A stretch of 64,000 bases of DNA from Ideonella alba (GTDB lineage: Bacteria; Pseudomonadota; Gammaproteobacteria; Burkholderiales; Burkholderiaceae_C), in the NCBI RefSeq assembly GCF_018069875.1, contig NZ_JAGQDF010000004.1:62001-126000 (forward strand), in the 5' to 3' direction. The translations under genes were made by a program, and so were the position numbers. The notes beneath the pieces were generated by a model. The model was not told where the DNA came from and did not search any database. It saw only the letters and a program-made list of their open reading frames with translations. Below are positions 1-64,000 of this stretch, in pieces (position 1 is the stretch's first letter; every line of letters begins with the position of its first letter).

Positions 1-169
1 GGGCCCGATCATCGAGCAGGACGTGGCGCGGGTGGACCACTCCTTGTCGGCCGAGGACCTGACCGCCGTGGGCCGCGATGTGGAATGCGTGGTGCTGGCC
101 CGCGCGGTGCGCTGGCATGTCGAGCGCCGCGTGCTGATGAACGGCCACCGCACGGTGGTCTTCCGCTGA
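1..169 (+). CDS. purU: Formyltetrahydrofolate deformylase, C-terminal fragment
   Basis: The gene enters from outside the window; the last 55 codons are read in the frame starting at base 2 and stop with TGA at 167-169. PurU hydrolyses 10-formyl-THF to formate and THF, supplying formate for purine synthesis and balancing one-carbon pools. The visible tail contains GPIIEQDVARVDH and ends in HRTVVF, which match the conserved C-terminus of the PurU formyl-transferase-like domain as I remember the family. The N-terminal ACT domain lies upstream and cannot be seen. The next gene starts three bases after the stop, suggesting co-transcription. Identification rests on a short conserved segment. Confidence 0.82.
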   Translation, partial: GPIIEQDVARVDHSLSAEDLTAVGRDVECVVLARAVRWHVERRVLMNGHRTVVFR

Positions 170-171
170 CC

Positions 172-624
172 ATGCCCCGCATCGGCAAGGCCCAGACCGC
201 GATGCTGCTGGCATCGCCCGATGACGCCGAGCAGCGCTTCTACGAGGCGCTGCGCGAGGCCGACCTCGACAAGCTGATGTCGCTGTGGGCCGAGGACGAC
301 GAGGTCGTGTGCATCCACCCCGGCGGCCCGCGCATGGTGGGCTGGGAAGCGGTGCGCGTGGCCTTCGAGGCGGTGTTCAGCAACGGCCCGATCCATGTGC
401 AGCCCAGCAATGTGCGGCGCATCCACACCATGGACAGCGCGGTGCACAGCGTGGTGGAGCAGGTCGAGCTGCGCACCGACGAAGGCGTGCGCACCGGCTA
501 CGTGATGGCCACCAATGTCTACGCCAAGACCGCCCAGGGCTGGCGGCTGGTGATGCACCACGCCAGCCCGGGCACGGCGCACGAGCCGCCCGAGCTGGTC
601 GAGACCCCGTCGGTGCTGCACTGA
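172..624 (+). CDS. NTF2-like / SnoaL-like domain protein (DUF4440 type)
   Basis: A 150-residue protein with the cone-shaped NTF2 fold expected from its pattern: an N-terminal helix (EQRFYEALREADLDKLMSLW), then DDEVVCIHPGGPRMVGWEAV, then C-terminal beta strands ending WRLVMHHASP. These are hallmarks of DUF4440/SnoaL-like proteins, found as small enzymes, immunity proteins or ligand-binding proteins. No signal peptide or membrane segment is visible, so it is probably cytosolic. ATG at 172 was chosen because it follows the purU stop closely; the same frame is open further upstream, but that would overlap purU. Its stop TGA shares one base with the ATG of the next gene, so translation is probably coupled. 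The actual substrate is unknown. Confidence 0.8.
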   Translation: MPRIGKAQTAMLLASPDDAEQRFYEALREADLDKLMSLWAEDDEVVCIHPGGPRMVGWEAVRVAFEAVFSNGPIHVQPSNVRRIHTMDSAVHSVVEQVELRTDEGVRTGYVMATNVYAKTAQGWRLVMHHASPGTAHEPPELVETPSVLH

Positions 625-1595
625 TGCAGGGCCACCGCGGGCCGCGCTGGCTGCCCGGCGGCCACGCGCAGACGATCTGGCCGGCGCTGTGGGCGCGCCA
701 CCACCTGGGACCGCGCCCGGCCTTCGCGCGCGAGCGCTGGGACACGCCGGACGGCGACTTCGTCGATGTCGACTTCCTCCATCCCGCCGCGGCCCCCGAC
801 GCGCCCTGGCTGGTGCTGTTCCACGGCCTGGAGGGCTCCTCGTCCAGCGCCTATGCGCTGGCCTTTGCCGAGGTGGCGCGCAGCCGCGGCTGGCATTTCG
901 CGGTGCCGCACTTCCGCGGCTGCTCGGGCGAACTCAACCGCGCGCCGCGCGCCTACCACTCGGGCGACTTCGCCGAGATCGGCTGGATCCTGGCCCGGCT
1001 GCGCCAGCGCGCCGCCGCCCCGCTGCGGGTGGTGGGCATCTCGCTGGGCGGCAATGCGCTGCTGCGCTGGGCCCAGGAAAGCGGCGACAGCGCGGCCGCC
1101 ACCGCCGCCGCGGTGGCCGCGGTGTGCTCGCCGATCGACCTGGTGGCCGGCGGCCTGGCGCTGGGCCGCGGCCTGAACCGGCGCGTCTACACGCCGATGT
1201 TCCTGCGCAGCATGCTGCCCAAGGCGCTGGCCAAGTGGGAGCAGCACCCGGGCCTGTTCGACCGCGAGCGCCTGCGCGCCGCGCGCACGCTGTTCGAGTT
1301 CGACGAGGTCTTCACCGGGCCGGTGCACGGCTTCCAGGGAGCGCTCGACTACTGGACCCGTGCCTCGGCCAAGCCGCACCTGGCGGCCATCCGCATCCCG
1401 GCGCTGGTGGTGAATGCGCTGAACGACCCCTTCGTGCCCGCCGCCTGCCTGCCGCGCGCCCACGAGGTGGGCCGCTGCGTGACGCTGTGGCAGCCGCCGC
1501 ACGGCGGCCATGTGGGCTTTGCCAGCGGCCGATTCCCCGGCCACGTCACGGCCATGCCGCAGGCGGTGAGCGCCTGGCTGGCCGATCACGCGTAA
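624..1595 (+). CDS. YheT-family alpha/beta-fold hydrolase
   Basis: A 323-residue protein of the YheT (UPF0017) branch of alpha/beta hydrolases. Family hallmarks are the N-terminal LPGGHAQTIWPAL, the oxyanion segment LFHGLEGSSSS, the nucleophile elbow GISLGGN (Ser), an acid in NALNDPFVP, and the catalytic His in HGGHVGF. It is probably cytosolic. Family members are described as carboxylesterases or thioesterases of unclear physiological substrate. The ATG overlaps the preceding stop (TGATG), and the frame has no better start. The next gene begins 9 bases downstream, so the purU-NTF2-YheT-unknown set looks like one transcription unit ending at the hairpin at 2124. Confidence 0.9.
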   Translation: MQGHRGPRWLPGGHAQTIWPALWARHHLGPRPAFARERWDTPDGDFVDVDFLHPAAAPDAPWLVLFHGLEGSSSSAYALAFAEVARSRGWHFAVPHFRGCSGELNRAPRAYHSGDFAEIGWILARLRQRAAAPLRVVGISLGGNALLRWAQESGDSAAATAAAVAAVCSPIDLVAGGLALGRGLNRRVYTPMFLRSMLPKALAKWEQHPGLFDRERLRAARTLFEFDEVFTGPVHGFQGALDYWTRASAKPHLAAIRIPALVVNALNDPFVPAACLPRAHEVGRCVTLWQPPHGGHVGFASGRFPGHVTAMPQAVSAWLADHA

Positions 1596-1604
1596 GCTGT
1601 GCCC

Positions 1605-2120
1605 ATGGACGAGATCGTCAAGGCCGCGCTGGCCAAGTGGCCCAACGTGCCCGCCTGCCACGACTGGCTGGCGCTGGACGCGCGCGGCGACTGGTTCATG
1701 CGCGACGAGCGCATCCAGCGCGCCGGGCCCTTCCCGCAGGTCAAGGGCAGCGCGATCCGCCACGACAAGCTGCGCGCCTTCATCCACCGCAACTACGAGG
1801 CCGACGCCCAGGGCGCCTGGTACTTCCAGAACGGCCCGCAGCGGGTGTACGTGACGCTGGAGGCCGCGCCCCATGTGTGGCGGGTGGATGAGCGCGGCGC
1901 GCTGCAGTCGCACACCGGCCTGGCCGCACAGGCGCGCCAGGCCTGGCTGGACGAGGCGGGCCGGCTGTTCCTGGAAGCCGACCTCGGCTTCGGCATCGTC
2001 CACCCGCAGGACATGCTGGCCGCGTCCGACGCGCTGGAGCGCGGCGACTGGCCGCTGGCCGAACTGCCGTTCGCGCAGATGCCGGCGCGCTTCGGCTACC
2101 AGTTGCACCCGCAGCCATGA
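1605..2120 (+). CDS. Conserved protein of unknown function next to yheT (DUF2946/DUF2944-type)
   Basis: A 171-residue soluble protein without signal peptide, starting MDEIVKAALAKWPNVPACHDWLAL when read from the ATG at 1605; an in-frame GTG six bases upstream is less likely. It is rich in Trp and aromatic residues (WYFQNGPQRVYVTLE, HVWRVDE), suggesting an all-beta fold. I recognise it as a conserved betaproteobacterial protein that often follows yheT and is annotated only by a DUF number, which I am not sure of. No catalytic motif is evident. It is the last gene before a bidirectional terminator. Confidence 0.7.
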   Translation: MDEIVKAALAKWPNVPACHDWLALDARGDWFMRDERIQRAGPFPQVKGSAIRHDKLRAFIHRNYEADAQGAWYFQNGPQRVYVTLEAAPHVWRVDERGALQSHTGLAAQARQAWLDEAGRLFLEADLGFGIVHPQDMLAASDALERGDWPLAELPFAQMPARFGYQLHPQP

Positions 2121-2123
2121 AAA

Positions 2124-2146
2124 AAGGCCGCCCCTGGGGCGGCCTT
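2124..2146. terminator. Bidirectional rho-independent terminator
   Basis: A perfect inverted repeat (AAGGCCGCC, loop CCTGG, GGCGGCCTT) lies directly after the stop of the unknown gene ending at 2120 and before the end of the convergent cytochrome gene (2168). The A-tract on one side gives a T-tract on the opposite strand, so it should work best for the minus-strand cytochrome transcript. Confidence 0.75.
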
Positions 2147-2167
2147 GATCGCGGTGCGGGCGCGGGC

Positions 2168-2665
2168 TTACTTGGCTTCGGCCGGGGCCTTGGGCTCGTC
2201 GAACTTGCCGCCGGCGTTGTTCACCATGTAGACCACGGCGCGGCCGATTTCCAGGTCGGAGGTGTCGCCGCCACCCTGGGCCGGCATGCTGTTCTTGCCC
2301 TTCAGCGCCGAGGTCAGCAGCGCCTCGTAGCCGGTCTTGATGCGCGGGCCCCAGGCGGCCGCATCGCCGAACTTGGGCGCGCCCAGTGCGCCGGCGGTGT
2401 GGCAGGCCGAGCACACGGCCTTGAAGACTTCCTCGCCGGTGCGCGCAGCGCCACCGCCGGCCGCGGCCTTGACTTCCACGCGGCCCACCGGCTGCAGGCG
2501 CTCGGCAATGGCCTGGGCTTCGTCCGAGCTGTCGCTCATCTTCTTGTTGTTGGGCAGGAAGAAGATGCCCACCAGCACCGCCAGCAGGGCGACCACCGCC
2601 AGGGTGACCAGGTTCTTGGAACTGGCCTCGCCGCGTTGACGGGCCGGGGTGTGAACGTCGCGCAT
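2168..2665 (-). CDS. Cytochrome c5-family membrane-anchored c-type cytochrome
   Basis: 165 residues. A single hydrophobic segment (about residues 19-37, LVTLAVVALLAVLVGIFF) anchors or exports the protein. The periplasmic domain has one heme-c motif, CSACH at residues 85-89, and a likely axial Met in KGKNSMPAQGG. The pattern FKAVCSACHTAGALGAPKFGD is typical of the cytochrome c5 family, which shuttles electrons to terminal oxidases. Transcribed alone on the minus strand, its promoter must lie in 2666-2800, next to the divergent tRNA promoter. The lysine-rich C-terminus (PKAPAEAK) is low complexity. Confidence 0.9.
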   Translation of the reverse strand: MRDVHTPARQRGEASSKNLVTLAVVALLAVLVGIFFLPNNKKMSDSSDEAQAIAERLQPVGRVEVKAAAGGGAARTGEEVFKAVCSACHTAGALGAPKFGDAAAWGPRIKTGYEALLTSALKGKNSMPAQGGGDTSDLEIGRAVVYMVNNAGGKFDEPKAPAEAK

Positions 2666-2759
2666 GGGATCCTCGGGGGCAGGGATGGGGTTGTCAGACC
2701 GGTCCCCGCAGGCCGGGGAACATCAACCCGCGATTATAGGCTGCGCCCCTGGGTCAACC

Positions 2760-2786
2760 CTGACGCCGGCTTGACGCTGCTAGAAT
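2760..2786 (+). promoter_or_regulatory. Candidate sigma-70 promoter of tRNA-Arg
   Basis: A -10-like TAGAAT at 2781-2786 lies 17 bases before the tRNA 5' end. The best -35-like hexamer is CTGACG at 2760-2765, giving a short 15-base spacer. The -10 call is the better half. Confidence 0.45.
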
Positions 2787-2803
2787 CCGCGGCTTCCTGC
2801 GCT

Positions 2804-2879
2804 GCGCCCGTAGCTCAATGGATAGAGTACTGGCCTCCGAAGCCAGGGGTTGCTGGTTCGATCCCAGCCGGGCGCGCCA
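2804..2879 (+). tRNA. tRNA-Arg (anticodon CCG)
   Basis: A full cloverleaf can be folded: acceptor GCGCCCG (2804-2810) pairs with CGGGCGC (2869-2875), followed by discriminator G and an encoded CCA (2877-2879). The anticodon stem is CTGGC/GCCAG (2830-2834 and 2842-2846) with loop CTCCGAA, so the anticodon is CCG at 2837-2839 and reads the CGG arginine codon. The T arm has the standard GGTTCGATCC. Length is 76 with CCA. No duplicated 3' tRNA end was noticed downstream, so there is no sign of an integrated element. Confidence 0.96.
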
Positions 2880-3036
2880 ATCTTGCACCGCTGCCACTGA
2901 GAAGTGGATAGGGCCTGTTCACATTGGTGGAAGGCTTGCGAAGGCCCTGGTCGATGACCCGTTCGGGCCGGCCGATCTGCGTATGGCGTCAAGGGGCTGG
3001 ATGTGGCCCCAAGAGTCCGCTTGCGAGGTCGCCACC

Positions 3037-4062
3037 ATGAACGTCACCAACCCCGTCTGGGCCCGGCTGGGTCGAACCCTGCTGACCCTGTGTCTGTGTG
3101 CCGCCGGGCTGTCTGCTGCGCTGGCGCAGACCCGAGCGGGCACGCCGGAGCAGGAACAGCGGCTGGCCGAATTTCACAAGCTGCGCAAGGCCAATGATCT
3201 GCCCGCCGCGAAGGCGCTGCTGGACGCCCTGGTGGCCGAAGGCTTTCCCGCCGCGCAACTGCAACTGGCCGAAGAGCACCTGGAGGGAGGTGGGCCGGTT
3301 CCGAAAGACCAGGTGGCGGCCCTGCGCCTGTTTGAGCGCGCCGCAGAAGGCGGCAACGTTACGGCGATGAACCGGGCCGGCTGGATGTATCTGGACGGCA
3401 TCGGCATCGACAAGAACCCCGCTGCGGCGCTGAAGTGGTACCAGCGCGCAGCAGAGGCCGGCGATGCCGTGTCCGCCAACTATGTCGGCTACATGGTGGA
3501 CAACGGCATCGGCACCGCCGCCTCCGGCAAGGAAGCGGTGCGCTGGTGGCGGCAGGCCGCCAAGGCCAAGAACGCCAGCGCCATGAACAACCTCGGCATC
3601 GTCCTCACCAAGGGCCGCAGCGACCTGCCGGCGCAGGCCGACGAGGGCCACTACTGGTCGGTGATGGCCGCCGTGAACGGCCACGATGGCGCCAAGAACC
3701 GCCTGGTGGGCGAGGGCTACCGCTCGCCGGTGGAGGTGCTGAAGGCCATCAACACCATCGTCAGCCAGTCGGGCGGCCGCTACAAGGTGGCCAACTTCAA
3801 GGACAACGGCATCGACGGCGGCACGCTGACGCTGTACTCCTCGGTGTCCACCGGCTCCGTGGGCAAGGAGGAAGTGACGTGGATGATGGACTTCGGCACC
3901 CGGCCCGATCCGGCGCTGCGCACCACGATCGCGGCGAAGTTCCAGAAGAGCCATCTCCGGCCCGACTACGAGGGGCCGGAATGGCGCAAGAAGATCCTGG
4001 CCGCGATGCAGCTGGGCGTGGCCAGCCCCGACCACTTCGTGTGGGACGGTGACCTGAAGTGA
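3037..4062 (+). CDS. Secreted Sel1-repeat (SLR) protein
   Basis: 341 residues from ATG 3037, chosen because it gives a clean signal peptide (TLLTLCLCAAGLSAALAQ, cleavage near residue 30); upstream in-frame codons have no such feature. The middle holds consecutive Sel1-type TPR-like repeats (ALRLFERAAEGGNVTAMNRAGWMYLDG, then ALKWYQRAAEAGDAVSANYVGYM, then AVRWWRQAAKAKNASAMNNLG). Sel1 proteins are helical solenoids that scaffold protein contacts in the periplasm or outside the cell. The C-terminal ~120 residues, ending HFVWDGDLK, are not repeats and may be a separate domain. The stop overlaps the next Sel1 gene by four bases (GTGA), so the pair is translationally coupled. Partner unknown. Confidence 0.85.
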   Translation: MNVTNPVWARLGRTLLTLCLCAAGLSAALAQTRAGTPEQEQRLAEFHKLRKANDLPAAKALLDALVAEGFPAAQLQLAEEHLEGGGPVPKDQVAALRLFERAAEGGNVTAMNRAGWMYLDGIGIDKNPAAALKWYQRAAEAGDAVSANYVGYMVDNGIGTAASGKEAVRWWRQAAKAKNASAMNNLGIVLTKGRSDLPAQADEGHYWSVMAAVNGHDGAKNRLVGEGYRSPVEVLKAINTIVSQSGGRYKVANFKDNGIDGGTLTLYSSVSTGSVGKEEVTWMMDFGTRPDPALRTTIAAKFQKSHLRPDYEGPEWRKKILAAMQLGVASPDHFVWDGDLK

Positions 4063-5612
4063 AGCGCTCCCTGCTGCGCGCCTTGCTGTGGGCCGCCGTG
4101 CTGGGCTGCACCACTGCAGTGGCCGACGCTCAGACCCGCGCCCAGGCCATGGGCTATTACCGTCGCGACGCCGACGAAGCCAACCGTCAGCGCATGGCCA
4201 ACCAGTTCCGCGCCGACGCCGAGCGGGCCAGTCGGCGCAACGACGAAACGCGCCGCGCCACCTATTCGCCGTCCGGCGGCAATGGCGGCTCGACGGGCAG
4301 CAGCGCTCGCCGCAGCAGCGGCACGGGCCCGGCGTCTCCCAGCTACAGCGGCGCCGACGATGATGGCCCGCGCGCCATCGAGTCCAGCACCACCGAAGTG
4401 ATGCGGGTGCGCGAGAGCGAGCCCGAGACCGCCAGGCGCATCCTGCGCGAAGCCGCCGCCGGCCAGCGTGAATCGATGTGGAACGCCGGCCGGCTGCTGT
4501 TCACCGGGGGCTTCGGCGGCGTGGCGCGCGACGATGCCGCGGCCATGGGCTGGTTCCGCAAGGCCGCCGCCGCCGGCCATCCTGAAGCGGCGACAGTCCT
4601 GGGGGAGGCCTACCTGTTTGGCCAGGGCGGCACGCCGAAGGACCTGGACCAGGCCGTGCGCTGGCTGAAGCTGGGCGCCGAGGCCGGTGTGCCTCGGGCG
4701 CAGCTGCAGTACGGCATCGCCCAGTTCAAGGGCGAAGGCGGCTTGCGGGCCGACACGCCGCTGGCCATGCAATGGCTGCAGAAGGCGGCCGCCGGGGGCG
4801 AACGCTACGCGCAATGGGCGGTGGCCACCCAGCTGCGCTCGGGCGTCAGCCTGCCACGCGACCTGCCCGAGGCGCGGCGGCTGCTGGAGCTGGCCTCACA
4901 GCAGGGTTTTGGCTTGGCGACCTATGAACTGGCCGAGATGCTGGCGCATGCCGAGGGCGGCGCGCGCGACGACGTCCGGGCACGAACCCTGTACCTGCAG
5001 GCGGCCGAGGCCGGCGTGCCCGAAGGCATGAGCAACGGCGGCGTCATGCTGGTGCGCGGCCTGGGAGGGCCGCCCGATGTGCCGCGCGGGCTGGCACTCG
5101 TTCGCCAGGCGGCCGAGCAGCACGGGCTGGCGCGGGCGCAGTTCGACTGGGGCGTCTATCTGCTCGAGGGCGTGCGCGTGGCGCAGGACGTGGATCAGGC
5201 GGTGGTGTGGCTGGGCAAGGCGGCCGAGCAGAAGGAAGCCGATGCCCAGGGTGTGCTGGGCGGCCTGCTGATGACCGGCAACGGTGTGCGCCAGGACGTG
5301 GCACGGGCCCTGCCGATGCTGCGTGCGGGGGCCGAGGCCGGCTCGGTACTGGCCGCCGACAACCTGGGCGAGGCGCTGTTCATCGGCCAGCATGTGCCGC
5401 AGAACATGCCCGAGGCCGCGCGCTTCAACCGCATGGCGGCCGAAGGCGGCCGCTGGTTTGCCCAGCTGCGCTGGGGCTGGCAGCTCAAGCACGGTGCCGG
5501 CGTGCCGGCCAACGGGCGCGAAGCCTACAAGTGGCTCAAGCTGGCCGCCGACAACGGCGTGCAGCGCGCCCGCGAGGAGCTGGACGCGGCCTTCGTGGCC
5601 GCGAACCGATAG
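4059..5612 (+). CDS. Large secreted Sel1-repeat protein
   Basis: 517 residues with a GTG start overlapping the previous stop. A signal peptide (LLRALLWAAVLGCTTAVADAQ) precedes a low-complexity linker rich in Gly and Ser (around residues 65-100). About ten Sel1 repeats run from residue ~145 to the end; recognisable units include AMGWFRKAAAAGHPEAATVLGEAYLFGQGG, cut across several lines of 36-residue periodicity, and the final AYKWLKLAADNGVQRAREEL. It is probably a periplasmic helical scaffold. As a coupled pair with the upstream Sel1 gene it probably acts in the same complex. Nothing in the sequence identifies the process. Confidence 0.87.
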   Translation: MKRSLLRALLWAAVLGCTTAVADAQTRAQAMGYYRRDADEANRQRMANQFRADAERASRRNDETRRATYSPSGGNGGSTGSSARRSSGTGPASPSYSGADDDGPRAIESSTTEVMRVRESEPETARRILREAAAGQRESMWNAGRLLFTGGFGGVARDDAAAMGWFRKAAAAGHPEAATVLGEAYLFGQGGTPKDLDQAVRWLKLGAEAGVPRAQLQYGIAQFKGEGGLRADTPLAMQWLQKAAAGGERYAQWAVATQLRSGVSLPRDLPEARRLLELASQQGFGLATYELAEMLAHAEGGARDDVRARTLYLQAAEAGVPEGMSNGGVMLVRGLGGPPDVPRGLALVRQAAEQHGLARAQFDWGVYLLEGVRVAQDVDQAVVWLGKAAEQKEADAQGVLGGLLMTGNGVRQDVARALPMLRAGAEAGSVLAADNLGEALFIGQHVPQNMPEAARFNRMAAEGGRWFAQLRWGWQLKHGAGVPANGREAYKWLKLAADNGVQRAREELDAAFVAANR

Positions 5613-5616
5613 CGCC

Positions 5617-5652
5617 TTCAGCCCCGCGCTCAGCCCCGCATTCAGCCCCGCG
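5617..5652. repeat. Three tandem 12-bp units
   Basis: Units of the form YTCAGCCCCGCR occur at 5617-5628, 5629-5640 and 5641-5652 without gaps. The last unit contains the stop codon of the minus-strand gene beginning at 6274, so the array sits exactly in the short space between two convergent genes. Slippage here could move the stop codon of that gene. Confidence 0.8.
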
Positions 5653-6274
5653 CCAGCGGATTGGGCGTGGGCTCGGCCACCTTGGTCAGCGTGCTGCGGT
5701 CGGTGTGGTGGAACAACTCGTCCTGGCCGCGGATCTTCAGCACCGTGTCCTCGTCGTAGGTCCAGCTGCCATCCGGGTTGAACGTGACCTGGATGCGAAA
5801 GCTCACCGTCTTGAAGGCCGCATCCAGGAAGGGCGCCGAGCAGATGCCGAAGGTGTCCAGGCCCTGGGTGGCGGTCAGCTCGAACTGGACGGCGTCGGGC
5901 GCCACCAGGCCGCCGGCCAGCGCGGTCTGGCCGCGCGGGATGGTCAGCGTGTGGATCACCTGGCCGGTGGCCGGCTCCCACAGCCAGTAGCCCACCTGGT
6001 CGTGGTAGGTCTTGATGTTGTCGGGCTTGGTGACGAACTGGTGGTAGCGCAGCCCGTACATCAACTGCGGGCCGTTGGTGACCGGGTCGATCGGCTGAAG
6101 CTCGATGCGGTCGTGGAAGGCCTGCTTCTTCGGGCCCTCGGCCTTGGGCTTCACGTCCAGCCCGCGCCGGCCTTCCCAGACGCCGGCCATGCGGGCGAGC
6201 GGGCCCAGGCACGCCAGCGTGTCGACGTTGATCGGATTCGGCTCGGTGTAGATGTCGGCGGGGACGTCGCTCAT
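5642..6274 (-). CDS. FABP-like heme-binding beta-barrel protein (THAP4/nitrobindin family)
   Basis: 210 residues, starting at the ATG on 6272-6274. The pattern LARMAGVWEGRRG near the start, ELQPIDPVTNGPQLMYGLRY, and VIHTLTIPRGQTALAGG match the bacterial lipocalin-like family related to nitrobindin and the THAP4 C-terminal domain (formerly DUF1794). Such proteins form 10-stranded barrels and some bind ferric heme through a C-terminal His; HH in ELFHHTDRSTL is a candidate ligand. No signal peptide is visible. It follows putA by 55 bases on the same strand and may be read through from it, with no functional link obvious. Confidence 0.82.
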   Translation of the reverse strand: MSDVPADIYTEPNPINVDTLACLGPLARMAGVWEGRRGLDVKPKAEGPKKQAFHDRIELQPIDPVTNGPQLMYGLRYHQFVTKPDNIKTYHDQVGYWLWEPATGQVIHTLTIPRGQTALAGGLVAPDAVQFELTATQGLDTFGICSAPFLDAAFKTVSFRIQVTFNPDGSWTYDEDTVLKIRGQDELFHHTDRSTLTKVAEPTPNPLARG

Positions 6275-6329
6275 GTCGGTGTGCGCGAAGAGGTGATGGA
6301 CCGACTGTAGTGCAGCGCCGCCAGCCGCC

Positions 6330-9300
6330 TCAATGCCCGCCAGCCAGCAGCGCCGCGTTGCCGCCTGCTGCCGCGGTGTTGACCGTCAGCGTCTGCTCGG
6401 CGCAGAAGCGGTAGAGGTAGTGCGGCCCGCCGGCCTTGGGGCCGGTGCCCGACAGGCCCTCGCCGCCAAAGGGCTGCACGCCCACCACCGCGCCGATGGT
6501 GTTGCGATTGACATAGACGTTGCCGATGCGCGCCAGGTGCGCCAGGCGCTCGGCGCGGCTGTCGATGCGGGTCTGCAGGCCGAAGGTCAGGCCGTAGCCC
6601 AGCGCGTTGACCTGCTGCACCACGTCCTCGGGCGCGCCGCCCCAGCGCACCACGTGCAGCACCGGGCCGAAGATCTCGCTGGTCAGCTGGCCGATGTGCT
6701 GCAGCTCGAAGGCCACCGGCGTCTGGGTGTCGGGCAGGGCCTGCGGCGCCGGGGTCTCGGCGATCAGCCGCGCCTGGCCGCGCAGGCGCTGCACCTGGGC
6801 AGCGATCGCGGCGTGGGCCTCGGCGTCGATCAGCGGGCCGACGTCGGTGTCCAGGCGCGCCGGGTCGCCCACGCGCAGCTCGCGCATCGCGCCGGCCAGC
6901 ATCTCGAGCAGGCCGTCGGCGATGCTCTCGTGCACGCACAGCAGGCGCAGCGCCGAGCAGCGCTGGCCGGCGCTGCGGAAGGCGCTTTGCACCACGGCGT
7001 CCACCACCTGCTCGGGCAGCGCGGTGCTGTCGACCAGCATGGCGTTGAGGCCGCCGGTCTCGGCGATCAGCGGCACGATGGGGCCATCCTTGGCGGCCAG
7101 CGCGCGGTTGATGTGGCGCGCCACGGCGGTGGAGCCGGTGAAGCACACGCCGGCGGTGCGGGCGTCGGCCACCAGCGCGGCGCCCACGGTCTCGCCGGGG
7201 CCGTGCAGCAGCACCAGCGCATCGGTGGGCACGCCGGCCTCGTGCAGCAGCTCGACCATGCGCCGCGCCACGCCGGGCGTCTGCTCGGCCGGCTTGGCGG
7301 CCACGCTGTTGCCGGCCACCAGCGCCGCCACCACCTGGCCGGCGAAGATCGCCAGCGGGAAGTTCCACGGGCTGATGCAGACGAAGACGCCGCGGCCGTG
7401 CAGGCGCAGCGTGTTGCGCTCGCCGGTGGGGCCGGGCAATTCCTGCTCGGCCAGGCGAGTGCGCGCCTGCTGGGCGTAGTAGCGGCAGAAGTCCACCGCC
7501 TCGCGCACCTCGGCCACGCAGTCGCCCAGCGTCTTGCGGGCTTCGGTGACCAGCAGGCCGCAGAACTCGGGCAGGCGGCCCTCCAGCGCGTCGGCGGCGC
7601 GCTCCAGCACCGCGGCGCGCTCGGCCAGCGGGCGTGCGTTCCAGCCCTCGAAGCCGGTCTGCAGCCGCGCCATCGCGGCGTCCACCGCGGCCGCGTCGGC
7701 CAGCGGCACAGCCGGCACCTGGGCCAGGGCCACCGCGGCTTCCAGCGGCGCACGCTGGGCCAGGCAGCTGATGTCCACGCCCACCGAATTGCGCCGCGCC
7801 ACGCCGTACAGCTGGGCCGGCAGCGTCAGGCCCTCGGCCTGCTCGCCGGCATGGGCCAGCGCCAGCGGCGAGGCCAGCAGTTCCTCGGGCATCACCCGCG
7901 GGTCGGCCAGCTGGTGGACGAAGGACGAGTTGGCGCCGTTCTCCAGCAGCCGGCGCACCAGGTAGGCCAGCAGGTCGCGGTGCTCGCCCACCGGCGCGTA
8001 CACCCGCAGCGCGCCGATGCCGTCCTTCAGCACCTCGCGGTACACGCCATCCCCCATGCCATGCAGGCGCTGCATCTCGAAATGGGTGTCGGGCAGCGCG
8101 CCCAGGCCGCGGGCGAGCTGGTCGATCGCGCCGATGGTGCCGGCGTTGTGGGTGGCGAACTGCGGGTACAGCACGTCGCGCGCTTCCAGCAATGCCTTGG
8201 CGCAGGCCAGGTAGGAGACGTCGGTGTGCGCCTTGCGGGTGTAGACCGGGTAGCCCACCAGGCCCAGCTCCTGGGCGCGCTTGACCTCGCCGTCCCAGTA
8301 GGCGCCCTTGACCAGGCGCACCATGAAGCGCAGGTTCAGCGTGCGGGCGATGCGCGCCACCTCGTCGACCACGCCCAGCGCGCGCGTCTGGTAGGCCTGC
8401 ACCGCCAGGCCGAAGCCGGCCCAGCGCGGGTACTGCGCGGCAATGCGACGCGCCAGCGCCTCGAAGACATCCAGCGACAGCTCCAGCCGGTCCACCTCCT
8501 CGGCGTCGATGGTCAGGTTCAGGTTGGCCTCGGCGGCCAGCGCCACCAGTTGCCAGACGCGCGGCAAGAGCTCGGCTTCGACGCGCTCGCGCTGCAGTTC
8601 CTCATAGCGCGAGAACAGCGCCGAGAGCTTGATCGAGATGCCATCGGCGCCGGTGGGCCCGTCCTGCAGCGCCGAGCGGCCGCTGGCCGAGGCGGCAATC
8701 GCGCGGATCGCCCCGGCGTAGGCGGCCAGGTAGCGCTCGGCGTCGTGCTCGGTGCGGGCGCCCTCGCCCAGCATGTCGTAGGAAAAGCGCAGCCGCGGCT
8801 GGGCGCGGCGCTGACTGTCGGCCTCGCCCATCGCCTCGTCGATCGTGCGACCCAGCACGAACTGCCGGCCCAGCAGCTGGATGGCGCGCAGCGTGGCCGC
8901 CACCACGGTGCGCGCGCCCAGGCGCTGCATCAGGCCGGGCTCGCTGGCGCCGGCCTCGGGCAGGAAGCTCTTGCTCATCGCGATCGCCGTGGCCGACAGG
9001 CGCGCCAGCAGGCCCTGCGAGCCGTCGTGGGCGTCAAAGTCGGCGCGGCCGAGCTGGTCGGCGGTCAGCGCGATCGCAGTTTCCACATCGGGCACGCGCA
9101 GCAGCGCCTCGGCCAGGCGCATCAGGGCCAGGCCCTCGGCGCTGCTGATCGGGTACTCCTTCAGCAGCGACTCCATCGCCCAGAAGGGCGCCGGGTGCTC
9201 GCGCACCGCCTGCACCCAGGGCCGGGCGCGCTGCACCACGGCCGACCAGTCGAAGCCACGGCCCAGACGCTCGCGGCAACCGGCCAGGGCCTGGGCCTCG

Positions 9301-9368
9301 GGGCGGTAGGGAAAAGGCAGCCGCGCGTGCGGCGGGCGGGGCAGGGTCAGCGGGGCGGCGGTGGTCAT
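6330..9368 (-). CDS. putA: Bifunctional proline dehydrogenase / L-glutamate gamma-semialdehyde dehydrogenase
   Basis: 1012 residues. PutA oxidises proline to P5C with FAD, then to glutamate with NAD+, at the inner face of the membrane. The N-terminal PRODH barrel shows VRLVKGAYWDGEVKRAQELG, FATHNAG and FEMQRLHGMGDG; the C-terminal aldehyde dehydrogenase has the nucleophile Cys804 in GQRCSALR and PWNFPLAIFAGQ. Length and N-terminus (PPLTLP-type leader, no ribbon-helix-helix) show that the DNA-binding domain found in enterobacterial PutA is absent, so regulation must be by another protein; the divergent Lrp-type gene is the obvious candidate. ATG at 9368 was chosen because the sequence further upstream overlaps the regulator's control region and is not conserved-looking. 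Confidence 0.96.
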   Translation of the reverse strand: MTTAAPLTLPRPPHARLPFPYRPEAQALAGCRERLGRGFDWSAVVQRARPWVQAVREHPAPFWAMESLLKEYPISSAEGLALMRLAEALLRVPDVETAIALTADQLGRADFDAHDGSQGLLARLSATAIAMSKSFLPEAGASEPGLMQRLGARTVVAATLRAIQLLGRQFVLGRTIDEAMGEADSQRRAQPRLRFSYDMLGEGARTEHDAERYLAAYAGAIRAIAASASGRSALQDGPTGADGISIKLSALFSRYEELQRERVEAELLPRVWQLVALAAEANLNLTIDAEEVDRLELSLDVFEALARRIAAQYPRWAGFGLAVQAYQTRALGVVDEVARIARTLNLRFMVRLVKGAYWDGEVKRAQELGLVGYPVYTRKAHTDVSYLACAKALLEARDVLYPQFATHNAGTIGAIDQLARGLGALPDTHFEMQRLHGMGDGVYREVLKDGIGALRVYAPVGEHRDLLAYLVRRLLENGANSSFVHQLADPRVMPEELLASPLALAHAGEQAEGLTLPAQLYGVARRNSVGVDISCLAQRAPLEAAVALAQVPAVPLADAAAVDAAMARLQTGFEGWNARPLAERAAVLERAADALEGRLPEFCGLLVTEARKTLGDCVAEVREAVDFCRYYAQQARTRLAEQELPGPTGERNTLRLHGRGVFVCISPWNFPLAIFAGQVVAALVAGNSVAAKPAEQTPGVARRMVELLHEAGVPTDALVLLHGPGETVGAALVADARTAGVCFTGSTAVARHINRALAAKDGPIVPLIAETGGLNAMLVDSTALPEQVVDAVVQSAFRSAGQRCSALRLLCVHESIADGLLEMLAGAMRELRVGDPARLDTDVGPLIDAEAHAAIAAQVQRLRGQARLIAETPAPQALPDTQTPVAFELQHIGQLTSEIFGPVLHVVRWGGAPEDVVQQVNALGYGLTFGLQTRIDSRAERLAHLARIGNVYVNRNTIGAVVGVQPFGGEGLSGTGPKAGGPHYLYRFCAEQTLTVNTAAAGGNAALLAGGH

Positions 9369-9472
9369 GGCGGTGATGGCAGGGTTAGAACTACTGCGAA
9401 GATGCGCAGCGTATGGCGACAATGCCTGCGAAAGATTCGGAGTTTTGTAGTCGCCACGGAGTTTTTCGCCGC
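9369..9472. promoter_or_regulatory. putA / Lrp-type regulator divergent control region
   Basis: 104 bases separate the two divergent starts. It is locally AT-richer than its surroundings and holds two kinds of direct repeat: CTGCGAA around 9394 and again at 9426-9432, and CGGAGTTTT at 9438-9446 and 9457-9465 (19 bases apart, near two helical turns). Such spaced repeats are compatible with binding of an Lrp/AsnC octamer, but no consensus can be claimed. Confidence 0.5.
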
Positions 9473-9967
9473 ATGAAGCCGACGCCCGATCCCACCCCAC
9501 CCGCCGAACGCAGCCTGGACAAGATCGATCTGCGCATCCTGCGGGTGCTGCAGGCCGATGGCCGCATCAGCAACCTCAAGCTGGCCGAGGAGGTGCATCT
9601 GTCGCCCACCGCGGTGCTGGAGCGGGTCAAGCGGCTGACGCGCGACAACTACATCCTGGGCTACGAGACGCGGCTGAACCCCGCCAAGCTGGGCGCCGGG
9701 CTGATGGTCTTCGTCGAGGTGCTGCTCGACCGCACGGTGCACGACGTGATGGACAGTTTCCGCGCCGCGGTGCAGGTGCGCCAGGAAATCCTGGAATGCC
9801 ACCTGGTGGCCGGTGGCTTCGACTACCTGCTGAAGACGCGGGTGTCCGACATGGCGGCCTACCGCAGCTTCGTGGGCGACGTGATCTGGTCGCTGCCCGG
9901 TGTGCGCGAAACCCGCACCTACGCCGTGATGGAAGAGGTCAAGAACACCACCGCGCTGAGTTTCTGA
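9473..9967 (+). CDS. Lrp/AsnC-family transcriptional regulator, probable putA regulator
   Basis: 164 residues from ATG 9473. The N-terminal winged helix-turn-helix is LDKIDLRILRVLQADGRISN followed by LKLAEEVHLSPTAVLERVKRL; the C-terminal RAM ligand-binding domain includes HLVAGGFDYLLKTRVSDMAAY. Residues 1-15 are a Pro-rich extension. Family members such as PutR and BkdR activate catabolic operons upon binding their amino acid. Its position divergent from a PutA that lacks its own DNA-binding domain makes proline-responsive control of putA the best reading, by analogy with PutR of alphaproteobacteria. Gene symbol withheld because orthology is not proven. Confidence 0.9.
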   Translation: MKPTPDPTPPAERSLDKIDLRILRVLQADGRISNLKLAEEVHLSPTAVLERVKRLTRDNYILGYETRLNPAKLGAGLMVFVEVLLDRTVHDVMDSFRAAVQVRQEILECHLVAGGFDYLLKTRVSDMAAYRSFVGDVIWSLPGVRETRTYAVMEEVKNTTALSF

Positions 9968-10008
9968 CACCCCGGCAGCGACTTCAAGTTAGGGGGATCC
10001 ACCGGTCG

Positions 10009-10030
10009 CATCACCCCCCACCGGGTGATG
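10009..10030. terminator. Hairpin after the Lrp-type gene
   Basis: CATCACCC (10009-10016) and GGGTGATG (10023-10030) form a perfect 8-bp stem with a 6-base loop, 42 bases after the regulator's stop. No T-tract follows, so it may be a terminator of weak type, an RNA-stabilising hairpin, or an operator. Confidence 0.4.
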
Positions 10031-10084
10031 GGGCGGCCAGCGCGCGGCGCTGAAGATGGCGGCACCCACCGCGAGGAGCCCGCC

Positions 10085-10261
10085 ATGACCCCGCCGCCCG
10101 CCCTTGACACCCCGCCCGCCGACACCCCCTCGGCCACCCTGCCCGGCCTGGGCGACTGGCAGGGCTCCAGCCAGGACCTGCGCGCCGGCCTGTTCCTGCA
10201 GGAGCTGCACGAGTTCCCGCTGCACTCCCTCAGCCTGGAACCCGCCAGCGCCCCTCACTGA
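10085..10261 (+). CDS. Small hypothetical protein
   Basis: A 58-residue reading frame from ATG 10085 with GAGGAG eight bases upstream as a plausible ribosome binding site. The first 24 residues are Pro/Thr/Ala-rich and probably disordered; the second half, GDWQGSSQDLRAGLFLQELHE, looks amphipathic. I recognise no family. Its 3' end overlaps the 3' end of convergent yggS by seven bases. It could equally be the spacer of the Lrp gene; codon use is GC3-rich like its neighbours, which is weak support. Confidence 0.45.
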   Translation: MTPPPALDTPPADTPSATLPGLGDWQGSSQDLRAGLFLQELHEFPLHSLSLEPASAPH

Positions 10262-10962
10262 GCCGGGCCGGGCCGGGCGCGGGCGCCGAAGATCGCGGTG
10301 CCGATGCGCACCATCGTGGCGCCTTCCTGCACCGCGGCCTCCAGGTCGGCACTCATGCCCATCGACAGCGTGTCCAGGTCCAGGCCCTGGGTGCGCAGGC
10401 CGTCGCGCAAGGAACGCAGCAGCGCGTGCGGGGCCCGCTGGCGCACCGGGTCGTCCTCGGGCTCAGGGATCGCCATCAGGCCGCGCAGGCGAACCCGCGG
10501 CAGCGCGGCCACCGCCTGGGCCAGCGCGGGCAGCTCGTCGGGCGCCACGCCGCTCTTGCTGGCCTCGCCGCTCACATTGACCTGCAGGCACAGCTGCAGC
10601 GGCGGCAGGTGGTCGGGGCGCTGTTCGGACAGGCGCTGGGCGATCTTCAGCCGGTCCACCGAATGCACCCAGTCGAAGGCCTCGGCCACCGGTCGGGTCT
10701 TGTTGGACTGCAGCGGGCCGATCAGGTGCCACTCCAGATCGGCACGCCGGTCGGCCAGCGCGGCGATCTTGTCCAGCGCCTCCTGCACGTAGTTCTCGCC
10801 GAAGGCCCGCTGGCCGGCGGCCAGCGCGGCACGCACGGCATCGGGCGGGCAGGTCTTGCTGACCGCCAGCAGCGTCACCGACCCCGCGGGCCGGTGCGCC
10901 AGTGTGCACGCGGCCTCGATCCGGGTGCGCACCTGTAGTATGTTCTCGGGGATACTGGGCAT
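10255..10962 (-). CDS. yggS: YggS-family pyridoxal phosphate homeostasis protein
   Basis: 235 residues, as usual for the family. YggS/PROSC proteins bind PLP and buffer its free pool, affecting amino acid metabolism. The PLP lysine is in LLAVSKTCPPDAVR, followed by the signature FGENYVQEALDKI, then EWHLIGPLQSNKTRPV and LSMGMSADLEAAVQEGATMVRIG near the end. It is a single-domain TIM-barrel. ATG 10962 gives the typical N-terminus MPSIPENI; another in-frame ATG lies five codons upstream. It is divergent from pilT, with only 48 bases between starts, a gene order common in proteobacteria (yggS-pilT). Confidence 0.95.
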   Translation of the reverse strand: MPSIPENILQVRTRIEAACTLAHRPAGSVTLLAVSKTCPPDAVRAALAAGQRAFGENYVQEALDKIAALADRRADLEWHLIGPLQSNKTRPVAEAFDWVHSVDRLKIAQRLSEQRPDHLPPLQLCLQVNVSGEASKSGVAPDELPALAQAVAALPRVRLRGLMAIPEPEDDPVRQRAPHALLRSLRDGLRTQGLDLDTLSMGMSADLEAAVQEGATMVRIGTAIFGARARPGPAQ

Positions 10963-11010
10963 CACCCCACAGAGCATAAGCCACAGGCCCGTGACCGGGC
11001 CCACCGCACC

Positions 11011-12054
<1,044 letters not shown>

Positions 12055-12060
12055 TCCATC

Positions 12061-12708
12061 GTGCACGACTTCTTCAAGCGACTCTTCGGCCGGTCGTCCT
12101 CGACGACCGCCGCCCGCCCCGACGACCAGGGCTTCTACGCCACCCAGTTCGTCGAGCGCCACGCCGACACCCAGCTCTACGTCCACTGGGCGCAGCGCGC
12201 CCCCGACCTGAAGGCCGAGCCCTACGACAGCGCGCTGGGCGTGCTGGCGCTGGTGCGCCTGCTGGGCTCTGATCGCCAACTGGCCGACCTGGGCACCGAG
12301 CAGCTGTCGGTGCTGGGCGGCTACCTCGACTATGTGCAGATCGAATCGGGCAAGCTGATCATCGGCCAGGAGGAGCAGGGCGACTTCATGATGGTCGTGC
12401 TGCACGGCATGCTGGTCGAGACGCGGCTGCAGCCCTCGGGCGAGCGCATCCGCCTGGGCGAAGCCCGCGCCGGCGACCTGCTGGGCGAATTCAGCGCCCT
12501 CGACAGCGAGACCCGGGTCTCTTCGTGGACCGCCGCCTCGCCGGTGACACTGGCGGTGATCAGTGCCTCCACGCTGGAGCGCATGACCCAGGAAGACCCG
12601 CGCCTGGCCGCTGCGCTGCTGACCTGGCTGGGCAAGCGTGTCTCGCGCCGCCTGCGCCAGGCCAATGCCCGCCTGGGCGCCCAACTCACCCGCGGCACGG
12701 CCGACTGA
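12061..12708 (+). CDS. Cyclic-nucleotide-binding (CAP-ED) domain protein between pilT and pilU
   Basis: 215 residues with GTG start six bases after pilT. The C-terminal two thirds form a cNMP-binding beta-roll (about residues 85-185): QIESGKLIIGQEEQGDFMMVVLHGML, then RIRLGEARAGDLLGEFSALDSETRVSS, which aligns with the phosphate-binding cassette GE(L/F)SALD..R as in CRP-type proteins. No helix-turn-helix follows, so it is not a transcription factor; the tail LGKRVSRRLRQANARLGAQL is helical. Its place within the retraction operon suggests it links cAMP or c-di-GMP-type signals to PilT/PilU. This role is an inference. Confidence 0.85.
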   Translation: MHDFFKRLFGRSSSTTAARPDDQGFYATQFVERHADTQLYVHWAQRAPDLKAEPYDSALGVLALVRLLGSDRQLADLGTEQLSVLGGYLDYVQIESGKLIIGQEEQGDFMMVVLHGMLVETRLQPSGERIRLGEARAGDLLGEFSALDSETRVSSWTAASPVTLAVISASTLERMTQEDPRLAAALLTWLGKRVSRRLRQANARLGAQLTRGTAD

Positions 12709-12728
12709 GCATCACCCGGAGACTTGTC

Positions 12729-13865
12729 ATGGAACGCGACCAGGCCTCGAAATTCATCAACGACCTGCTGCGTCTGCTGGTCACACGCAACGGCTCGGAC
12801 CTGTTTCTGACGGCCGACTTCCCGCCGGCGATCAAGGTGGACGGCAAGGTGGCCAAGGTCTCGCCGCAGCCCTTGACCGGCTCGCACACGGTGGCGCTGG
12901 CGCGGGCCATCATGAACGACAAGCAGGCGGCCGATTTCGAGCGCACCAAGGAGTGCAACTTCGCGATCTCGCCGCAGGGCATCGGGCGCTTCCGCGTCAG
13001 CACCTTCATGCAGCAGGGCCATGTGGGCATGGTGCTGCGCACGATTCCGGCGCACATCCCCACCGTGGACGAGCTCGGCCTGCCGAAGATCCTCAAGGAC
13101 ATCGGCATGACCAAGCGTGGCCTGGTGATCCTGGTGGGCGGCACCGGCTCGGGCAAGAGCACCTCGATGGCGGCGATGATCGACTGGCGCAACGAGAACG
13201 CCCACGACCACATCATCACGGTGGAAGACCCGGTGGAGTTCGTGCACCCGCACAAGAACTGCATCGTCACGCAGCGCGAGATCGGCATCGACACCGACGA
13301 CTGGGACGTGGCGCTGAAGAACTCGCTGCGCCAGGCGCCGGATGTGATCCTGATGGGCGAAATCCGCGACCGCAAGACCATGGAGCTGGCGATCGCCTTT
13401 GCCGAGACCGGCCACCTGTGCATGGCCACGCTGCACGCCAACAGCGCCAACCAGGCACTGGACCGGATCATCAACTTCTTCCCTGAGGAGCGGCGCGACC
13501 AGCTGCTGATGGACGTCTCGCTGAACCTCAAGGGCCTGATCTCGCAGCGCCTGATCCCGCGCCAGGAAGGCAAGGGCCGGGTCGCCGCGGTGGAGATCAT
13601 GCTGAACACGCCACTGATGGCCGACCTGATCTTCAAGGGCGAGGTGGGCGAAATCAAGGAGCTGATGAAGCGCTCGCGCGAGCACGGCATGCAGACCTTC
13701 GACCAGGCCCTGTTCGACCTCTACGAGTCGCACGCGATCAGCTACGAAGACGCGCTGCGCAACGCCGACTCGGTCAACGACCTGCGCCTGCAGATCAAGC
13801 TCGACAGCAAGCGCGCCCGTGTGACCGACCTGTCGGCCGGCACCGAGCACCTGCAGATCATCTGA
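12729..13865 (+). CDS. pilU: PilT-dependent retraction ATPase PilU
   Basis: 378 residues. A PilT paralogue that boosts retraction force but depends on PilT. Walker A GGTGSGKSTS with Lys143, Asp box VEDPVEFVHPHKNC, LMGEIRDRKTME, and His box TGHLCMATLHANSANQALDR are intact. The PilU-type extension after the core (SVNDLRLQIKLDSKRARV) distinguishes it from PilT. ATG 12729 is preceded by CGGAGA seven bases away, a good ribosome binding site. Confidence 0.96.
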   Translation: MERDQASKFINDLLRLLVTRNGSDLFLTADFPPAIKVDGKVAKVSPQPLTGSHTVALARAIMNDKQAADFERTKECNFAISPQGIGRFRVSTFMQQGHVGMVLRTIPAHIPTVDELGLPKILKDIGMTKRGLVILVGGTGSGKSTSMAAMIDWRNENAHDHIITVEDPVEFVHPHKNCIVTQREIGIDTDDWDVALKNSLRQAPDVILMGEIRDRKTMELAIAFAETGHLCMATLHANSANQALDRIINFFPEERRDQLLMDVSLNLKGLISQRLIPRQEGKGRVAAVEIMLNTPLMADLIFKGEVGEIKELMKRSREHGMQTFDQALFDLYESHAISYEDALRNADSVNDLRLQIKLDSKRARVTDLSAGTEHLQII

Positions 13866-13881
13866 CGACCGCACGCCGCCC

Positions 13882-14772
13882 ATGAGCAAGACCTACGACC
13901 CCGTGACCCCGCACACCGTCGCCTTCATCGGCCTGGGCGTGATGGGCGCGCCCATGGCCGGCCACCTGCAGCGCGCCGGCCACCGCGTGAGCGTCTACAA
14001 CCGCACCACCGCCAAGGCCCAGGCCTGGGCCGCCGAGCACGGCGGCACCTGGGCGCCCACGCCGCGCGAGGCGGCCAAGGGGGCGCAGATCGTCTTTGCC
14101 TGCGTGGGCAACGACGACGACCTGCGCTCGGTGGTGCTGGGCTCCGACGGCGCCTTCGCCGGCATGGCGCCGGGCGCGATCTTCGTCGACCACACCACCG
14201 CCTCGGCCGAGGTGGCGCGCGAGCTGCACGCGGCCGCCCAGAAGCGCGACCTACACTTCATCGATGCGCCGGTCTCCGGCGGCCAGGCCGGTGCGGTCAA
14301 CGGCGTGCTCACCGTGATGTGCGGCGGTGACGCCGCGCCCTTCGAGCAGATCCGCCCGGTGGCCATGGCCTTTGCCAAGGCCGTCACCCGTGTGGGCGAG
14401 AGCGGCGCGGGCCAGCTGGCCAAGATGGTCAACCAGATCTGCATCGCCGGGCTGGTGCAGGGCCTGTCGGAAGCCATCGCCTTCGGCCAGAAGGCCGGCC
14501 TGGACATGAAGCAGGTGCTCGAGGTGATCGGCAAGGGCGCCGCGCAGAGCTGGCAGATGGACAACCGCGGCAAGACCATGGTCGACGACCAGTTCAACTT
14601 CGGCTTCGCCGTCGACTGGATGCGCAAGGACCTGGGCCTGGTGCTCGACGAGGCCCGGCGCAACGGCGCACGGGTGCCGGTCACCGCGCTGGTCGACCAG
14701 TTCTATGCCGATGTGCAGGGCCAGGGCGGTGGCCGCTGGGACACCTCCAGCCTGATCCGCCGGCTGCGCTGA
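13882..14772 (+). CDS. NAD(P)-dependent beta-hydroxyacid dehydrogenase (HIBADH family)
   Basis: 296 residues. The N-terminal Rossmann fold has GLGVMGAPMAGHLQRAGH, which is the family signature, and the catalytic region shows FIDAPVSGGQAGAVNG and the Lys in GAGQLAKMVNQICIAG. Members include 3-hydroxyisobutyrate dehydrogenase, tartronate semialdehyde reductase and succinic semialdehyde reductase (GLYR); the exact substrate cannot be read from sequence. Cytosolic. It begins 16 bases after pilU, possibly by read-through, and ends facing the convergent BON lipoprotein gene. Confidence 0.9.
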   Translation: MSKTYDPVTPHTVAFIGLGVMGAPMAGHLQRAGHRVSVYNRTTAKAQAWAAEHGGTWAPTPREAAKGAQIVFACVGNDDDLRSVVLGSDGAFAGMAPGAIFVDHTTASAEVARELHAAAQKRDLHFIDAPVSGGQAGAVNGVLTVMCGGDAAPFEQIRPVAMAFAKAVTRVGESGAGQLAKMVNQICIAGLVQGLSEAIAFGQKAGLDMKQVLEVIGKGAAQSWQMDNRGKTMVDDQFNFGFAVDWMRKDLGLVLDEARRNGARVPVTALVDQFYADVQGQGGGRWDTSSLIRRLR

Positions 14773-14802
14773 GGCGCGGGCCAGGCGGCCCGCCAGCGCG
14801 GC

Positions 14803-15429
14803 TCAGCGCTTCTCGGTGGAGAGCGCCTTGAGTTCGTCCTCGGTCAGCGTCTCGAAGACCTTGACCACCTTGGCCACGCCGGACACGCCCCGCGCCACGT
14901 CGGTGGCGCGCGTGGCTTCGCGCTCGGTCACGCGGCCCAGCAGGTAGACCACGCCGCGTTCGGTGACCACCTTCACCGCGGTCACCGGCAGGTCGTTGGC
15001 ATCGATCAGCGCGGCCTTGACGCGGCTGGTGATGATCAGGTCGTTGGAGCGCGCGGTCATCGAGGTGATGCCCATCACCGCGCTCTCGTTGACCACCGAG
15101 CGCACGTTCTCGACCTTGGCCACCACCTCCTCGACCGCGGCACGGTCGCCATCGGTGGCCACCTCGCCGGTGACCAGCGCGATGCGGTTGTAGCTGGTGA
15201 CGTTCAGGTGGGCCTTGTCGCCCAGGCGCTCGCGCAGGCGCGCGGCGGCCTTGATCTCGATGCCCTCGTCCTCGAGCTGGGTGCCGGTGGTGCGGCGGTC
15301 CTTGTACATCAGCGCACCGCCCACGGCGGCACCGCCCAGCAGCAGCGGCGCGCAGCCGGCCAGCAGGCCGCTCAGGGCCAGCGCCGACAGCAGGACACGC
15401 GTGGACACACGGTGTTGGAGGGGGTTCAT
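14803..15429 (-). CDS. BON-domain outer-membrane lipoprotein (DolP/YraP-like)
   Basis: 208 residues. A lipoprotein signal peptide ends in LLAGC with the lipidated Cys26. Two BON domains follow (about residues 55-115 and 130-195): RERLGDKAHLNVTSYNRIALVTGEV and SRVKAALIDANDLPVTAVKVVTERGVVYLLGRV. DolP is a phospholipid-binding lipoprotein that supports outer-membrane integrity. It ends a minus-strand run yraN-SIS-BON that corresponds to enterobacterial yraN-diaA-dolP. The synteny supports the DolP identification. Confidence 0.9.
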   Translation of the reverse strand: MNPLQHRVSTRVLLSALALSGLLAGCAPLLLGGAAVGGALMYKDRRTTGTQLEDEGIEIKAAARLRERLGDKAHLNVTSYNRIALVTGEVATDGDRAAVEEVVAKVENVRSVVNESAVMGITSMTARSNDLIITSRVKAALIDANDLPVTAVKVVTERGVVYLLGRVTEREATRATDVARGVSGVAKVVKVFETLTEDELKALSTEKR

Positions 15430-15450
15430 GACAGGGTTCTCCTCAGGGGC

Positions 15451-16020
15451 TCAGGGCTCATCGGCCTCGCCCAGCAATTGCACATCGATCGCGTCGCACA
15501 GCGCATGCAGCGCCAGCAGCAGCAGCTCCATCGCCCGCGGGCCACCATTGACCGGCGCGGCGATCCAGACGTCGGATTCGGACAGCAGCGAGGCCCAGGG
15601 CGCGGCCAGGCCGGCGCCGAGCAGCACGACATTGAGGTCGCGCTGGTGCGCCTCGTCCAGCGCGGCCTGAGCGGCCGGGTCCTCGTCGGCCAGGCTGAAC
15701 AGCAGCAGCAGGTCGCCGCCCTGCCCCAGTGCGGCCACCGACTGGGCCAGCGCACGCGGCCCCGGCAGCGCACCGTCGCCCAGCAGGCAGGCGGCCAGCG
15801 GCGGGCGTTCGCGCTCGAAGCCCTGCTGCAGGGCGCTGGCGGCGGCGCGCGCCAGCCAGCGCGCCCGGCCCTCGCCGGCCACCAGCAGCTTGCCGCCGCC
15901 GGTCAGGCAGGCGACGATCAGCTGCGCGGCGTCGGCAATCGGCCGCGCCATGGGTTCGGCCACCTGGTAGAGCTGGTCGGCGCTCTCGAAGAAGTGCTGC
16001 TGGATCCGGGGTTCGAGCAT
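15451..16020 (-). CDS. SIS-domain phosphosugar-binding protein (DiaA/GmhA-like)
   Basis: 189 residues from ATG 16020. The N-terminal helix IQQHFFESADQLYQVAEPM followed by CLTGGGKLLVAGEGRARWLA is the GmhA/DiaA arrangement. Catalytic residues of GmhA isomerase are not obvious (the GNGGSA loop reads GEGRAR), which favours the DiaA type, a DnaA-binding regulator of replication initiation, or a non-enzymatic relative. It is cytosolic. Synteny between yraN and a BON lipoprotein gene also matches the diaA neighbourhood. Whether it binds DnaA is not shown by the sequence. Confidence 0.8.
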   Translation of the reverse strand: MLEPRIQQHFFESADQLYQVAEPMARPIADAAQLIVACLTGGGKLLVAGEGRARWLARAAASALQQGFERERPPLAACLLGDGALPGPRALAQSVAALGQGGDLLLLFSLADEDPAAQAALDEAHQRDLNVVLLGAGLAAPWASLLSESDVWIAAPVNGGPRAMELLLLALHALCDAIDVQLLGEADEP

Positions 16021-16050
16021 GGGCCGCCATGATAAGCGGCGCACCGGGGT

Positions 16051-16452
16051 CTAGCCGGCATCGAAAGCGGCGCGCAGCCACTGCAGCTGCTCGCCGTCGA
16101 TCGCCACCACATCGAAGCGGCAGCGCGGCGGCGCCGCCAGGCGCAGCAGGTAGGCCTGGGCGGCCCGCACGATGCGGGCCTGCTTGGCCGCGGTGATGCT
16201 GGCCGCGGCGCCACCCTGGTCCGCGCGGGCCCGGGCACGCACCTCGACGAAGACCAGCGTGCCGTCGCGCTCGCGCAGGATCAGGTCGATCTCGCCGCCG
16301 GCGCGCGAGCGGCCCGGCGCGAACCGATAATTGCGCTCGACGAGCCGCAGGCCCTGCGCCTGCAGGTAGGCCAGGGCACGGTCCTCGGCCTGGGCGCCGC
16401 TGACCTGCGTCGCCTGTCCACCGCGCGCACCGGAACCCCACCGCCAGACCAT
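16051..16452 (-). CDS. yraN: YraN-family (UPF0102) nuclease-fold protein
   Basis: 133 residues. UPF0102 proteins have a small Holliday-junction-resolvase/restriction-endonuclease-like fold, of unknown cellular role. Signature elements are AEDRALAYLQAQGLRLVERN, GGEIDLILRERDGTLVFVEV, and KQARIVRAAQAYL, with the expected E-D-ExK arrangement (E, D in GEIDLI; EVR in place of EVK). The ATG at 16450-16452 overlaps the divergent rsmI ATG on the other strand (CATG), so the two genes cannot both have conventional upstream leader sequences outside each other's coding region. Confidence 0.9.
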   Translation of the reverse strand: MVWRWGSGARGGQATQVSGAQAEDRALAYLQAQGLRLVERNYRFAPGRSRAGGEIDLILRERDGTLVFVEVRARARADQGGAAASITAAKQARIVRAAQAYLLRLAAPPRCRFDVVAIDGEQLQWLRAAFDAG

Positions 16453-17377
16453 GTCCCTCCCCGCCTCTGAGCTGCTGGCCACCGCCCGGCAGGCTGCCGG
16501 CCACCAGCACTGGCCCACCGGCGCACTGTACGTGGTGGCCACGCCGATCGGCAACCTGGCCGACTTCACGCTGCGCGCCATCCACGCGCTGGCGCTGGCC
16601 GACGCCGTGGCCTGCGAGGACACCCGCGTCAGCGCCGGTCTGCTGCGCCACCTGGGTCTGGACAAGCCGCTGCTGGCGGTGCACGAGCACAACGAGCGCG
16701 AGGCCGCCGAGCGGGTGCTGGAGCGCCTGGCGCGCGGCGAGCGCGTGGCCTATGTCAGCGACGCCGGCACGCCGGCGATCTCCGACCCGGGCGCCTGGCT
16801 GGTGGCCCGCGCCCGGGCGGCCGGTCATCCGGTGCATGCGCTGCCGGGCGCCAGCGCGGTGGTCACGGCGCTCAGCGCGGCTGGCGACGGGCCACTGCCC
16901 GGCCAGACCGGCGGCTTCGTGTTCGCCGGCTTCCTGCCGGCCAAGGGACGCGAGCGCGGCGCCGCACTGGCGGCACTGGCCGCCGAGCCGCGCAGCGTGG
17001 TGCTGTTCGAGGCGCCGCACCGCATCGAGGCCCTGGCGCAGGCGCTGGCCCAGGCCTGCGCGGCGCGCCCGGTGACGCTGTGCCGCGAGCTGACCAAGCA
17101 GTTCGAGCAGGTCCACACCGCCGCCGCCGAGGCGCTGCCGGCCTGGCTGGCCGAGGAGGCCTCGCGGCGTCGCGGTGAGTTCGTGGTGGTGCTGCATGCG
17201 CAGATGCCGGCCGCTGCGGCCGACACCGGTCTGGCGGAGCCGGTGCGGCGGCAGTTGCAGGTCCTGGTGCGCGAGCTGCCACTGAAGCAGGCGGTGGCGC
17301 TGGCGGTGGAGCTCAGCGGCCTGCCACGCAACCAGCTCTACGACGAGGCCCTGCGGCTCAAGAGCGAGTCCGACTGA
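16451..17377 (+). CDS. rsmI: 16S rRNA (cytidine-1402-2'-O)-methyltransferase
   Basis: 308 residues. RsmI methylates the ribose of C1402 in the ribosomal P site using SAM. The tetrapyrrole-methylase fold is marked by ALYVVATPIGNLADFTLRA, CEDTRVSAGLLRHLGL, HEHNERE, VSDAGTPAISDPGAWLV, and ALPGASAVVTALSAAG. The C-terminal RsmI helical domain ends NQLYDEALRLKSES. Residues 1-22 are an N-terminal extension; a shorter start (around 16517) is possible but ATG 16451 fits best with the family's variable N-terminus. Its stop is immediately followed by the end of the convergent next gene with zero spacing. Confidence 0.95.
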   Translation: MSLPASELLATARQAAGHQHWPTGALYVVATPIGNLADFTLRAIHALALADAVACEDTRVSAGLLRHLGLDKPLLAVHEHNEREAAERVLERLARGERVAYVSDAGTPAISDPGAWLVARARAAGHPVHALPGASAVVTALSAAGDGPLPGQTGGFVFAGFLPAKGRERGAALAALAAEPRSVVLFEAPHRIEALAQALAQACAARPVTLCRELTKQFEQVHTAAAEALPAWLAEEASRRRGEFVVVLHAQMPAAAADTGLAEPVRRQLQVLVRELPLKQAVALAVELSGLPRNQLYDEALRLKSESD

Positions 17378-17743
17378 TCACTTCGCGGGTTGCGCCACCG
17401 GCGGCTTGTCGACGTCGTTCTTGCGGCGGTGGATGACCTTGCTCTGGTGGTCCTGGCGCGCCTCGATCTTGGCCTGTTCGGCGGCGCTCAGCTTGCCATC
17501 GGCGGCGGCCCGGTCCTCGGCGGCGGAGATGCGCTTCTGGCCGCGCACGAGCTTGCGCTTCTCATGGTGCGTCAGCGAGCCGTCTGCCTTGCCCTGCTGG
17601 ATGCGTTGCTCCTGGTTGGCCTGGCGCTGGTCGATGCGGGCGGCGCCCGAGGCGGCGGTGGCCGTGGCGGTCTGGGCCATGGCACCGGCGGACAGGGCCA
17701 GCATCAGGGCGCCGAAGAGGGTGCGGGCGGACGGGGTCTGCAT
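17378..17743 (-). CDS. Secreted small protein with two EF-hand-like degenerate repeats
   Basis: 121 residues from ATG 17743, chosen because GGAG lies seven bases upstream; a TTG two codons earlier has no such site. The signal peptide is FGALMLALSAGAMAQ. The mature part is almost entirely polar and helical, with two repeats of the type GxxDGxLTxxExxxL (KADGSLTHHEKRKL and AADGKLSAAEQAKI) separated by QxxISAAED. This is a frequent periplasmic protein type in Burkholderiales and Xanthomonadales with no assigned role. The DG-L-E pattern resembles half of a calcium-binding loop but lacks several ligands. Confidence 0.75.
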   Translation of the reverse strand: MQTPSARTLFGALMLALSAGAMAQTATATAASGAARIDQRQANQEQRIQQGKADGSLTHHEKRKLVRGQKRISAAEDRAAADGKLSAAEQAKIEARQDHQSKVIHRRKNDVDKPPVAQPAK

Positions 17744-17839
17744 GTTCAATCTCCTTGTTCAACAGATGCCAGCCTGTGTGGCACCATGCGCAGACAACGC
17801 AGGCCGACCCAGCCCGGACCACAGCGAGTTTGCAAAGAA

Positions 17840-19333
17840 ATGTTGACGCCCCTCTCCGCCACCCCTCTTGCCGCCACCTCCCGCGCCACCACACAGGAGC
17901 GCCTGGCCGTCGCCAGCAGCCTGCTGCTCGAGCCCCACGCCCTGGATGAGATCCACCTGGCGCGCGCGCTGTCGGTGATCGGCGAACACCGCGTCGACGA
18001 TGCCGACCTGTACTTCCAGTACACCCGCCACGAGGGCTGGAGCCTGGAGGAAGGCATCGTCAAGAGCGGCAGCTTCTCGATCGACCAGGGCGTGGGCGTG
18101 CGCGCCGTGGCCGGCGAGAAGACCGCCTTCGCCTATTCGGATGAGCTGTCCGAGGCCGCGCTGCTGGATGCCGCGCGCACCGTGCGCACCATCGCCGCCG
18201 CCGGCCAGAGCCGGCGTGTCAAGGTGGGCGCGCCCAAGGTGGCGCCCAGCCGGCTGCTCTACGCGCCGCTGGACCCGATCGCCACGCTCGACAGCACGCA
18301 GAAGGTGGCGCTGCTCGAGAAGGTCGAGCGCATGGCCCGCGCCAAGGACCCGCGCATCGTGCAGGTGATGGCCGGCCTGGCCGCCGAGTACGACGTGGTG
18401 ATGGTGGCGCGCGCCGACGGCACCCGCGCCGCCGATGTGCGCCCGCTGGTGCGCCTGTCGGTCACCGTGATCGCCGAGCAGGGCGAGCGCCGCGAGGTGG
18501 GCACCGGCGGCGGCGGCGGCCGCTTCGGCCTGGGCTACTTCCAGGACAGCCACCTGACCGAGTACGTGGACCAGGCGGTGAACGCCGCGCTGACCAACCT
18601 GGAGTCACGCCCCGTGCCGGCCGGCGAGATGACGGTGGTGCTGGGCGCGGGCTGGCCCGGCGTGATGCTGCACGAAGCCGTGGGCCACGGCCTGGAGGGC
18701 GACTTCAACCGCAAGGGCTCGTCCACCTTCAGCGGCCGCATCGGCCAGCGCGTGGCGGCCAAGGGCGTCACCGTGCTCGATGACGGCACGCTGGCCGACC
18801 GCCGCGGTTCGCTCAACATCGACGACGAGGGCCATGCCACGCAGCGCAATGTGCTGATCGAGGACGGCATCCTGCGCGGCTACATCCAGGACAGCATGAA
18901 CGCCCGCCTGATGGGCGTGAAGCCCACCGGCAACGGCCGCCGCGAGAGCTACGCCCACGTGCCGATGCCGCGCATGACCAACACCTACATGCTGGCCGGC
19001 AACACGCCGCGCGAGGAGATCGTCGCCAGCATCAAGCGCGGCCTGTACGCCACCAACTTCGGTGGCGGCCAGGTCGACATCACCAGCGGCAAGTTCGTCT
19101 TCTCGGCGTCCGAGGCCTACTGGGTCGAGAACGGCCGCATCCAGTACCCGGTCAAGGGCGCCACGCTGATCGGCAACGGGCCCGACGCGATGAAGCGCGT
19201 CAGCATGATCGGCAACGACCTGGCGCTGGACTCCGGCGTGGGCACCTGCGGCAAGGACGGCCAGAGCGTGCCGGTGGGCGTGGGCCAGCCGACGCTGCGC
19301 ATCGACGGCCTGACCGTCGGTGGCACGGCCTGA
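17840..19333 (+). CDS. tldD: Metalloprotease TldD
   Basis: 497 residues. TldD pairs with TldE/PmbA to form a heterodimeric Zn protease that degrades small unfolded peptides, such as microcin B17 precursor and CcdA. The zinc-binding signature HEAVGHGLEGD begins at His278 (HExxxH). Further conserved segments are RKGSSTFSGRIGQRVA, YIQDSMNARLMGVKPTGNGRRESYAHVPMPRMTNTYM split over the active-site barrel, and GQSVPVGVGQPTLRIDGLTVGG at the end. ATG 17840 is the first that leaves a normal N-terminus. The pmbA partner is not in the window. Confidence 0.96.
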   Translation: MLTPLSATPLAATSRATTQERLAVASSLLLEPHALDEIHLARALSVIGEHRVDDADLYFQYTRHEGWSLEEGIVKSGSFSIDQGVGVRAVAGEKTAFAYSDELSEAALLDAARTVRTIAAAGQSRRVKVGAPKVAPSRLLYAPLDPIATLDSTQKVALLEKVERMARAKDPRIVQVMAGLAAEYDVVMVARADGTRAADVRPLVRLSVTVIAEQGERREVGTGGGGGRFGLGYFQDSHLTEYVDQAVNAALTNLESRPVPAGEMTVVLGAGWPGVMLHEAVGHGLEGDFNRKGSSTFSGRIGQRVAAKGVTVLDDGTLADRRGSLNIDDEGHATQRNVLIEDGILRGYIQDSMNARLMGVKPTGNGRRESYAHVPMPRMTNTYMLAGNTPREEIVASIKRGLYATNFGGGQVDITSGKFVFSASEAYWVENGRIQYPVKGATLIGNGPDAMKRVSMIGNDLALDSGVGTCGKDGQSVPVGVGQPTLRIDGLTVGGTA

Positions 19334-19369
19334 TCCCTTCACCTTCTTTCTGTCCCCGCTGGAGCCGCC

Positions 19370-20464
19370 ATGTGGTCCCCTTTCGGCAAGAACAAGCCTG
19401 GTGCCAAACCGGTGGTCGCCTCCGGTGTCGGGCCAGCGCCCGCCACGGACGCACCGCTGGCCATCGGCCTGCCCCAGGCCAGTGAGGCGGTGAACAAGGC
19501 CGTGGCCGGCGGCTGCCAGCTCGACCTGACGGCGCGGGTGTCGCCGCTGGTGCGGGTGAACCACCTGATGCGCGGCAGCAAGCTGTCTGCCCGCTACGGC
19601 GAATTTCTCCAGAACAGCAAGCCGGCCCAGATGCAGGTGGTGGAACAGCTGGTGCCGCTGCTGACCGTGCCACGCCGGCCGTCGGCCGCCGAGCGCTGGG
19701 CCGAGCAGCAGGGCAACGAGGCCGCCGCCCGTGCGCTGCTGCGCGAGGTGCCGCCCAACGAGTGGGGCTACTTCATGCCGCTGGCGCCGGGCCTGGGCAC
19801 GCTGGGCGCGGTGGGCAGCCTGACGGTGCCGCAGGCCACCTCGCGCTGGCGCAGCCTGTATCGGCTGAACTTCATCATGGACGGCGTCAGCCAGCTGGTG
19901 GGCGGGCGCCTGGACGGCCTGTCGCTGCTGGACATCGCCTGCAACTGGGGCGCCTTCGCGATCGAGGCGGCACTGCGCGGCGCGCAGGAGGTGGACGGCT
20001 TCGACATCCGCACCCAGAACATCGAGCGGGCGCGCCGCCTGTCCGGGTACTTCGGCACCGAAGCCAACACCCGCTTCTCGGTGGCCGATGTCTACGAATT
20101 CCAGCCCCAGCGCACCTATGACATCGTGCTGAACCTGGGCCTGATGTACCACATCACCAAGCCCTACGAGCTGGTGCGGGCCACGCATGCGCTGTGCAAA
20201 CACATGGCGGTGTTCGACACCGTGGTGCACCGCGAGCCCTTCTCGGGCTTCATCCTGGGCACCGGCGAGCACGCCCCCGAACACGCCGCCACCGCCACCG
20301 GCTGCGAGCTGCACCCCACCTACCGCGCGCTGATCGAGCTGGCCTACCTGGCCGGCTTCAAGGAAGTCATCGAGCTGCAGGGCGAGCCTGACCCCGCCTG
20401 GGCCGGCTTCAAGACCGACCCCTACGGCGTCGGTCAGCGGCGCTGCATCGTCGCCTTCAAGTGA
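19370..20464 (+). CDS. Class I SAM-dependent methyltransferase (CmoB/DUF1698-like)
   Basis: 364 residues. The Rossmann methyltransferase core begins near residue 170: LDGLSLLDIACNWGAFAIEAALRGAQEVDG (motif I with D-A-C-N-W-G), then DVYEFQPQRTYDIVLNLGLMYHITKPYELVRATHALC, close to the CmoB/tRNA (mo5U34) methyltransferase pattern (NLGLMYHxxxP). The N-terminal ~120 residues are unlike CmoB, so it is probably not the tRNA enzyme. The next gene, a left-handed beta-helix acyltransferase, overlaps it by four bases (GTGA). The pair resembles genes used in modification of surface glycans or secondary products; the substrate is unknown. Confidence 0.82.
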   Translation: MWSPFGKNKPGAKPVVASGVGPAPATDAPLAIGLPQASEAVNKAVAGGCQLDLTARVSPLVRVNHLMRGSKLSARYGEFLQNSKPAQMQVVEQLVPLLTVPRRPSAAERWAEQQGNEAAARALLREVPPNEWGYFMPLAPGLGTLGAVGSLTVPQATSRWRSLYRLNFIMDGVSQLVGGRLDGLSLLDIACNWGAFAIEAALRGAQEVDGFDIRTQNIERARRLSGYFGTEANTRFSVADVYEFQPQRTYDIVLNLGLMYHITKPYELVRATHALCKHMAVFDTVVHREPFSGFILGTGEHAPEHAATATGCELHPTYRALIELAYLAGFKEVIELQGEPDPAWAGFKTDPYGVGQRRCIVAFK

Positions 20465-21117
20465 GCACGCCACCCACTGCGCCGGCCGGGGCGCCGGGCA
20501 CCTCGCCCGCGATCTCGGTCCAGGACAAGGGCCAGCGCAATGTCATCGAGATCCCGCCCAACCTGCGGGGCGAACTCAAGCTGGTGATCAACGGTCACGA
20601 CAACCAGGTGCGCATCGGCGCCGGCGTCAAGCTGACGCGTTGTCGCCTGGACATCCGCGGCCACCATTGCACGATCGACATCGGCCAGGGCTGCCAGCTG
20701 GCCGGGGGCTTCGTGTGCCGCTCCAGCCACACGCGGCTGCTGATCGGCGACAAGACCACGATGATGGGCGCCACGATCACGATGCACGAGCCGGGCACGA
20801 TCCGCATCGGCACGGACTGCATGTTCGCGGCCGAGGTCCGGATGGACACCAGCGACATGCACAGCATCATCGATGTGGCCACGGGACGACGCATCAACCC
20901 GCCTGGCGACCTCGAGATCGGCGAGCACGTGTGGCTGGGCTTCGGCACCTACGTGCTCAAGGGTGCCCGCATCGGCGCCCACAGCATCGTGGGCGCCCGC
21001 GCCGTGGTCTCCGGCGAGGTTCCGCCGAACAGCCTGGCTGTCGGCGTGCCGGCCCGGGTGGTGCGCAGTGGCGTCAGCTGGGACCGCCGCCTGCTGCCCC
21101 TGTCCGAGGACGACTGA
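20461..21117 (+). CDS. Left-handed beta-helix (hexapeptide) acyltransferase
   Basis: 218 residues with a GTG start within the preceding stop. Residues ~30-195 carry imperfect hexapeptide repeats: QVRIGAGVKLTRCRLDIRGH, TIRIGTDCMFAAEVRMDTSD, then the family signature block IGEHVWLGFGTYVLKGARIGAHSIVGARAVV. A likely active-site His lies in TSDMHSIIDVATG. The closest types are maltose/galactoside and polysaccharide O-acetyltransferases. Cytosolic. Coupled with a methyltransferase, so both probably modify the same sugar. The N-terminal 25 residues are Pro/Ala-rich and disordered. Confidence 0.86.
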   Translation: MSTPPTAPAGAPGTSPAISVQDKGQRNVIEIPPNLRGELKLVINGHDNQVRIGAGVKLTRCRLDIRGHHCTIDIGQGCQLAGGFVCRSSHTRLLIGDKTTMMGATITMHEPGTIRIGTDCMFAAEVRMDTSDMHSIIDVATGRRINPPGDLEIGEHVWLGFGTYVLKGARIGAHSIVGARAVVSGEVPPNSLAVGVPARVVRSGVSWDRRLLPLSEDD

Positions 21118-21147
21118 CGCGGCCGCCGCCGCCCCTTCGCTCCGACC

Positions 21148-22575
21148 TCAGGGCCAGGCCGTCGGCGGCATCTGCGCATCCAGCTGGGCGATCACCGCCG
21201 CATGCGCCGGCGAGGCCGCCAGGTTGCGCAGCTCGCCGGGGTCGGCGACCACGTCGTAGAGCTCCTGCTCGCCGTTGGCATAGCGGATGTAGCGCCATTG
21301 CGCGGTGCGGATCGCATAGTCCAGGCCGGTGCTCTGCAGCGCATCGGCCTGGCGGCGGGTGATCAGCACCGGGCGATCCCAGGCCTGAGCCGGGTTGCTC
21401 AGCAGCGGCTGCAGGCTCTGGCCGTCCATCGAATAGGCCGGCGTCAGGCCATGCAGGCCCAGCAGGGTGGGCGCCAGGTCGGCCAGGCTGACCGGGGCGT
21501 TGACCACCGCCCCCGTCGTCTGGCCAGGCCGGCGGATCAGGAAGGGCACCCGGGTCGCGTGCTCCCACAACGCCATCTTGTGCCAGTGGAACTTCTCGCC
21601 CAGCATGAAGCCGTGGTCGCTCCAGAAGACCACCGTGGTGGTGTCGGCGTGCGGGCTGGCCGCCAGCGCGGCCAGCAGTCGGCCGATCTGCGCATCGACC
21701 CAGCTGATGCTGGCCAGGTAGCCGCGCACCGCCGAGGCCCACAGGCCCTGGCGCACGATGCAGTTGTGCATGTCAAAGCGCAGCGCGGTGGCGCGGCCTT
21801 CCGGGCCCAGATCGTCCAGGTCGTCCGGCGGGGCGTAGGGCAGCTGGATGCTGCTCAGCGGGTAGAGGTCGAAGTAGCGCTGCGGCACATACCAGCCGGT
21901 GTGGGTGCGGGTGAAGCCCACCGACAGGAAGAAGGGCTGGTCGGCGCTGTGCTGGTTCAGGAAATCGATGCCGGCCTGCGCATACTGGTAGTCGGGCTGG
22001 TTGTTGTCCTCGCCGCGCGCCGGTCCCCAGTCGAAGCCGTTCTCGCCCACCGGCGCCGGGCACTGCTTGTTGGTGTAGGGCATCGGGCTGGGCAGGGGCG
22101 TGGGCACCACCGACCAGATGTGGTCGATCTTGCCGAAGCGCTCGACGGTGTAGCCGGCGCTGGCGAACTGCTGGTCGACCGTCTGCTTGCCGGGGTTGAC
22201 GCTGCTGAAGGTGGCCGTGTTGTCGACCACCCCCGTGCGGCGCGGCAGCAGGCCCGACAGCACGCCAGCGCGCGCTGGCGAGCACACCGGTGCGGTGCAG
22301 TAGGCCCGCCGGAACACGGTGGAGCGGGCCGCCAGCGCATCCAGCGCAGGCGTGCGCACCTGGGGGTGGCCGCCCAGGAAGCCGACCCAGTCGTTCAGGT
22401 CGTCCACCGCGATCATCAGCACATTGCCGCTGATGGGCGGTGGCGGCGGGGGCGAGGGCGTGCCCGATCCGCCACCACCGCCGCAGGCCGTGGCCAGACC
22501 GCTCCAGCCGGCCAGGTGCAGCCAGCGCCGTCGGTTGATCAGCCCGGCCGGTGGCGGGGCGGGGTCACTGCTCAT
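21148..22575 (-). CDS. Sulfatase, Tat-type exported lipoprotein with Gly/Pro linker
   Basis: 475 residues from ATG 22575 (GGAAAGG lies upstream at good spacing). The N-terminus combines a twin-arginine motif (NRRRWLHLAG) with a lipobox ending LATAC (Cys31), then a Gly5 run and a Pro7 run, then the catalytic domain. The formylglycine signature CSPAR (Cys98 to Arg102), metal residues DD at 58-59 in IAVDDLNDW, and WSDHGFMLGEKFHWHK are intact, closest to iduronate-2-/choline-type sulfatases. It cleaves sulfate esters at the periplasmic face or cell surface. Cysteine maturation would need a formylglycine-generating enzyme, not present in the window. Confidence 0.9.
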   Translation of the reverse strand: MSSDPAPPPAGLINRRRWLHLAGWSGLATACGGGGGSGTPSPPPPPPISGNVLMIAVDDLNDWVGFLGGHPQVRTPALDALAARSTVFRRAYCTAPVCSPARAGVLSGLLPRRTGVVDNTATFSSVNPGKQTVDQQFASAGYTVERFGKIDHIWSVVPTPLPSPMPYTNKQCPAPVGENGFDWGPARGEDNNQPDYQYAQAGIDFLNQHSADQPFFLSVGFTRTHTGWYVPQRYFDLYPLSSIQLPYAPPDDLDDLGPEGRATALRFDMHNCIVRQGLWASAVRGYLASISWVDAQIGRLLAALAASPHADTTTVVFWSDHGFMLGEKFHWHKMALWEHATRVPFLIRRPGQTTGAVVNAPVSLADLAPTLLGLHGLTPAYSMDGQSLQPLLSNPAQAWDRPVLITRRQADALQSTGLDYAIRTAQWRYIRYANGEQELYDVVADPGELRNLAASPAHAAVIAQLDAQMPPTAWP

Positions 22576-22624
22576 CGGGGCCTTTCCACCCATGCGGGTG
22601 TCGGATCGGGCGACAGTCTAGGGC

Positions 22625-22653
22625 CTGTCCCGGACTGCAGATGATGCTAGACT
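22625..22653 (+). promoter_or_regulatory. Candidate promoter of the aroG leader transcript
   Basis: TGCTAGACT (22645-22653) is an extended -10-like element (TAGACT at 22648-22653). A weak -35-like CTGTCC lies at 22625-22630 with a 17-base spacer. The expected transcription start, about seven bases after the -10, coincides with the A of the leader ATG at 22660, so the leader mRNA may be leaderless. A nearly identical 13-base stretch occurs before the ECF sigma gene at 30159-30171. Confidence 0.5.
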
Positions 22654-22659
22654 TGGGTC

Positions 22660-22743
22660 ATGCATTGCGCATCGGCCTACTTTTTTGCGTACTTTTGGTT
22701 CTCGCCCCGATCGGCGGCTGGAGAGGCAATCGCGCGCAACTGA
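22660..22743 (+). CDS. Aromatic-rich leader peptide of aroG
   Basis: A 27-codon frame beginning ATG at 22660 and ending TGA at 22741-22743; a TAG in the same frame at 22648 excludes a longer protein. Codons 7-14 (22678-22701) encode YFFAYFWF: two Tyr, four Phe and one Trp in eight positions, with three TTT codons that are otherwise rare in this GC-rich DNA. No Shine-Dalgarno is seen, and the predicted transcript start is at or next to the ATG. The peptide itself is unlikely to have a function; ribosome stalling on its aromatic codons would report shortage of the end products of the pathway that AroG begins. See the attenuator entry. Confidence 0.85.
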   Translation: MHCASAYFFAYFWFSPRSAAGEAIARN

Positions 22744-22794
22744 GACCAAGCGAACACCCCCAGAAAACCGCCGGAACCCCCGGCGGTTTTTTTT
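22703..22794 (+). promoter_or_regulatory. Transcription attenuator of aroG (terminator/antiterminator)
   Basis: Terminator: AACCGCCGG (22766-22774), loop AACCC, CCGGCGGTT (22780-22788), extended by A4/T4 and followed by a run of eight T (22787-22794). Antiterminator: CGGCGGCTGG at 22712-22721 can pair with CCAG (22760-22763) plus CCGCCG (22768-22773), leaving an AAAA bulge, which consumes the terminator's 5' arm. Protector: CGCC (22703-22706) pairs with GGCG (22713-22716), occupying the antiterminator, and lies one codon after the aromatic run. A ribosome stalled on Tyr/Phe/Trp codons would cover the protector arm, free the antiterminator and allow aroG transcription; efficient translation restores termination. 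This is the logic of trp-type attenuation. Confidence 0.85.
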
Positions 22795-22834
22795 CGCCGG
22801 TCGGCCCCCAGCACCCACCCAGGAGAAGACCTCG

Positions 22835-23953
<1,119 letters not shown>

Positions 23954-24033
23954 AGTTCGCGCAAACCATGACGCGCCACCTCACCCCCTGAACTAGGATC
24001 TCGCATCCACAACAGGTTCAAGGGAGAGTTGCC

Positions 24034-24207
24034 ATGTCGTGTCTGAAGTCGTTCGCGTGTGCTGTCGCACTCGGTGCCAGCCTGTTGTCGTCGGTCGCTC
24101 AGGCAGCCGATGTGCGCATCAGCGCTCGGTCGACGCTGGCCGCGCCGGACGATGCGGGTTGGCAGGCATCGCTGTCTGCGCTGTGGAGCCGCTTGACCGG
24201 TCGTTGA
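24034..24207 (+). CDS. Small secreted protein, 57 residues
   Basis: ATG 24034 follows AGGGAGAG at a good distance. The signal peptide is typical: a positively charged start, then FACAVALGASLLSSVAQAAD with an AQA cleavage site, leaving a mature peptide of about 32 residues (starting near ADVRISARS and ending WSRLTGR). The mature peptide contains ALW and two Trp and a basic C-terminus, so it may be an amphipathic helix. I recognise no family. It lies alone between aroG and the convergent kinase operon, with AACTAGGATC at about 23992-24001 as a possible promoter element. It could be a secreted peptide or lie on the membrane. Confidence 0.6.
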   Translation: MSCLKSFACAVALGASLLSSVAQAADVRISARSTLAAPDDAGWQASLSALWSRLTGR

Positions 24208-24236
24208 CGGCCACCGGCCTCCCAGCGGTGGTCCAT

Positions 24237-24266
24237 CGGGCTTGAATGGCCATCGCGGCAAGCCCG
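24237..24266. terminator. Hairpin between converging small secreted gene and kinase operon
   Basis: CGGGCTTG (24237-24244) and CAAGCCCG (24259-24266) form a perfect 8-bp stem with a 14-base loop, in the 69-base gap between two convergent genes. No T-tract is present on either side, so termination is only suggested by position. Confidence 0.35.
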
Positions 24267-24276
24267 GCATGCGCCA

Positions 24277-26910
24277 TCAAGGCGCGGCGGCGCTGAGCGC
24301 CTGGGCCTCGCGAAACCAGCGCTGCAAGGCGCCGGGGATCTGGCCATCGGGGTGCAGCGCGGTCCACAGGCGCAGGGCCTGACGGCCGCGTTCGCGTGCG
24401 TCGTCACGGCGGCCCAGCGCGGCCAGCGCCTGGCCCTCGGTGCTGAGTGCCTGGGCCAGCTGCCAGCCCCGGGCGGCGTTGCTGGTGGCGTCGTCGCCCT
24501 GCATGATCGCCGCGACCTGGGCGGCACGGTGTGCGGCCTCGGCCGGGTCCTGCGACAGGCGCAGCCGGGCTGACCAGAGCAGCGCGTCGGCCCACCAGCG
24601 CTGGACGTAGAAATCGTGGCCGCCCTGGGCGCGACGCGACAGGGCTTCGGCGGCGGCGTCGATGCGCTGACGCGCCTCGGCGGGCTGGCCGGCATCGATC
24701 AGCAACCGCCCCTGCAGCAGACCCAGCAACACGCGGTCGCGTTGCAACACCTCGTTGCCCGGGTCCTCGGCGGACAGTGCGCGCATCGTCGCCTCGGCCT
24801 CGTCCAGCCGGGCGCGGCCCTCGGTGTTGCGGCCGGCCTGGTTCAGCGCCGCGCCGCGCACCACCCGGGCCATCGCGGTCTGGTGGCGGAAGTGCGAACT
24901 CTGCGGCGCGCGCCGAGCGGCCTCGTCACGCAGCGCCACCGCCTGCGCGGTGTGGGCCAGGGCCAGCGCGTTGTCACCGCGCAGCACACCCACGCTGCCC
25001 AGGCCGTGGTGGGCCCAGGCGGTCTGGTGCACCCACTCGACTTCACCCGGCTCGCGGGCGCGCATGCGCTCGAAAATCGCCAGTGCCTGCTGCCACAGCT
25101 GCAGCGCCTCCTCCGTGCGTCCCAGGTTGGACGCGGCCACGCTGCCGCCGGTGAGCACCGCGCGCCGGCCCAGCACCGTGGCCTGGCGCGACAGGGTCTG
25201 CAGGTCATCGGGCTTCTGGGCCACGATGCGCTCGACCAGGCGACTGGCCTCGGCCAGCGCCTCGTTCGCCGGGATCAACCGACCCTGGCGCAGCAGCAGG
25301 TCGCTGTGCAGCAGCCGCAGGTCGACCGCCTTGTCCAGCGCCGGCACATCGGCCTGCGGCAGGTACAGCGGCAGCAGCGCCAGCGCCTTCTCGGCGCTGC
25401 GCAGCGCATCGTCGGGCCGCTCCTGGCCGGGCGAGAAGGATTCGCCCTGCAGCACCGCCAGGCGGAACCAGGCCTCGGCCAGCTCGCGGGCCAGCCCGGC
25501 GTCATCGGCCACGTCGTGCGCCAGCGCGTCCAGGTAGCCGGCGGCGTCCTGCAGCAGCGCATCGCGCACCGCGGTGGCCCCGGGCAGGTGGGCGATCTGG
25601 TCGTGGTACTTGAAGACCATCTGGTTGGCCAGCTGGCGCACCTGGGCAAAGCGGGCCTCGGCGCGGGCGCGCTGGCGGTCGGCCTCGTGGGCCTGCCAGG
25701 TGGCCACGCCCACCCCCACCATCAGCGAGGACACGGCCAGCGCCGCCGCCGCACTGGCCGCCCGGTGGCGCAGCACAAAGCGGCTGAGCAGGTAGCCGGC
25801 GCTGGGCGCGCGGGCACTGACCGGCAGCCCCGCCAGGTGCGCCCGCACATCCGCCGCGAACGCATCCACGCTGGGGTAGCGCGCCGCCGGGGCCTTGTCC
25901 AGGGCCTTGAGCAGGATGTTGTCCAGGTCGCCCTTCAGGCGCTTGCGCGTGGCCATCCACTGCGGATCACTCACCAGCCCGGGGCTCAGCGCGCTGGGCC
26001 GCGTGGGCTCTTCCTCCAGCACACTGCGGGCGGCTTCCTGTGGCGTCGTCGCGTTCCGGCCGTAGGGCCGCAGCCCGGTGAGCATCACGTACAGCAGCAC
26101 GCCCAGGCTGTAGATGTCGGTCAGCGTGCCCACCGGCTCGCCGCGCACCTGCTCGGGGCTGGCGTAGTTGGGCGTGTAGGGCCGCGGGCCAGCGCCAGTG
26201 TGCTCGCCCTCGGCCGGGTCCAGCGCCTTGGCGATGCCGAAGTCCAGCAGCTTGACCTGGCCGTCCTCGGTGACCAGCACGTTGCTGGGCTTGAGGTCGC
26301 GGTGCACCAGCAGCTGCCGGTGGGCGAAGGCCACCGCGTCGGCCAGCTGCAGGAACAGGCCCAGCCGCGCCTCCAGCGCCAGGCCCTCGCAGGCCTGGTC
26401 GATCGGGCGGCCGCGCACCAGCTCCATCACGAAGTAGGGCAGCCCGCTGGCGCTGCGCCCGGCGTCCAGCAGGTGGGCGATGTGCGGGTGGTTCAGCCGC
26501 GCCAGCGCGCGCTGCTCCAGCGCGAAGCGCGCCAGCACCGCGGCCGAGTCCATGCCGCGCTTGAGCACCTTGACCGCCGCCTCGCCGTCCCAGGCGCCGT
26601 CGGCGCGGCGCGCCAGCATCACCTCGGCCATGCCGCCCGCCCCCAGCGGGCCGACGATCTCCCAGGCGCCCAGGCGCTCGCCGGGGGACAGCAGCAGTGG
26701 GGGCGCGGCCGGCTCGGTCGGGGCCAGGAAGTCGTCGGTCGTCGCCTCGCTCAGTGCGCGCTCGTGCGCCAGCAGGCTCAGCACCTCGTCCTGCACCGCC
26801 GCGTCGGCCCCGCTGGCGCGCACGAAGGCCTCGCGCGCCGCCTGCGGATGCTCCAGCGCTGCCTCGAACAGCGCCTTGACCTGTGGCCAGTGGGTGTCGC
26901 CGGCGGCCAT
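24277..26910 (-). CDS. Membrane serine/threonine protein kinase with C-terminal TPR-like sensor (kinase 1)
   Basis: 877 residues. A cytosolic N-terminus (1-75), then a Hanks-type kinase domain (about 82-345): Gly loop GPLGAGGM (87-94), ATP Lys114 in AAVKVLK, catalytic HRDLKPSN (203-210), DFG (223-225), and SPE in place of APE (251-253). A single transmembrane segment (about 385-404, AAAALAVSSLMVGVGVATW) is followed by ~470 periplasmic residues made of TPR-like helices (e.g. NALALAHTAQAVALRDEAARR). All catalytic residues are intact. It is the second gene after kinase 2, with a 6-base gap, and a divergent ECF sigma gene is nearby, so the sigma factor is a likely substrate. Its first ~400 residues are almost identical to kinase 2; see the repeat entry. 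Confidence 0.92.
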   Translation of the reverse strand: MAAGDTHWPQVKALFEAALEHPQAAREAFVRASGADAAVQDEVLSLLAHERALSEATTDDFLAPTEPAAPPLLLSPGERLGAWEIVGPLGAGGMAEVMLARRADGAWDGEAAVKVLKRGMDSAAVLARFALEQRALARLNHPHIAHLLDAGRSASGLPYFVMELVRGRPIDQACEGLALEARLGLFLQLADAVAFAHRQLLVHRDLKPSNVLVTEDGQVKLLDFGIAKALDPAEGEHTGAGPRPYTPNYASPEQVRGEPVGTLTDIYSLGVLLYVMLTGLRPYGRNATTPQEAARSVLEEEPTRPSALSPGLVSDPQWMATRKRLKGDLDNILLKALDKAPAARYPSVDAFAADVRAHLAGLPVSARAPSAGYLLSRFVLRHRAASAAAALAVSSLMVGVGVATWQAHEADRQRARAEARFAQVRQLANQMVFKYHDQIAHLPGATAVRDALLQDAAGYLDALAHDVADDAGLARELAEAWFRLAVLQGESFSPGQERPDDALRSAEKALALLPLYLPQADVPALDKAVDLRLLHSDLLLRQGRLIPANEALAEASRLVERIVAQKPDDLQTLSRQATVLGRRAVLTGGSVAASNLGRTEEALQLWQQALAIFERMRAREPGEVEWVHQTAWAHHGLGSVGVLRGDNALALAHTAQAVALRDEAARRAPQSSHFRHQTAMARVVRGAALNQAGRNTEGRARLDEAEATMRALSAEDPGNEVLQRDRVLLGLLQGRLLIDAGQPAEARQRIDAAAEALSRRAQGGHDFYVQRWWADALLWSARLRLSQDPAEAAHRAAQVAAIMQGDDATSNAARGWQLAQALSTEGQALAALGRRDDARERGRQALRLWTALHPDGQIPGALQRWFREAQALSAAAP
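25900..26802. repeat. Direct duplicate of kinase-domain DNA, copy in kinase 1
   Basis: This 903-base block is identical by eye to 28513-29415 at a constant offset of 2613 bases without gaps. Flanking sequence on the low side (about 25739-25899) is also very similar, with a few single-base changes; beyond 26802 the two copies differ increasingly. It encodes about residues 37-337 of the kinases, nearly the whole catalytic domain. Synonymous sites have not diverged, implying recent duplication or ongoing gene conversion. Confidence 0.9.
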
Positions 26911-26916
26911 GGCAGG

Positions 26917-29526
26917 CTACAGGCCGATCGGCTCGCCGCGCGCCAGCGCATCGCGGCGGCGCAGGTGCTCGCCGTTGAGCGCCCGCAGCGCGTCGGCCGC
27001 CTGGTAATGCTGCAGCGCGCGCTGGCGCCAGGCGGGGGCGGCGGCGGGCTCGGCCGCGGCCATCACCAGCGCAGACTCGGCCAGGTTGAGCAGCGCATCA
27101 CCGGCCTTGGACTCGCGCGACAGCGGCTCCAGGATCGCCTGGCTCTGGCGCAGCTGCGTCAGGGCCTCGTCGCGCCGTTGCAGCCCCAGCAGCGCGACCG
27201 CACGGTAGATGCCCAGCCAGGCCCACAGGCGCTCAGGGTGTGGCCCGGGCTTGGCCTCGCGCTGGCGCTGCCAGTAGGCCAGCGCGCTGTCGAGTACCGG
27301 CAGCGCGTCGGCCGAGCGGCCGACCAGCGCCAGTGCCCGCCCATGGTGCTGGGCCACGCGCGGCAGGTTCTCGGCCCATTTGCTCTGCGGGCCGTTCTCG
27401 GCGGCCAGGCGCTGCACCGTGTCCCAGGCCGCCTGGCTGGCCAGCACGGCACGCGCGGGCTGGTCGGCACGCATCAGGATCACCGCGGCATTGGTGGCCT
27501 CGGTGACCAGCTCGTCACGCCGGCCGGTGTGGAAGGGCTCGGCCTGCACCGCGCGCAGGCGCTGCTGCCAGGCGGCTTCGGCGTCACCGCGCGAGGCGTC
27601 GAGCCGGCCCAGCCGCGCATGGGTGATCGCCCGCGCCCCGAGCAGCGTGCCCAGCAGCGGCGCCAGGCTGGCGTCGCCGTCGCGCTCCAGGCGGCGCAGG
27701 GCCTGCTCGGCCTGGCCGTACAGCGCCAGCGCGTCCTCGGGGCGGTTCAGGCTGGCCACGGTCTGCTGGTCGAAGAACTGCGCCTCGACGATCTGCAGCG
27801 AGGCGCGCTGCACCTGCAGGTCGCGCTGCTCGGCCGCTGGCAGGCGCTGCAGCCGCTGGTCGATCAGCGCCATCGCCTCCTCCAGCGTCTTCAGGCCCTG
27901 CTCGGGCTGGCCGTCGGCGCGCTGCGCGCGGGCCCGGATCTGCAGCGCCTGCGACAGCGACAGGCTCAGCGCGGCGTCGTCGGGCCGCGCCGGCAGCACC
28001 TGCCGGGCCAGCGTGATCGCGTGCTCGGCATGCTGGCGCGCCTCGCCCATCTTGCTGAGCGACACGCCGCCGTCGTCGCCACCCACCTGGGCCAGGCGGG
28101 CGTAGACGCCGGCCAGCAGGGCCAGCCATTCGGCATCGTCGCCGGCCTCCTGTTCGACCTCGCTGAGCTGGCCCAGCAGGCCCTTGAGCAGGTTCTCCTT
28201 GACCACCAGGCCGCCGGGCAGATAGGTGACGGCATCGGCATAGCGCAGCACCACGTCGCGGCTCAGGCCGCGCAACTGCTCCAGCCGCTGGCCGGCGACA
28301 TGGGCCTGCCAGCCGGCCACACCGGCGCCCACCACCAGGGACACCGCCGCCAGCGCCGCCGCCGCACTGGCCGCCCGGTGGCGCAGCACGAAGCGGCTGA
28401 GCAGGTAGCCGGCGCTGGGCGCACGGGCACTGACCGGCAGCCCCGCCAGGTGGGCCCGCACATCCGCCGCGAACGCGTCCACGCTGGGGTAGCGCGCCGC
28501 CGGGGCCTTGTACAGGGCCTTGAGCAGGATGTTGTCCAGGTCGCCCTTCAGGCGCTTGCGCGTGGCCATCCACTGCGGATCACTCACCAGCCCGGGGCTC
28601 AGCGCGCTGGGCCGCGTGGGCTCTTCCTCCAGCACACTGCGGGCGGCTTCCTGTGGCGTCGTCGCGTTCCGGCCGTAGGGCCGCAGCCCGGTGAGCATCA
28701 CGTACAGCAGCACGCCCAGGCTGTAGATGTCGGTCAGCGTGCCCACCGGCTCGCCGCGCACCTGCTCGGGGCTGGCGTAGTTGGGCGTGTAGGGCCGCGG
28801 GCCAGCGCCAGTGTGCTCGCCCTCGGCCGGGTCCAGCGCCTTGGCGATGCCGAAGTCCAGCAGCTTGACCTGGCCGTCCTCGGTGACCAGCACGTTGCTG
28901 GGCTTGAGGTCGCGGTGCACCAGCAGCTGCCGGTGGGCGAAGGCCACCGCGTCGGCCAGCTGCAGGAACAGGCCCAGCCGCGCCTCCAGCGCCAGGCCCT
29001 CGCAGGCCTGGTCGATCGGGCGGCCGCGCACCAGCTCCATCACGAAGTAGGGCAGCCCGCTGGCGCTGCGCCCGGCGTCCAGCAGGTGGGCGATGTGCGG
29101 GTGGTTCAGCCGCGCCAGCGCGCGCTGCTCCAGCGCGAAGCGCGCCAGCACCGCGGCCGAGTCCATGCCGCGCTTGAGCACCTTGACCGCCGCCTCGCCG
29201 TCCCAGGCGCCGTCGGCGCGGCGCGCCAGCATCACCTCGGCCATGCCGCCCGCCCCCAGCGGGCCGACGATCTCCCAGGCGCCCAGGCGCTCGCCGGGGG
29301 ACAGCAGCAGTGGGGGCGCGGCCGGCTCGGTCGGGGCCAGGAAGTCGTCGGTCGTCGCCTCGCTCAGTGCGCGCTCGTGCGCCAGCAGGCTCAGCACCTC
29401 GTCCTGCACCGCCGCATCCGCACCGCTGGCGCGCACGAAGGCCTCGCGCGCCGCCTGCGGATGCTCCAGCGCCGACTCGAACAGCGCCTTGACCTGTTGC
29501 CAGTGTTCGCCCGTGTGCACGCTCAT
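26917..29526 (-). CDS. Membrane serine/threonine protein kinase with unrelated C-terminal helical sensor (kinase 2)
   Basis: 869 residues, kinase numbering shifted by +1 from kinase 1, with HRDLKPSN at 204-211 and DFG at 224-226. Inside the near-identical region the clear amino acid change is Tyr339 in place of Asp (KALYKAPA). The N-terminal 20 residues and everything after the transmembrane segment (about residue 405 on) differ: after AGQRLEQLRGLSRDVVLRYADAV the sequence is again TPR-like helices but not alignable by eye with kinase 1. The ATG at 29526 lies 64 bases after the stop of the upstream lipoprotein gene on the same strand, so lipoprotein-kinase 2-kinase 1 can form one operon. Confidence 0.92.
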   Translation of the reverse strand: MSVHTGEHWQQVKALFESALEHPQAAREAFVRASGADAAVQDEVLSLLAHERALSEATTDDFLAPTEPAAPPLLLSPGERLGAWEIVGPLGAGGMAEVMLARRADGAWDGEAAVKVLKRGMDSAAVLARFALEQRALARLNHPHIAHLLDAGRSASGLPYFVMELVRGRPIDQACEGLALEARLGLFLQLADAVAFAHRQLLVHRDLKPSNVLVTEDGQVKLLDFGIAKALDPAEGEHTGAGPRPYTPNYASPEQVRGEPVGTLTDIYSLGVLLYVMLTGLRPYGRNATTPQEAARSVLEEEPTRPSALSPGLVSDPQWMATRKRLKGDLDNILLKALYKAPAARYPSVDAFAADVRAHLAGLPVSARAPSAGYLLSRFVLRHRAASAAAALAAVSLVVGAGVAGWQAHVAGQRLEQLRGLSRDVVLRYADAVTYLPGGLVVKENLLKGLLGQLSEVEQEAGDDAEWLALLAGVYARLAQVGGDDGGVSLSKMGEARQHAEHAITLARQVLPARPDDAALSLSLSQALQIRARAQRADGQPEQGLKTLEEAMALIDQRLQRLPAAEQRDLQVQRASLQIVEAQFFDQQTVASLNRPEDALALYGQAEQALRRLERDGDASLAPLLGTLLGARAITHARLGRLDASRGDAEAAWQQRLRAVQAEPFHTGRRDELVTEATNAAVILMRADQPARAVLASQAAWDTVQRLAAENGPQSKWAENLPRVAQHHGRALALVGRSADALPVLDSALAYWQRQREAKPGPHPERLWAWLGIYRAVALLGLQRRDEALTQLRQSQAILEPLSRESKAGDALLNLAESALVMAAAEPAAAPAWRQRALQHYQAADALRALNGEHLRRRDALARGEPIGL
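28513..29415. repeat. Direct duplicate of kinase-domain DNA, copy in kinase 2
   Basis: Partner of 25900-26802. The first difference at the low end is 28512 (A, giving Tyr) against 25899 (C, giving Asp); at the high end the first is 29416 (A) against 26803 (G). Recombination between the copies would delete one kinase and leave a single hybrid gene. Confidence 0.9.
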
Positions 29527-29590
29527 CCTTCCGCCGCCAACGGCCGTCGGCGCCAGTGTACGCAGGGCCGGCGCGCGCGGCCCGCCGCCA

Positions 29591-30064
29591 TCACTTCAGG
29601 CCATTGGTGAAGATGGTGGTGCCATCGACAGGCGACACGCCCCAGGCCTGGCCCAGACCCATGGCCGGCTTGTCGGCCACGTCCAGGTGGCCCTTGCCGA
29701 CGATGAAGTACACCAGCTTGCCCACCGGGCCGGCCGTCTTGTCCATGCAGATCGAGGTCACGGTCTGCTTGGCGTCCTTGTAGGTGATGGCGCCATCCAC
29801 GCCGATCACGAGCTTGGCCGTGCCGGACTTGGTGAAGGTGCCGCCGCCGTCATAGGACCCCTCATCGCCGTTGAAGGTGCCGGCATAGGCCTTGAGATCA
29901 TCCAGCGTGGGCGCCACCACGGCACCGGCCACATAGGCCTTGGTGTCGCAGTCGGCCGCCACACCATCGGCAGCTGCGGTGGTGTCACCGCCGCCACAGG
30001 CGGACAGGCCAGACAGGGCCGCCATCGTGAGGGCCAGCGTCAGGGGTCGGGTCATCGTGTGCAT
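29591..30064 (-). CDS. Small lipoprotein of unknown function
   Basis: 157 residues from ATG 30064. The signal peptide LALTMAALSGLSAC carries a lipobox with Cys23, followed by GGG and a Thr/Ala linker. The mature domain is beta-rich with many Gly and Thr (TFNGDEGSYDGGGTFTKSGTAKLVIGV in pieces, KQTVTSICMDKTAGPVGKLVYFIVGK), and two Cys (in ADCDTK and SICMDK) could form a disulfide. No family is recognised. It is the first gene of the minus-strand run leading into two kinases and is divergent from an ECF sigma gene, so it may be a surface or periplasmic component or target of the same signalling system. Confidence 0.7.
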   Translation of the reverse strand: MHTMTRPLTLALTMAALSGLSACGGGDTTAAADGVAADCDTKAYVAGAVVAPTLDDLKAYAGTFNGDEGSYDGGGTFTKSGTAKLVIGVDGAITYKDAKQTVTSICMDKTAGPVGKLVYFIVGKGHLDVADKPAMGLGQAWGVSPVDGTTIFTNGLK

Positions 30065-30123
30065 CGTGGGTTCCAGGTGAGGTGCCAGACGCCGCCGATC
30101 GGCACTGTGCACTTGATCACATA

Positions 30124-30145
30124 CGCCGCGCGGGCCTGCGCGGCG
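30124..30145. repeat. Inverted repeat in the lipoprotein/sigma divergent control region
   Basis: CGCCGCGC (30124-30131) and GCGCGGCG (30138-30145) form a perfect 8-bp inverted repeat with a 6-base spacer, in the middle of the 136-base space between divergent genes. It could be an operator or a 5' UTR hairpin on the minus strand; high GC makes chance occurrence less unlikely. Confidence 0.45.
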
Positions 30146-30159
30146 GCTCACACGCAGGC

Positions 30160-30165
30160 TAGACT
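30160..30165 (+). promoter_or_regulatory. Candidate -10 element of the ECF sigma gene
   Basis: TAGACT in the context GCTAGACTCGGGT (30159-30171) matches 12 of 13 bases of the proposed aroG leader promoter core. No clear -35 is seen. Transcription would begin near 30172, about 30 bases before the ATG at 30201. Confidence 0.4.
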
Positions 30166-30200
30166 CGGGTGTCGCCCCCCAAGATGCCGTGTTCGACACC

Positions 30201-30791
30201 ATGTCGGCGCCCGACCCTTCCCTGACGCAGTGGCTCAGCCAGTTCGCGGGTCCCGATCCCGAGGCCGGCCAGCGCCTGTTCGAAAGCCTCTACGAGGACC
30301 TGCGGCGCATGGCGCGCAACCACATGCGCAAGGAAGCCGCCGGCCACACCCTCAGCGCCACCGCGCTGACGCATGAGGCCTGGTTCCGCATGGCCGAGCA
30401 GACCCGCACCCAGTGGCGCAACCGGGCGCACTTCCTGGCGGTCAGCTCCACGATGATGCGGCGCATCCTGATCAACCACGAGCAGGCCCGGCGCGCCAAC
30501 AAGCGCGATGCCGAACTGACCAGCCTGACCGTCTCGGGCCTGGAGTCGCTGGCCCTGCCACCTGACCGGGACTTGATCGCGGTCAACGATGCCTTGCTGG
30601 CCTTCGAGACGGTCGACCCGCGCGCTGCCAAAGTGGTGGAATTGCGCTTCTTCGGTGGCCTGGAGATCGACGAGATTGCGGAGGTGCTGGCGGTCTCCCC
30701 CGCCACCGTCAAGCGCGACTGGACGCTGGCCAAGTCCTGGCTCCACCGAGAACTCAGCCACAGCCCCCCTTCCGCCTCCCCGAAAGAGTGA
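30201..30791 (+). CDS. ECF sigma factor of the kinase-associated (ECF43-like) type
   Basis: 196 residues from ATG 30201; an in-frame GTG lies four codons upstream. Region 2 begins near residue 15 and region 4 is residues ~133-185, with the HTH LEIDEIAEVLAVSPATVKRDW. In region 2.2, where normal ECF factors carry an acidic DAED-type motif for binding core polymerase, the sequence is LSATALTHEAW (residues 51-61), with Thr54 and Thr57 and no acidic cluster. This is the hallmark of sigma factors known to be activated by Thr phosphorylation (EcfP/PknT of Vibrio, EcfK/PknS of Xanthomonas). No anti-sigma gene adjoins; two serine/threonine kinases do. The stop overlaps the next coupled gene region closely. 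Confidence 0.88.
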   Translation: MSAPDPSLTQWLSQFAGPDPEAGQRLFESLYEDLRRMARNHMRKEAAGHTLSATALTHEAWFRMAEQTRTQWRNRAHFLAVSSTMMRRILINHEQARRANKRDAELTSLTVSGLESLALPPDRDLIAVNDALLAFETVDPRAAKVVELRFFGGLEIDEIAEVLAVSPATVKRDWTLAKSWLHRELSHSPPSASPKE

Positions 30792-30793
30792 CC

Positions 30794-31102
30794 ATGCGCC
30801 ACGACCTGCTGATCCAGTTCGACGACCAGACCACGGTGGAGATCGCCGTCGACGCGGCCCAGTTGCCCGACGCCCTGGATGCGCGCCGCTGGCTGGACGA
30901 GGAATTCACCCGCCGCGAGTGCGAGCCGCTGCGCCCCAGCGGCAAGCTGCTGACCGCCGACAAGCTGCTGGTGCTGGCGCAGGAGATCGGCCCCGCCGGC
31001 TTTGCCGACGAGGCGCTGCGCCTGGCCTTTGCCCGCGCGGTGCTGGGTCAGTTGCAGCGCCCGGCGGTGACGATCAACCTGCAGACGATGAAGGTCAGCT
31101 GA
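30794..31102 (+). CDS. Hypothetical protein coupled to the ECF sigma gene
   Basis: 102 residues from ATG 30794, two bases after the sigma stop, so translation is probably coupled. The N-terminus MRHDLLIQFDDQTTVEIAVDA is beta-strand-like; the rest is helical (LTADKLLVLAQEIGPAGFADEALRLAFARAVLG). No signal peptide, no Cys beyond one, and no family I recognise. It is too small and lacks membrane or zinc features to be a standard anti-sigma factor, but it could bind the sigma factor. The 3' end overlaps the convergent cobalamin adenosyltransferase gene by eight bases. Confidence 0.7.
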   Translation: MRHDLLIQFDDQTTVEIAVDAAQLPDALDARRWLDEEFTRRECEPLRPSGKLLTADKLLVLAQEIGPAGFADEALRLAFARAVLGQLQRPAVTINLQTMKVS

Positions 31103-31676
31103 GGTCGCCCTCGCGCTGCAGGCGCTCGCTGCGCCAGTAGACGTCGTCGCCGCCCAGGCCGTCGAGGTTGGCGCGGTTGAGCACCCGGGCCAGCACGAAC
31201 AGCAGGTCCGACAGCCGGTTCAGGTACTGGCGCGGCGCTTCGTTGACCGGCTCGGCGGCGGCCAGCGCCACCACCGCGCGCTCGGCGCGGCGGGCAATGG
31301 TGCGGCCCACATGGGCCAGTGCGGCGCTGCGCGTGCCGGCCGGCAGGATGAACTCGGCCAGACGCGGCAGCGTGGCGTTGTAGTGCGCCAGCGCCTCGTC
31401 CAGGCGCAGCACGGCGTCGTCCTTGAGCAGCGTGAAGCCGGGGATCGACAGCTCGCCGCCCAGGTTGAACAGCTCGTGCTGGATCACCACCAGCAGCTCG
31501 CGTACGTCGGCCGGCAGCGGCTCGGCGAGCAGCACGCCGAGCTGGGAGTTGAGTTCATCGACATCGCCCATCGCGGCGATGCGCACGTGGGTTTTTGGCA
31601 CCCGTTGCCCGTCGCCGAGCCCGGTGGTGCCGTCGTCGCCGGTGCGGGTGGCGATCTGGGTGAGACGGTTGGCCAT
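31095..31676 (-). CDS. Cob(I)yrinic acid a,c-diamide adenosyltransferase, PduO type
   Basis: 193 residues. Transfers adenosyl from ATP to cobalamin. PduO-type signature: TRTGDDGTTGLGDGQRVPK near the N-terminus, AMGDVDELNSQLGVLL, and the C-terminal NRLSDLLFVLARVLN with the conserved RxSD-type helix. The protein works as a trimer in the cytosol. No other B12 gene is nearby. The start at 31676 gives the family-typical MANRLTQIATRTGDDG. Confidence 0.94.
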   Translation of the reverse strand: MANRLTQIATRTGDDGTTGLGDGQRVPKTHVRIAAMGDVDELNSQLGVLLAEPLPADVRELLVVIQHELFNLGGELSIPGFTLLKDDAVLRLDEALAHYNATLPRLAEFILPAGTRSAALAHVGRTIARRAERAVVALAAAEPVNEAPRQYLNRLSDLLFVLARVLNRANLDGLGGDDVYWRSERLQREGDLS

Positions 31677-31712
31677 GGCGGCGATGGTAGCCGCCCGGCC
31701 GGGGCCGCACGC

Positions 31713-31940
31713 TCAGCGGGGTCGGCGCACCACCTGGATCGGCGCCTCGCCGCAGTCGCCACAGCCGCTGCAGCCCGCGCCGCCACCGCCGGCCGCGCGC
31801 TGCACGGCGCGCCAGCGGCCCAGGCCGGGCCAGCCCAACAGGCGCCGCGCCAGCGCGCGGCGCCAGGCGGCGGGCATCAGCGACCAGCTGGCATAGACCA
31901 CGCAGACAACCACGATGGCCCAGACGATCAGCGTTTGCAT
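31713..31940 (-). CDS. FeoB-associated Cys-rich membrane miniprotein (DUF6587 type)
   Basis: 75 residues. One N-terminal transmembrane helix (LIVWAIVVVCVVYASWSLM) is followed by a basic segment and a Gly-rich Cys cluster CSGCGDC near the C-terminus. The gene starts six bases after the feoB stop, on the same strand. Small Cys-rich proteins (FeoC or FeoB-associated) accompany FeoB in many bacteria, and I recall this betaproteobacterial form as DUF6587, though not with certainty. The Cys cluster could bind iron or an Fe-S cluster and regulate FeoB; that is inference. Confidence 0.8.
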   Translation of the reverse strand: MQTLIVWAIVVVCVVYASWSLMPAAWRRALARRLLGWPGLGRWRAVQRAAGGGGAGCSGCGDCGEAPIQVVRRPR

Positions 31941-31945
31941 GGTGT

Positions 31946-33838
31946 TCAGCCTCCCCAGGCCAGCGCGACCCGGTACGTGACAAAGGCGGCCGCATAGCCC
32001 AGCGCGAACTGGTAGCCGGCCATGATCAGCGGGTAGCGCCAATGGTTGGTCTCACGGCGCACCGTGGCCAGCGTGGACAGGCACTGCGGAGCGAAGATGA
32101 ACCAGGCAATCAGCGCATAGGCGGTGGCCGGCGACCACTGTGCGGCCAGCAGCGGGGTCAGCGCGTCGGCCACCGCGTCGCCATTGGCCGACAGCGCGTA
32201 GACCGTGCCCAGCGCGCCCACCACCACCTCGCGCGCCGCCAGGCCCGGGATCAGCGCGATGCAGATCTGCCAGTTGAAGCCGATCGGCGCGAACACCCAC
32301 TCCAGCGCCCGCCCGATCTGGCCGGCCAGGCTGTAGGTGATGGGCGCGGCGCTGGCGCCCTCGGGCGGCGCCGGCCAGGTGGCCAGGAACCACAGCACCA
32401 CGGTCAGCGCGAAGATGATCGTGCCCACGCGCAGCAGGAAGATGCGCGCGCGCTCCCACAGCCCGATCGCCAGCGTGCGCGGGCTGGGCCAGCGGTAGGG
32501 CGGCAGCTCCAGCATCAGCGGCTGGTAGCGGCTTTTCAGCCAGGTGCGCTTGAGCGCCCAGCCCACCGCCGCCGCCGAAGCCACGCCCGCCACGTACAGG
32601 CCGAACATCACCAGGCCGCGCAGGTCCAGAAAGCCCCCCGGGCCGACACCGCGCTCAGGCACGAAGGCGCCGATCAGCAGGGTGTAGACCGGCAGCCGCG
32701 CCGAGCAGGTCATCAGCGGCGCCAGCATGATGGTGGCCAGGCGGTCGCGCCAGTGGGTGATGCTGCGCGTGGCCATGATGCCGGGCACCGCGCAGGCGAA
32801 GCTGGAGAGCATCGGGATGAAAGCCCGGCCCGACAGGCCCACCTTGCCCATCAACGTGTCCAGCAGAAAGGCCGCCCGCGGCAGGTAGCCCGAGTCCTCC
32901 AGAGCCAGGATGAAGGCAAACAGGATCAGGATCTGCGGCAGGAAGACCAGCACGCCGCCGGCGCCGGCCAGCACGCCGTCGATCAGCAGGCTCTTCAGCG
33001 GCCCCGGGTCCATGCCGGCCTCGACCAGGCCAGCCAGCGCCGCCACGCCGTCCTCGATCAGGCCCTTGGGCGCCTCGGCCCAGGTGAACACCGCCTGGAA
33101 CATCACGAACAGCAGCGCCGCCAGGATCAGCAGGCCCCAGACCGGGTGCATCAGCCAGGCGTCCAGGCGCGGATGGAAGCGCGTGGCCGGCGCGGCGCCG
33201 CTGGCCACCAGGGCCAGCAGGCGGCGCACCTCGGACTGCAGCGCGCGCGCGTCGGGGGTGTCGACGTGGTGACCGTCGACATGCTGGTGCACCGGCGGCA
33301 GGTCGCGCGCCAGTTCGGCCAGCAGCGCCTCGTGGCCGTGGCTGGCAACGGCCACGGTCTCGACCACCGGGCAGCCCAGTTCCTCGGCCAGGCGCTCGCG
33401 GTCCAGGCGCAGGCCCTGCTGGCGCGCGGTGTCCATCATGTTCAGCGCCACCAGCATCGGCCGGCCAAGGCGGCGCAGCTCCAGCACCAGGCGCAGGTTC
33501 ATGCGCAGGTTGGTGGCGTCGACCACGGCGACGATCAGGTCGGGCGCCTCCTCGCCGGCGCGCCGGCCCTCGATCACCTCGAGCGTGACCTCCTCGTCGG
33601 CCGACACCGGGTGCAGGCTGTAGGTGCCTGGCAGGTCGACCACCTGCACCGTGCTGCCGTCGGGCAGCCGGGCAATGCCCACCTTGCGCTCCACCGTGAC
33701 GCCGCTGTAGTTGGCCACCTTCTGGCGCGCGCCGGTCAGGCGGTTGAACAGCGCCGTCTTGCCGCAGTTCGGGTTGCCCACCAGTGCCACCGAGCGCGGC
33801 GGCCCGGCGTGCGCGCGCGACAGCAGCGCGGCGTTCAC
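31946..33838 (-). CDS. feoB: Ferrous iron transporter FeoB
   Basis: 630 residues with a GTG start at 33838 overlapping feoA by four bases. The N-terminal GTPase has G1 GNPNCGKTALFN, G3 DLPGTYSLHP, and G4 NMMD; two Gate domains and about eight transmembrane helices follow, e.g. FVMFQAVFTWAEAPKG and FIPMLSSFACAVPGIMATR. It imports Fe(II) through the inner membrane. It is shorter than E. coli FeoB (773 residues) but normal for many betaproteobacteria. Operon order is feoA-feoB-miniprotein. A Fur-like site lies upstream of feoA. Confidence 0.96.
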   Translation of the reverse strand: MNAALLSRAHAGPPRSVALVGNPNCGKTALFNRLTGARQKVANYSGVTVERKVGIARLPDGSTVQVVDLPGTYSLHPVSADEEVTLEVIEGRRAGEEAPDLIVAVVDATNLRMNLRLVLELRRLGRPMLVALNMMDTARQQGLRLDRERLAEELGCPVVETVAVASHGHEALLAELARDLPPVHQHVDGHHVDTPDARALQSEVRRLLALVASGAAPATRFHPRLDAWLMHPVWGLLILAALLFVMFQAVFTWAEAPKGLIEDGVAALAGLVEAGMDPGPLKSLLIDGVLAGAGGVLVFLPQILILFAFILALEDSGYLPRAAFLLDTLMGKVGLSGRAFIPMLSSFACAVPGIMATRSITHWRDRLATIMLAPLMTCSARLPVYTLLIGAFVPERGVGPGGFLDLRGLVMFGLYVAGVASAAAVGWALKRTWLKSRYQPLMLELPPYRWPSPRTLAIGLWERARIFLLRVGTIIFALTVVLWFLATWPAPPEGASAAPITYSLAGQIGRALEWVFAPIGFNWQICIALIPGLAAREVVVGALGTVYALSANGDAVADALTPLLAAQWSPATAYALIAWFIFAPQCLSTLATVRRETNHWRYPLIMAGYQFALGYAAAFVTYRVALAWGG

Positions 33839-34086
33839 GCGCCCTCGGGCAGGCGCACCTGCACGCAGCGGGCCTCGACCTGGCGCAGCGCGATCAGCGT
33901 GTCGCCGATGCACACCGCAATCGGCTCACGGCCACCCGGCCCGCGACGCAGCGCCTGCACCGGCTCGCCCGGCAGGAAGCCCAGCTCGCCCAGGCGGCGC
34001 AGCTGGTGCTCATCCAGGTCAGCGGAGCGCTCCGCCAGGGCAGTCACGGTGGCATGGGCGCCGTCGGGCAGATCGGCCAGGTTCAT
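33835..34086 (-). CDS. feoA: Ferrous iron transport protein FeoA
   Basis: 83 residues. Small SH3-like domain protein needed for FeoB function: MNLADLPDGAHATV, RRLGELGFLPGEPVQALRRG, and DTLIALRQVEARCVQV are the standard FeoA elements. Its TGA lies within the feoB start (GTGA). Promoter and Fur-like site lie just upstream. Confidence 0.93.
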   Translation of the reverse strand: MNLADLPDGAHATVTALAERSADLDEHQLRRLGELGFLPGEPVQALRRGPGGREPIAVCIGDTLIALRQVEARCVQVRLPEGA

Positions 34087-34110
34087 GCGCCCGATTGTGC
34101 GCCCATCGAA

Positions 34111-34125
34111 TGAGAATTGTTCGCA
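34111..34125. promoter_or_regulatory. Candidate Fur box upstream of feoAB
   Basis: TGAGAATTGTTCGCA has the 7-1-7 form of a Fur site; the left half (TGAGAAT) matches TGATAAT in 6 of 7, the right half about 4 of 7. It begins 25 bases before the feoA start on the minus strand, where a Fur repressor would block transcription. The window also encodes Fur itself (55111-55581). Confidence 0.55.
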
Positions 34126-34218
34126 TCACCAACAATGACAGTCGGGTAACCCAGGCGACAGCCGTGGCGGGGCGGCAACGCTATCGTCGGCGCCTCGACC
34201 CCCACTGGAGCCCGTCCG

Positions 34219-34674
34219 ATGAGCCTGACCGTCCACGCCGCCGCCGACCTGCCGAACCTCGTGGGCCAGGTGCTGGGCACCAGCGACTGGATGCTGATCG
34301 ACCAGGCCCGCATCGACGCCTTCGCCCACGCCACCGGCGACCTGCAGTGGATCCACATGGACCCGGCGCGCGCCGCCGCCGGCCCGTTCGGCACGACGAT
34401 CGCGCACGGCTTTCTGACGCTGTCGCTGATCTCGGTGATGAGCGAGCAGGCCTTCCGCGTGGACGGCGTGCGCATGGGCCTGAACTACGGCCTGAACAAG
34501 GTGCGCTTTCCGTCGCCGGTGCCGGTGGGCAGCCGGCTGCGCGCGGTGTTCACCCTGGTGGCCTGCGAGCCGATCGACGGCGGCTGGCAGTTGCGCAACG
34601 AGGTCACGGTAGAGCGCGAAGGCGCGCCCAAGCCGGCCTGCGTGGCCGAGTCGCTGGCGCGCTACCTGCTCTGA
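34219..34674 (+). CDS. MaoC-family (R)-specific enoyl-CoA hydratase-like protein
   Basis: 151 residues. Hot-dog fold with the hydratase motif: DQARIDAFAHATGDLQWIHMDPARAAAGPFGTTIAHGFL contains the catalytic Asp-x4-His (DLQWIHMD) and HGF. Such proteins convert crotonyl- or enoyl-CoA and (R)-3-hydroxyacyl-CoA, for example to feed polyhydroxyalkanoate synthesis. Starts at ATG 34219 with GGAG about 10 bases upstream. It stands alone between the feo control region and a convergent methyltransferase. Confidence 0.9.
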   Translation: MSLTVHAAADLPNLVGQVLGTSDWMLIDQARIDAFAHATGDLQWIHMDPARAAAGPFGTTIAHGFLTLSLISVMSEQAFRVDGVRMGLNYGLNKVRFPSPVPVGSRLRAVFTLVACEPIDGGWQLRNEVTVEREGAPKPACVAESLARYLL

Positions 34675-34692
34675 CGGGCCCGGCGGCCGGCG

Positions 34693-35646
34693 TCAGCAGC
34701 GCAGGCGCAGGAACAGGTTCACGCCTTCCGGCTCACGCTCCACCGTGATCGCCTCGTCGGCCACGCTGCAGGCCCGACCCAGCGTGTGCAGTTGCTCGGC
34801 GCTGCGGTGCGCCAGGTGCCAGTCCGTCCACACCTGGTAGGGGCGTGAGGGATTGGCATCGCCGAAGTTGCCCACCACCACCTCGCCGCCGCCCTCGCTG
34901 GCGTGCGCCAGCAGCCGGCTGACCAGGCGGACGAAGCCGCGGTCGTCGAAGTAGTCCAGCAGGCCGGCGCTCCAGACCAGGTCGAAGCGCTCGCGCAGCC
35001 GCAGGCGCAACGCGTTGCCGTGGATGAAGCGGGTGCGCTCCGGCCAGCGGTCGCACAGCGTGCGCGCATGGGCCAGGGCCCGCTCGTCGGCGTCGAGGCA
35101 GGTCAGATGCACCGGCAGCGCGGGGTCTTCCTCGAGCAGTTCGGCCACGTCGCGGCAGGGGCCGCAGGCCACGTCCAGCACCCGGATCGGCCCGCCCACC
35201 CGCGCCTGCACCGCGCGCACCAGCTGCTTGAAGTAGGCCTTGCGGTTGCGCACCGCCTTGACCGCGGGCTGCTCGTGGAAGAAGCGGTCCCAGGCCGCCA
35301 GCGCGGGATCGGGGCTGGTGGCGTGGCAGTAGATGTCGTCGATGATGCGGAAGTCGCCCGCGTAGCCCAGCGGCTTGAGCCAGGCGCGCCCCTGCATCGT
35401 GCCAGCCTGCATGGCCGCGCCGGCCGCCTGGCGCAGCCGCGCCAGCGCCGCGCCGCCCAGGCGGCCGTTGATGATCGCGTGGCCCACCTCGTCCAGCCAG
35501 GCGCGGGCCAGCGGGTACTGGGCCGGCTGCGGGCCGCCGGCTGCCACCAAAGCAGCCAGCTCGACCAGCCAGCGGCGCATCTCGGTGGTGTCGGCTTCGG
35601 CCGCCGGCTCGGCCAGGGTGGTGTCACCCCCATCCTCGAACTGCAT
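34693..35646 (-). CDS. Class I SAM-dependent methyltransferase (PhcB / extracellular-factor-type)
   Basis: 317 residues; ATG 35646 is preceded by GGAGGGAG. The SAM-binding motif is IRVLDVACGPCRDVAELL (around residue 162), then LTCLDADERAL, and RFDLVWSAGLLDYFDD. The N-terminal helical part includes TMQGRAWLKPLGYAGDFRIIDDIY, characteristic of proteins annotated as extracellular factor (3-hydroxypalmitate methyl ester) biosynthesis, like PhcB of Ralstonia, a quorum-sensing signal synthase. The rest of a phc system (two-component PhcS/R/Q) is not adjacent, so the role remains open. Confidence 0.8.
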   Translation of the reverse strand: MQFEDGGDTTLAEPAAEADTTEMRRWLVELAALVAAGGPQPAQYPLARAWLDEVGHAIINGRLGGAALARLRQAAGAAMQAGTMQGRAWLKPLGYAGDFRIIDDIYCHATSPDPALAAWDRFFHEQPAVKAVRNRKAYFKQLVRAVQARVGGPIRVLDVACGPCRDVAELLEEDPALPVHLTCLDADERALAHARTLCDRWPERTRFIHGNALRLRLRERFDLVWSAGLLDYFDDRGFVRLVSRLLAHASEGGGEVVVGNFGDANPSRPYQVWTDWHLAHRSAEQLHTLGRACSVADEAITVEREPEGVNLFLRLRC

Positions 35647-35731
35647 CGATGCTCCCTCCTGGTGATGGCCAGGGTCCTGGGGCCCTGGCGATGGAAGGGG
35701 AGCTTAGGGACGCGTGCCGCGGTGCGAATCC

Positions 35732-36589
35732 TCAGTTCTGTCGAGGGCCGCCCGTGTGCCCGTCACGTGCCAAGCGACCGGCCAATTCGCTCAGCGCCGC
35801 ATAGGCCTGGCCCAGCACCGGGTCGTGCGCGGCCAGCGCGGCGCCCTGCTCGGCCAGCACCCGCGTGTCGCCCCGCGCCGCCGGGCCGGTGAGCGCGCCG
35901 CGCGGGCCCAGCGCCTGCAGGTTGGCTGCGGCGCGCTGCAGGAAGCCGGCGGCCAGGGCCTCGGCCCGCTCGGCGGGCAGCCCGACGTCGCGCCACAGCC
36001 CGGCCGCCACCGCCTGCAGCACCGGCGCGAAGTTGGACGCGAACACCGCGGCCGCGTGGTACAGCGGCTTGTCGGCCGCGGCCAGGTCCACGCACTGGCC
36101 GCCAATCGCCCGGAAGGCGTCGCGTGCGCGTTCGACCGCGGCGGCGTCGCCCTCCAGTGCGCACAGCGTGCCGGGGAACTGGGCGCAGGCCTGGTCGACA
36201 TCGGCAAAGCTCAGCGCCGGGTGGGTGCTGGCCACCGACCAGCCGGCGGCCTGCAGCGGCGCGGCTTCAGACGCAGGCAGAAAACCGCTGGCGTGCCAGG
36301 CAATGGCGGGTGTGGTGCCCGCCGCGGCCAGCGCCGCAGCCACGGACGCGATCTGGGAGTCGGGCACGGCCAGCAGCCAGAGCTCGGCCGGCGGCAGGGC
36401 CGCCAGCCGATCCACCGCCCGGCCCGCGCCGATCACCGCCACCGCCTGCGCGGCGCTCTCAGGCTGGCGCGCCAGCACGGCCTGCACCTGCACCACGCCC
36501 GCGCGCTGCCACAGCCGCGCCAGCGTGCGGCCGACGCGGCCGGCACCCACCAGGTTGAGTAGGGGCGGGGAGGCGAGCGCGACCGTCAT
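35732..36589 (-). CDS. Rossmann-like and DUF2520 domain protein
   Basis: 285 residues. Residues 8-100 form a Rossmann fold (NLVGAGRVGRTLARLWQRAG, GxGxxG), and the C-terminal DUF2520 helical domain has YHAAAVFASNFAPVLQAVAAGLWRDVGL and RAAANLQALGPRGALTGPAARGD. The arrangement resembles F420-dependent NADP reductases and ProC/PanE-like reductases. The substrate is not known. Follows the hybrid kinase gene on the same strand with a 21-base gap, so it may be co-transcribed with it. Confidence 0.88.
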   Translation of the reverse strand: MTVALASPPLLNLVGAGRVGRTLARLWQRAGVVQVQAVLARQPESAAQAVAVIGAGRAVDRLAALPPAELWLLAVPDSQIASVAAALAAAGTTPAIAWHASGFLPASEAAPLQAAGWSVASTHPALSFADVDQACAQFPGTLCALEGDAAAVERARDAFRAIGGQCVDLAAADKPLYHAAAVFASNFAPVLQAVAAGLWRDVGLPAERAEALAAGFLQRAAANLQALGPRGALTGPAARGDTRVLAEQGAALAAHDPVLGQAYAALSELAGRLARDGHTGGPRQN

Positions 36590-36610
36590 GCGGCGAGCTT
36601 ACCGCGGCAG

Positions 36611-40189
<3,579 letters not shown>

Positions 40190-40301
40190 GACACCTCCGC
40201 GCACGTCTCTCATGCGCATCACGAGCGTGAAGGTTTCGAGTCTAGTCACGCGGGCCCGCCGGAGCCAGCCGGCGGTAACGGCCCCGGAACGTGCAGGGCC
40301 T

Positions 40302-42269
40302 TTAGGAGGCGCGATCGAGCGGCGGCAGCGCTGCCTGCTCGGCCGGGGTCAGCACGCGCAGATGCCATTCGCCGTCCTGCGTGGCCAGGCCGTGCAGGTC
40401 GATGCTGCGCTGGGTCTGCAGCAGGCGCACCAGGTAGGCCACCACCGCGGGCTCGATCACCTGGCCCGGCACCAGCACCGGGATGCCCGGCGGGTAGGGC
40501 ACGATCTGGTCGCAGCAGACACGACCCGACAGCGCGGCATTGGGCTGGCCCGATTCGTCGAGCAGCGGCAGGCGCTCGCCGGCCTCGTAGAAGGCGTCGC
40601 GCGGCAGGCAGGCCAGCGCGCTGAAGCGCGGCGCCTCGGGCATGCGGGCGTAGGTCAGCGGCGTGCGGCGCTCCTTGGTCAGGCGCAGCATGGCGTCGAA
40701 CAGGCGCGAGACCTTGGAGCGCGTGGTGCCGATGGTCAGCAGCAGCGTCAGCGTGTTGTGGGTGTTCTTCTCGACCTGGATGTTGAAGCGGCCGATCAGC
40801 TCGTCGCGCAGCGCGTCGGCGCTCCAGCCGCTGGCGCTGATGTCGATGGTGAGCTTGGTCGGGTCCAGGCGGATGCCGTCGCCCTTCAGCTCTTCGGGCA
40901 GCAGCTCCTCGAGCGACAGCACGCGGAAGGCGCCGGTGGCGTTGATCTTCTCGCGCAGCTCGCGCGCGAAGGCCAGCGAGCGATCCAGCAGCCGGTAGCC
41001 CTCCATCACCGCCTGCTTGCGCGCCACGTCCAGGCTGGCGATCAGCGTGTACTGCGGGCTGGTGCTGGCGTGCATGTTGAAGTTCTCACGGAACAGGTGC
41101 TCGTCAAAGCCCGGGTCGTTCACGTGGATCATGCTGGCCTGCGAGAAGGCCGACAGCACCTTGTGCGTGCTCTGCGTGGCGTAGTCGGCGCCGCACTCTA
41201 GCGCGGTGGGGCGCAGCTCAGGGTGGAAGCGCGCGTGGCCGTACCAAGCCTCGTCGACGATGACCTTGATGCCCGCGGCGTGTGCCATCTCGATGATGGG
41301 GCGCAGGTCGTAGCGCAGGCCGTCGTAGGTGCAGCTGGTGAGGATCAGCACCTGGGCATCCGGGTGCTCGGCAATGGCACGCGCGATCGTGGCCTTGGGC
41401 ACCGGGCCGAACAGGCCGAAGTGGCGGTTCACCGCCGAGTCCAGGTACACCGGCCGCGCCCCCGACAGGATCACGCCGTGGTGCACGCTCTTGTGGCAGT
41501 TGCGGTCCAGCAGCAGCTTGTCGCCGGGTGTCAGCAGGCTCTGGAAGATGACCTTGTTGGAGGTGCTGGTGCCGTTGGTGGCGAAGTAGGTGGCGCGCGC
41601 GCCGAAGGCCTTGGCCGCCAGCCGCTGCGCCTGCGCGATCACGCCGGTGGGGTGCAGCAGCGAGTCCAGCGCGGGCACGCTGCAGGAGAGGTCGGCGCGC
41701 AGCATCTCCTCGCCGACGAAGCCGTGGAAATCGCCCACCCAGGGGCTGCCCTTGAAGGCGTCGCCGCCGGCGTGGCCGGGCGTGTGCCAGCTGTCCTTGG
41801 CCTGCGCCACATAGTCGCGCAGCGCGTCGTAGAACGGGGTGTCGGCCTTCTCGGCCACTTCGGCGGCCAGGATGCGCAGCCAGCCGACCGGGTCGTCCTC
41901 GCCGCGGAAGAAATAGCCGTCCACCGCGTCGCTGGCGAGTTGCTCGACCAGCAGCTTGTCGGCGTCGTCCTCCAGCACCATGTAGAGCGACAACTCGGGG
42001 CGGGCGTCGATCAGGCGCTGCGCCAGCAGCACCGCGGCCGGGCCCTGGCCGCTGCCGGCGGGGCCGTGGTCGACCAGCACCACCTGCACGTCGGCGCCGT
42101 GCTGAGTGGACAGGGCGGCTTCCAGCGCGCTGGTGTCGCAGGCACAGGGCACGGCCAGCAGGCCATGGGGGTTGTCGCGTTGGGCGGCGGCCTGGTTCAG
42201 GCCGTCACACACCGGCTGGCGCCAGGCCGGGTCGGCACTGACGACCAGCACATGGGTGACCGGTTTCAT
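40302..42269 (-). CDS. Arginine/lysine/ornithine decarboxylase (PLP-dependent)
   Basis: 655 residues. Acid-resistance/biodegradative-type fold I-III decarboxylase: an N-terminal receiver-like wing domain (about 1-125), then the PLP domain with SWHTPGHAGGDAF, TNGTSTSNKVI, DEAWYGHARFHP, and the Schiff-base Lys in QSTHKVLSAFSQASM. The C-terminal domain has YPPGIPVLVPGQ. It yields agmatine, cadaverine or putrescine from the corresponding amino acid; the residues alone do not tell me which. ATG 42269 follows AGGAGTG. It precedes trxC in reverse orientation but is likely a separate unit. Confidence 0.93.
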   Translation of the reverse strand: MKPVTHVLVVSADPAWRQPVCDGLNQAAAQRDNPHGLLAVPCACDTSALEAALSTQHGADVQVVLVDHGPAGSGQGPAAVLLAQRLIDARPELSLYMVLEDDADKLLVEQLASDAVDGYFFRGEDDPVGWLRILAAEVAEKADTPFYDALRDYVAQAKDSWHTPGHAGGDAFKGSPWVGDFHGFVGEEMLRADLSCSVPALDSLLHPTGVIAQAQRLAAKAFGARATYFATNGTSTSNKVIFQSLLTPGDKLLLDRNCHKSVHHGVILSGARPVYLDSAVNRHFGLFGPVPKATIARAIAEHPDAQVLILTSCTYDGLRYDLRPIIEMAHAAGIKVIVDEAWYGHARFHPELRPTALECGADYATQSTHKVLSAFSQASMIHVNDPGFDEHLFRENFNMHASTSPQYTLIASLDVARKQAVMEGYRLLDRSLAFARELREKINATGAFRVLSLEELLPEELKGDGIRLDPTKLTIDISASGWSADALRDELIGRFNIQVEKNTHNTLTLLLTIGTTRSKVSRLFDAMLRLTKERRTPLTYARMPEAPRFSALACLPRDAFYEAGERLPLLDESGQPNAALSGRVCCDQIVPYPPGIPVLVPGQVIEPAVVAYLVRLLQTQRSIDLHGLATQDGEWHLRVLTPAEQAALPPLDRAS

Positions 42270-42332
42270 CGGAAAGCACTCCTGGTGGGAGTGCCGAGTG
42301 TAGGCGCCCGGCCGCCGAATATTCGGCGGCGA

Positions 42333-42776
42333 TCAGCCCGCGAAAGCGACGATCTGTGCGGCGGGCAGCGCCCCGGACTGGCGCGCCAGCTCCTGACCGC
42401 GCTGCAGCTTGATCAGCGTGGGGATGCTGCGGATGCCCAGCGCACCGGCGGTGCGCGGGTGGGCGTCGGAATCGAGCTTGGCGAACAGCGCCCGGCCCTT
42501 CATCTGCACCGCGGCGGCCGCGAACTGCGGCGCCATCATCCGGCAGGGCCCGCACCACGCGGCCCAGACGTCGACGATCACCGGCAGGTCGGTGCCGTTC
42601 ACCACCTGGGCGAAGTTGGCGTCGGTCAGCTCCACCGGCTCGCCCGGCAGCAGCGCATGGCCGCAGCGGCCGCAGCTGGGGTCCTCACCCAGGCGCTGGG
42701 CCGGGACGCGGTTGGTGGCGCCGCAGTGGGTGCAGACGATGTGGGGAGCGTTCGAAGAGTCCATGTCCAGCATCAT
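42333..42776 (-). CDS. trxC: Thioredoxin 2 (TrxC) with N-terminal zinc motif
   Basis: 147 residues if started at 42776; ATGs at 42773 and 42764 are equally possible and none has a clear ribosome binding site. The N-terminal zinc ribbon has CTHC and CGRC pairs, and the thioredoxin fold has the redox site WAAWCGPCRMMAP. TrxC reduces cytosolic disulfides and is typically induced by oxidative stress (OxyR in enterobacteria). The region before it, shared with a divergent ECF sigma gene, is only 79 bases long. Confidence 0.94.
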   Translation of the reverse strand: MMLDMDSSNAPHIVCTHCGATNRVPAQRLGEDPSCGRCGHALLPGEPVELTDANFAQVVNGTDLPVIVDVWAAWCGPCRMMAPQFAAAAVQMKGRALFAKLDSDAHPRTAGALGIRSIPTLIKLQRGQELARQSGALPAAQIVAFAG

Positions 42777-42855
42777 GGGTACCGGCGACGGTATTTCAAG
42801 AGACCGGGCTGCGGGCCGTGGGAATATTCGGGCGCCGCGCGACGTCTACCGTGTG

Positions 42856-43389
42856 ATGCACGCCCCCGAGCCCTTCCGCCGCCAGCTGCTGGACGCCCTC
42901 CCGCGGCTGCGGCGCTATGCCCGCACCCTGGTGCACGACGCCGCCGGCGTCGACGACCTGGTGCAAGGCACGATCGAGCGGGCGCTGAGCCACTGGCACC
43001 AGTTCGACCAGCGGCGTGACCTGCTGGTCTGGCTGCTGTCGATCGCCCACAACGCCCACCACGACACCCTGCGCCGCGAGCGCCGCACCCAGGGCCTGCC
43101 GCCGGACGAGCTGGCCCACCTGCAGGACGCCCAGGCCCACCACGGCCCGCGTGACCCGGGGCTGCGCATCGACCTGCTGGCGGCCTTTGCCCAGCTGGCG
43201 CCGCTGCACCGCGAGGTGCTGCTGCTGGTGGGCGTCGAGCAGTTGAGTTACGCCGAGTGCGCCGAGGTGCTGCAGGTGCCCGCCGGCACAGTGATGTCGC
43301 GCCTGTCGCGCGCCCGTGCCGCGCTGCGCCAGGCGCTGGACGGCGCGCCGCCCGCGCGGCCGCCGGTGCCGCTCAAACGTGTGGTCTGA
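42856..43389 (+). CDS. ECF RNA polymerase sigma factor with adjacent anti-sigma
   Basis: 177 residues from ATG 42856. Region 2: LPRLRRYARTLVHDAAGVDDLVQGTIERALSHW with the acidic AGVDDLVQ segment present, DLLVWLLSIAHNAHHDTLRR; region 4: FAQLAPLHREVLLLVGVEQL and SYAECAEVLQVPAGTVMSRL. A conventional ECF factor, unlike the one at 30201. It is followed three bases later by a gene for a membrane anti-sigma factor, forming the usual pair, and lies divergent from trxC, hinting at redox or envelope stress as the signal, which is inference. Confidence 0.9.
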   Translation: MHAPEPFRRQLLDALPRLRRYARTLVHDAAGVDDLVQGTIERALSHWHQFDQRRDLLVWLLSIAHNAHHDTLRRERRTQGLPPDELAHLQDAQAHHGPRDPGLRIDLLAAFAQLAPLHREVLLLVGVEQLSYAECAEVLQVPAGTVMSRLSRARAALRQALDGAPPARPPVPLKRVV

Positions 43390-43392
43390 GCC

Positions 43393-44217
43393 ATGAACGC
43401 CTCCACCCCTTCCCCCTCCGACGCCCGCCTGCAGGCCTGGCTGGATGGCGAGCTGCCGCCGCCCGAGCGCAAGGCCGTCGAAACCTGGCTGCAGGCCCAC
43501 CCTGAAGAAGCCGCCCGCGTGCGTCTGTGGGCCGCCGACCGTGACGCGCTGCGCCAGCGCCTGGACGCCGAGCTGGCCGAGCCGCTGCCCGAGGCCTGGG
43601 TGCAGCGCCTGCAGGCCGCGCCTGCCAACGACGGCGCCTGGCGTCGTCCCGCGCTGGCCGCCGCGCTGGCCCTGGCCACTGGTCTGGCCGGCTTTGCCGC
43701 GGGGCGCTGGAGCGGTGGCGGCACCGCGCTGGCCACGGCCACCCCCTGGGTGCAGCGCGCCGCCGCCGCCCACGCGGTCTACGTGCCCGAGAAGCGCCAC
43801 CCGGTGGAGGTGTCGGTGCGCGGTGACGATGGCCAGGCCATCGCCGCCCAGGAACAGCACCTGGCCGCCTGGCTGACCAAGCGCCTGTCGGTGCCGGTCA
43901 AGCTGTTCGACCTGCAGGCCCGCGGCTACCAGCTGGTGGGCGGCCGCCTGCTGCCGGATGGCGGCGCGCCCGGCGCCCAGCTGATGTACGAGCGCGCCGA
44001 TGGCGGCCGGGTGACGGTCTATCTGCGCAAGCCCGAGGCGGGCACGCCCGCCGCCTTCCAGTACCGCGAGCAGGACGGCCTGGGCCAGTTCTACTGGGTG
44101 GAGGGCGGCGCCGGTTACGCGCTGACCGGCGCCCTGCCCAAGGCCGAGCTGCTGGCGCTGGCCGAGGCGATCTACCAGCAGGGCGTGGGCGACAATGCCG
44201 CCCATGGCCCTCGGTGA
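43393..44217 (+). CDS. Membrane anti-sigma factor
   Basis: 274 residues. Cytosolic N-terminus DARLQAWLDGELPPPERKAVETWL is the standard anti-sigma zinc-less ASD-like segment (cf. RskA/ChrR-family pattern LxAYVDGEL), followed by one transmembrane helix (about 88-107, LAAALALATGLAGFAAGRW) and a periplasmic domain with beta strands (PVKLFDLQARGYQLVGGRLLPDGG), as in anti-sigma factors of the DUF-type that sense envelope conditions. Its stop lies 14 bases inside thiL. It should hold the preceding sigma factor inactive at the membrane. Confidence 0.85.
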   Translation: MNASTPSPSDARLQAWLDGELPPPERKAVETWLQAHPEEAARVRLWAADRDALRQRLDAELAEPLPEAWVQRLQAAPANDGAWRRPALAAALALATGLAGFAAGRWSGGGTALATATPWVQRAAAAHAVYVPEKRHPVEVSVRGDDGQAIAAQEQHLAAWLTKRLSVPVKLFDLQARGYQLVGGRLLPDGGAPGAQLMYERADGGRVTVYLRKPEAGTPAAFQYREQDGLGQFYWVEGGAGYALTGALPKAELLALAEAIYQQGVGDNAAHGPR

Positions 44218-45169
44218 ATTCGCGCTGATCGACCGCTTCTTCCGCCGCCCGGTGCAGCGCGCCGCGCTGGGCGTGGGCGACGACTGCGCGCTGCTGCGCG
44301 TGCGTCCCGGCCTGCAACTGGCGGTGTCCACCGACCTGCTGGTCGAGGGCCGGCATTTCCTGTCCACGGTCGACCCGGCGCGGCTGGGCCACAAGGCGCT
44401 GGCGGTCAACCTCAGCGACCTGGCCGCCAGCGGCGCCGAGCCGCTGGCCTTCACCCTCAGCCTGGCGCTGCCGCGCGCCGACGAGGCCTTCCTGGCCCCC
44501 TTCGCCCAGGGCCTGCTGGCCTTGGCCGATGAACACGGCATCGAACTGGTCGGCGGCGACACCACCGCCGGACCGCTGACGATCGGCATCACCGTCTTCG
44601 GCGAGGTGCCCCCCGGCGAGGCGCTGCTGCGCAGCGGCGCGCGGCCGGGCGATGCGCTGTGGGTCAGCGGCGCGCTGGGCGATGCGCGGCTGGCGCTGGA
44701 GGCCTTCCGCGGCACCGTGGCGCTGGCCGGCGAGGGCTTTGAGCAGGCCCGCCGGGCGATGGAAACACCCATGCCACGCGTGGCCCTGGGCCGCGCCCTG
44801 CGCGGCGTGGCCAGCGCGGCGATCGACCTGTCCGACGGCCTGCTGGGCGACCTGGGCCATGTGCTGGCGCTCTCCGGCGTGGGCGCCGAGCTGGACGAGG
44901 CCGCGCTGCCGCGCAGCCCCCTGCTGGCCGCCCAGCCCGCGGCGCTGCAGCGCACCTGCCTGCTGGCTGGCGGCGACGACTACGAGCTGCTGTTTGCCGC
45001 GCCCGAATCCCACGCCCAGGGCGTGCGCGCCGCCGGCGCCGCCGCCGGTGTGGCGGTCACCCGGATTGGCCGCGTCACCGCCGAGCCCGGCCTGGTCGTG
45101 CGCGATGGCCAGGGCGCCGCGCTGGACCTGCGCGGCTGGCGCGGCTTCGACCATTTCGCCGCGCCATGA
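44204..45169 (+). CDS. thiL: Thiamine-monophosphate kinase
   Basis: 321 residues from ATG 44204, which gives MALGEFALIDRFF as in the family; ATG 44195 is a less typical alternative. It phosphorylates TMP to thiamine diphosphate. AIR-synthase-like fold markers: GVGDDCALLR, STDLLVEGRHF, KALAVNLSDLAASGAEPLAF, GDTTAGPLTIGITVFGEV, and ALWVSGALGDARLAL. The start overlaps the anti-sigma gene and the stop overlaps pgpA (ATGA), so it is in a tight operon with pgpA and pncC. Confidence 0.95.
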   Translation: MALGEFALIDRFFRRPVQRAALGVGDDCALLRVRPGLQLAVSTDLLVEGRHFLSTVDPARLGHKALAVNLSDLAASGAEPLAFTLSLALPRADEAFLAPFAQGLLALADEHGIELVGGDTTAGPLTIGITVFGEVPPGEALLRSGARPGDALWVSGALGDARLALEAFRGTVALAGEGFEQARRAMETPMPRVALGRALRGVASAAIDLSDGLLGDLGHVLALSGVGAELDEAALPRSPLLAAQPAALQRTCLLAGGDDYELLFAAPESHAQGVRAAGAAAGVAVTRIGRVTAEPGLVVRDGQGAALDLRGWRGFDHFAAP

Positions 45170-45723
45170 GCACCGCCCCCGAGGTCAGCGACGCGCAGAT
45201 CGTCGGTGCCCCGCGGCGGGCCGACTGGCGACTGCTGCTGTCCTCACCGTTGCACTTCCTTTCGCTGGGCGCGGGCAGCGGTCTGGCGCCGATGGCCCCG
45301 GGCACGGTGGGCACGCTGTGGGCCTGGGTGGCCTTCCATCTGCTGGAAGGCCGGCTGGACGATGGCCAATGGGCCGCGCTGCTGCTGGCCGGTTTCGTCG
45401 TCGGCTGGTGGGCCTGCACCCGCACCGCGCAGGCCATGCGCACCGCCGACCCCGGCGCGGTGGTCTGGGACGAATGGCTGGCGATCTGGCTGGTGTTGTG
45501 GGTGGTCACGCCGGCCGGCTGGTGGACCCAGCTGGTGGCCTTCGCGCTGTTCCGCCTGTTCGACGCCGCCAAGCCCGGCCCGGTGGGCTGGGCGGATCGG
45601 CTCTTCAAGGCCAGGCCCGGCGAGGCGCCCGGCTGGCGCCAGGGCTTCGGCATCCTGTTCGACGACCTGGTGGCGGCCTTCTGCACACTGATCGTCATGG
45701 CCCTGTGGCGGGCCGGTACCTGA
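45166..45723 (+). CDS. pgpA: Phosphatidylglycerophosphatase A
   Basis: 185 residues. Removes phosphate from PGP to make phosphatidylglycerol in the inner membrane. Markers: FLSLGAGSGLAPMAPGTVGTLWAW, DPGAVVWDEWLAIWLVL, FRLFDAAKPGPVGWADRL and GFGILFDDLVAAFCTL, with about four transmembrane segments. The N-terminal 25 residues are a short cytosolic extension. ATGA overlap with thiL and TGATG overlap with pncC. Confidence 0.94.
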   Translation: MSTAPEVSDAQIVGAPRRADWRLLLSSPLHFLSLGAGSGLAPMAPGTVGTLWAWVAFHLLEGRLDDGQWAALLLAGFVVGWWACTRTAQAMRTADPGAVVWDEWLAIWLVLWVVTPAGWWTQLVAFALFRLFDAAKPGPVGWADRLFKARPGEAPGWRQGFGILFDDLVAAFCTLIVMALWRAGT

Positions 45724-46223
45724 TGCGGCTGATCGATGACCCCCAGGCACTGGCGCCGCTGCTGGAGCAGGTGGCGCAGGGCCTGCGCGCCCGCGGCCAG
45801 CGGCTGACCACCGCCGAGAGCTGCACCGGCGGCCTGATCGCCGCCAGCTGCACCGTGCTGGCGGGCTCGTCGGACTGGTTCGAGCGCGGCTTCGTCACCT
45901 ACAGCAATGCCGCCAAGCACGAGCTGCTGGGCGTGCCTGCGGCACTGATCGAGCGCCACGGCGCGGTGAGCGAGCCGGTGGCGCGCGCGATGGCCGAGGG
46001 CGCGCTGCAGCACAGCGACGCCGACTGGTCGCTGGCGGTGACCGGCATTGCCGGGCCGGGCGGCGGCTCAGCGACCAAGCCGGTGGGCACGGTGTGGCTG
46101 GCGCTGGGACGGCGCGGCGGCGACACCCGGGCCGAGTGCCAGGTCTTCGAAGGGGACCGGACCGCGGTGCGCAGCGCCACCGTGGTGCGCGCGCTGACGA
46201 TGCTGGTGGACGCGCTGGGCTGA
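45723..46223 (+). CDS. pncC: CinA-family nicotinamide-nucleotide amidohydrolase
   Basis: 166 residues. PncC deamidates NMN to nicotinate mononucleotide in NAD recycling. Markers: RLTTAESCTGGLIAASCT with the catalytic Ser-x2-Thr region, GSSDWFERGFVTYSNAAKHELLGV, GAVSEPVARAMAEGAL, VTGIAGPGGGSATKPVGTVW. Only the C-terminal amidohydrolase domain of CinA is present. Translation is coupled to pgpA. Confidence 0.95.
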   Translation: MRLIDDPQALAPLLEQVAQGLRARGQRLTTAESCTGGLIAASCTVLAGSSDWFERGFVTYSNAAKHELLGVPAALIERHGAVSEPVARAMAEGALQHSDADWSLAVTGIAGPGGGSATKPVGTVWLALGRRGGDTRAECQVFEGDRTAVRSATVVRALTMLVDALG

Positions 46224-46254
46224 CGCTCGCTGCGGACCGGCCGCGCGCCGGTGC

Positions 46255-48120
46255 TCAGCGCAGGCCGAGCTGGCGGTTGGGCTGCAATGCGTCCAGCGGC
46301 GACAGCATGGCGTCGTTGGCGCCCTCGAGCGGCCAGGGCTCCAGGTCGGGCTCGGCGTGCGGCAGCGGCCAGGCCGGCTCGGGCAGCGCCGGCTGCGGCC
46401 GGGCGAACAGGTAGCCCTGCTGCAGCGGGCAGCCCAGGTCGGCCAGCATGTCGCGCTGGGCCTCGGTCTCGACGCCCTCGGCGATCACGGTGATGCCCAG
46501 GCTGCGCGCCAGACCGACGATGCCCGACACCAGCGCGCGCGCCGCCACATCCTGCGGCAGACGCTGCACGAAGCCCGCATCCAGCTTGACCATGGCCGGC
46601 TGCAGCTCGCCCAGCCGGGCCAGCGAGATCGGGCCCGAGCCGAAATCGTCGATCACCAGCGGCACGCCCAGGCTGCGCAGCGCGCGCAGGCGCTGGGCGG
46701 TGTCCTCGGCGTCGCCCATCAGCGTGCCCTCGGTCAGCTCGACAGCCAGCTCGCCGCGGTGGATGCCGTGGCGGGTCAGCGCCTGGCCCAGTTCCTCGGC
46801 CCAGGCGGCGTGGCGGAATTCGGGGGCCGACACATTGATCGAGACTTTGCCCGGCTTCAGACCCATGCGCTTCCAGGCGGCCAGCTGGGCACAGGCCTGG
46901 TCCAGCGTGCGCAGCTCCAGCCGGTGCAGCGCGCCGGTTTCCTCGGCGCGGTGGATGATGCGCGAGGGCGGCAGCAGGCCTTCGCTGGGGTGCTGCCAGC
47001 GGATCAGGGCCTCGGCGCCGACGGCCTGGCCGGTTTCGGTGTCGATGACCGGCTGGAAGAACAGCTGCAGCTCGTCGTCGTCGAAGGCGCGCAGCATCTC
47101 GCCGTCGGCACCGATCGGTCGCTCGCCCGGCGAGAGCTGGGGCTGGAACAGCGCGAAGCGGCCCCGGCCCAGCATCTTGGCCTGGTACATCGCCTGGTCG
47201 GCGTGGTCGAGCAGCTGGTCGAAATCGTCGCCGTCGGCCGGGAAGCGGGCCACGCCCACGCTGGCCGAGACCTCGCCCTGAATGCGGCCACCGTCCAGGG
47301 GCACCGGCTGCTCCACCGCGTGGATCACCCGCAGCGTGGTGTGCGCCAGGTGCTGCGGGTCGCTGGCGTCCTGCAGCAGCGCGACGAACTCGTCGCCGGC
47401 CAAGCGGCCGATCAGATCGGCACGGCGCAGCGTGTCCTGCAGGCGCCGGGCGATGGTCTGCAGCAGCTCATCCCCGGCCGGGTGGCCGTGGCGGTCGTTG
47501 ACTTCCTTGAAGTGGTCCAGGTCGATGAACAGCACCGCCATGGGGCGGTTCTGGCGCCGCGCCTGGGCAGCCGCGCGGTCGAACATTTCGCGCAGCATCC
47601 GGCGGTTGGGCAGGCCGGTGAGGGCGTCGTACATCGCCATGCGGTGCATCTCGCGGTGACGCTCCTCCAGCTCGCCCAGCAGCCCGGCCATGCGGCCCTG
47701 GGCCTGCTGCAGCAGCCGGGTGATCTGGTCGAGCTCGCTGCCCAGCGGGCGCCAGCCGGGGCGGCAGACCTGCACGCCCTCGCCGCGCATGTCGGCCAGG
47801 CCGATCGCGGCGGCCCGCAGGCGCATCAGCGGGCGCAGCACGCCCAGCATCCAGACCGCGGTCAGCACCAGCAGCACCGCACCCACCTGCCAGGCCAGCA
47901 CCGGCAGCAGCTCCAGCGAGGCCGCCGGTCGCGGCGCCAGCCAGCTCAGCACCACCACCGGCAGCAGCAGCGCCGCCACCAGCGCAACCATCAGCAGCAG
48001 GCGCAGCGACACCGCGCCGCGGGCGGCGACGGACGCCACGGCCGGCCGGGCCGCCGCAGGCGAGCGGTGGACGGACCGGTTCAGCAGGCGCTTCGGCTGA
48101 CGTCGTTCGGGGTGGGGCAT
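46255..48120 (-). CDS. GGDEF-EAL domain protein (c-di-GMP turnover)
   Basis: 621 residues from ATG 48120. Two transmembrane segments near the N-terminus (about 40-66 and 71-95), a HAMP-like linker, then GGDEF (about 175-345) and EAL (about 355-600). The GGDEF motif reads AGDEF in RLAGDEFVALL, a substitution that in some proteins keeps activity and in others does not; the RxxD inhibitory site was not found. The EAL side is intact: AEALIRW, SINVSAPEF, ELTEGTL, IDDFGSG, VKLDAGFV and AEGVETEAQ, so phosphodiesterase activity is likely. It has no operon partner. Confidence 0.93.
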   Translation of the reverse strand: MPHPERRQPKRLLNRSVHRSPAAARPAVASVAARGAVSLRLLLMVALVAALLLPVVVLSWLAPRPAASLELLPVLAWQVGAVLLVLTAVWMLGVLRPLMRLRAAAIGLADMRGEGVQVCRPGWRPLGSELDQITRLLQQAQGRMAGLLGELEERHREMHRMAMYDALTGLPNRRMLREMFDRAAAQARRQNRPMAVLFIDLDHFKEVNDRHGHPAGDELLQTIARRLQDTLRRADLIGRLAGDEFVALLQDASDPQHLAHTTLRVIHAVEQPVPLDGGRIQGEVSASVGVARFPADGDDFDQLLDHADQAMYQAKMLGRGRFALFQPQLSPGERPIGADGEMLRAFDDDELQLFFQPVIDTETGQAVGAEALIRWQHPSEGLLPPSRIIHRAEETGALHRLELRTLDQACAQLAAWKRMGLKPGKVSINVSAPEFRHAAWAEELGQALTRHGIHRGELAVELTEGTLMGDAEDTAQRLRALRSLGVPLVIDDFGSGPISLARLGELQPAMVKLDAGFVQRLPQDVAARALVSGIVGLARSLGITVIAEGVETEAQRDMLADLGCPLQQGYLFARPQPALPEPAWPLPHAEPDLEPWPLEGANDAMLSPLDALQPNRQLGLR

Positions 48121-48176
48121 GGGGGAGGGATCGGGTCGCCGGACGCGAACAACCGGACGACCCCATTCTGTCGTCG

Positions 48177-48202
48177 CCCCTGGCCGATGCAAGGGCCAGG
48201 GG
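48177..48202. terminator. Hairpin downstream of holA
   Basis: CCCCTGGCC (48177-48185) and GGCCAGGGG (48194-48202) form a perfect 9-bp stem with an 8-base loop, nine bases after the holA stop on the minus strand. There is no T-tract, so it may need Rho or protect the 3' end. Confidence 0.45.
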
Positions 48203-48211
48203 TATCCCGCT

Positions 48212-49312
48212 TTAGGGGGTGGACAGATGCAGCGCCAGGCGGCCGGGTGACGCGCCCTGGCGCCCGCCACGGGCCGAAATCTCCAATGCCGACAAGGCCA
48301 AACGGCGCAAGGCGTCCCAGGGATCGGTGGGCCAGCCGGGGTGGCGCAGGCCCTTGACCAGGCCGTCACACTGGCTGGCGGCGGTCACCAGGGCGGCCAG
48401 CGAGTCACGCCCGAGTAACGGCAGCAGGCGCTCGAACTGCCGCTCGCGCTCGCCCCAGACCCGCGCCTCGCGCAGCGCCACCGGCATCGGCTTGCCACTG
48501 TCGAGCGCGGTGCGTGCCCGCTGCAGCGCGCGCAGTTCCTCGGCCAGGGTCCAGTGCACCAGCACCGGCGCCTCGCCCTCGGCCTTCAGGGTGTCGAGCA
48601 TGCGCAGCGCCCGGCCCACCTGGCCGCCCAGTACCGCGGCGACGAACTGGCGCGCGTCGTAGCGTGCCACGTCCAGCACCGCGGCCTCGATCTGCGCCAA
48701 GCCCAGCTCGCCCGGCGGGTGCAGCAGGGCCAGCTTCTGCAGTTCCTGGTGGGCCGCCAGCAGGTTGCCCTCGACCCGGTCGGCGAAGAAGGCCAGCGCG
48801 CGCTCGCCCTCCTCGCCCGGCGGCACCGGCTGGCCCTGGGCGGCCAGGCGGCGGCCGATCCAGGCCGGCAGCTGGTGACGCTCGATCGGGTCGACGCGCA
48901 CGGTGGCACCGGCGCCGTCCAGCGCCGAGAACCAGGCGCTGGACTGCTGCTGCTTATCCAGCCGCGGCAGGTGCACCAGGGTCAGCACGCCCTCGCCCAG
49001 TTGCTCGCAGTACTGCTGCAGCGCGCCGCCACCGTCCTTGCCCGGCTTGCCGGACGGGATGCGGATCTCGATCAGCTGGCGATCAGCGAACAGGCCCATC
49101 GACTGCGCCGCCCCCAGCACGCTGCTCCAGTCGAAGTGGGCGCCGCTGACGACGAAGACCTGGCGGTCGGCATAGCCCTCCTCGCGCGCCCGGGCGCGCA
49201 GCAGGTCGGCCGCTTCCTGGGCCAGCAGCGGCTCGTCGCCGTGGATCGTGTAGATCGGCTTGAGGCCCTGGCGCTGCAGCGCGGTGGCCAGCTGGTCGGC
49301 GCGGATCTGCAT
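48212..49312 (-). CDS. holA: DNA polymerase III delta subunit
   Basis: 366 residues. The clamp-loader subunit that opens the beta clamp. Markers: GLKPIYTIHGDEPLLAQEAADLLR, QVFVVSGAHFDWSSVLGAAQSMGLFADRQLIEIRIPSGKPG in segments, and NLLAAHQELQKLALLHP. The C-terminal collar region is typical. The start is immediately after the lptE stop (no gap), matching the conserved leuS-lptE-holA order. Confidence 0.94.
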   Translation of the reverse strand: MQIRADQLATALQRQGLKPIYTIHGDEPLLAQEAADLLRARAREEGYADRQVFVVSGAHFDWSSVLGAAQSMGLFADRQLIEIRIPSGKPGKDGGGALQQYCEQLGEGVLTLVHLPRLDKQQQSSAWFSALDGAGATVRVDPIERHQLPAWIGRRLAAQGQPVPPGEEGERALAFFADRVEGNLLAAHQELQKLALLHPPGELGLAQIEAAVLDVARYDARQFVAAVLGGQVGRALRMLDTLKAEGEAPVLVHWTLAEELRALQRARTALDSGKPMPVALREARVWGERERQFERLLPLLGRDSLAALVTAASQCDGLVKGLRHPGWPTDPWDALRRLALSALEISARGGRQGASPGRLALHLSTP

Positions 49313-49803
49313 TCAGCGCCCGGTCTGGCCCAGCGCCGCCAGGCGCCGCACCACCTGGCGGGCGATGTCGGCGCGCATCTCGCGCAGCAGCTCGGCCTCC
49401 TCGACCTCCTTGCCCAGCGCGGCGGTCTCGGAATAGCTGAGGTCGCGCATCTGCTCAAGCTCGGTCACGCCGCTCAGGGCCTCGCCGTCCGGCCGCGCGA
49501 AGTGAAAGCGCAGCCGCACCCGAAGGCGGAACTCGCGCACCTGCCCCACCGCGGTGGACGCCACGACGGTGCGGTGCAGCACGTCCTCGTCGGCCACCAC
49601 CTGCACCTGGGCCTGCGCAGCGGCTTCGACGATGCGCACCCGGGCCGGCAGCTCACGGCGCAGCGCCTCGGCCATCGGCGAGCGCGGTTTGAAGCCCGCC
49701 AGCGCGATGCGCTCGTACGGCACCTCGGTGGGCTGGCGCAGCGCAAAGCCGCAGCCGGCCAGCAGGCTGGCGCCCAGCAGGACCAGGCCGGCGCGGCGCT
49801 GCA

Positions 49804-49804
<1 letters not shown>
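49313..49804 (-). CDS. lptE: LPS assembly lipoprotein LptE
   Basis: 163 residues. Lipoprotein signal with lipobox LLAGC (Cys18), then GFALRQPTEVPYERIALAGF, the typical LptE start. It forms the plug of the LptD/E outer-membrane LPS translocon. ATG at 49802-49804 overlaps the leuS stop by one base. Confidence 0.9.
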
Positions 49805-52960
<3,156 letters not shown>

Positions 52961-52964
<4 letters not shown>

Positions 52965-53605
52965 GACGCCAAGGCCAGCCCGCGCAGGTCATGCGCGAAG
53001 CCTTCGAGTTCGGCCTCGCAGGCGCCGACCCACTTGCCGAACAGGTTGTAGGCCAGCACCGCGGGAATCGCCACCGCCAGGCCAGCGGCGGTCATCACCA
53101 GGGCCTCGCCGACCGGGCCGGCGATGCGCTCGATGCTGATCGCGCCGCCGGTGCCCAGGCCCAGCAGCGCGTGGTAGATGCCCCAGACGGTGCCAAAGAG
53201 GCCGATGAAGGGCGCGGTGGAACCCACCGAGGCGAGAAAGACCTGGCCGGTCTGCAGGTGGGCCAGCGCGCGGTGCAGTGCGTCGCGCAGCCGGCGCGTC
53301 AGCTGGTCGCCCGGCTGGGCGCGGTCCTGCAGCGTGCCGGCCGGCGCGCTGGCGGCGGCAGCGTCGATCAGCGGGCGCAGCAGGCCCTCAGGGTCGAGCG
53401 CGGCGGCGCGCGCACTCGCCTGGGCCAGGTCCGGCGCCTCCCAGAAGGCAGCGATGCCCTCGACCAGGCCACGGCGGGCGCGGCGCAGCACCCAGACCTT
53501 CCAGAGGATGACCACCCAGGCGCCGATGGACATCAGCAGCAGCAGCGCCGCCACCGTCCGCCCGATGGCGTCGCTCTGCGCCCAGAAACCGGCCAGGCCG
53601 TCCAT
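52961..53605 (-). CDS. tolQ: TolQ/ExbB/MotA-family proton channel protein
   Basis: 214 residues with three transmembrane segments (about 18-38, 125-150, 165-190) and the family motif SVGSTAPFIGLFGTVWGIYHALLGLG followed by GPVGEALVMTAAGLAVAIPAVLAYN. Partners with the adjacent TolR/ExbD as the stator of an ion-driven complex. Overlaps dapB by one base. Assignment to TolQ or ExbB cannot be made from these genes alone; symbol is tentative. Confidence 0.85.
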
Positions 53606-54411
53606 CAGAGACCCAGCACCTCGTTCATGCCGAACAGGCCGCTGGCGTGGGCGCGCAGGAAGCGCGCCGCGCGCAGGCTGCCCTGGGCATAGCCGACGCG
53701 GCTGGAGGACTTGTGGCTGATCTCGATGCGCTCGCCGATGCCGGCGAACAGCACGGTGTGGTCGCCGACGATGTCGCCACCGCGCACCGTGGCAAAGCCG
53801 ATGGTGGACGGGTCGCGCGCGCCGGTGTGGCCCTCGCGGCCGTAGACCGCGCAGTCCTTCAGGTCGCGGCCCAGCGCCGCGGCCACCACCTCGCCCATCG
53901 CCAGCGCGGTGCCGCTGGGGGCGTCGACCTTGTGGCGGTGGTGGGCCTCGATGACCTCGATGTCGTAGCCCTGGTTCAGCGCGCGCGCGGCCATGTCCAG
54001 CAGGCGCATCACGACGTTGACGCCGACGCTCATGTTGGGCGCCATCACCACCGCGGTGTGCTGCGCGCCAGCGACGATCTCGGCCTTCTGCGATTCCGTG
54101 AAGCCGGTGGTGCCGATCACCAGCTTCACACCCAGGCGGCGGCAGACGGCCAGGTGGGCCAGCGTGCCTTCGGGGCGGGTGAAGTCGATCAGCACCTCAG
54201 CGTCGGCCAGGCCCTGGTCCAGGTCGGCCGTGATCAGCACGCCACTGGTCTGGCCCAGCCAGGCGGCAGCATCGTGGCCCAGCGCCGGGCTGCCGGGCAT
54301 GTCCAGCGCGCCGGCCAGCACGCAGTCGTCGGCGGCCTGCACCGCCTCGATCAGCATGCGGCCCATGCGGCCGGAGGCGCCGGCCACCGCCACCCGCAGC
54401 GGCGCGGTCAT
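53605..54411 (-). CDS. dapB: 4-hydroxy-tetrahydrodipicolinate reductase
   Basis: 268 residues. Makes tetrahydrodipicolinate for lysine and peptidoglycan with NAD(P)H. Markers: [66 protein letters not shown], and [23 protein letters not shown] with the catalytic His and Lys. Overlaps bamE upstream (ATGA) and tolQ downstream. Confidence 0.97.
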
Positions 54412-54971
54412 TGCGGCTCCAGCGGCGGGTAGCTGCGCACCGCGCCCTGCGGCGCGAAGACGGACGACGCGGCCGCGCGCGGCGCCGGCGGCGGCAGGGC
54501 CGCGCGCTCGTCGTCGTTCAGGGCCAGCTTGCGGTTGCCTTCGGAGGGCGGCGCCTTGGACATGGCGGCGACGAATTCGTACTCGCTGGGCATGTCGGCG
54601 CCTTCGACCTTGCTGACCCGCTCGCCCTCGAACCAGACCACCAGGTTGCGGCGCTGCGGCTCGACGCCCTGGCGGCGGATCATGAAGACGTAGTCCCAGC
54701 GGTCCGCATGGAAGGGGTCGGCCAGCAGCGGCGCGCCCAGCAGCTGGCGGACCTGGTCGCGGCTCAGGCCCGGCTTCAGGTTCTGGGCCTGTTCACGCGT
54801 GACGACGTTGCCCTGCAGGATGTCGGCGCGGTAGGGCGTCAGCAGACCGGCCACGGCGTGCATGGACTGGTCGACGACGGCGCAGCCGCTGCTCGCCAGC
54901 GTGGCCGTCAGCACGAGCGCCAGGACGGGAAGGCGGCGGGCGGCGGCGCGGGGAAGGTGGGTGATCGGCAT
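54408..54971 (-). CDS. bamE: Outer membrane assembly lipoprotein BamE
   Basis: 187 residues. Lipobox ASSGC (Cys30), then [44 protein letters not shown] split over the SmpA/OmlA domain, which is the BamE signature. The C-terminal ~70 residues ([14 protein letters not shown], poly-Pro/Ala) are a low-complexity extension compared with E. coli BamE (113 residues). First gene of the operon; divergent from fur, the usual bamE-fur arrangement. Confidence 0.94.
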
Positions 54972-55110
54972 GCGGCAGGACGGAGCAGGCGACGCGTGTC
55001 GCAGGGTTTCGCAGGGCCGCCGCTGCGCGGTGGCCGCCGAGATGGCTATGATCGGGTGATTCTAGCGGTGCGCCCCCGACCGGGGTGCGCACCCGGCTCC
55101 ACACCCTGCC

Positions 55111-55581
55111 ATGACGCACGCCGACGAACTCAAGAGCAGCGGCCTGAAGGCCACGCTGCCGCGCATCCGCATCCTCGAAGTCTTCCAGACCTCGACGCTG
55201 CGGCACATGACGGCCGAGGACGTCTTCAAGGCCCTGCTGGCCGAAGGGTCCGACATCGGCCTGGCCACGGTCTACCGGGTGCTGATGCAGTTCGAGCAGG
55301 CGGGCATCCTGGCGCGCAGCCATTTCGAGTCGGGCAAGTCGGTGTTCGAGCTCAACGAGGGCCAGCACCACGACCATCTGGTGTGCATGACCTGCGGCCG
55401 GGTGGAGGAGTTCTTCGACCCCGAGATCGAGGCGCGTCAGCGCGACATCGCCGCGCGCAACGGCTTCCAGTTGCAGGAGCACGCGCTGTCGCTGTACGCC
55501 GTGTGCACCCGCGAACACTGCGAGCACCGCCCGGTCAAGAATCCCGGTTCTGCTCCATTGCCGCCTGGTGGCGGGCAATGA
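55111..55581 (+). CDS. fur: Ferric uptake regulator Fur
   Basis: 156 residues. Fe(II)-dependent repressor. Winged [20 protein letters not shown] with the recognition region [12 protein letters not shown]; metal site [11 protein letters not shown] and a second Cys pair CTREHC. The N-terminus [18 protein letters not shown] is the family's typical start. The last 15 residues ([16 protein letters not shown]) are an unusual Pro/Gly tail that overlaps the 3' end of the convergent hprK by 47 bases. Likely controls feoAB through the site at 34111. Confidence 0.96.
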
Positions 55582-56497
55582 ACTCCTGGTAGGTGTCGAT
55601 CCCGCGCAGCTGCAGGATGGTGTTGCGCACCGCCGCCTCCACCAGCACCGCCAGGTTGCGGCCGGCGTCCACCGCGATCACCACCTTGCGCACCGGCACG
55701 CCCAGCACCTCTTCATAGAGGGGTTCGTAGGGCAGGCGCTCGAACTCGCGGTCCATGGTTTCCTTGCGGACCAGGTGGACGATCAGCTTGACGCGCATCT
55801 TGCGGCGCACCGCGGTCTCGCCGAAGATGGCCTTGATGTCGAGCAGGCCGATGCCGCGCACTTCCAGCAGGTTCAGCAGCAGCTCGGGGCAGCGGCCTTC
55901 CAGGGTGTTCTGCGCCACGCGGTAGATGTCGACGGCGTCATCGGCCACCAGGCCGTGGCCGCGCGAGATCAGCTCCAGGCCCAGTTCGCTCTTGCCCAGG
56001 CCCGATTCACCGGTCAGCAGCACACCCACGCCCAGGATGTCCATGAAGACCCCGTGGCGCGTGGTGCGCTCGGCCATCAGCTGGCTCAGGTAGGCGCGCA
56101 CCACGTCGATCACGTGGCCGGCGGAATGCTGGGTGGTGAACAGCGGGATCTCGGCGCGGTCGCACATCGCGACCAGGCGGTCGGGGGCGCGCTCGCCGTC
56201 GGCGACGATGATCACCGGCGGCTCCAGCGTGACGATGCGCTGGATGCGGCGCTCCTGCACCTCGGGCGCCGCCGCCGATTCAGACAGGTAGGCCACCTCA
56301 CGGCGGCCGACCAGCTGCACCCGGTAGGGGTGGATGTAGTTCAGGTAGCCGACCAGGTCGGCGGCCGAGCGCGCATCGCGCACCGCGGCTTCATCGAAGC
56401 GGCGCTCCGGGTGGGCGTGGCCGGCGATCCACTCCCATTTCAGCGCCGGCTGGTGCTCCTCGAAGAGCGCCTCGGCGCTGATGGAGATCGGCTTCAC
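55535..56497 (-). CDS. hprK: HPr kinase/phosphorylase
   Basis: 320 residues. Phosphorylates or dephosphorylates Ser46 of HPr in the nitrogen/carbon PTS. Walker [19 protein letters not shown], the HprK signature [22 protein letters not shown], and the N-terminal domain [18 protein letters not shown]. It lies after ptsN with a 16-base gap; the 3' end overlaps fur on the other strand. Confidence 0.96.
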
Positions 56498-56513
56498 GCG
56501 GAGCGCTGCCGGG

Positions 56514-56984
56514 TCAGGCGACCGACTTCAGCGGCTCCCAGCCGGCGATCAGGCGGTGCACCTCGGCCGGGTCGGCCTCGGCCTTGAGCTTCTCGCGCAG
56601 GTCGCGGTCGGACAGCAGCTCGGCGATCTCGGAGAGGATCTCCAGGTGACGCTGCGTGGCCGCCTCGGGGACCAGCAGGAAGATCAGCAGGCTGACCGGC
56701 TCGTCGTCGGGGGCGTCGAAGGCGATCGGCTGCTGCACGCGCAGCACCGCCGCCAGCGGATTCTTCAGGCCCTTGATGCGGCCATGCGGCACCGCCACGC
56801 CATGACCCAGGCCGGTGGAGCCCAGGCGTTCGCGGGCGAACAGGTTGTCGGTCACCGTGGCGCGGGCGATCGCGTGCTGGTTCTCGAACAGCAGGCCCGC
56901 GTGCTCGAACACGCGCTTCTTGCTGGTGGCGTCCACACCCACGGCCACATTGGCAACGGGCAGGATGGCGGCGAGGCGGTTCAT
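56514..56984 (-). CDS. ptsN: Nitrogen PTS EIIA component
   Basis: 156 residues. Phospho-acceptor His in [16 protein letters not shown]. PtsN reports nitrogen/carbon status to sensor proteins (KdpD, TrkA and others) as part of the PTS-Ntr. Markers also include [22 protein letters not shown]. Preceded by a promoter with TATAAT (minus strand, 57053-57058) and separated from hpf by a terminator, so it has its own transcription unit with hprK. Confidence 0.95.
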
Positions 56985-57052
56985 GGCGGCGGGTGTCGGA
57001 GGCGTTCGTGGGCACCGGACGCATGCGCCGGTGGGCGGACAAAAGGCTGCGG

Positions 57053-57082
57053 ATTATAAGAATCGACGCTTCATGATGGGAA
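57053..57082 (-). promoter_or_regulatory. Sigma-70 promoter of ptsN-hprK
   Basis: On the minus strand a perfect TATAAT (57058 to 57053) is preceded by TTCCCA (57082 to 57077) with an 18-base spacer. Expected start near 57046; ptsN begins at 56984, giving a leader of about 60 bases. Confidence 0.65.
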
Positions 57083-57164
57083 CTTGAACGGCCCCTCGGC
57101 GCGCTGGGTTGACCCGGTGATGCTGCGTTGCAGCAACATCCTGCCGATATTCGCCGGAAAAGAC

Positions 57165-57186
57165 AAGGCGGCCCGCAGGCCGCCTT
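57165..57186 (-). terminator. Rho-independent terminator after hpf
   Basis: AAGGCGGCC/GGCCGCCTT with a CGCA loop; on the minus strand it is followed by GTCTTTTCC. It lies about 30 bases past the hpf stop and separates hpf from ptsN. A second short hairpin (TGCTGC/GCAGCA, 57121-57135) follows. Confidence 0.8.
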
Positions 57187-57217
57187 CCTTGTTCAGCCAC
57201 TCAGGCCGTGGCAGGTG

Positions 57218-57559
57218 TCACGGCGCCGGCACTTCCTGGCGCTTGGGCGAGGCGTGGTGGTGGTCCTGGATGCGGTCCTTGTGGCGACCCACCTGGCGGT
57301 CGAGCTTGTCCATCAGCTGGTCGATCGCGGCGTAGAGGTCCTCGTGCGACTGCTCGACGAAGATGTCCCTGCCCTTGACGTGGAGAGTGACCTCGGCCTT
57401 CTGGCGTCGTTCCTTCTCCTTGTTCTTCTCGACCGTGAGCAACACGCTCACATCCACCACCTGGTCGAAATGCCGCGTGACGCGCTCTAGCTTAGTGAGC
57501 ACATACTCACGCAGCGCAGGGGTCACTTCAAGGTGATGGCCGCTGATCGTCAGATTCAT
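57218..57559 (-). CDS. hpf: Ribosome hibernation promoting factor, short form
   Basis: 113 residues. Binds the ribosomal decoding region and dimerises 70S ribosomes in stationary phase. [20 protein letters not shown] is the family start, followed by [36 protein letters not shown]. The long-form C-terminal domain is absent. In many betaproteobacteria rpoN precedes hpf; here it does not. Confidence 0.95.
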
Positions 57560-57841
57560 CGGGGCGTCCTTTCTCGGGAGGTTGCGCTTCGCAGCCCCGG
57601 GGGCTGCGGCCCGCGGCCGGCGGATGAGGCCGCCGCGTCCGACCCAGTGTGCTCCCCGGGGGGGCCTTTGACAAGGATGGTGGCGCGCGAAAGTGGCGGG
57701 TAGACTGGTCAGTTGTCACCGCATCGGACTGTCGCTGCGCGCCCTGCCCGGCAGGCCCTCAAGTCGGTGCGCCGGCGGCCGATAGGCCAGGGGCCGGGAC
57801 GTGTTTGCCACCCGGTGCCGTGCCCACGCCAGCCGCCCGCC
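57560..57841. other. Intergenic region between divergent hpf and the kinase-like gene
   Basis: 282 bases without a supported gene. Next to hpf a perfect CGCAGCCC/GGGCTGCG stem (57590-57597 and 57601-57608) lies in its 5' UTR. A good -35 TTGACA at 57668-57673 reads toward the right, but no -10 at 17 bases fits; TAGACT at 57701-57706 is a lone -10-like hexamer. Otherwise nothing recognised. Confidence 0.5.
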
Positions 57842-58570
57842 ATGACCGCCACTCTTGACCTGCCCACCGCGGACGCGGACGCCACCGACCTCGGCCGCCA
57901 GCTGGGTTCGCTGCGTCACCAGCTGCAGCTGGCCCGGCTGACCCCCGACGCCCAGCGGCAGGCCCGGCAGCTCGCCGCGCTGGACGCCGGCCTGCGGGTG
58001 CTGACCGCCCGCGCCGATCTGCTGCGCCTGCGGCAGGAACTGCAACCCTTGCCCACCGAGCGCCTGGAGCCCTGGCCGCTGCTGCAGCAGGCCTGGCAGG
58101 AACAGGCGCCGATGGCCGCGCTGCTGGGCGTGCAGGCGCAGTTCCGGCCGCACGCCGACCCGCGCGCGCTGGGTGCGCTCTACGGCAGTGGCCGCTGGCT
58201 GCGGCGCCTGCTGAGCGAGTGCATAGAATCGGCCATGGTCAATGCCCCGGGCTGTCCGATCGAGATGGAACACCGTCCTGTCGGCTCACACACCCAGATC
58301 GTGCTGCTGGGCACGCGGGCCTTCACCACCGACCACGACGGCCCGGCGCGTGACCTGGCCGAGGCCATCGCCCGGGCCCACGGCGGCGAGCTGCGCATCG
58401 AGCAGGACGATGACACCCGCGACCTGATCGTCGAGCTGCCCACCGGCGCGCCCTTCCACGCCGATGCATCCAGCGCGCAGCTGCAGGCCGCGCGCTTCGC
58501 CCAGGACCTGGCGGCCCTGCAGGAACGCGCCCGCCGCCGCACCGGCGCCCCCATTGGAGACGAGCGATGA
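57842..58570 (+). CDS. Degenerate histidine-kinase-like protein (pseudo-kinase)
   Basis: 242 residues. The layout follows a histidine kinase: helical region (about 16-75, GRQLGSLRHQLQLAR), then a segment aligning with the ATPase domain (WLRRLLSECIESAMV where the N-box would be; DLAEAIARAHGGELRIEQ at its end). But the H-box phospho-His is replaced by LRHQL-type sequence without E/D, the N-box Asn is missing, and no DxGxG or GxGL loop is present. ATP binding is therefore unlikely. The stop overlaps the receiver gene (ATGA). Probably a scaffold or inhibitor of that regulator. No signal peptide or membrane segment. Confidence 0.7.
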   Translation: MTATLDLPTADADATDLGRQLGSLRHQLQLARLTPDAQRQARQLAALDAGLRVLTARADLLRLRQELQPLPTERLEPWPLLQQAWQEQAPMAALLGVQAQFRPHADPRALGALYGSGRWLRRLLSECIESAMVNAPGCPIEMEHRPVGSHTQIVLLGTRAFTTDHDGPARDLAEAIARAHGGELRIEQDDDTRDLIVELPTGAPFHADASSAQLQAARFAQDLAALQERARRRTGAPIGDER

Positions 58571-58944
58571 AACGAGTGCTGATCGTCGAGGACCAGGCGG
58601 ACATCCGCAAACTCATCCGCATGACGCTCGAGTTCGAGAACTACGAGATCCACGAAGCGGCGGACGGCTCCTTCGGCCTGCGCATGGCCCAGGCGATCAA
58701 GCCCGACATCCTGCTGCTCGACGTGATGATGCCCGGCGAGATCGACGGCCTGCAGGTCTGCCAGCGCATCAAGAGCGACCCCGAGATGGCCGGCTCCAAG
58801 GTGGTGCTGCTGACCGCCCGCGGCCAGCAGAAGGACCGCGAGGCCGGCGAGCAGGCCGGCGCCGACGAGTACCTGATCAAGCCCTTCAGCCCGCTGCAGC
58901 TGATCGAGACGATCGAACGCCTGCTGGGCGCCGAGGGCGCCTGA
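58567..58944 (+). CDS. Single-domain response regulator (CheY-like)
   Basis: 125 residues. Only a receiver domain: acidic pocket EDQ (residues 8-10), phospho-acceptor Asp in LLLDVMMPGEIDG, Thr in LLTARG, and Lys in LIKPFSP. No output domain, so it acts by protein contact. Coupled to the upstream pseudo-kinase (ATGA). True histidine kinase partner must be elsewhere. Confidence 0.9.
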   Translation: MKRVLIVEDQADIRKLIRMTLEFENYEIHEAADGSFGLRMAQAIKPDILLLDVMMPGEIDGLQVCQRIKSDPEMAGSKVVLLTARGQQKDREAGEQAGADEYLIKPFSPLQLIETIERLLGAEGA

Positions 58945-59010
58945 ACTTGCACCATAATCAGCGCATCTTGATGACCGGAGCCACGCGCTTGGACACACCG
59001 CACCCTCGGT

Positions 59011-59073
59011 GACCGTCCGCTCCGCCTAGCACCCAGGCTAGAGGGCCCAGCGCCCGTGCGGACCCGGACGGTC
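59011..59073 (+). ncRNA. Candidate structured 5' leader of corA (three-way junction)
   Basis: GACCGTCCG (59011-59019) pairs perfectly with CGGACGGTC (59065-59073); inside it TCCGC (59021-59025) pairs with GCGGA (59058-59062). Two hairpins fill the junction: CTAGC/GCTAG (59026-59030, 59037-59041; loop ACCCAG) and GGGC/GCCC (59043-59046, 59052-59055; loop CCAGC). The element ends 61 bases before the corA start. It could be a cation-sensing leader, a terminator of the preceding gene (but only CTTCCCCC follows), or chance. I do not match it to a known riboswitch class. Confidence 0.5.
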
Positions 59074-59134
59074 TTCCCCCGCCCCGAACCGCACCCGGGC
59101 TGCCTGCTGCAGCCCCGTGACAGCTGGATGCCCC

Positions 59135-60109
59135 ATGCTCAACGTCTTCACGCTGGATAAAGGCCGCCTCAGCGGCCGCCTGCTGCAGGAAGAGATCGAC
59201 TCCGCCGCCGACCTGGCCCAGGTCCAGCCGGTGTGGGTCGACCTGGAAGCCCCCACCGCCGAGGAGATCGGCTGGATCGCCGGCCGCTTCGGCCTGCAGA
59301 TCCCCAACAACATCGTCGACGACGACCTGGAAGAGTCCGCCCGTTTCTACGAGGAGGACAACGGCGAGCTGCACATCCGCTCGGACTTCCTGATCGACGA
59401 CGACGTCACGCCGCGCAACGTGCGGGTGGCCTTCATCCTGTTCAACGGCATCCTGTTCTCGGTGCACGAGGAGGACCTGCCGGTGTTCCGCCTGCTGCGC
59501 CTGCGCGCCCGGCGCAACCCGGCGCTGATCGAGGACGCCAAGGACGTGCTGCTCAAGCTCTACGACGCCGACGCCGAGTACTCGGCCGACGCGCTCGAAG
59601 GCATCTACGACGCGCTGGAGTCGGTCTCGGCGCGGGTGCTCAAGCAGGACGTGGACGACCGCGCCGCCGGCGAGGCGCTGGCCGCGATCGCCAAGGAAGA
59701 GGACCTGAACGGCCGCATCCGCCGCAACGTGATGGACACCCGCCGCGCGGTGAGCTTCATGATGCGCAGCCGCATGCTCAACGCCGAACAGTTCGAGGAG
59801 GCGCGGCAGATCCTGCGCGACATCGACTCGCTCGACAGCCACACCGCCTTCCTGTTCGACAAGATCAACTTCCTGATGGACGCCACGGTCGGCTTCATCA
59901 ACATCAACCAGAACAAGATCATCAAGATCTTCTCGGTGGCCAGCGTGGCGCTGCTGCCGCCCACGCTGATCGCCAGCATCTACGGCATGAACTTCCAGCA
60001 CATGCCCGAGCTGGCCCAGCCCTGGGGCTACCCCTTCGCGCTGGCGCTGATGGCGGCCTCGGTGGCGGCGCCGCTGTACTACTTCCGGCGCAAGGGCTAC
60101 ATGCGCTGA
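59135..60109 (+). CDS. corA: CorA-family magnesium/cobalt channel
   Basis: 324 residues from ATG 59135, giving the family-typical MLNVFTLDKGRL. Cytosolic alpha/beta domain, long stalk helix (DLNGRIRRNVMDTRRAVSFM in part), then TM1 with the selectivity motif YGMNF at its end and TM2 (PFALALMAASVAAPLYYF), ending with basic RRKGYMR. Homopentamer in the inner membrane that gates with cytosolic Mg2+. A structured leader lies upstream. Confidence 0.96.
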   Translation: MLNVFTLDKGRLSGRLLQEEIDSAADLAQVQPVWVDLEAPTAEEIGWIAGRFGLQIPNNIVDDDLEESARFYEEDNGELHIRSDFLIDDDVTPRNVRVAFILFNGILFSVHEEDLPVFRLLRLRARRNPALIEDAKDVLLKLYDADAEYSADALEGIYDALESVSARVLKQDVDDRAAGEALAAIAKEEDLNGRIRRNVMDTRRAVSFMMRSRMLNAEQFEEARQILRDIDSLDSHTAFLFDKINFLMDATVGFININQNKIIKIFSVASVALLPPTLIASIYGMNFQHMPELAQPWGYPFALALMAASVAAPLYYFRRKGYMR

Positions 60110-60186
60110 CAGCTCCGGGCGGCTTCGTCACGCCTGTTGCATCCGGTTCCATCAGGTCGGCCGGGTTTTGGCCGACAAAGCAGGGC

Positions 60187-60675
60187 ATGAAGACCGCCGC
60201 CCTGCCCTGCCTGCGTCGCGCCGTCTGCCGCGCCGCACTCGTCCTGGTCCCGCTTGCGTCCACTGGCGCGGCCTGGGCCCAGTTCAACCATGTGCCGCTG
60301 CCGCTGCCGCGCGCCGACGCCCCGGTGTCCGGGGCCTCGGACGAGCGCAGTTACCGGCGCGACGCCGCGCGGATGGTCTACGAGGCCTTCCCGACGCATG
60401 TCTTCAAGGGCCAGTTGCCGGCGCTGATGCACGCGATCGCGATCACCGAGACCGACATCGACGACGACGGCCGGATCCGCGCGGTGCGCCTGGTGCGCGA
60501 GCCGGCGGCTGCCAAGGAGGTGGGGCCGTGGGTGGTGGGGCTGATCCGGCGGCTGGAGCGCCTGCCGGTGCCCGGCCAGGTGCATGGTCACACCTGGACC
60601 GAGGTCTGGCTGGTCGACCGCTCAGGCCGCTTCCAGGCCGACTCGCTCAGCGAGGGTCAGCGCTTCGGACGTTGA
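60187..60675 (+). CDS. Secreted protein of unknown function (TonB-C-like fold possible)
   Basis: 162 residues from ATG 60187. Signal peptide AALVLVPLASTGAAWAQ. The mature sequence has YRRDAARMVYEAFPTHVFKG, then MHAIAITETDIDDDGRIRAVRLVREPAAAKEVGPWVVGLI, cut in parts, a strand-helix pattern (initial strand D-x-G-x-I-x-x-V followed by helix) resembling TonB C-terminal-like domains, then HTWTEVWLVDRSGRF. No TonB N-terminus is present. Follows corA by 77 bases, possibly under the same promoter. Confidence 0.75.
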   Translation: MKTAALPCLRRAVCRAALVLVPLASTGAAWAQFNHVPLPLPRADAPVSGASDERSYRRDAARMVYEAFPTHVFKGQLPALMHAIAITETDIDDDGRIRAVRLVREPAAAKEVGPWVVGLIRRLERLPVPGQVHGHTWTEVWLVDRSGRFQADSLSEGQRFGR

Positions 60676-60942
60676 GGGCCGGTGGGCGGCGGCCTGAAAA
60701 AGAAATGAGCCGCGCAGCGACCCGGGGCACCAACGAGAGGGAGGAGGAGAGTGCACCCCAGGCGTTCATCTCCCCGGAGGGAGAGGCCGCGCGGCTCCAA
60801 GAAGACGGTCCCGGGCCCCACGACCCGAGACCGGGGAGGGCGCTCCGGGGAGCGCCACAACCCAACCCACGCGGTGTCTGACAAGGGGCGCTGAAAAAAG
60901 TTCCGCGCCCGTGTGTGATGGCGTGTAAAGCTGCGTCCGGGC
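60676..60942. other. Structured intergenic region, possible small RNA
   Basis: 267 bases between two convergent genes. Stems: GAGCCGCGC (60707-60715) with GCGCGGCTC (60789-60797); GGTCCCGGG (60807-60815) with CCCGAGACC (60824-60832), one mismatch; GGCGCTC/GAGCGCC (60839-60856, loop CGGG); GGGCGC/GCGCCC (60886-60891, 60905-60910). A purine-rich stretch (60730-60750) is unpaired. No T-tracts. A 58-codon frame (60705-60881) also fits but has no good start context. No known RNA family recognised. Confidence 0.4.
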
Positions 60943-61605
60943 TCAGCGCGCGCGCATCGCCGCCAGCTGTGCGTCCTGGCAGGCCTTGCGGTCGGCGTTG
61001 ACGCGCTGCACGCTGGGCCGGTCGGCCAGCGACTTCACGTAGCCCTTCCAATCGATCCCAGCGGCCACCAGCAGGTCCTCACCCAGCACCGCCTTGGTGG
61101 CCATGCCCACCAGCGGCAGGCTGACGTAGGCCGCACAGTCGGCGGTGGTGAACTGCTCGCCGGCCACGAAGGGGCTGAACTTCGCCAGCTGGGCGAAACC
61201 GGCGATGTGGCGCGTCAGGCGCTTGCGCACGCTGGCCTGCACCTCCTCGCTGACGGTGCCGCCGAAGAAGGCCTGCGGGTACAGCTCGCGCACCACCAGC
61301 TCCAGGTGCAGGTCGACGAAGGTGGTCAGCTCACGCACCTTGGCGCGCTCCCAGGCATCGCGCGGCAGCAGCGGCACCTGCGGGTAGCTGTCCTCCAGGT
61401 ACTGGACGATGACCTCGCTCTCGCACAGCGTGCCGTGCTCGGTGCGGATGTAGGGGATCTTGGCCAGCGGCGAGGCCGCCAGCACCGCCGCCTCGCGCGA
61501 GCCGGTGCCGACGAACTCCTCGTCGAAGGCGATGCGCTTTTCCAGCAGCACCAGCTTGACCTTGTTGTAGTAGTTGGACAGGGCCATGCCGCACAGCGTG
61601 ATCAT
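60943..61605 (-). CDS. Glutathione S-transferase family protein
   Basis: 220 residues from ATG 61605. Thioredoxin-like N-domain: MITLCGMALSNYYNKVKLVLLEKRI with a Ser/Asn site for glutathione, then SPLAKIPYIRTEHGTLCESEVIVQYLED (the cis-Pro and ES of the G-site). All-helical C-domain contains EQFTTADCAAYVSLPLV (N-capping S/TxxD). Substrate class not determinable. The gene stands alone between the structured region and a same-strand EamA gene. Confidence 0.92.
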   Translation of the reverse strand: MITLCGMALSNYYNKVKLVLLEKRIAFDEEFVGTGSREAAVLAASPLAKIPYIRTEHGTLCESEVIVQYLEDSYPQVPLLPRDAWERAKVRELTTFVDLHLELVVRELYPQAFFGGTVSEEVQASVRKRLTRHIAGFAQLAKFSPFVAGEQFTTADCAAYVSLPLVGMATKAVLGEDLLVAAGIDWKGYVKSLADRPSVQRVNADRKACQDAQLAAMRAR

Positions 61606-61698
61606 CGGGGTCTCCTTGCAGTGAAGCGCGCAGTCTAGGGCGCTGTCCGGCCCCCGCCTGCCGCCCGCGTGACAGGGCAAACCCGGCGCCGGCGCAGC

Positions 61699-62598
61699 TC
61701 AGCGACGCGGCCGGCTGACCAGCCAGATGCCGGTGGACACCGCCGCCACCGCCACCAGCAGCCGCGCGGTCAAGGGCTCGGCCAGCAGCCAGGCGCCGAA
61801 GAGCAGGCCGAAGATCGGCGTCAGCAGCGTGAAGGCGGTGACCTGGGTGGCCTGGTAGTGGCGCACCAGCCAGAACCACAGCAGGTAGCTGGCGAAGGTG
61901 ACGATGACGATCTGGAAGGCCAGCAGGCCCCAGGCGGTGGGCGCCGCGGCGCGTGGCCAGGCCTCGCCGGCCACCGTGCTGGCGGCCAGCAGCAGCACGG
62001 CCGAGACGGCCAGCTGGTACATCAGCGTCTTCTCGGGCGGCGCGGTGGACAGGCGGCTGGCGCGGATCGCCAGCGTGGTGCTGCCCCACAGCAGCGCGGC
62101 CAGCACGCCCAGCGCGTCGCCCCACCACTGCTGCGGCCCGGCGGCCGGGGCGCTGAAGCCCTCGGCAAAGGCCCACACCACGCCGGCAAAGGCGGCCACC
62201 AGCCCCGCCAGCTGCGCGCCGCGCAGGCGTTCGGCCGGCGCCACCAGCGGCATGCCCAGCGCCACCACGAAGGGCGAGAGGTAGATGAACACCGCCATGC
62301 GCGACGCGGTGGTGTACTGCAGCCCGACGAAGATGCAGCCGAACTCGGCGGCGAACAACACCCCGGCCAGCAGTCCGCCGCGCAGCGTGCCGTCGAAGGG
62401 GTTCAGGCTGATGCGCTGGCGCCGCGCCCAGGCCCACAGCAGCAGCGCCGCACCGGCCGAGCGCAGACCGGCCTGCAGCAGCGGCGGGATGTCGCGCACC
62501 GCCACCTTGCTGGCCACCTGGTTCAAGCCCCACAGCGCCGCGCAGCCCACCAGGCAGACCACCGCGAACGCGTCCAGCTGGGTGCGCCGGTCAGTCAT
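61699..62598 (-). CDS. EamA/DMT-family transporter
   Basis: 299 residues, ten hydrophobic segments in two EamA repeats: LVGCAALWGLNQVASKVAV with the first, and GDALGVLAALLWGSTTLAIR starting the second; ending LLVAVAAVSTGIWLVSRPRR. Drug/metabolite exporter, probably for an amino acid or similar compound. Overlaps the start region of rhombosortase by eight bases, downstream of it on the same strand. Confidence 0.92.
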   Translation of the reverse strand: MTDRRTQLDAFAVVCLVGCAALWGLNQVASKVAVRDIPPLLQAGLRSAGAALLLWAWARRQRISLNPFDGTLRGGLLAGVLFAAEFGCIFVGLQYTTASRMAVFIYLSPFVVALGMPLVAPAERLRGAQLAGLVAAFAGVVWAFAEGFSAPAAGPQQWWGDALGVLAALLWGSTTLAIRASRLSTAPPEKTLMYQLAVSAVLLLAASTVAGEAWPRAAAPTAWGLLAFQIVIVTFASYLLWFWLVRHYQATQVTAFTLLTPIFGLLFGAWLLAEPLTARLLVAVAAVSTGIWLVSRPRR

Positions 62599-63160
62599 GT
62601 CGTGTCCATCCACAGATCAGCAGCGCCGCCACGGCGCCGGCCAGTGCGCCACTGGCATGCGCGCCGGGCGCCAGCGCAAAATCCCAACCCTCGACCGCCC
62701 GCGTCGCGCCGCGCCAGGGCGCTTCCAGCGCCAGCTTGAGCAGCAGGCCGGCGGCCAGCGCCAGGCCGATCGCGCGCTCGCGCGGGTGGCTGTGGCGCAC
62801 CAGGCGCCAGATCAGCACCGCCACGCCGGCATGCAGCACCCCCGACAGGCCGCCGAAATGCAGCAGCGTGGGTTGCATCAGCAGCCCCAGCTGGGTCAGC
62901 GGCCAGGCCAGCGCCCAGGCCAGGGCTTCGCGCGGGCCGGCCCCGGCGCGCCAGCCCAGCCAGGCCAGCAGCGCGGTGGCGCCCAGGTTCATCGCCAGGT
63001 GCATCGGGCTCCAGTGCACGCCCGCCGCCGTGAAGGCGCGCCAGGGCTGGGCCGCGGCCAGCGCCGGCTGCCAGTCCCAGCGGGCACGGTCGGCCCCCCA
63101 CAGCGCGCCGGCCAGCAGGGCCAGCGCCAGGGCCACGCCGGGCCAGGCCCAGCGGTTCAC
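62591..63160 (-). CDS. rrtA: Rhombosortase (rhomboid-family protease)
   Basis: 189 residues with GTG start in the glnE stop (GTGA). Six hydrophobic segments. Rhomboid-type catalytic pair: Ser106 in GGLSGVLH (GxSG) and His168 in GAHASGALAG, and the N-terminal oxyanion region VHWSPMHLAMNLGATAL. Size and order fit the rhombosortase (RrtA) family rather than GlpG. Rhombosortases cleave proteins with a C-terminal GlyGly-CTERM signal; none was recognised in this window. Confidence 0.85.
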   Translation of the reverse strand: MNRWAWPGVALALALLAGALWGADRARWDWQPALAAAQPWRAFTAAGVHWSPMHLAMNLGATALLAWLGWRAGAGPREALAWALAWPLTQLGLLMQPTLLHFGGLSGVLHAGVAVLIWRLVRHSHPRERAIGLALAAGLLLKLALEAPWRGATRAVEGWDFALAPGAHASGALAGAVAALLICGWTRHD

Positions 63161-64000
63161 GCCGGCCCGCCGAACACGGCCTGCCACAGCGCCTGGATCG
63201 CGGCGCGCTGCGGCGCCAGTTCGGTGGGATCGAAGTGCGTGGGCCGCTCGTCCAGGCGGGCGCGGTGCTGGGCGCGGCGCAGCTCGCGGTAGGCATCGGC
63301 GGCCGCCACGCCCACGCCGGCGGGCAGCAGGCCGGCGGCCTCGGCGCGCTGCAGCAGCGCGATGTTGCCGGCGTTGTCCAGCAGGCTGGGCTGGCCCGCG
63401 CCGTGGTGCAGCACCAGGTACTGCACCGCGAACTCGGCGTCCATCATGCCGCCGTCGCTGTGCTTGACGTCGAAGCGGCCCTCGGCCACCGGGTGGGCTG
63501 AGCGCACCTTCTCGCGCATCGTCACCACCTCCTGGCGCAGCGCGCTGTTGTCGCGCTCGGAGGCGATCACCGCGCGCCGCGTGGCCTCGAAGCGCTCGGC
63601 CAGCGCCGCCGGGCCGGTGACGAAGCGCGCCCGCGTGATGGCCTGGTGCTCCCAGGTCCAGGCAGCATTGCTGCCGCGGCCGATCTGGTAGTTCTCGAAC
63701 GAGGTGATCGAGGTCACCAGCAGGCCCGAGTTGCCGTTGGGGCGCAGCGCGGTGTCGATGTCGAACAGCTCGCCGGCCGCGGTCTGCAGTGTGAGCCAGG
63801 TGATCAGCTTGCGCACGAAGGCGGCGTAGACCATCTGCGCCTGATCAGGGTCGGCCTCGTCGGCGTCGTCGTACAGGAAGACCAGGTCCAGGTCGCTGCC
63901 ATAGCCCAGCTCCAGCCCGCCGAGCTTGCCGTAGGCGATGACCGCGAACTGCGGCGTCTCGCGGTGGCGCTGGCGCAGGTGGGCCCAGGCCCAGCGGGCC
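63157..64000 (-). CDS. glnE: Glutamine synthetase adenylyltransferase, C-terminal part
   Basis: The gene enters from beyond the right edge; about 280 residues are visible. GlnE adenylylates and deadenylylates glutamine synthetase in response to PII and glutamine. The AT domain segment AVIAYGKLGGLELGYGSDLD with LVFLYDD (two catalytic Asp) is close to the edge, followed by LFDIDTALRPNGNSGLLVTSITSFENYQ and DVKHSDGGMMDAEFAVQYLVL. This is the C-terminal adenylylating domain; the start and the N-terminal domain are outside. Confidence 0.94.
   Translation of the reverse strand, partial: ARWAWAHLRQRHRETPQFAVIAYGKLGGLELGYGSDLDLVFLYDDADEADPDQAQMVYAAFVRKLITWLTLQTAAGELFDIDTALRPNGNSGLLVTSITSFENYQIGRGSNAAWTWEHQAITRARFVTGPAALAERFEATRRAVIASERDNSALRQEVVTMREKVRSAHPVAEGRFDVKHSDGGMMDAEFAVQYLVLHHGAGQPSLLDNAGNIALLQRAEAAGLLPAGVGVAAADAYRELRRAQHRARLDERPTHFDPTELAPQRAAIQALWQAVFGGPA

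Follow-up and report, generated by a model that had tools for sequence, protein, structure and literature searches.

A Predicted Ribosome-Mediated Attenuator with an Aromatic Leader Peptide Upstream of the DAHP Synthase Gene aroG in Ideonella alba and Other Burkholderiales

The aroG Locus

The window considered here, by which we mean the whole stretch of 64,000 nucleotides of Ideonella alba DNA that was analysed, contains an aroG gene at positions 22835..23953 that encodes a 3-deoxy-7-phosphoheptulonate (DAHP) synthase of 372 amino acids. This gene and all of the leader features described below are on the forward strand. The assignment comes from the NCBIfam model TIGR00034 (aroFGH), which the protein matches with 540.9 bits (cut-off 173.2); its score against the AroG-specific model NF006723, 552.6, is just under the cut-off of 568. 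A Shine-Dalgarno sequence, AGGAGA, is present at 22821..22826. The same genome encodes a second DAHP synthase (C3, locus L002) that is 58% identical to the aroG product, and a search upstream of this second gene found no leader ORF.

A short ORF of 27 codons, MHCASAYFFAYFWFSPRSAAGEAIARN, precedes aroG at 22660..22743, with its ATG at 22660 and a TGA stop codon at 22741-22743. The predicted sensing codons, recognized by the conservation of residues in each codon column, are located at 22678..22701 and encode Tyr-Phe-Phe-Ala-Tyr-Phe-Trp-Phe (YFFAYFWF), three of them being TTT. A putative extended -10 promoter box (TGcTAGACT) is found at 22645..22653, leaving a gap of six bases to the ATG. Four RNA segments, referred to below as arms 1 to 4, complete the element. 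Arm 1 (TTCTCGCCCC, 22699..22708) overlaps the last Phe codon and can pair with arm 2, forming a protector. Arm 2 (CGGCGGCTGGAGAG, 22712..22725), in which CGGCGGCTGG is read directly from the window sequence at 22712-22721, would be the 5' arm of an antiterminator. Arm 3 (CCAGAAAACCGCCGG, 22760..22774), with CCAG at 22760-22763 and CCGCCGG at 22768-22774, is assigned from the alignment, the folds and its co-change with the other arms, and would be both the 3' arm of the antiterminator and the 5' arm of the terminator. Arm 4 (CCGGCGG, 22780-22786) and a tract of eight T residues (22787-22794) make up the 3' half of an intrinsic terminator (22780..22794). An earlier, sequence-only reading of this DNA had listed the 27-codon leader at 22660-22743, the YFFAYFWF run, the three TTT codons and a terminator with eight T residues, and all of these are present.

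The long frame upstream of the leader (21148-22593) is on the opposite strand, is divergent from the leader and presumably encodes a secreted sulfatase, which is how it reads to us. Two tandem genes, 24277-26910 and 26917-29526, both on the reverse strand, look by eye like protein kinases. They are nearly identical at their starts (1102 of 1110 nucleotides over positions 60-1170), and beyond this shared first part they have 5-10 identical residues in 50 when compared without gaps; from these sequences, the pattern is like that left by recent duplication or gene conversion.

When the 64 kb window is translated in all six frames, a run with six or more aromatic residues in nine occurs a single time, namely at the leader. 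Short ORFs with such a run near an ATG were found upstream of aroG at 76 of 95 loci, and dinucleotide-shuffled controls gave 0 in each of 20 sets. Taken as a whole, the 210-nt stretch is unremarkable in its stability (z -1.84; 11 of 200 shuffles were as stable). A simple promoter and terminator scan of the region, which included a strict sigma-70 promoter search, found nothing; the terminator was missed because the fixed rule of the scanner wants T residues after the stem, and A:T pairs take the first T of the run into the stem. At the Rfam gathering score, only a tRNA was found in the window. We conclude that the element is beyond chance.

Occurrence in Other Genomes

The search with aroG as the query contributed 80 named loci that were kept, and the leader DNA as the query matched 24 of 60 related genomes, including 14 of the 15 of the same genus. 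A forward aroG could be read at 98 loci, and 88 of these have an upstream leader ORF, defined by at least four aromatic residues in nine codons; the count includes the window twice (L001 is the same as L083). The 10 loci in which no leader ORF was found are L002, L045, L079, L080, four Polynucleobacter loci and two Cupriavidus loci. The latter six (L052, L053, L056, L061, L065 and L068), like L079 and L080, are without the element, and the six are possible losses; two loci that are also labelled Polynucleobacter, L038 and L044, carry the leader. Eight further loci, in the other orientation, carry the element with 86-113 bits. L001 and L045, the latter on a cut contig, were dropped before the counts that follow, L070 was excluded from the alignment for its weak leader (24.5 bits), and L105 and L108, which are short DNA matches without a forward aroG, are outside the examined loci.

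The covariance model R1 was built from 86 aligned elements and contains no aroG sequence. Having only eight base pairs over 135 positions, it is mostly a sequence profile. The genome of I. alba itself has one full-length match. A set of 200 genomes of the order, this one among them, gave 72 with a match at E <= 1e-3, and 51 of these matches are full length; a full-length match is absent from the other 149, in a search whose filters lose weak matches, and partial matches, mostly to the terminator half, were left uncounted. A search of 276 genomes of the class added four full-length matches outside the order. From the resulting 54 matches outside the I. alba genome, 53 were fetched (49 of the 50 in the order and all four others), the remaining one having E = 9.9e-4.

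A DAHP synthase gene is downstream of all 53 fetched matches, with its start estimated at 98-226 nt from the leader start, and none of the 53 stands before any other gene; this set is partly dependent on the training set, as L118 duplicates one of the training elements and related copies are to be expected before the same gene. At least four aromatic residues in nine codons are present in 52 of these more distant leaders, and the exception, L159, has three. In eight of the 53 the model start is neither ATG nor GTG, and so the leader start is uncertain for these. In L133 (1501-3130) the leader precedes two tandem DAHP synthase genes, which means that one attenuator may control both. The element also accompanies a DAHP synthase gene in the Solimonas record L058 and in four class genomes outside the order (L162, L163, L164 and L165; family codes f61 and f66), which suggests either an old presence or a transfer together with the gene.

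Judged from these sequence comparisons, the attenuator is real and widespread among the Burkholderiales, the computational evidence being strong for its anatomy and good for the predicted mechanism.

Leader Codons

The Y, F, W, F and S residues of the block are conserved in 62/85, 82/85, 67/86, 75/86 and 67/84 leaders, respectively. The Tyr and Ser codons clearly vary synonymously, and so do the earlier Phe and Tyr codons. The last two Phe codons of the block are different; they are kept as TTT in 75/85 and as TTC in 68/86 leaders, which implies that an RNA or codon constraint adds to the peptide constraint, and arm 1 (UUCUC) starts at the conserved TTC codon. Phe codons as a whole are TTT in 235 and TTC in 135 of 370 cases in the 86 leaders; at the same loci, the numbers for the aroG genes are 130 and 590 of 720. 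The exact triplet FYF occurs in 45 of the 86 leaders, and the leader in the window (YFFAYFWF) is without it.

The sequence-only reading proposed that several aromatic aminoacyl-tRNAs are sensed at once. The codons of the nearer set fit this proposal, as 74 of the 86 leaders have Phe, Tyr and Trp together; however, only 26 of the 53 more distant leaders do so, and Phe dominates. A rival view is the same attenuator with an effective signal that is essentially phenylalanine alone, the Tyr and Trp codons contributing little. Phe accounts for 370 of the 585 aromatic codons in the 86 leaders, it occupies the last block codon and the second codon before it in the high proportions given above (75/86 and 82/85), and it is present in all 53 distant leaders, while Tyr is present in 48 and Trp in only 27. 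In addition, the C. glutamicum leader AroR holds Phe-Tyr-Phe, and the portion of the account consulted reports that tyrosine availability is irrelevant there (PMC11802643). What speaks for the other two amino acids is that the nearer set keeps Trp in place in 67/86 and Tyr in 62/85 leaders, that most of its members have all three aromatic residues, and that the outcome in the folding model described below does not depend on which codon of the block the ribosome stalls at. We regard a signal of phenylalanine alone as a serious possibility, with a little more than one chance in three.

Conserved RNA Arms

Terminators were located by a motif rule, as 22 of the 87 hairpins are bulged or long-looped and a simpler finder recovered 65 of the 87. 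The alignment of 86 elements has an intrinsic terminator before the gene, with the hairpin CCGCCG/CGGCGG and a T-run, and the RNAalifold consensus predicts this 8-bp hairpin as the sole helix. Both sides of the pair adjoining the core have changed in 3/86 elements; covariation in the terminator is sparse because the core is nearly invariant. The antiterminator formed by arms 2 and 3 has a mean energy of -19.5 kcal/mol and a mean z of -2.3.

Arm 3 contains a variable base, which is G in 98, A in 38 and another base in three of the 139 elements (the 86 plus the 53 distant ones). Its partner in arm 4 is C in all 98 of the G-type and T in 34 of the 38 A-type elements. Arm 2, which was placed without using this base, fits it in 69 of the 98 G-type elements (nine against, 20 ties) and in 25 of the 38 A-type elements (seven against, six ties). 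On the aroG tree the arm-3 type has changed four times, which provides two to three independent pairs that are concordant or undecided and not significant. For the inner 2:3 stem just after GGCGG, the element's own partner beats all 1000 permutations (77 distinct pairs, relatedness not removed). The compensatory changes that the sequence-only reading called for thus exist, and arms 2, 3 and 4 change together in these alignments, though in few independent events. The protector that it described fares differently. The pairing of arms 1 and 2 is plausible and folds (mean -10.6 kcal/mol), but its stability is ordinary (z -0.87) and a search for covariation beyond conservation found none, 392 of 500 permutations being as good.

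GGCGG in arm 2 is exact in 79 of the 86 elements, and in these 79 (the other seven rows were dropped from the phase count) it is read in phases 0, 2 and 1 in 52, 26 and one cases, respectively. Because the phases differ, it is the RNA and not the peptide that is conserved behind the block. This observation bears on the idea that the short ORF encodes a functional small peptide and that the terminator is an ordinary one with no attenuation. In favour of such a peptide, the leaders share a hydrophobic aromatic core resembling FYFxYFWFS. However, the leader stop codon falls anywhere from 6 to 32 nt past the start of GGCGG, the terminator arms match an arm that is inside the ORF, and the distant copies are upstream of a DAHP synthase gene in 53/53 cases. 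The functional micropeptide was rejected on these grounds, and we would give it hardly any chance of being correct.

Start of the Leader

Of 87 relatives, 80 have an extended -10 sequence, TGnTAnnnT, in the 30 nt before the leader start, whereas a control stretch from -70 to -40 has it in 0/87. The distance from the end of the -10 box to the leader ATG is 6-8 nt in 75 of the 87, and the hexamer is TACATT in 55 of the 87 and TAGACT in the window. A Shine-Dalgarno-like motif before the leader was found in only 2/87. With a -10 box directly before the ATG and Shine-Dalgarno motifs rare, the transcript is predicted to begin at the ATG; in the window, we infer a transcription start at 22660, on or within about two bases of the A of the ATG. 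The leader mRNA, as far as can be judged from these motifs, is probably leaderless. The signal is weaker in the 53 distant matches, where 18 have an extended -10, 26 have TAnnnT at -20 to -3 and two have an SD-like motif.

These promoter sequences are also relevant to another view, namely that the terminator merely ends transcription coming from elsewhere, or that a DNA-binding regulator such as TyrR or TrpR has its site here. A terminator is present, and the genome has one borderline match (27.0 bits, in a frame of 1059 codons) to the helix-turn-helix model PF18024, which we take to be a marker of TyrR. On the other hand, the upstream long frame is on the other strand, a conserved extended -10 sits between that frame and the terminator, no match to the Trp repressor family was found in the genome, and the conservation is located in the leader codons and the RNA arms. 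Both versions were rejected, and we consider them very improbable.

Proposed Mechanism and Folding by Ribosome Position

The attenuator that we propose would operate as follows. Transcription would start on the leader ATG or next to it, and the leaderless end would be taken up by a ribosome, which begins translation there. When charged Phe, Tyr or Trp tRNA is short, the ribosome would stall in YFFAYFWF and block the pairing of arm 1, leaving arm 2 free; arm 2 would pair with arm 3 once the latter is made, the terminator formed by arms 3 and 4 would come too late, and aroG would be transcribed. When charged tRNAs are ample, the ribosome would move on and cover arm 2, or arm 2 would pair with arm 1; arm 3 would then be free for arm 4, and transcription would end in the T-tract near 22787-22794.

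Folding of the full-length RNA at equilibrium does not by itself produce this switch. The terminator wins at every ribosome position in the window element, in all but at most nine of the 86 elements at any ribosome position, and throughout in the E. coli trpL control, and so the switch needs kinetics. We therefore computed co-transcriptional folding, i.e., the upstream pairing of arm 3 with any partner before arm 4 is made, again with E. coli trpL as the control. The mean probability that arm 3 is paired is 0.92-0.99 with the ribosomal A site from eight codons before up to the last aromatic codon; past this codon it is 0.57 at +1, 0.18 at +2 and about 0.37 at +3 to +6. In 69 of the 79 elements, the probability first drops below 0.5 one or two codons past the block. 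Ribosome footprints of 9 to 15 nt gave the same pattern, the step shifting by about two codons in all. In trpL, pairing is high at codons 7-12, the Trp codons being 10 and 11, and is absent once the stop codon is reached.

When no ribosome is present, 41 of the 86 elements have arm 3 paired (P > 0.5), and the value for the window element is 0.81, versus 0.26 for trpL. In the window element, arm 3 is also re-paired upstream (P 0.77-0.94) with the ribosome on codons 19, 20 and 22-26. Because arm 3 is paired both without a ribosome and at these late codons, termination without translation may be weak; in this model, termination may depend on a ribosome getting as far as the stop codon.

The sequence-only reading had called the element a trp-style attenuator before aroG, and this description is borne out by the conservation of the aromatic codons, the competing stems and the T-tract in relatives. 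Considering both the alignments and the folding model, a ribosome-mediated transcription attenuator of the DAHP synthase gene is, in our opinion, highly probable.

Comparison with Known Attenuators

The E. coli trpL leader has its own ribosome-binding site. The competing-arm logic and the folding-model behaviour of trpL-trpE are the same as those of the window element; however, trpL has Trp codons and its target is the Trp branch, whereas the window element is at the common entry. E. coli pheL-pheA shares a Phe-rich leader and a terminator with the window element, but its target is pheA, whereas the window element targets aroG and adds Tyr and Trp codons. The Rfam family RF01859 (Phe_leader) matches the window element over its full length at 33.2 bits, which is below the gathering score of 55; Phe_leader was matched in two of 15 sources, the best score being 36.7 bits (L087), and membership in this family was rejected because both scores are below the gathering score.

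Leader peptides translated without a ribosome-binding site are not new either. The trpL of Sinorhizobium is a leaderless leader peptide, and Morbach (2000) is said to have described another in ilvBNC of C. glutamicum. The aroG leader resembles these two in its predicted start and differs in belonging to the Burkholderiales and in having a DAHP synthase gene as the target. Vitreschak et al. (2004), cited in PMC1262725, reportedly treated attenuators of proteobacteria, and Neshat et al. (2014) reportedly dealt with the AroR-aroF attenuator of C. glutamicum.

This last system is among the closest precedents. As described in the available parts of two accounts, AroR-aroF is a DAHP synthase attenuator with a Phe-Tyr-Phe-containing leader in which stalling raises transcription (PMC11802643, PMC4046766). 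It is like the window element in having an aromatic leader peptide before a DAHP synthase gene and differs in that C. glutamicum is an actinobacterium and the system is Phe-responsive and Tyr-insensitive by report, with no Trp mentioned in those parts; the likeness is one of description. Candidates for aroF and aroH of Shewanella appear in the portion consulted of PMC2659441, and the corresponding portion of PMC2965389 treats premature terminators with DAHP unmentioned. E. coli aroF and aroH are described as being under TyrR and TrpR (PMC11802643, in part), and the TrpR and TyrR regulons are described in gammaproteobacterial lineages in the excerpts available from a comparative proteobacterial regulon study (PMC5343134).

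A DAHP synthase attenuator in the Burkholderiales was not found among the literature matches listed, and subscription papers could mention one. The sequence-only reading knew of no such element described for aroG in this group. The listed matches agree with this for the Burkholderiales, but C. glutamicum provides a precedent outside them, according to the parts of its accounts cited above. The mechanism is thus already familiar from trp and phe, and the type of gene that it controls also has a precedent. What appear to be new are the RNA family, the three-aromatic leader and the leaderless start in the Burkholderiales.

Conclusions

A broader proposal is that the Burkholderiales have a large family of such RNAs, with some outlying members in other parts of the class. 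In this family a single leaderless leader peptide would respond to all three kinds of aromatic aminoacyl-tRNA, and the element would set how much enters the shikimate pathway, replacing the TyrR and TrpR control of gammaproteobacteria. We offer this proposal tentatively, at about two chances in five. If the leaderless three-aromatic reading is true, the first ribosome would be loaded while RNA polymerase is close, because the start codon is the end of the RNA, and the choice of amino acids that are sensed would be subject to evolution, as Trp is often dropped in the distant members.

The synthesis of aromatic amino acids begins with DAHP synthase, and in this element many Burkholderiales would share a switch at that point. 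The 86 aligned elements and the 53 distant matches make up a natural set on leaderless ribosome-polymerase coupling.
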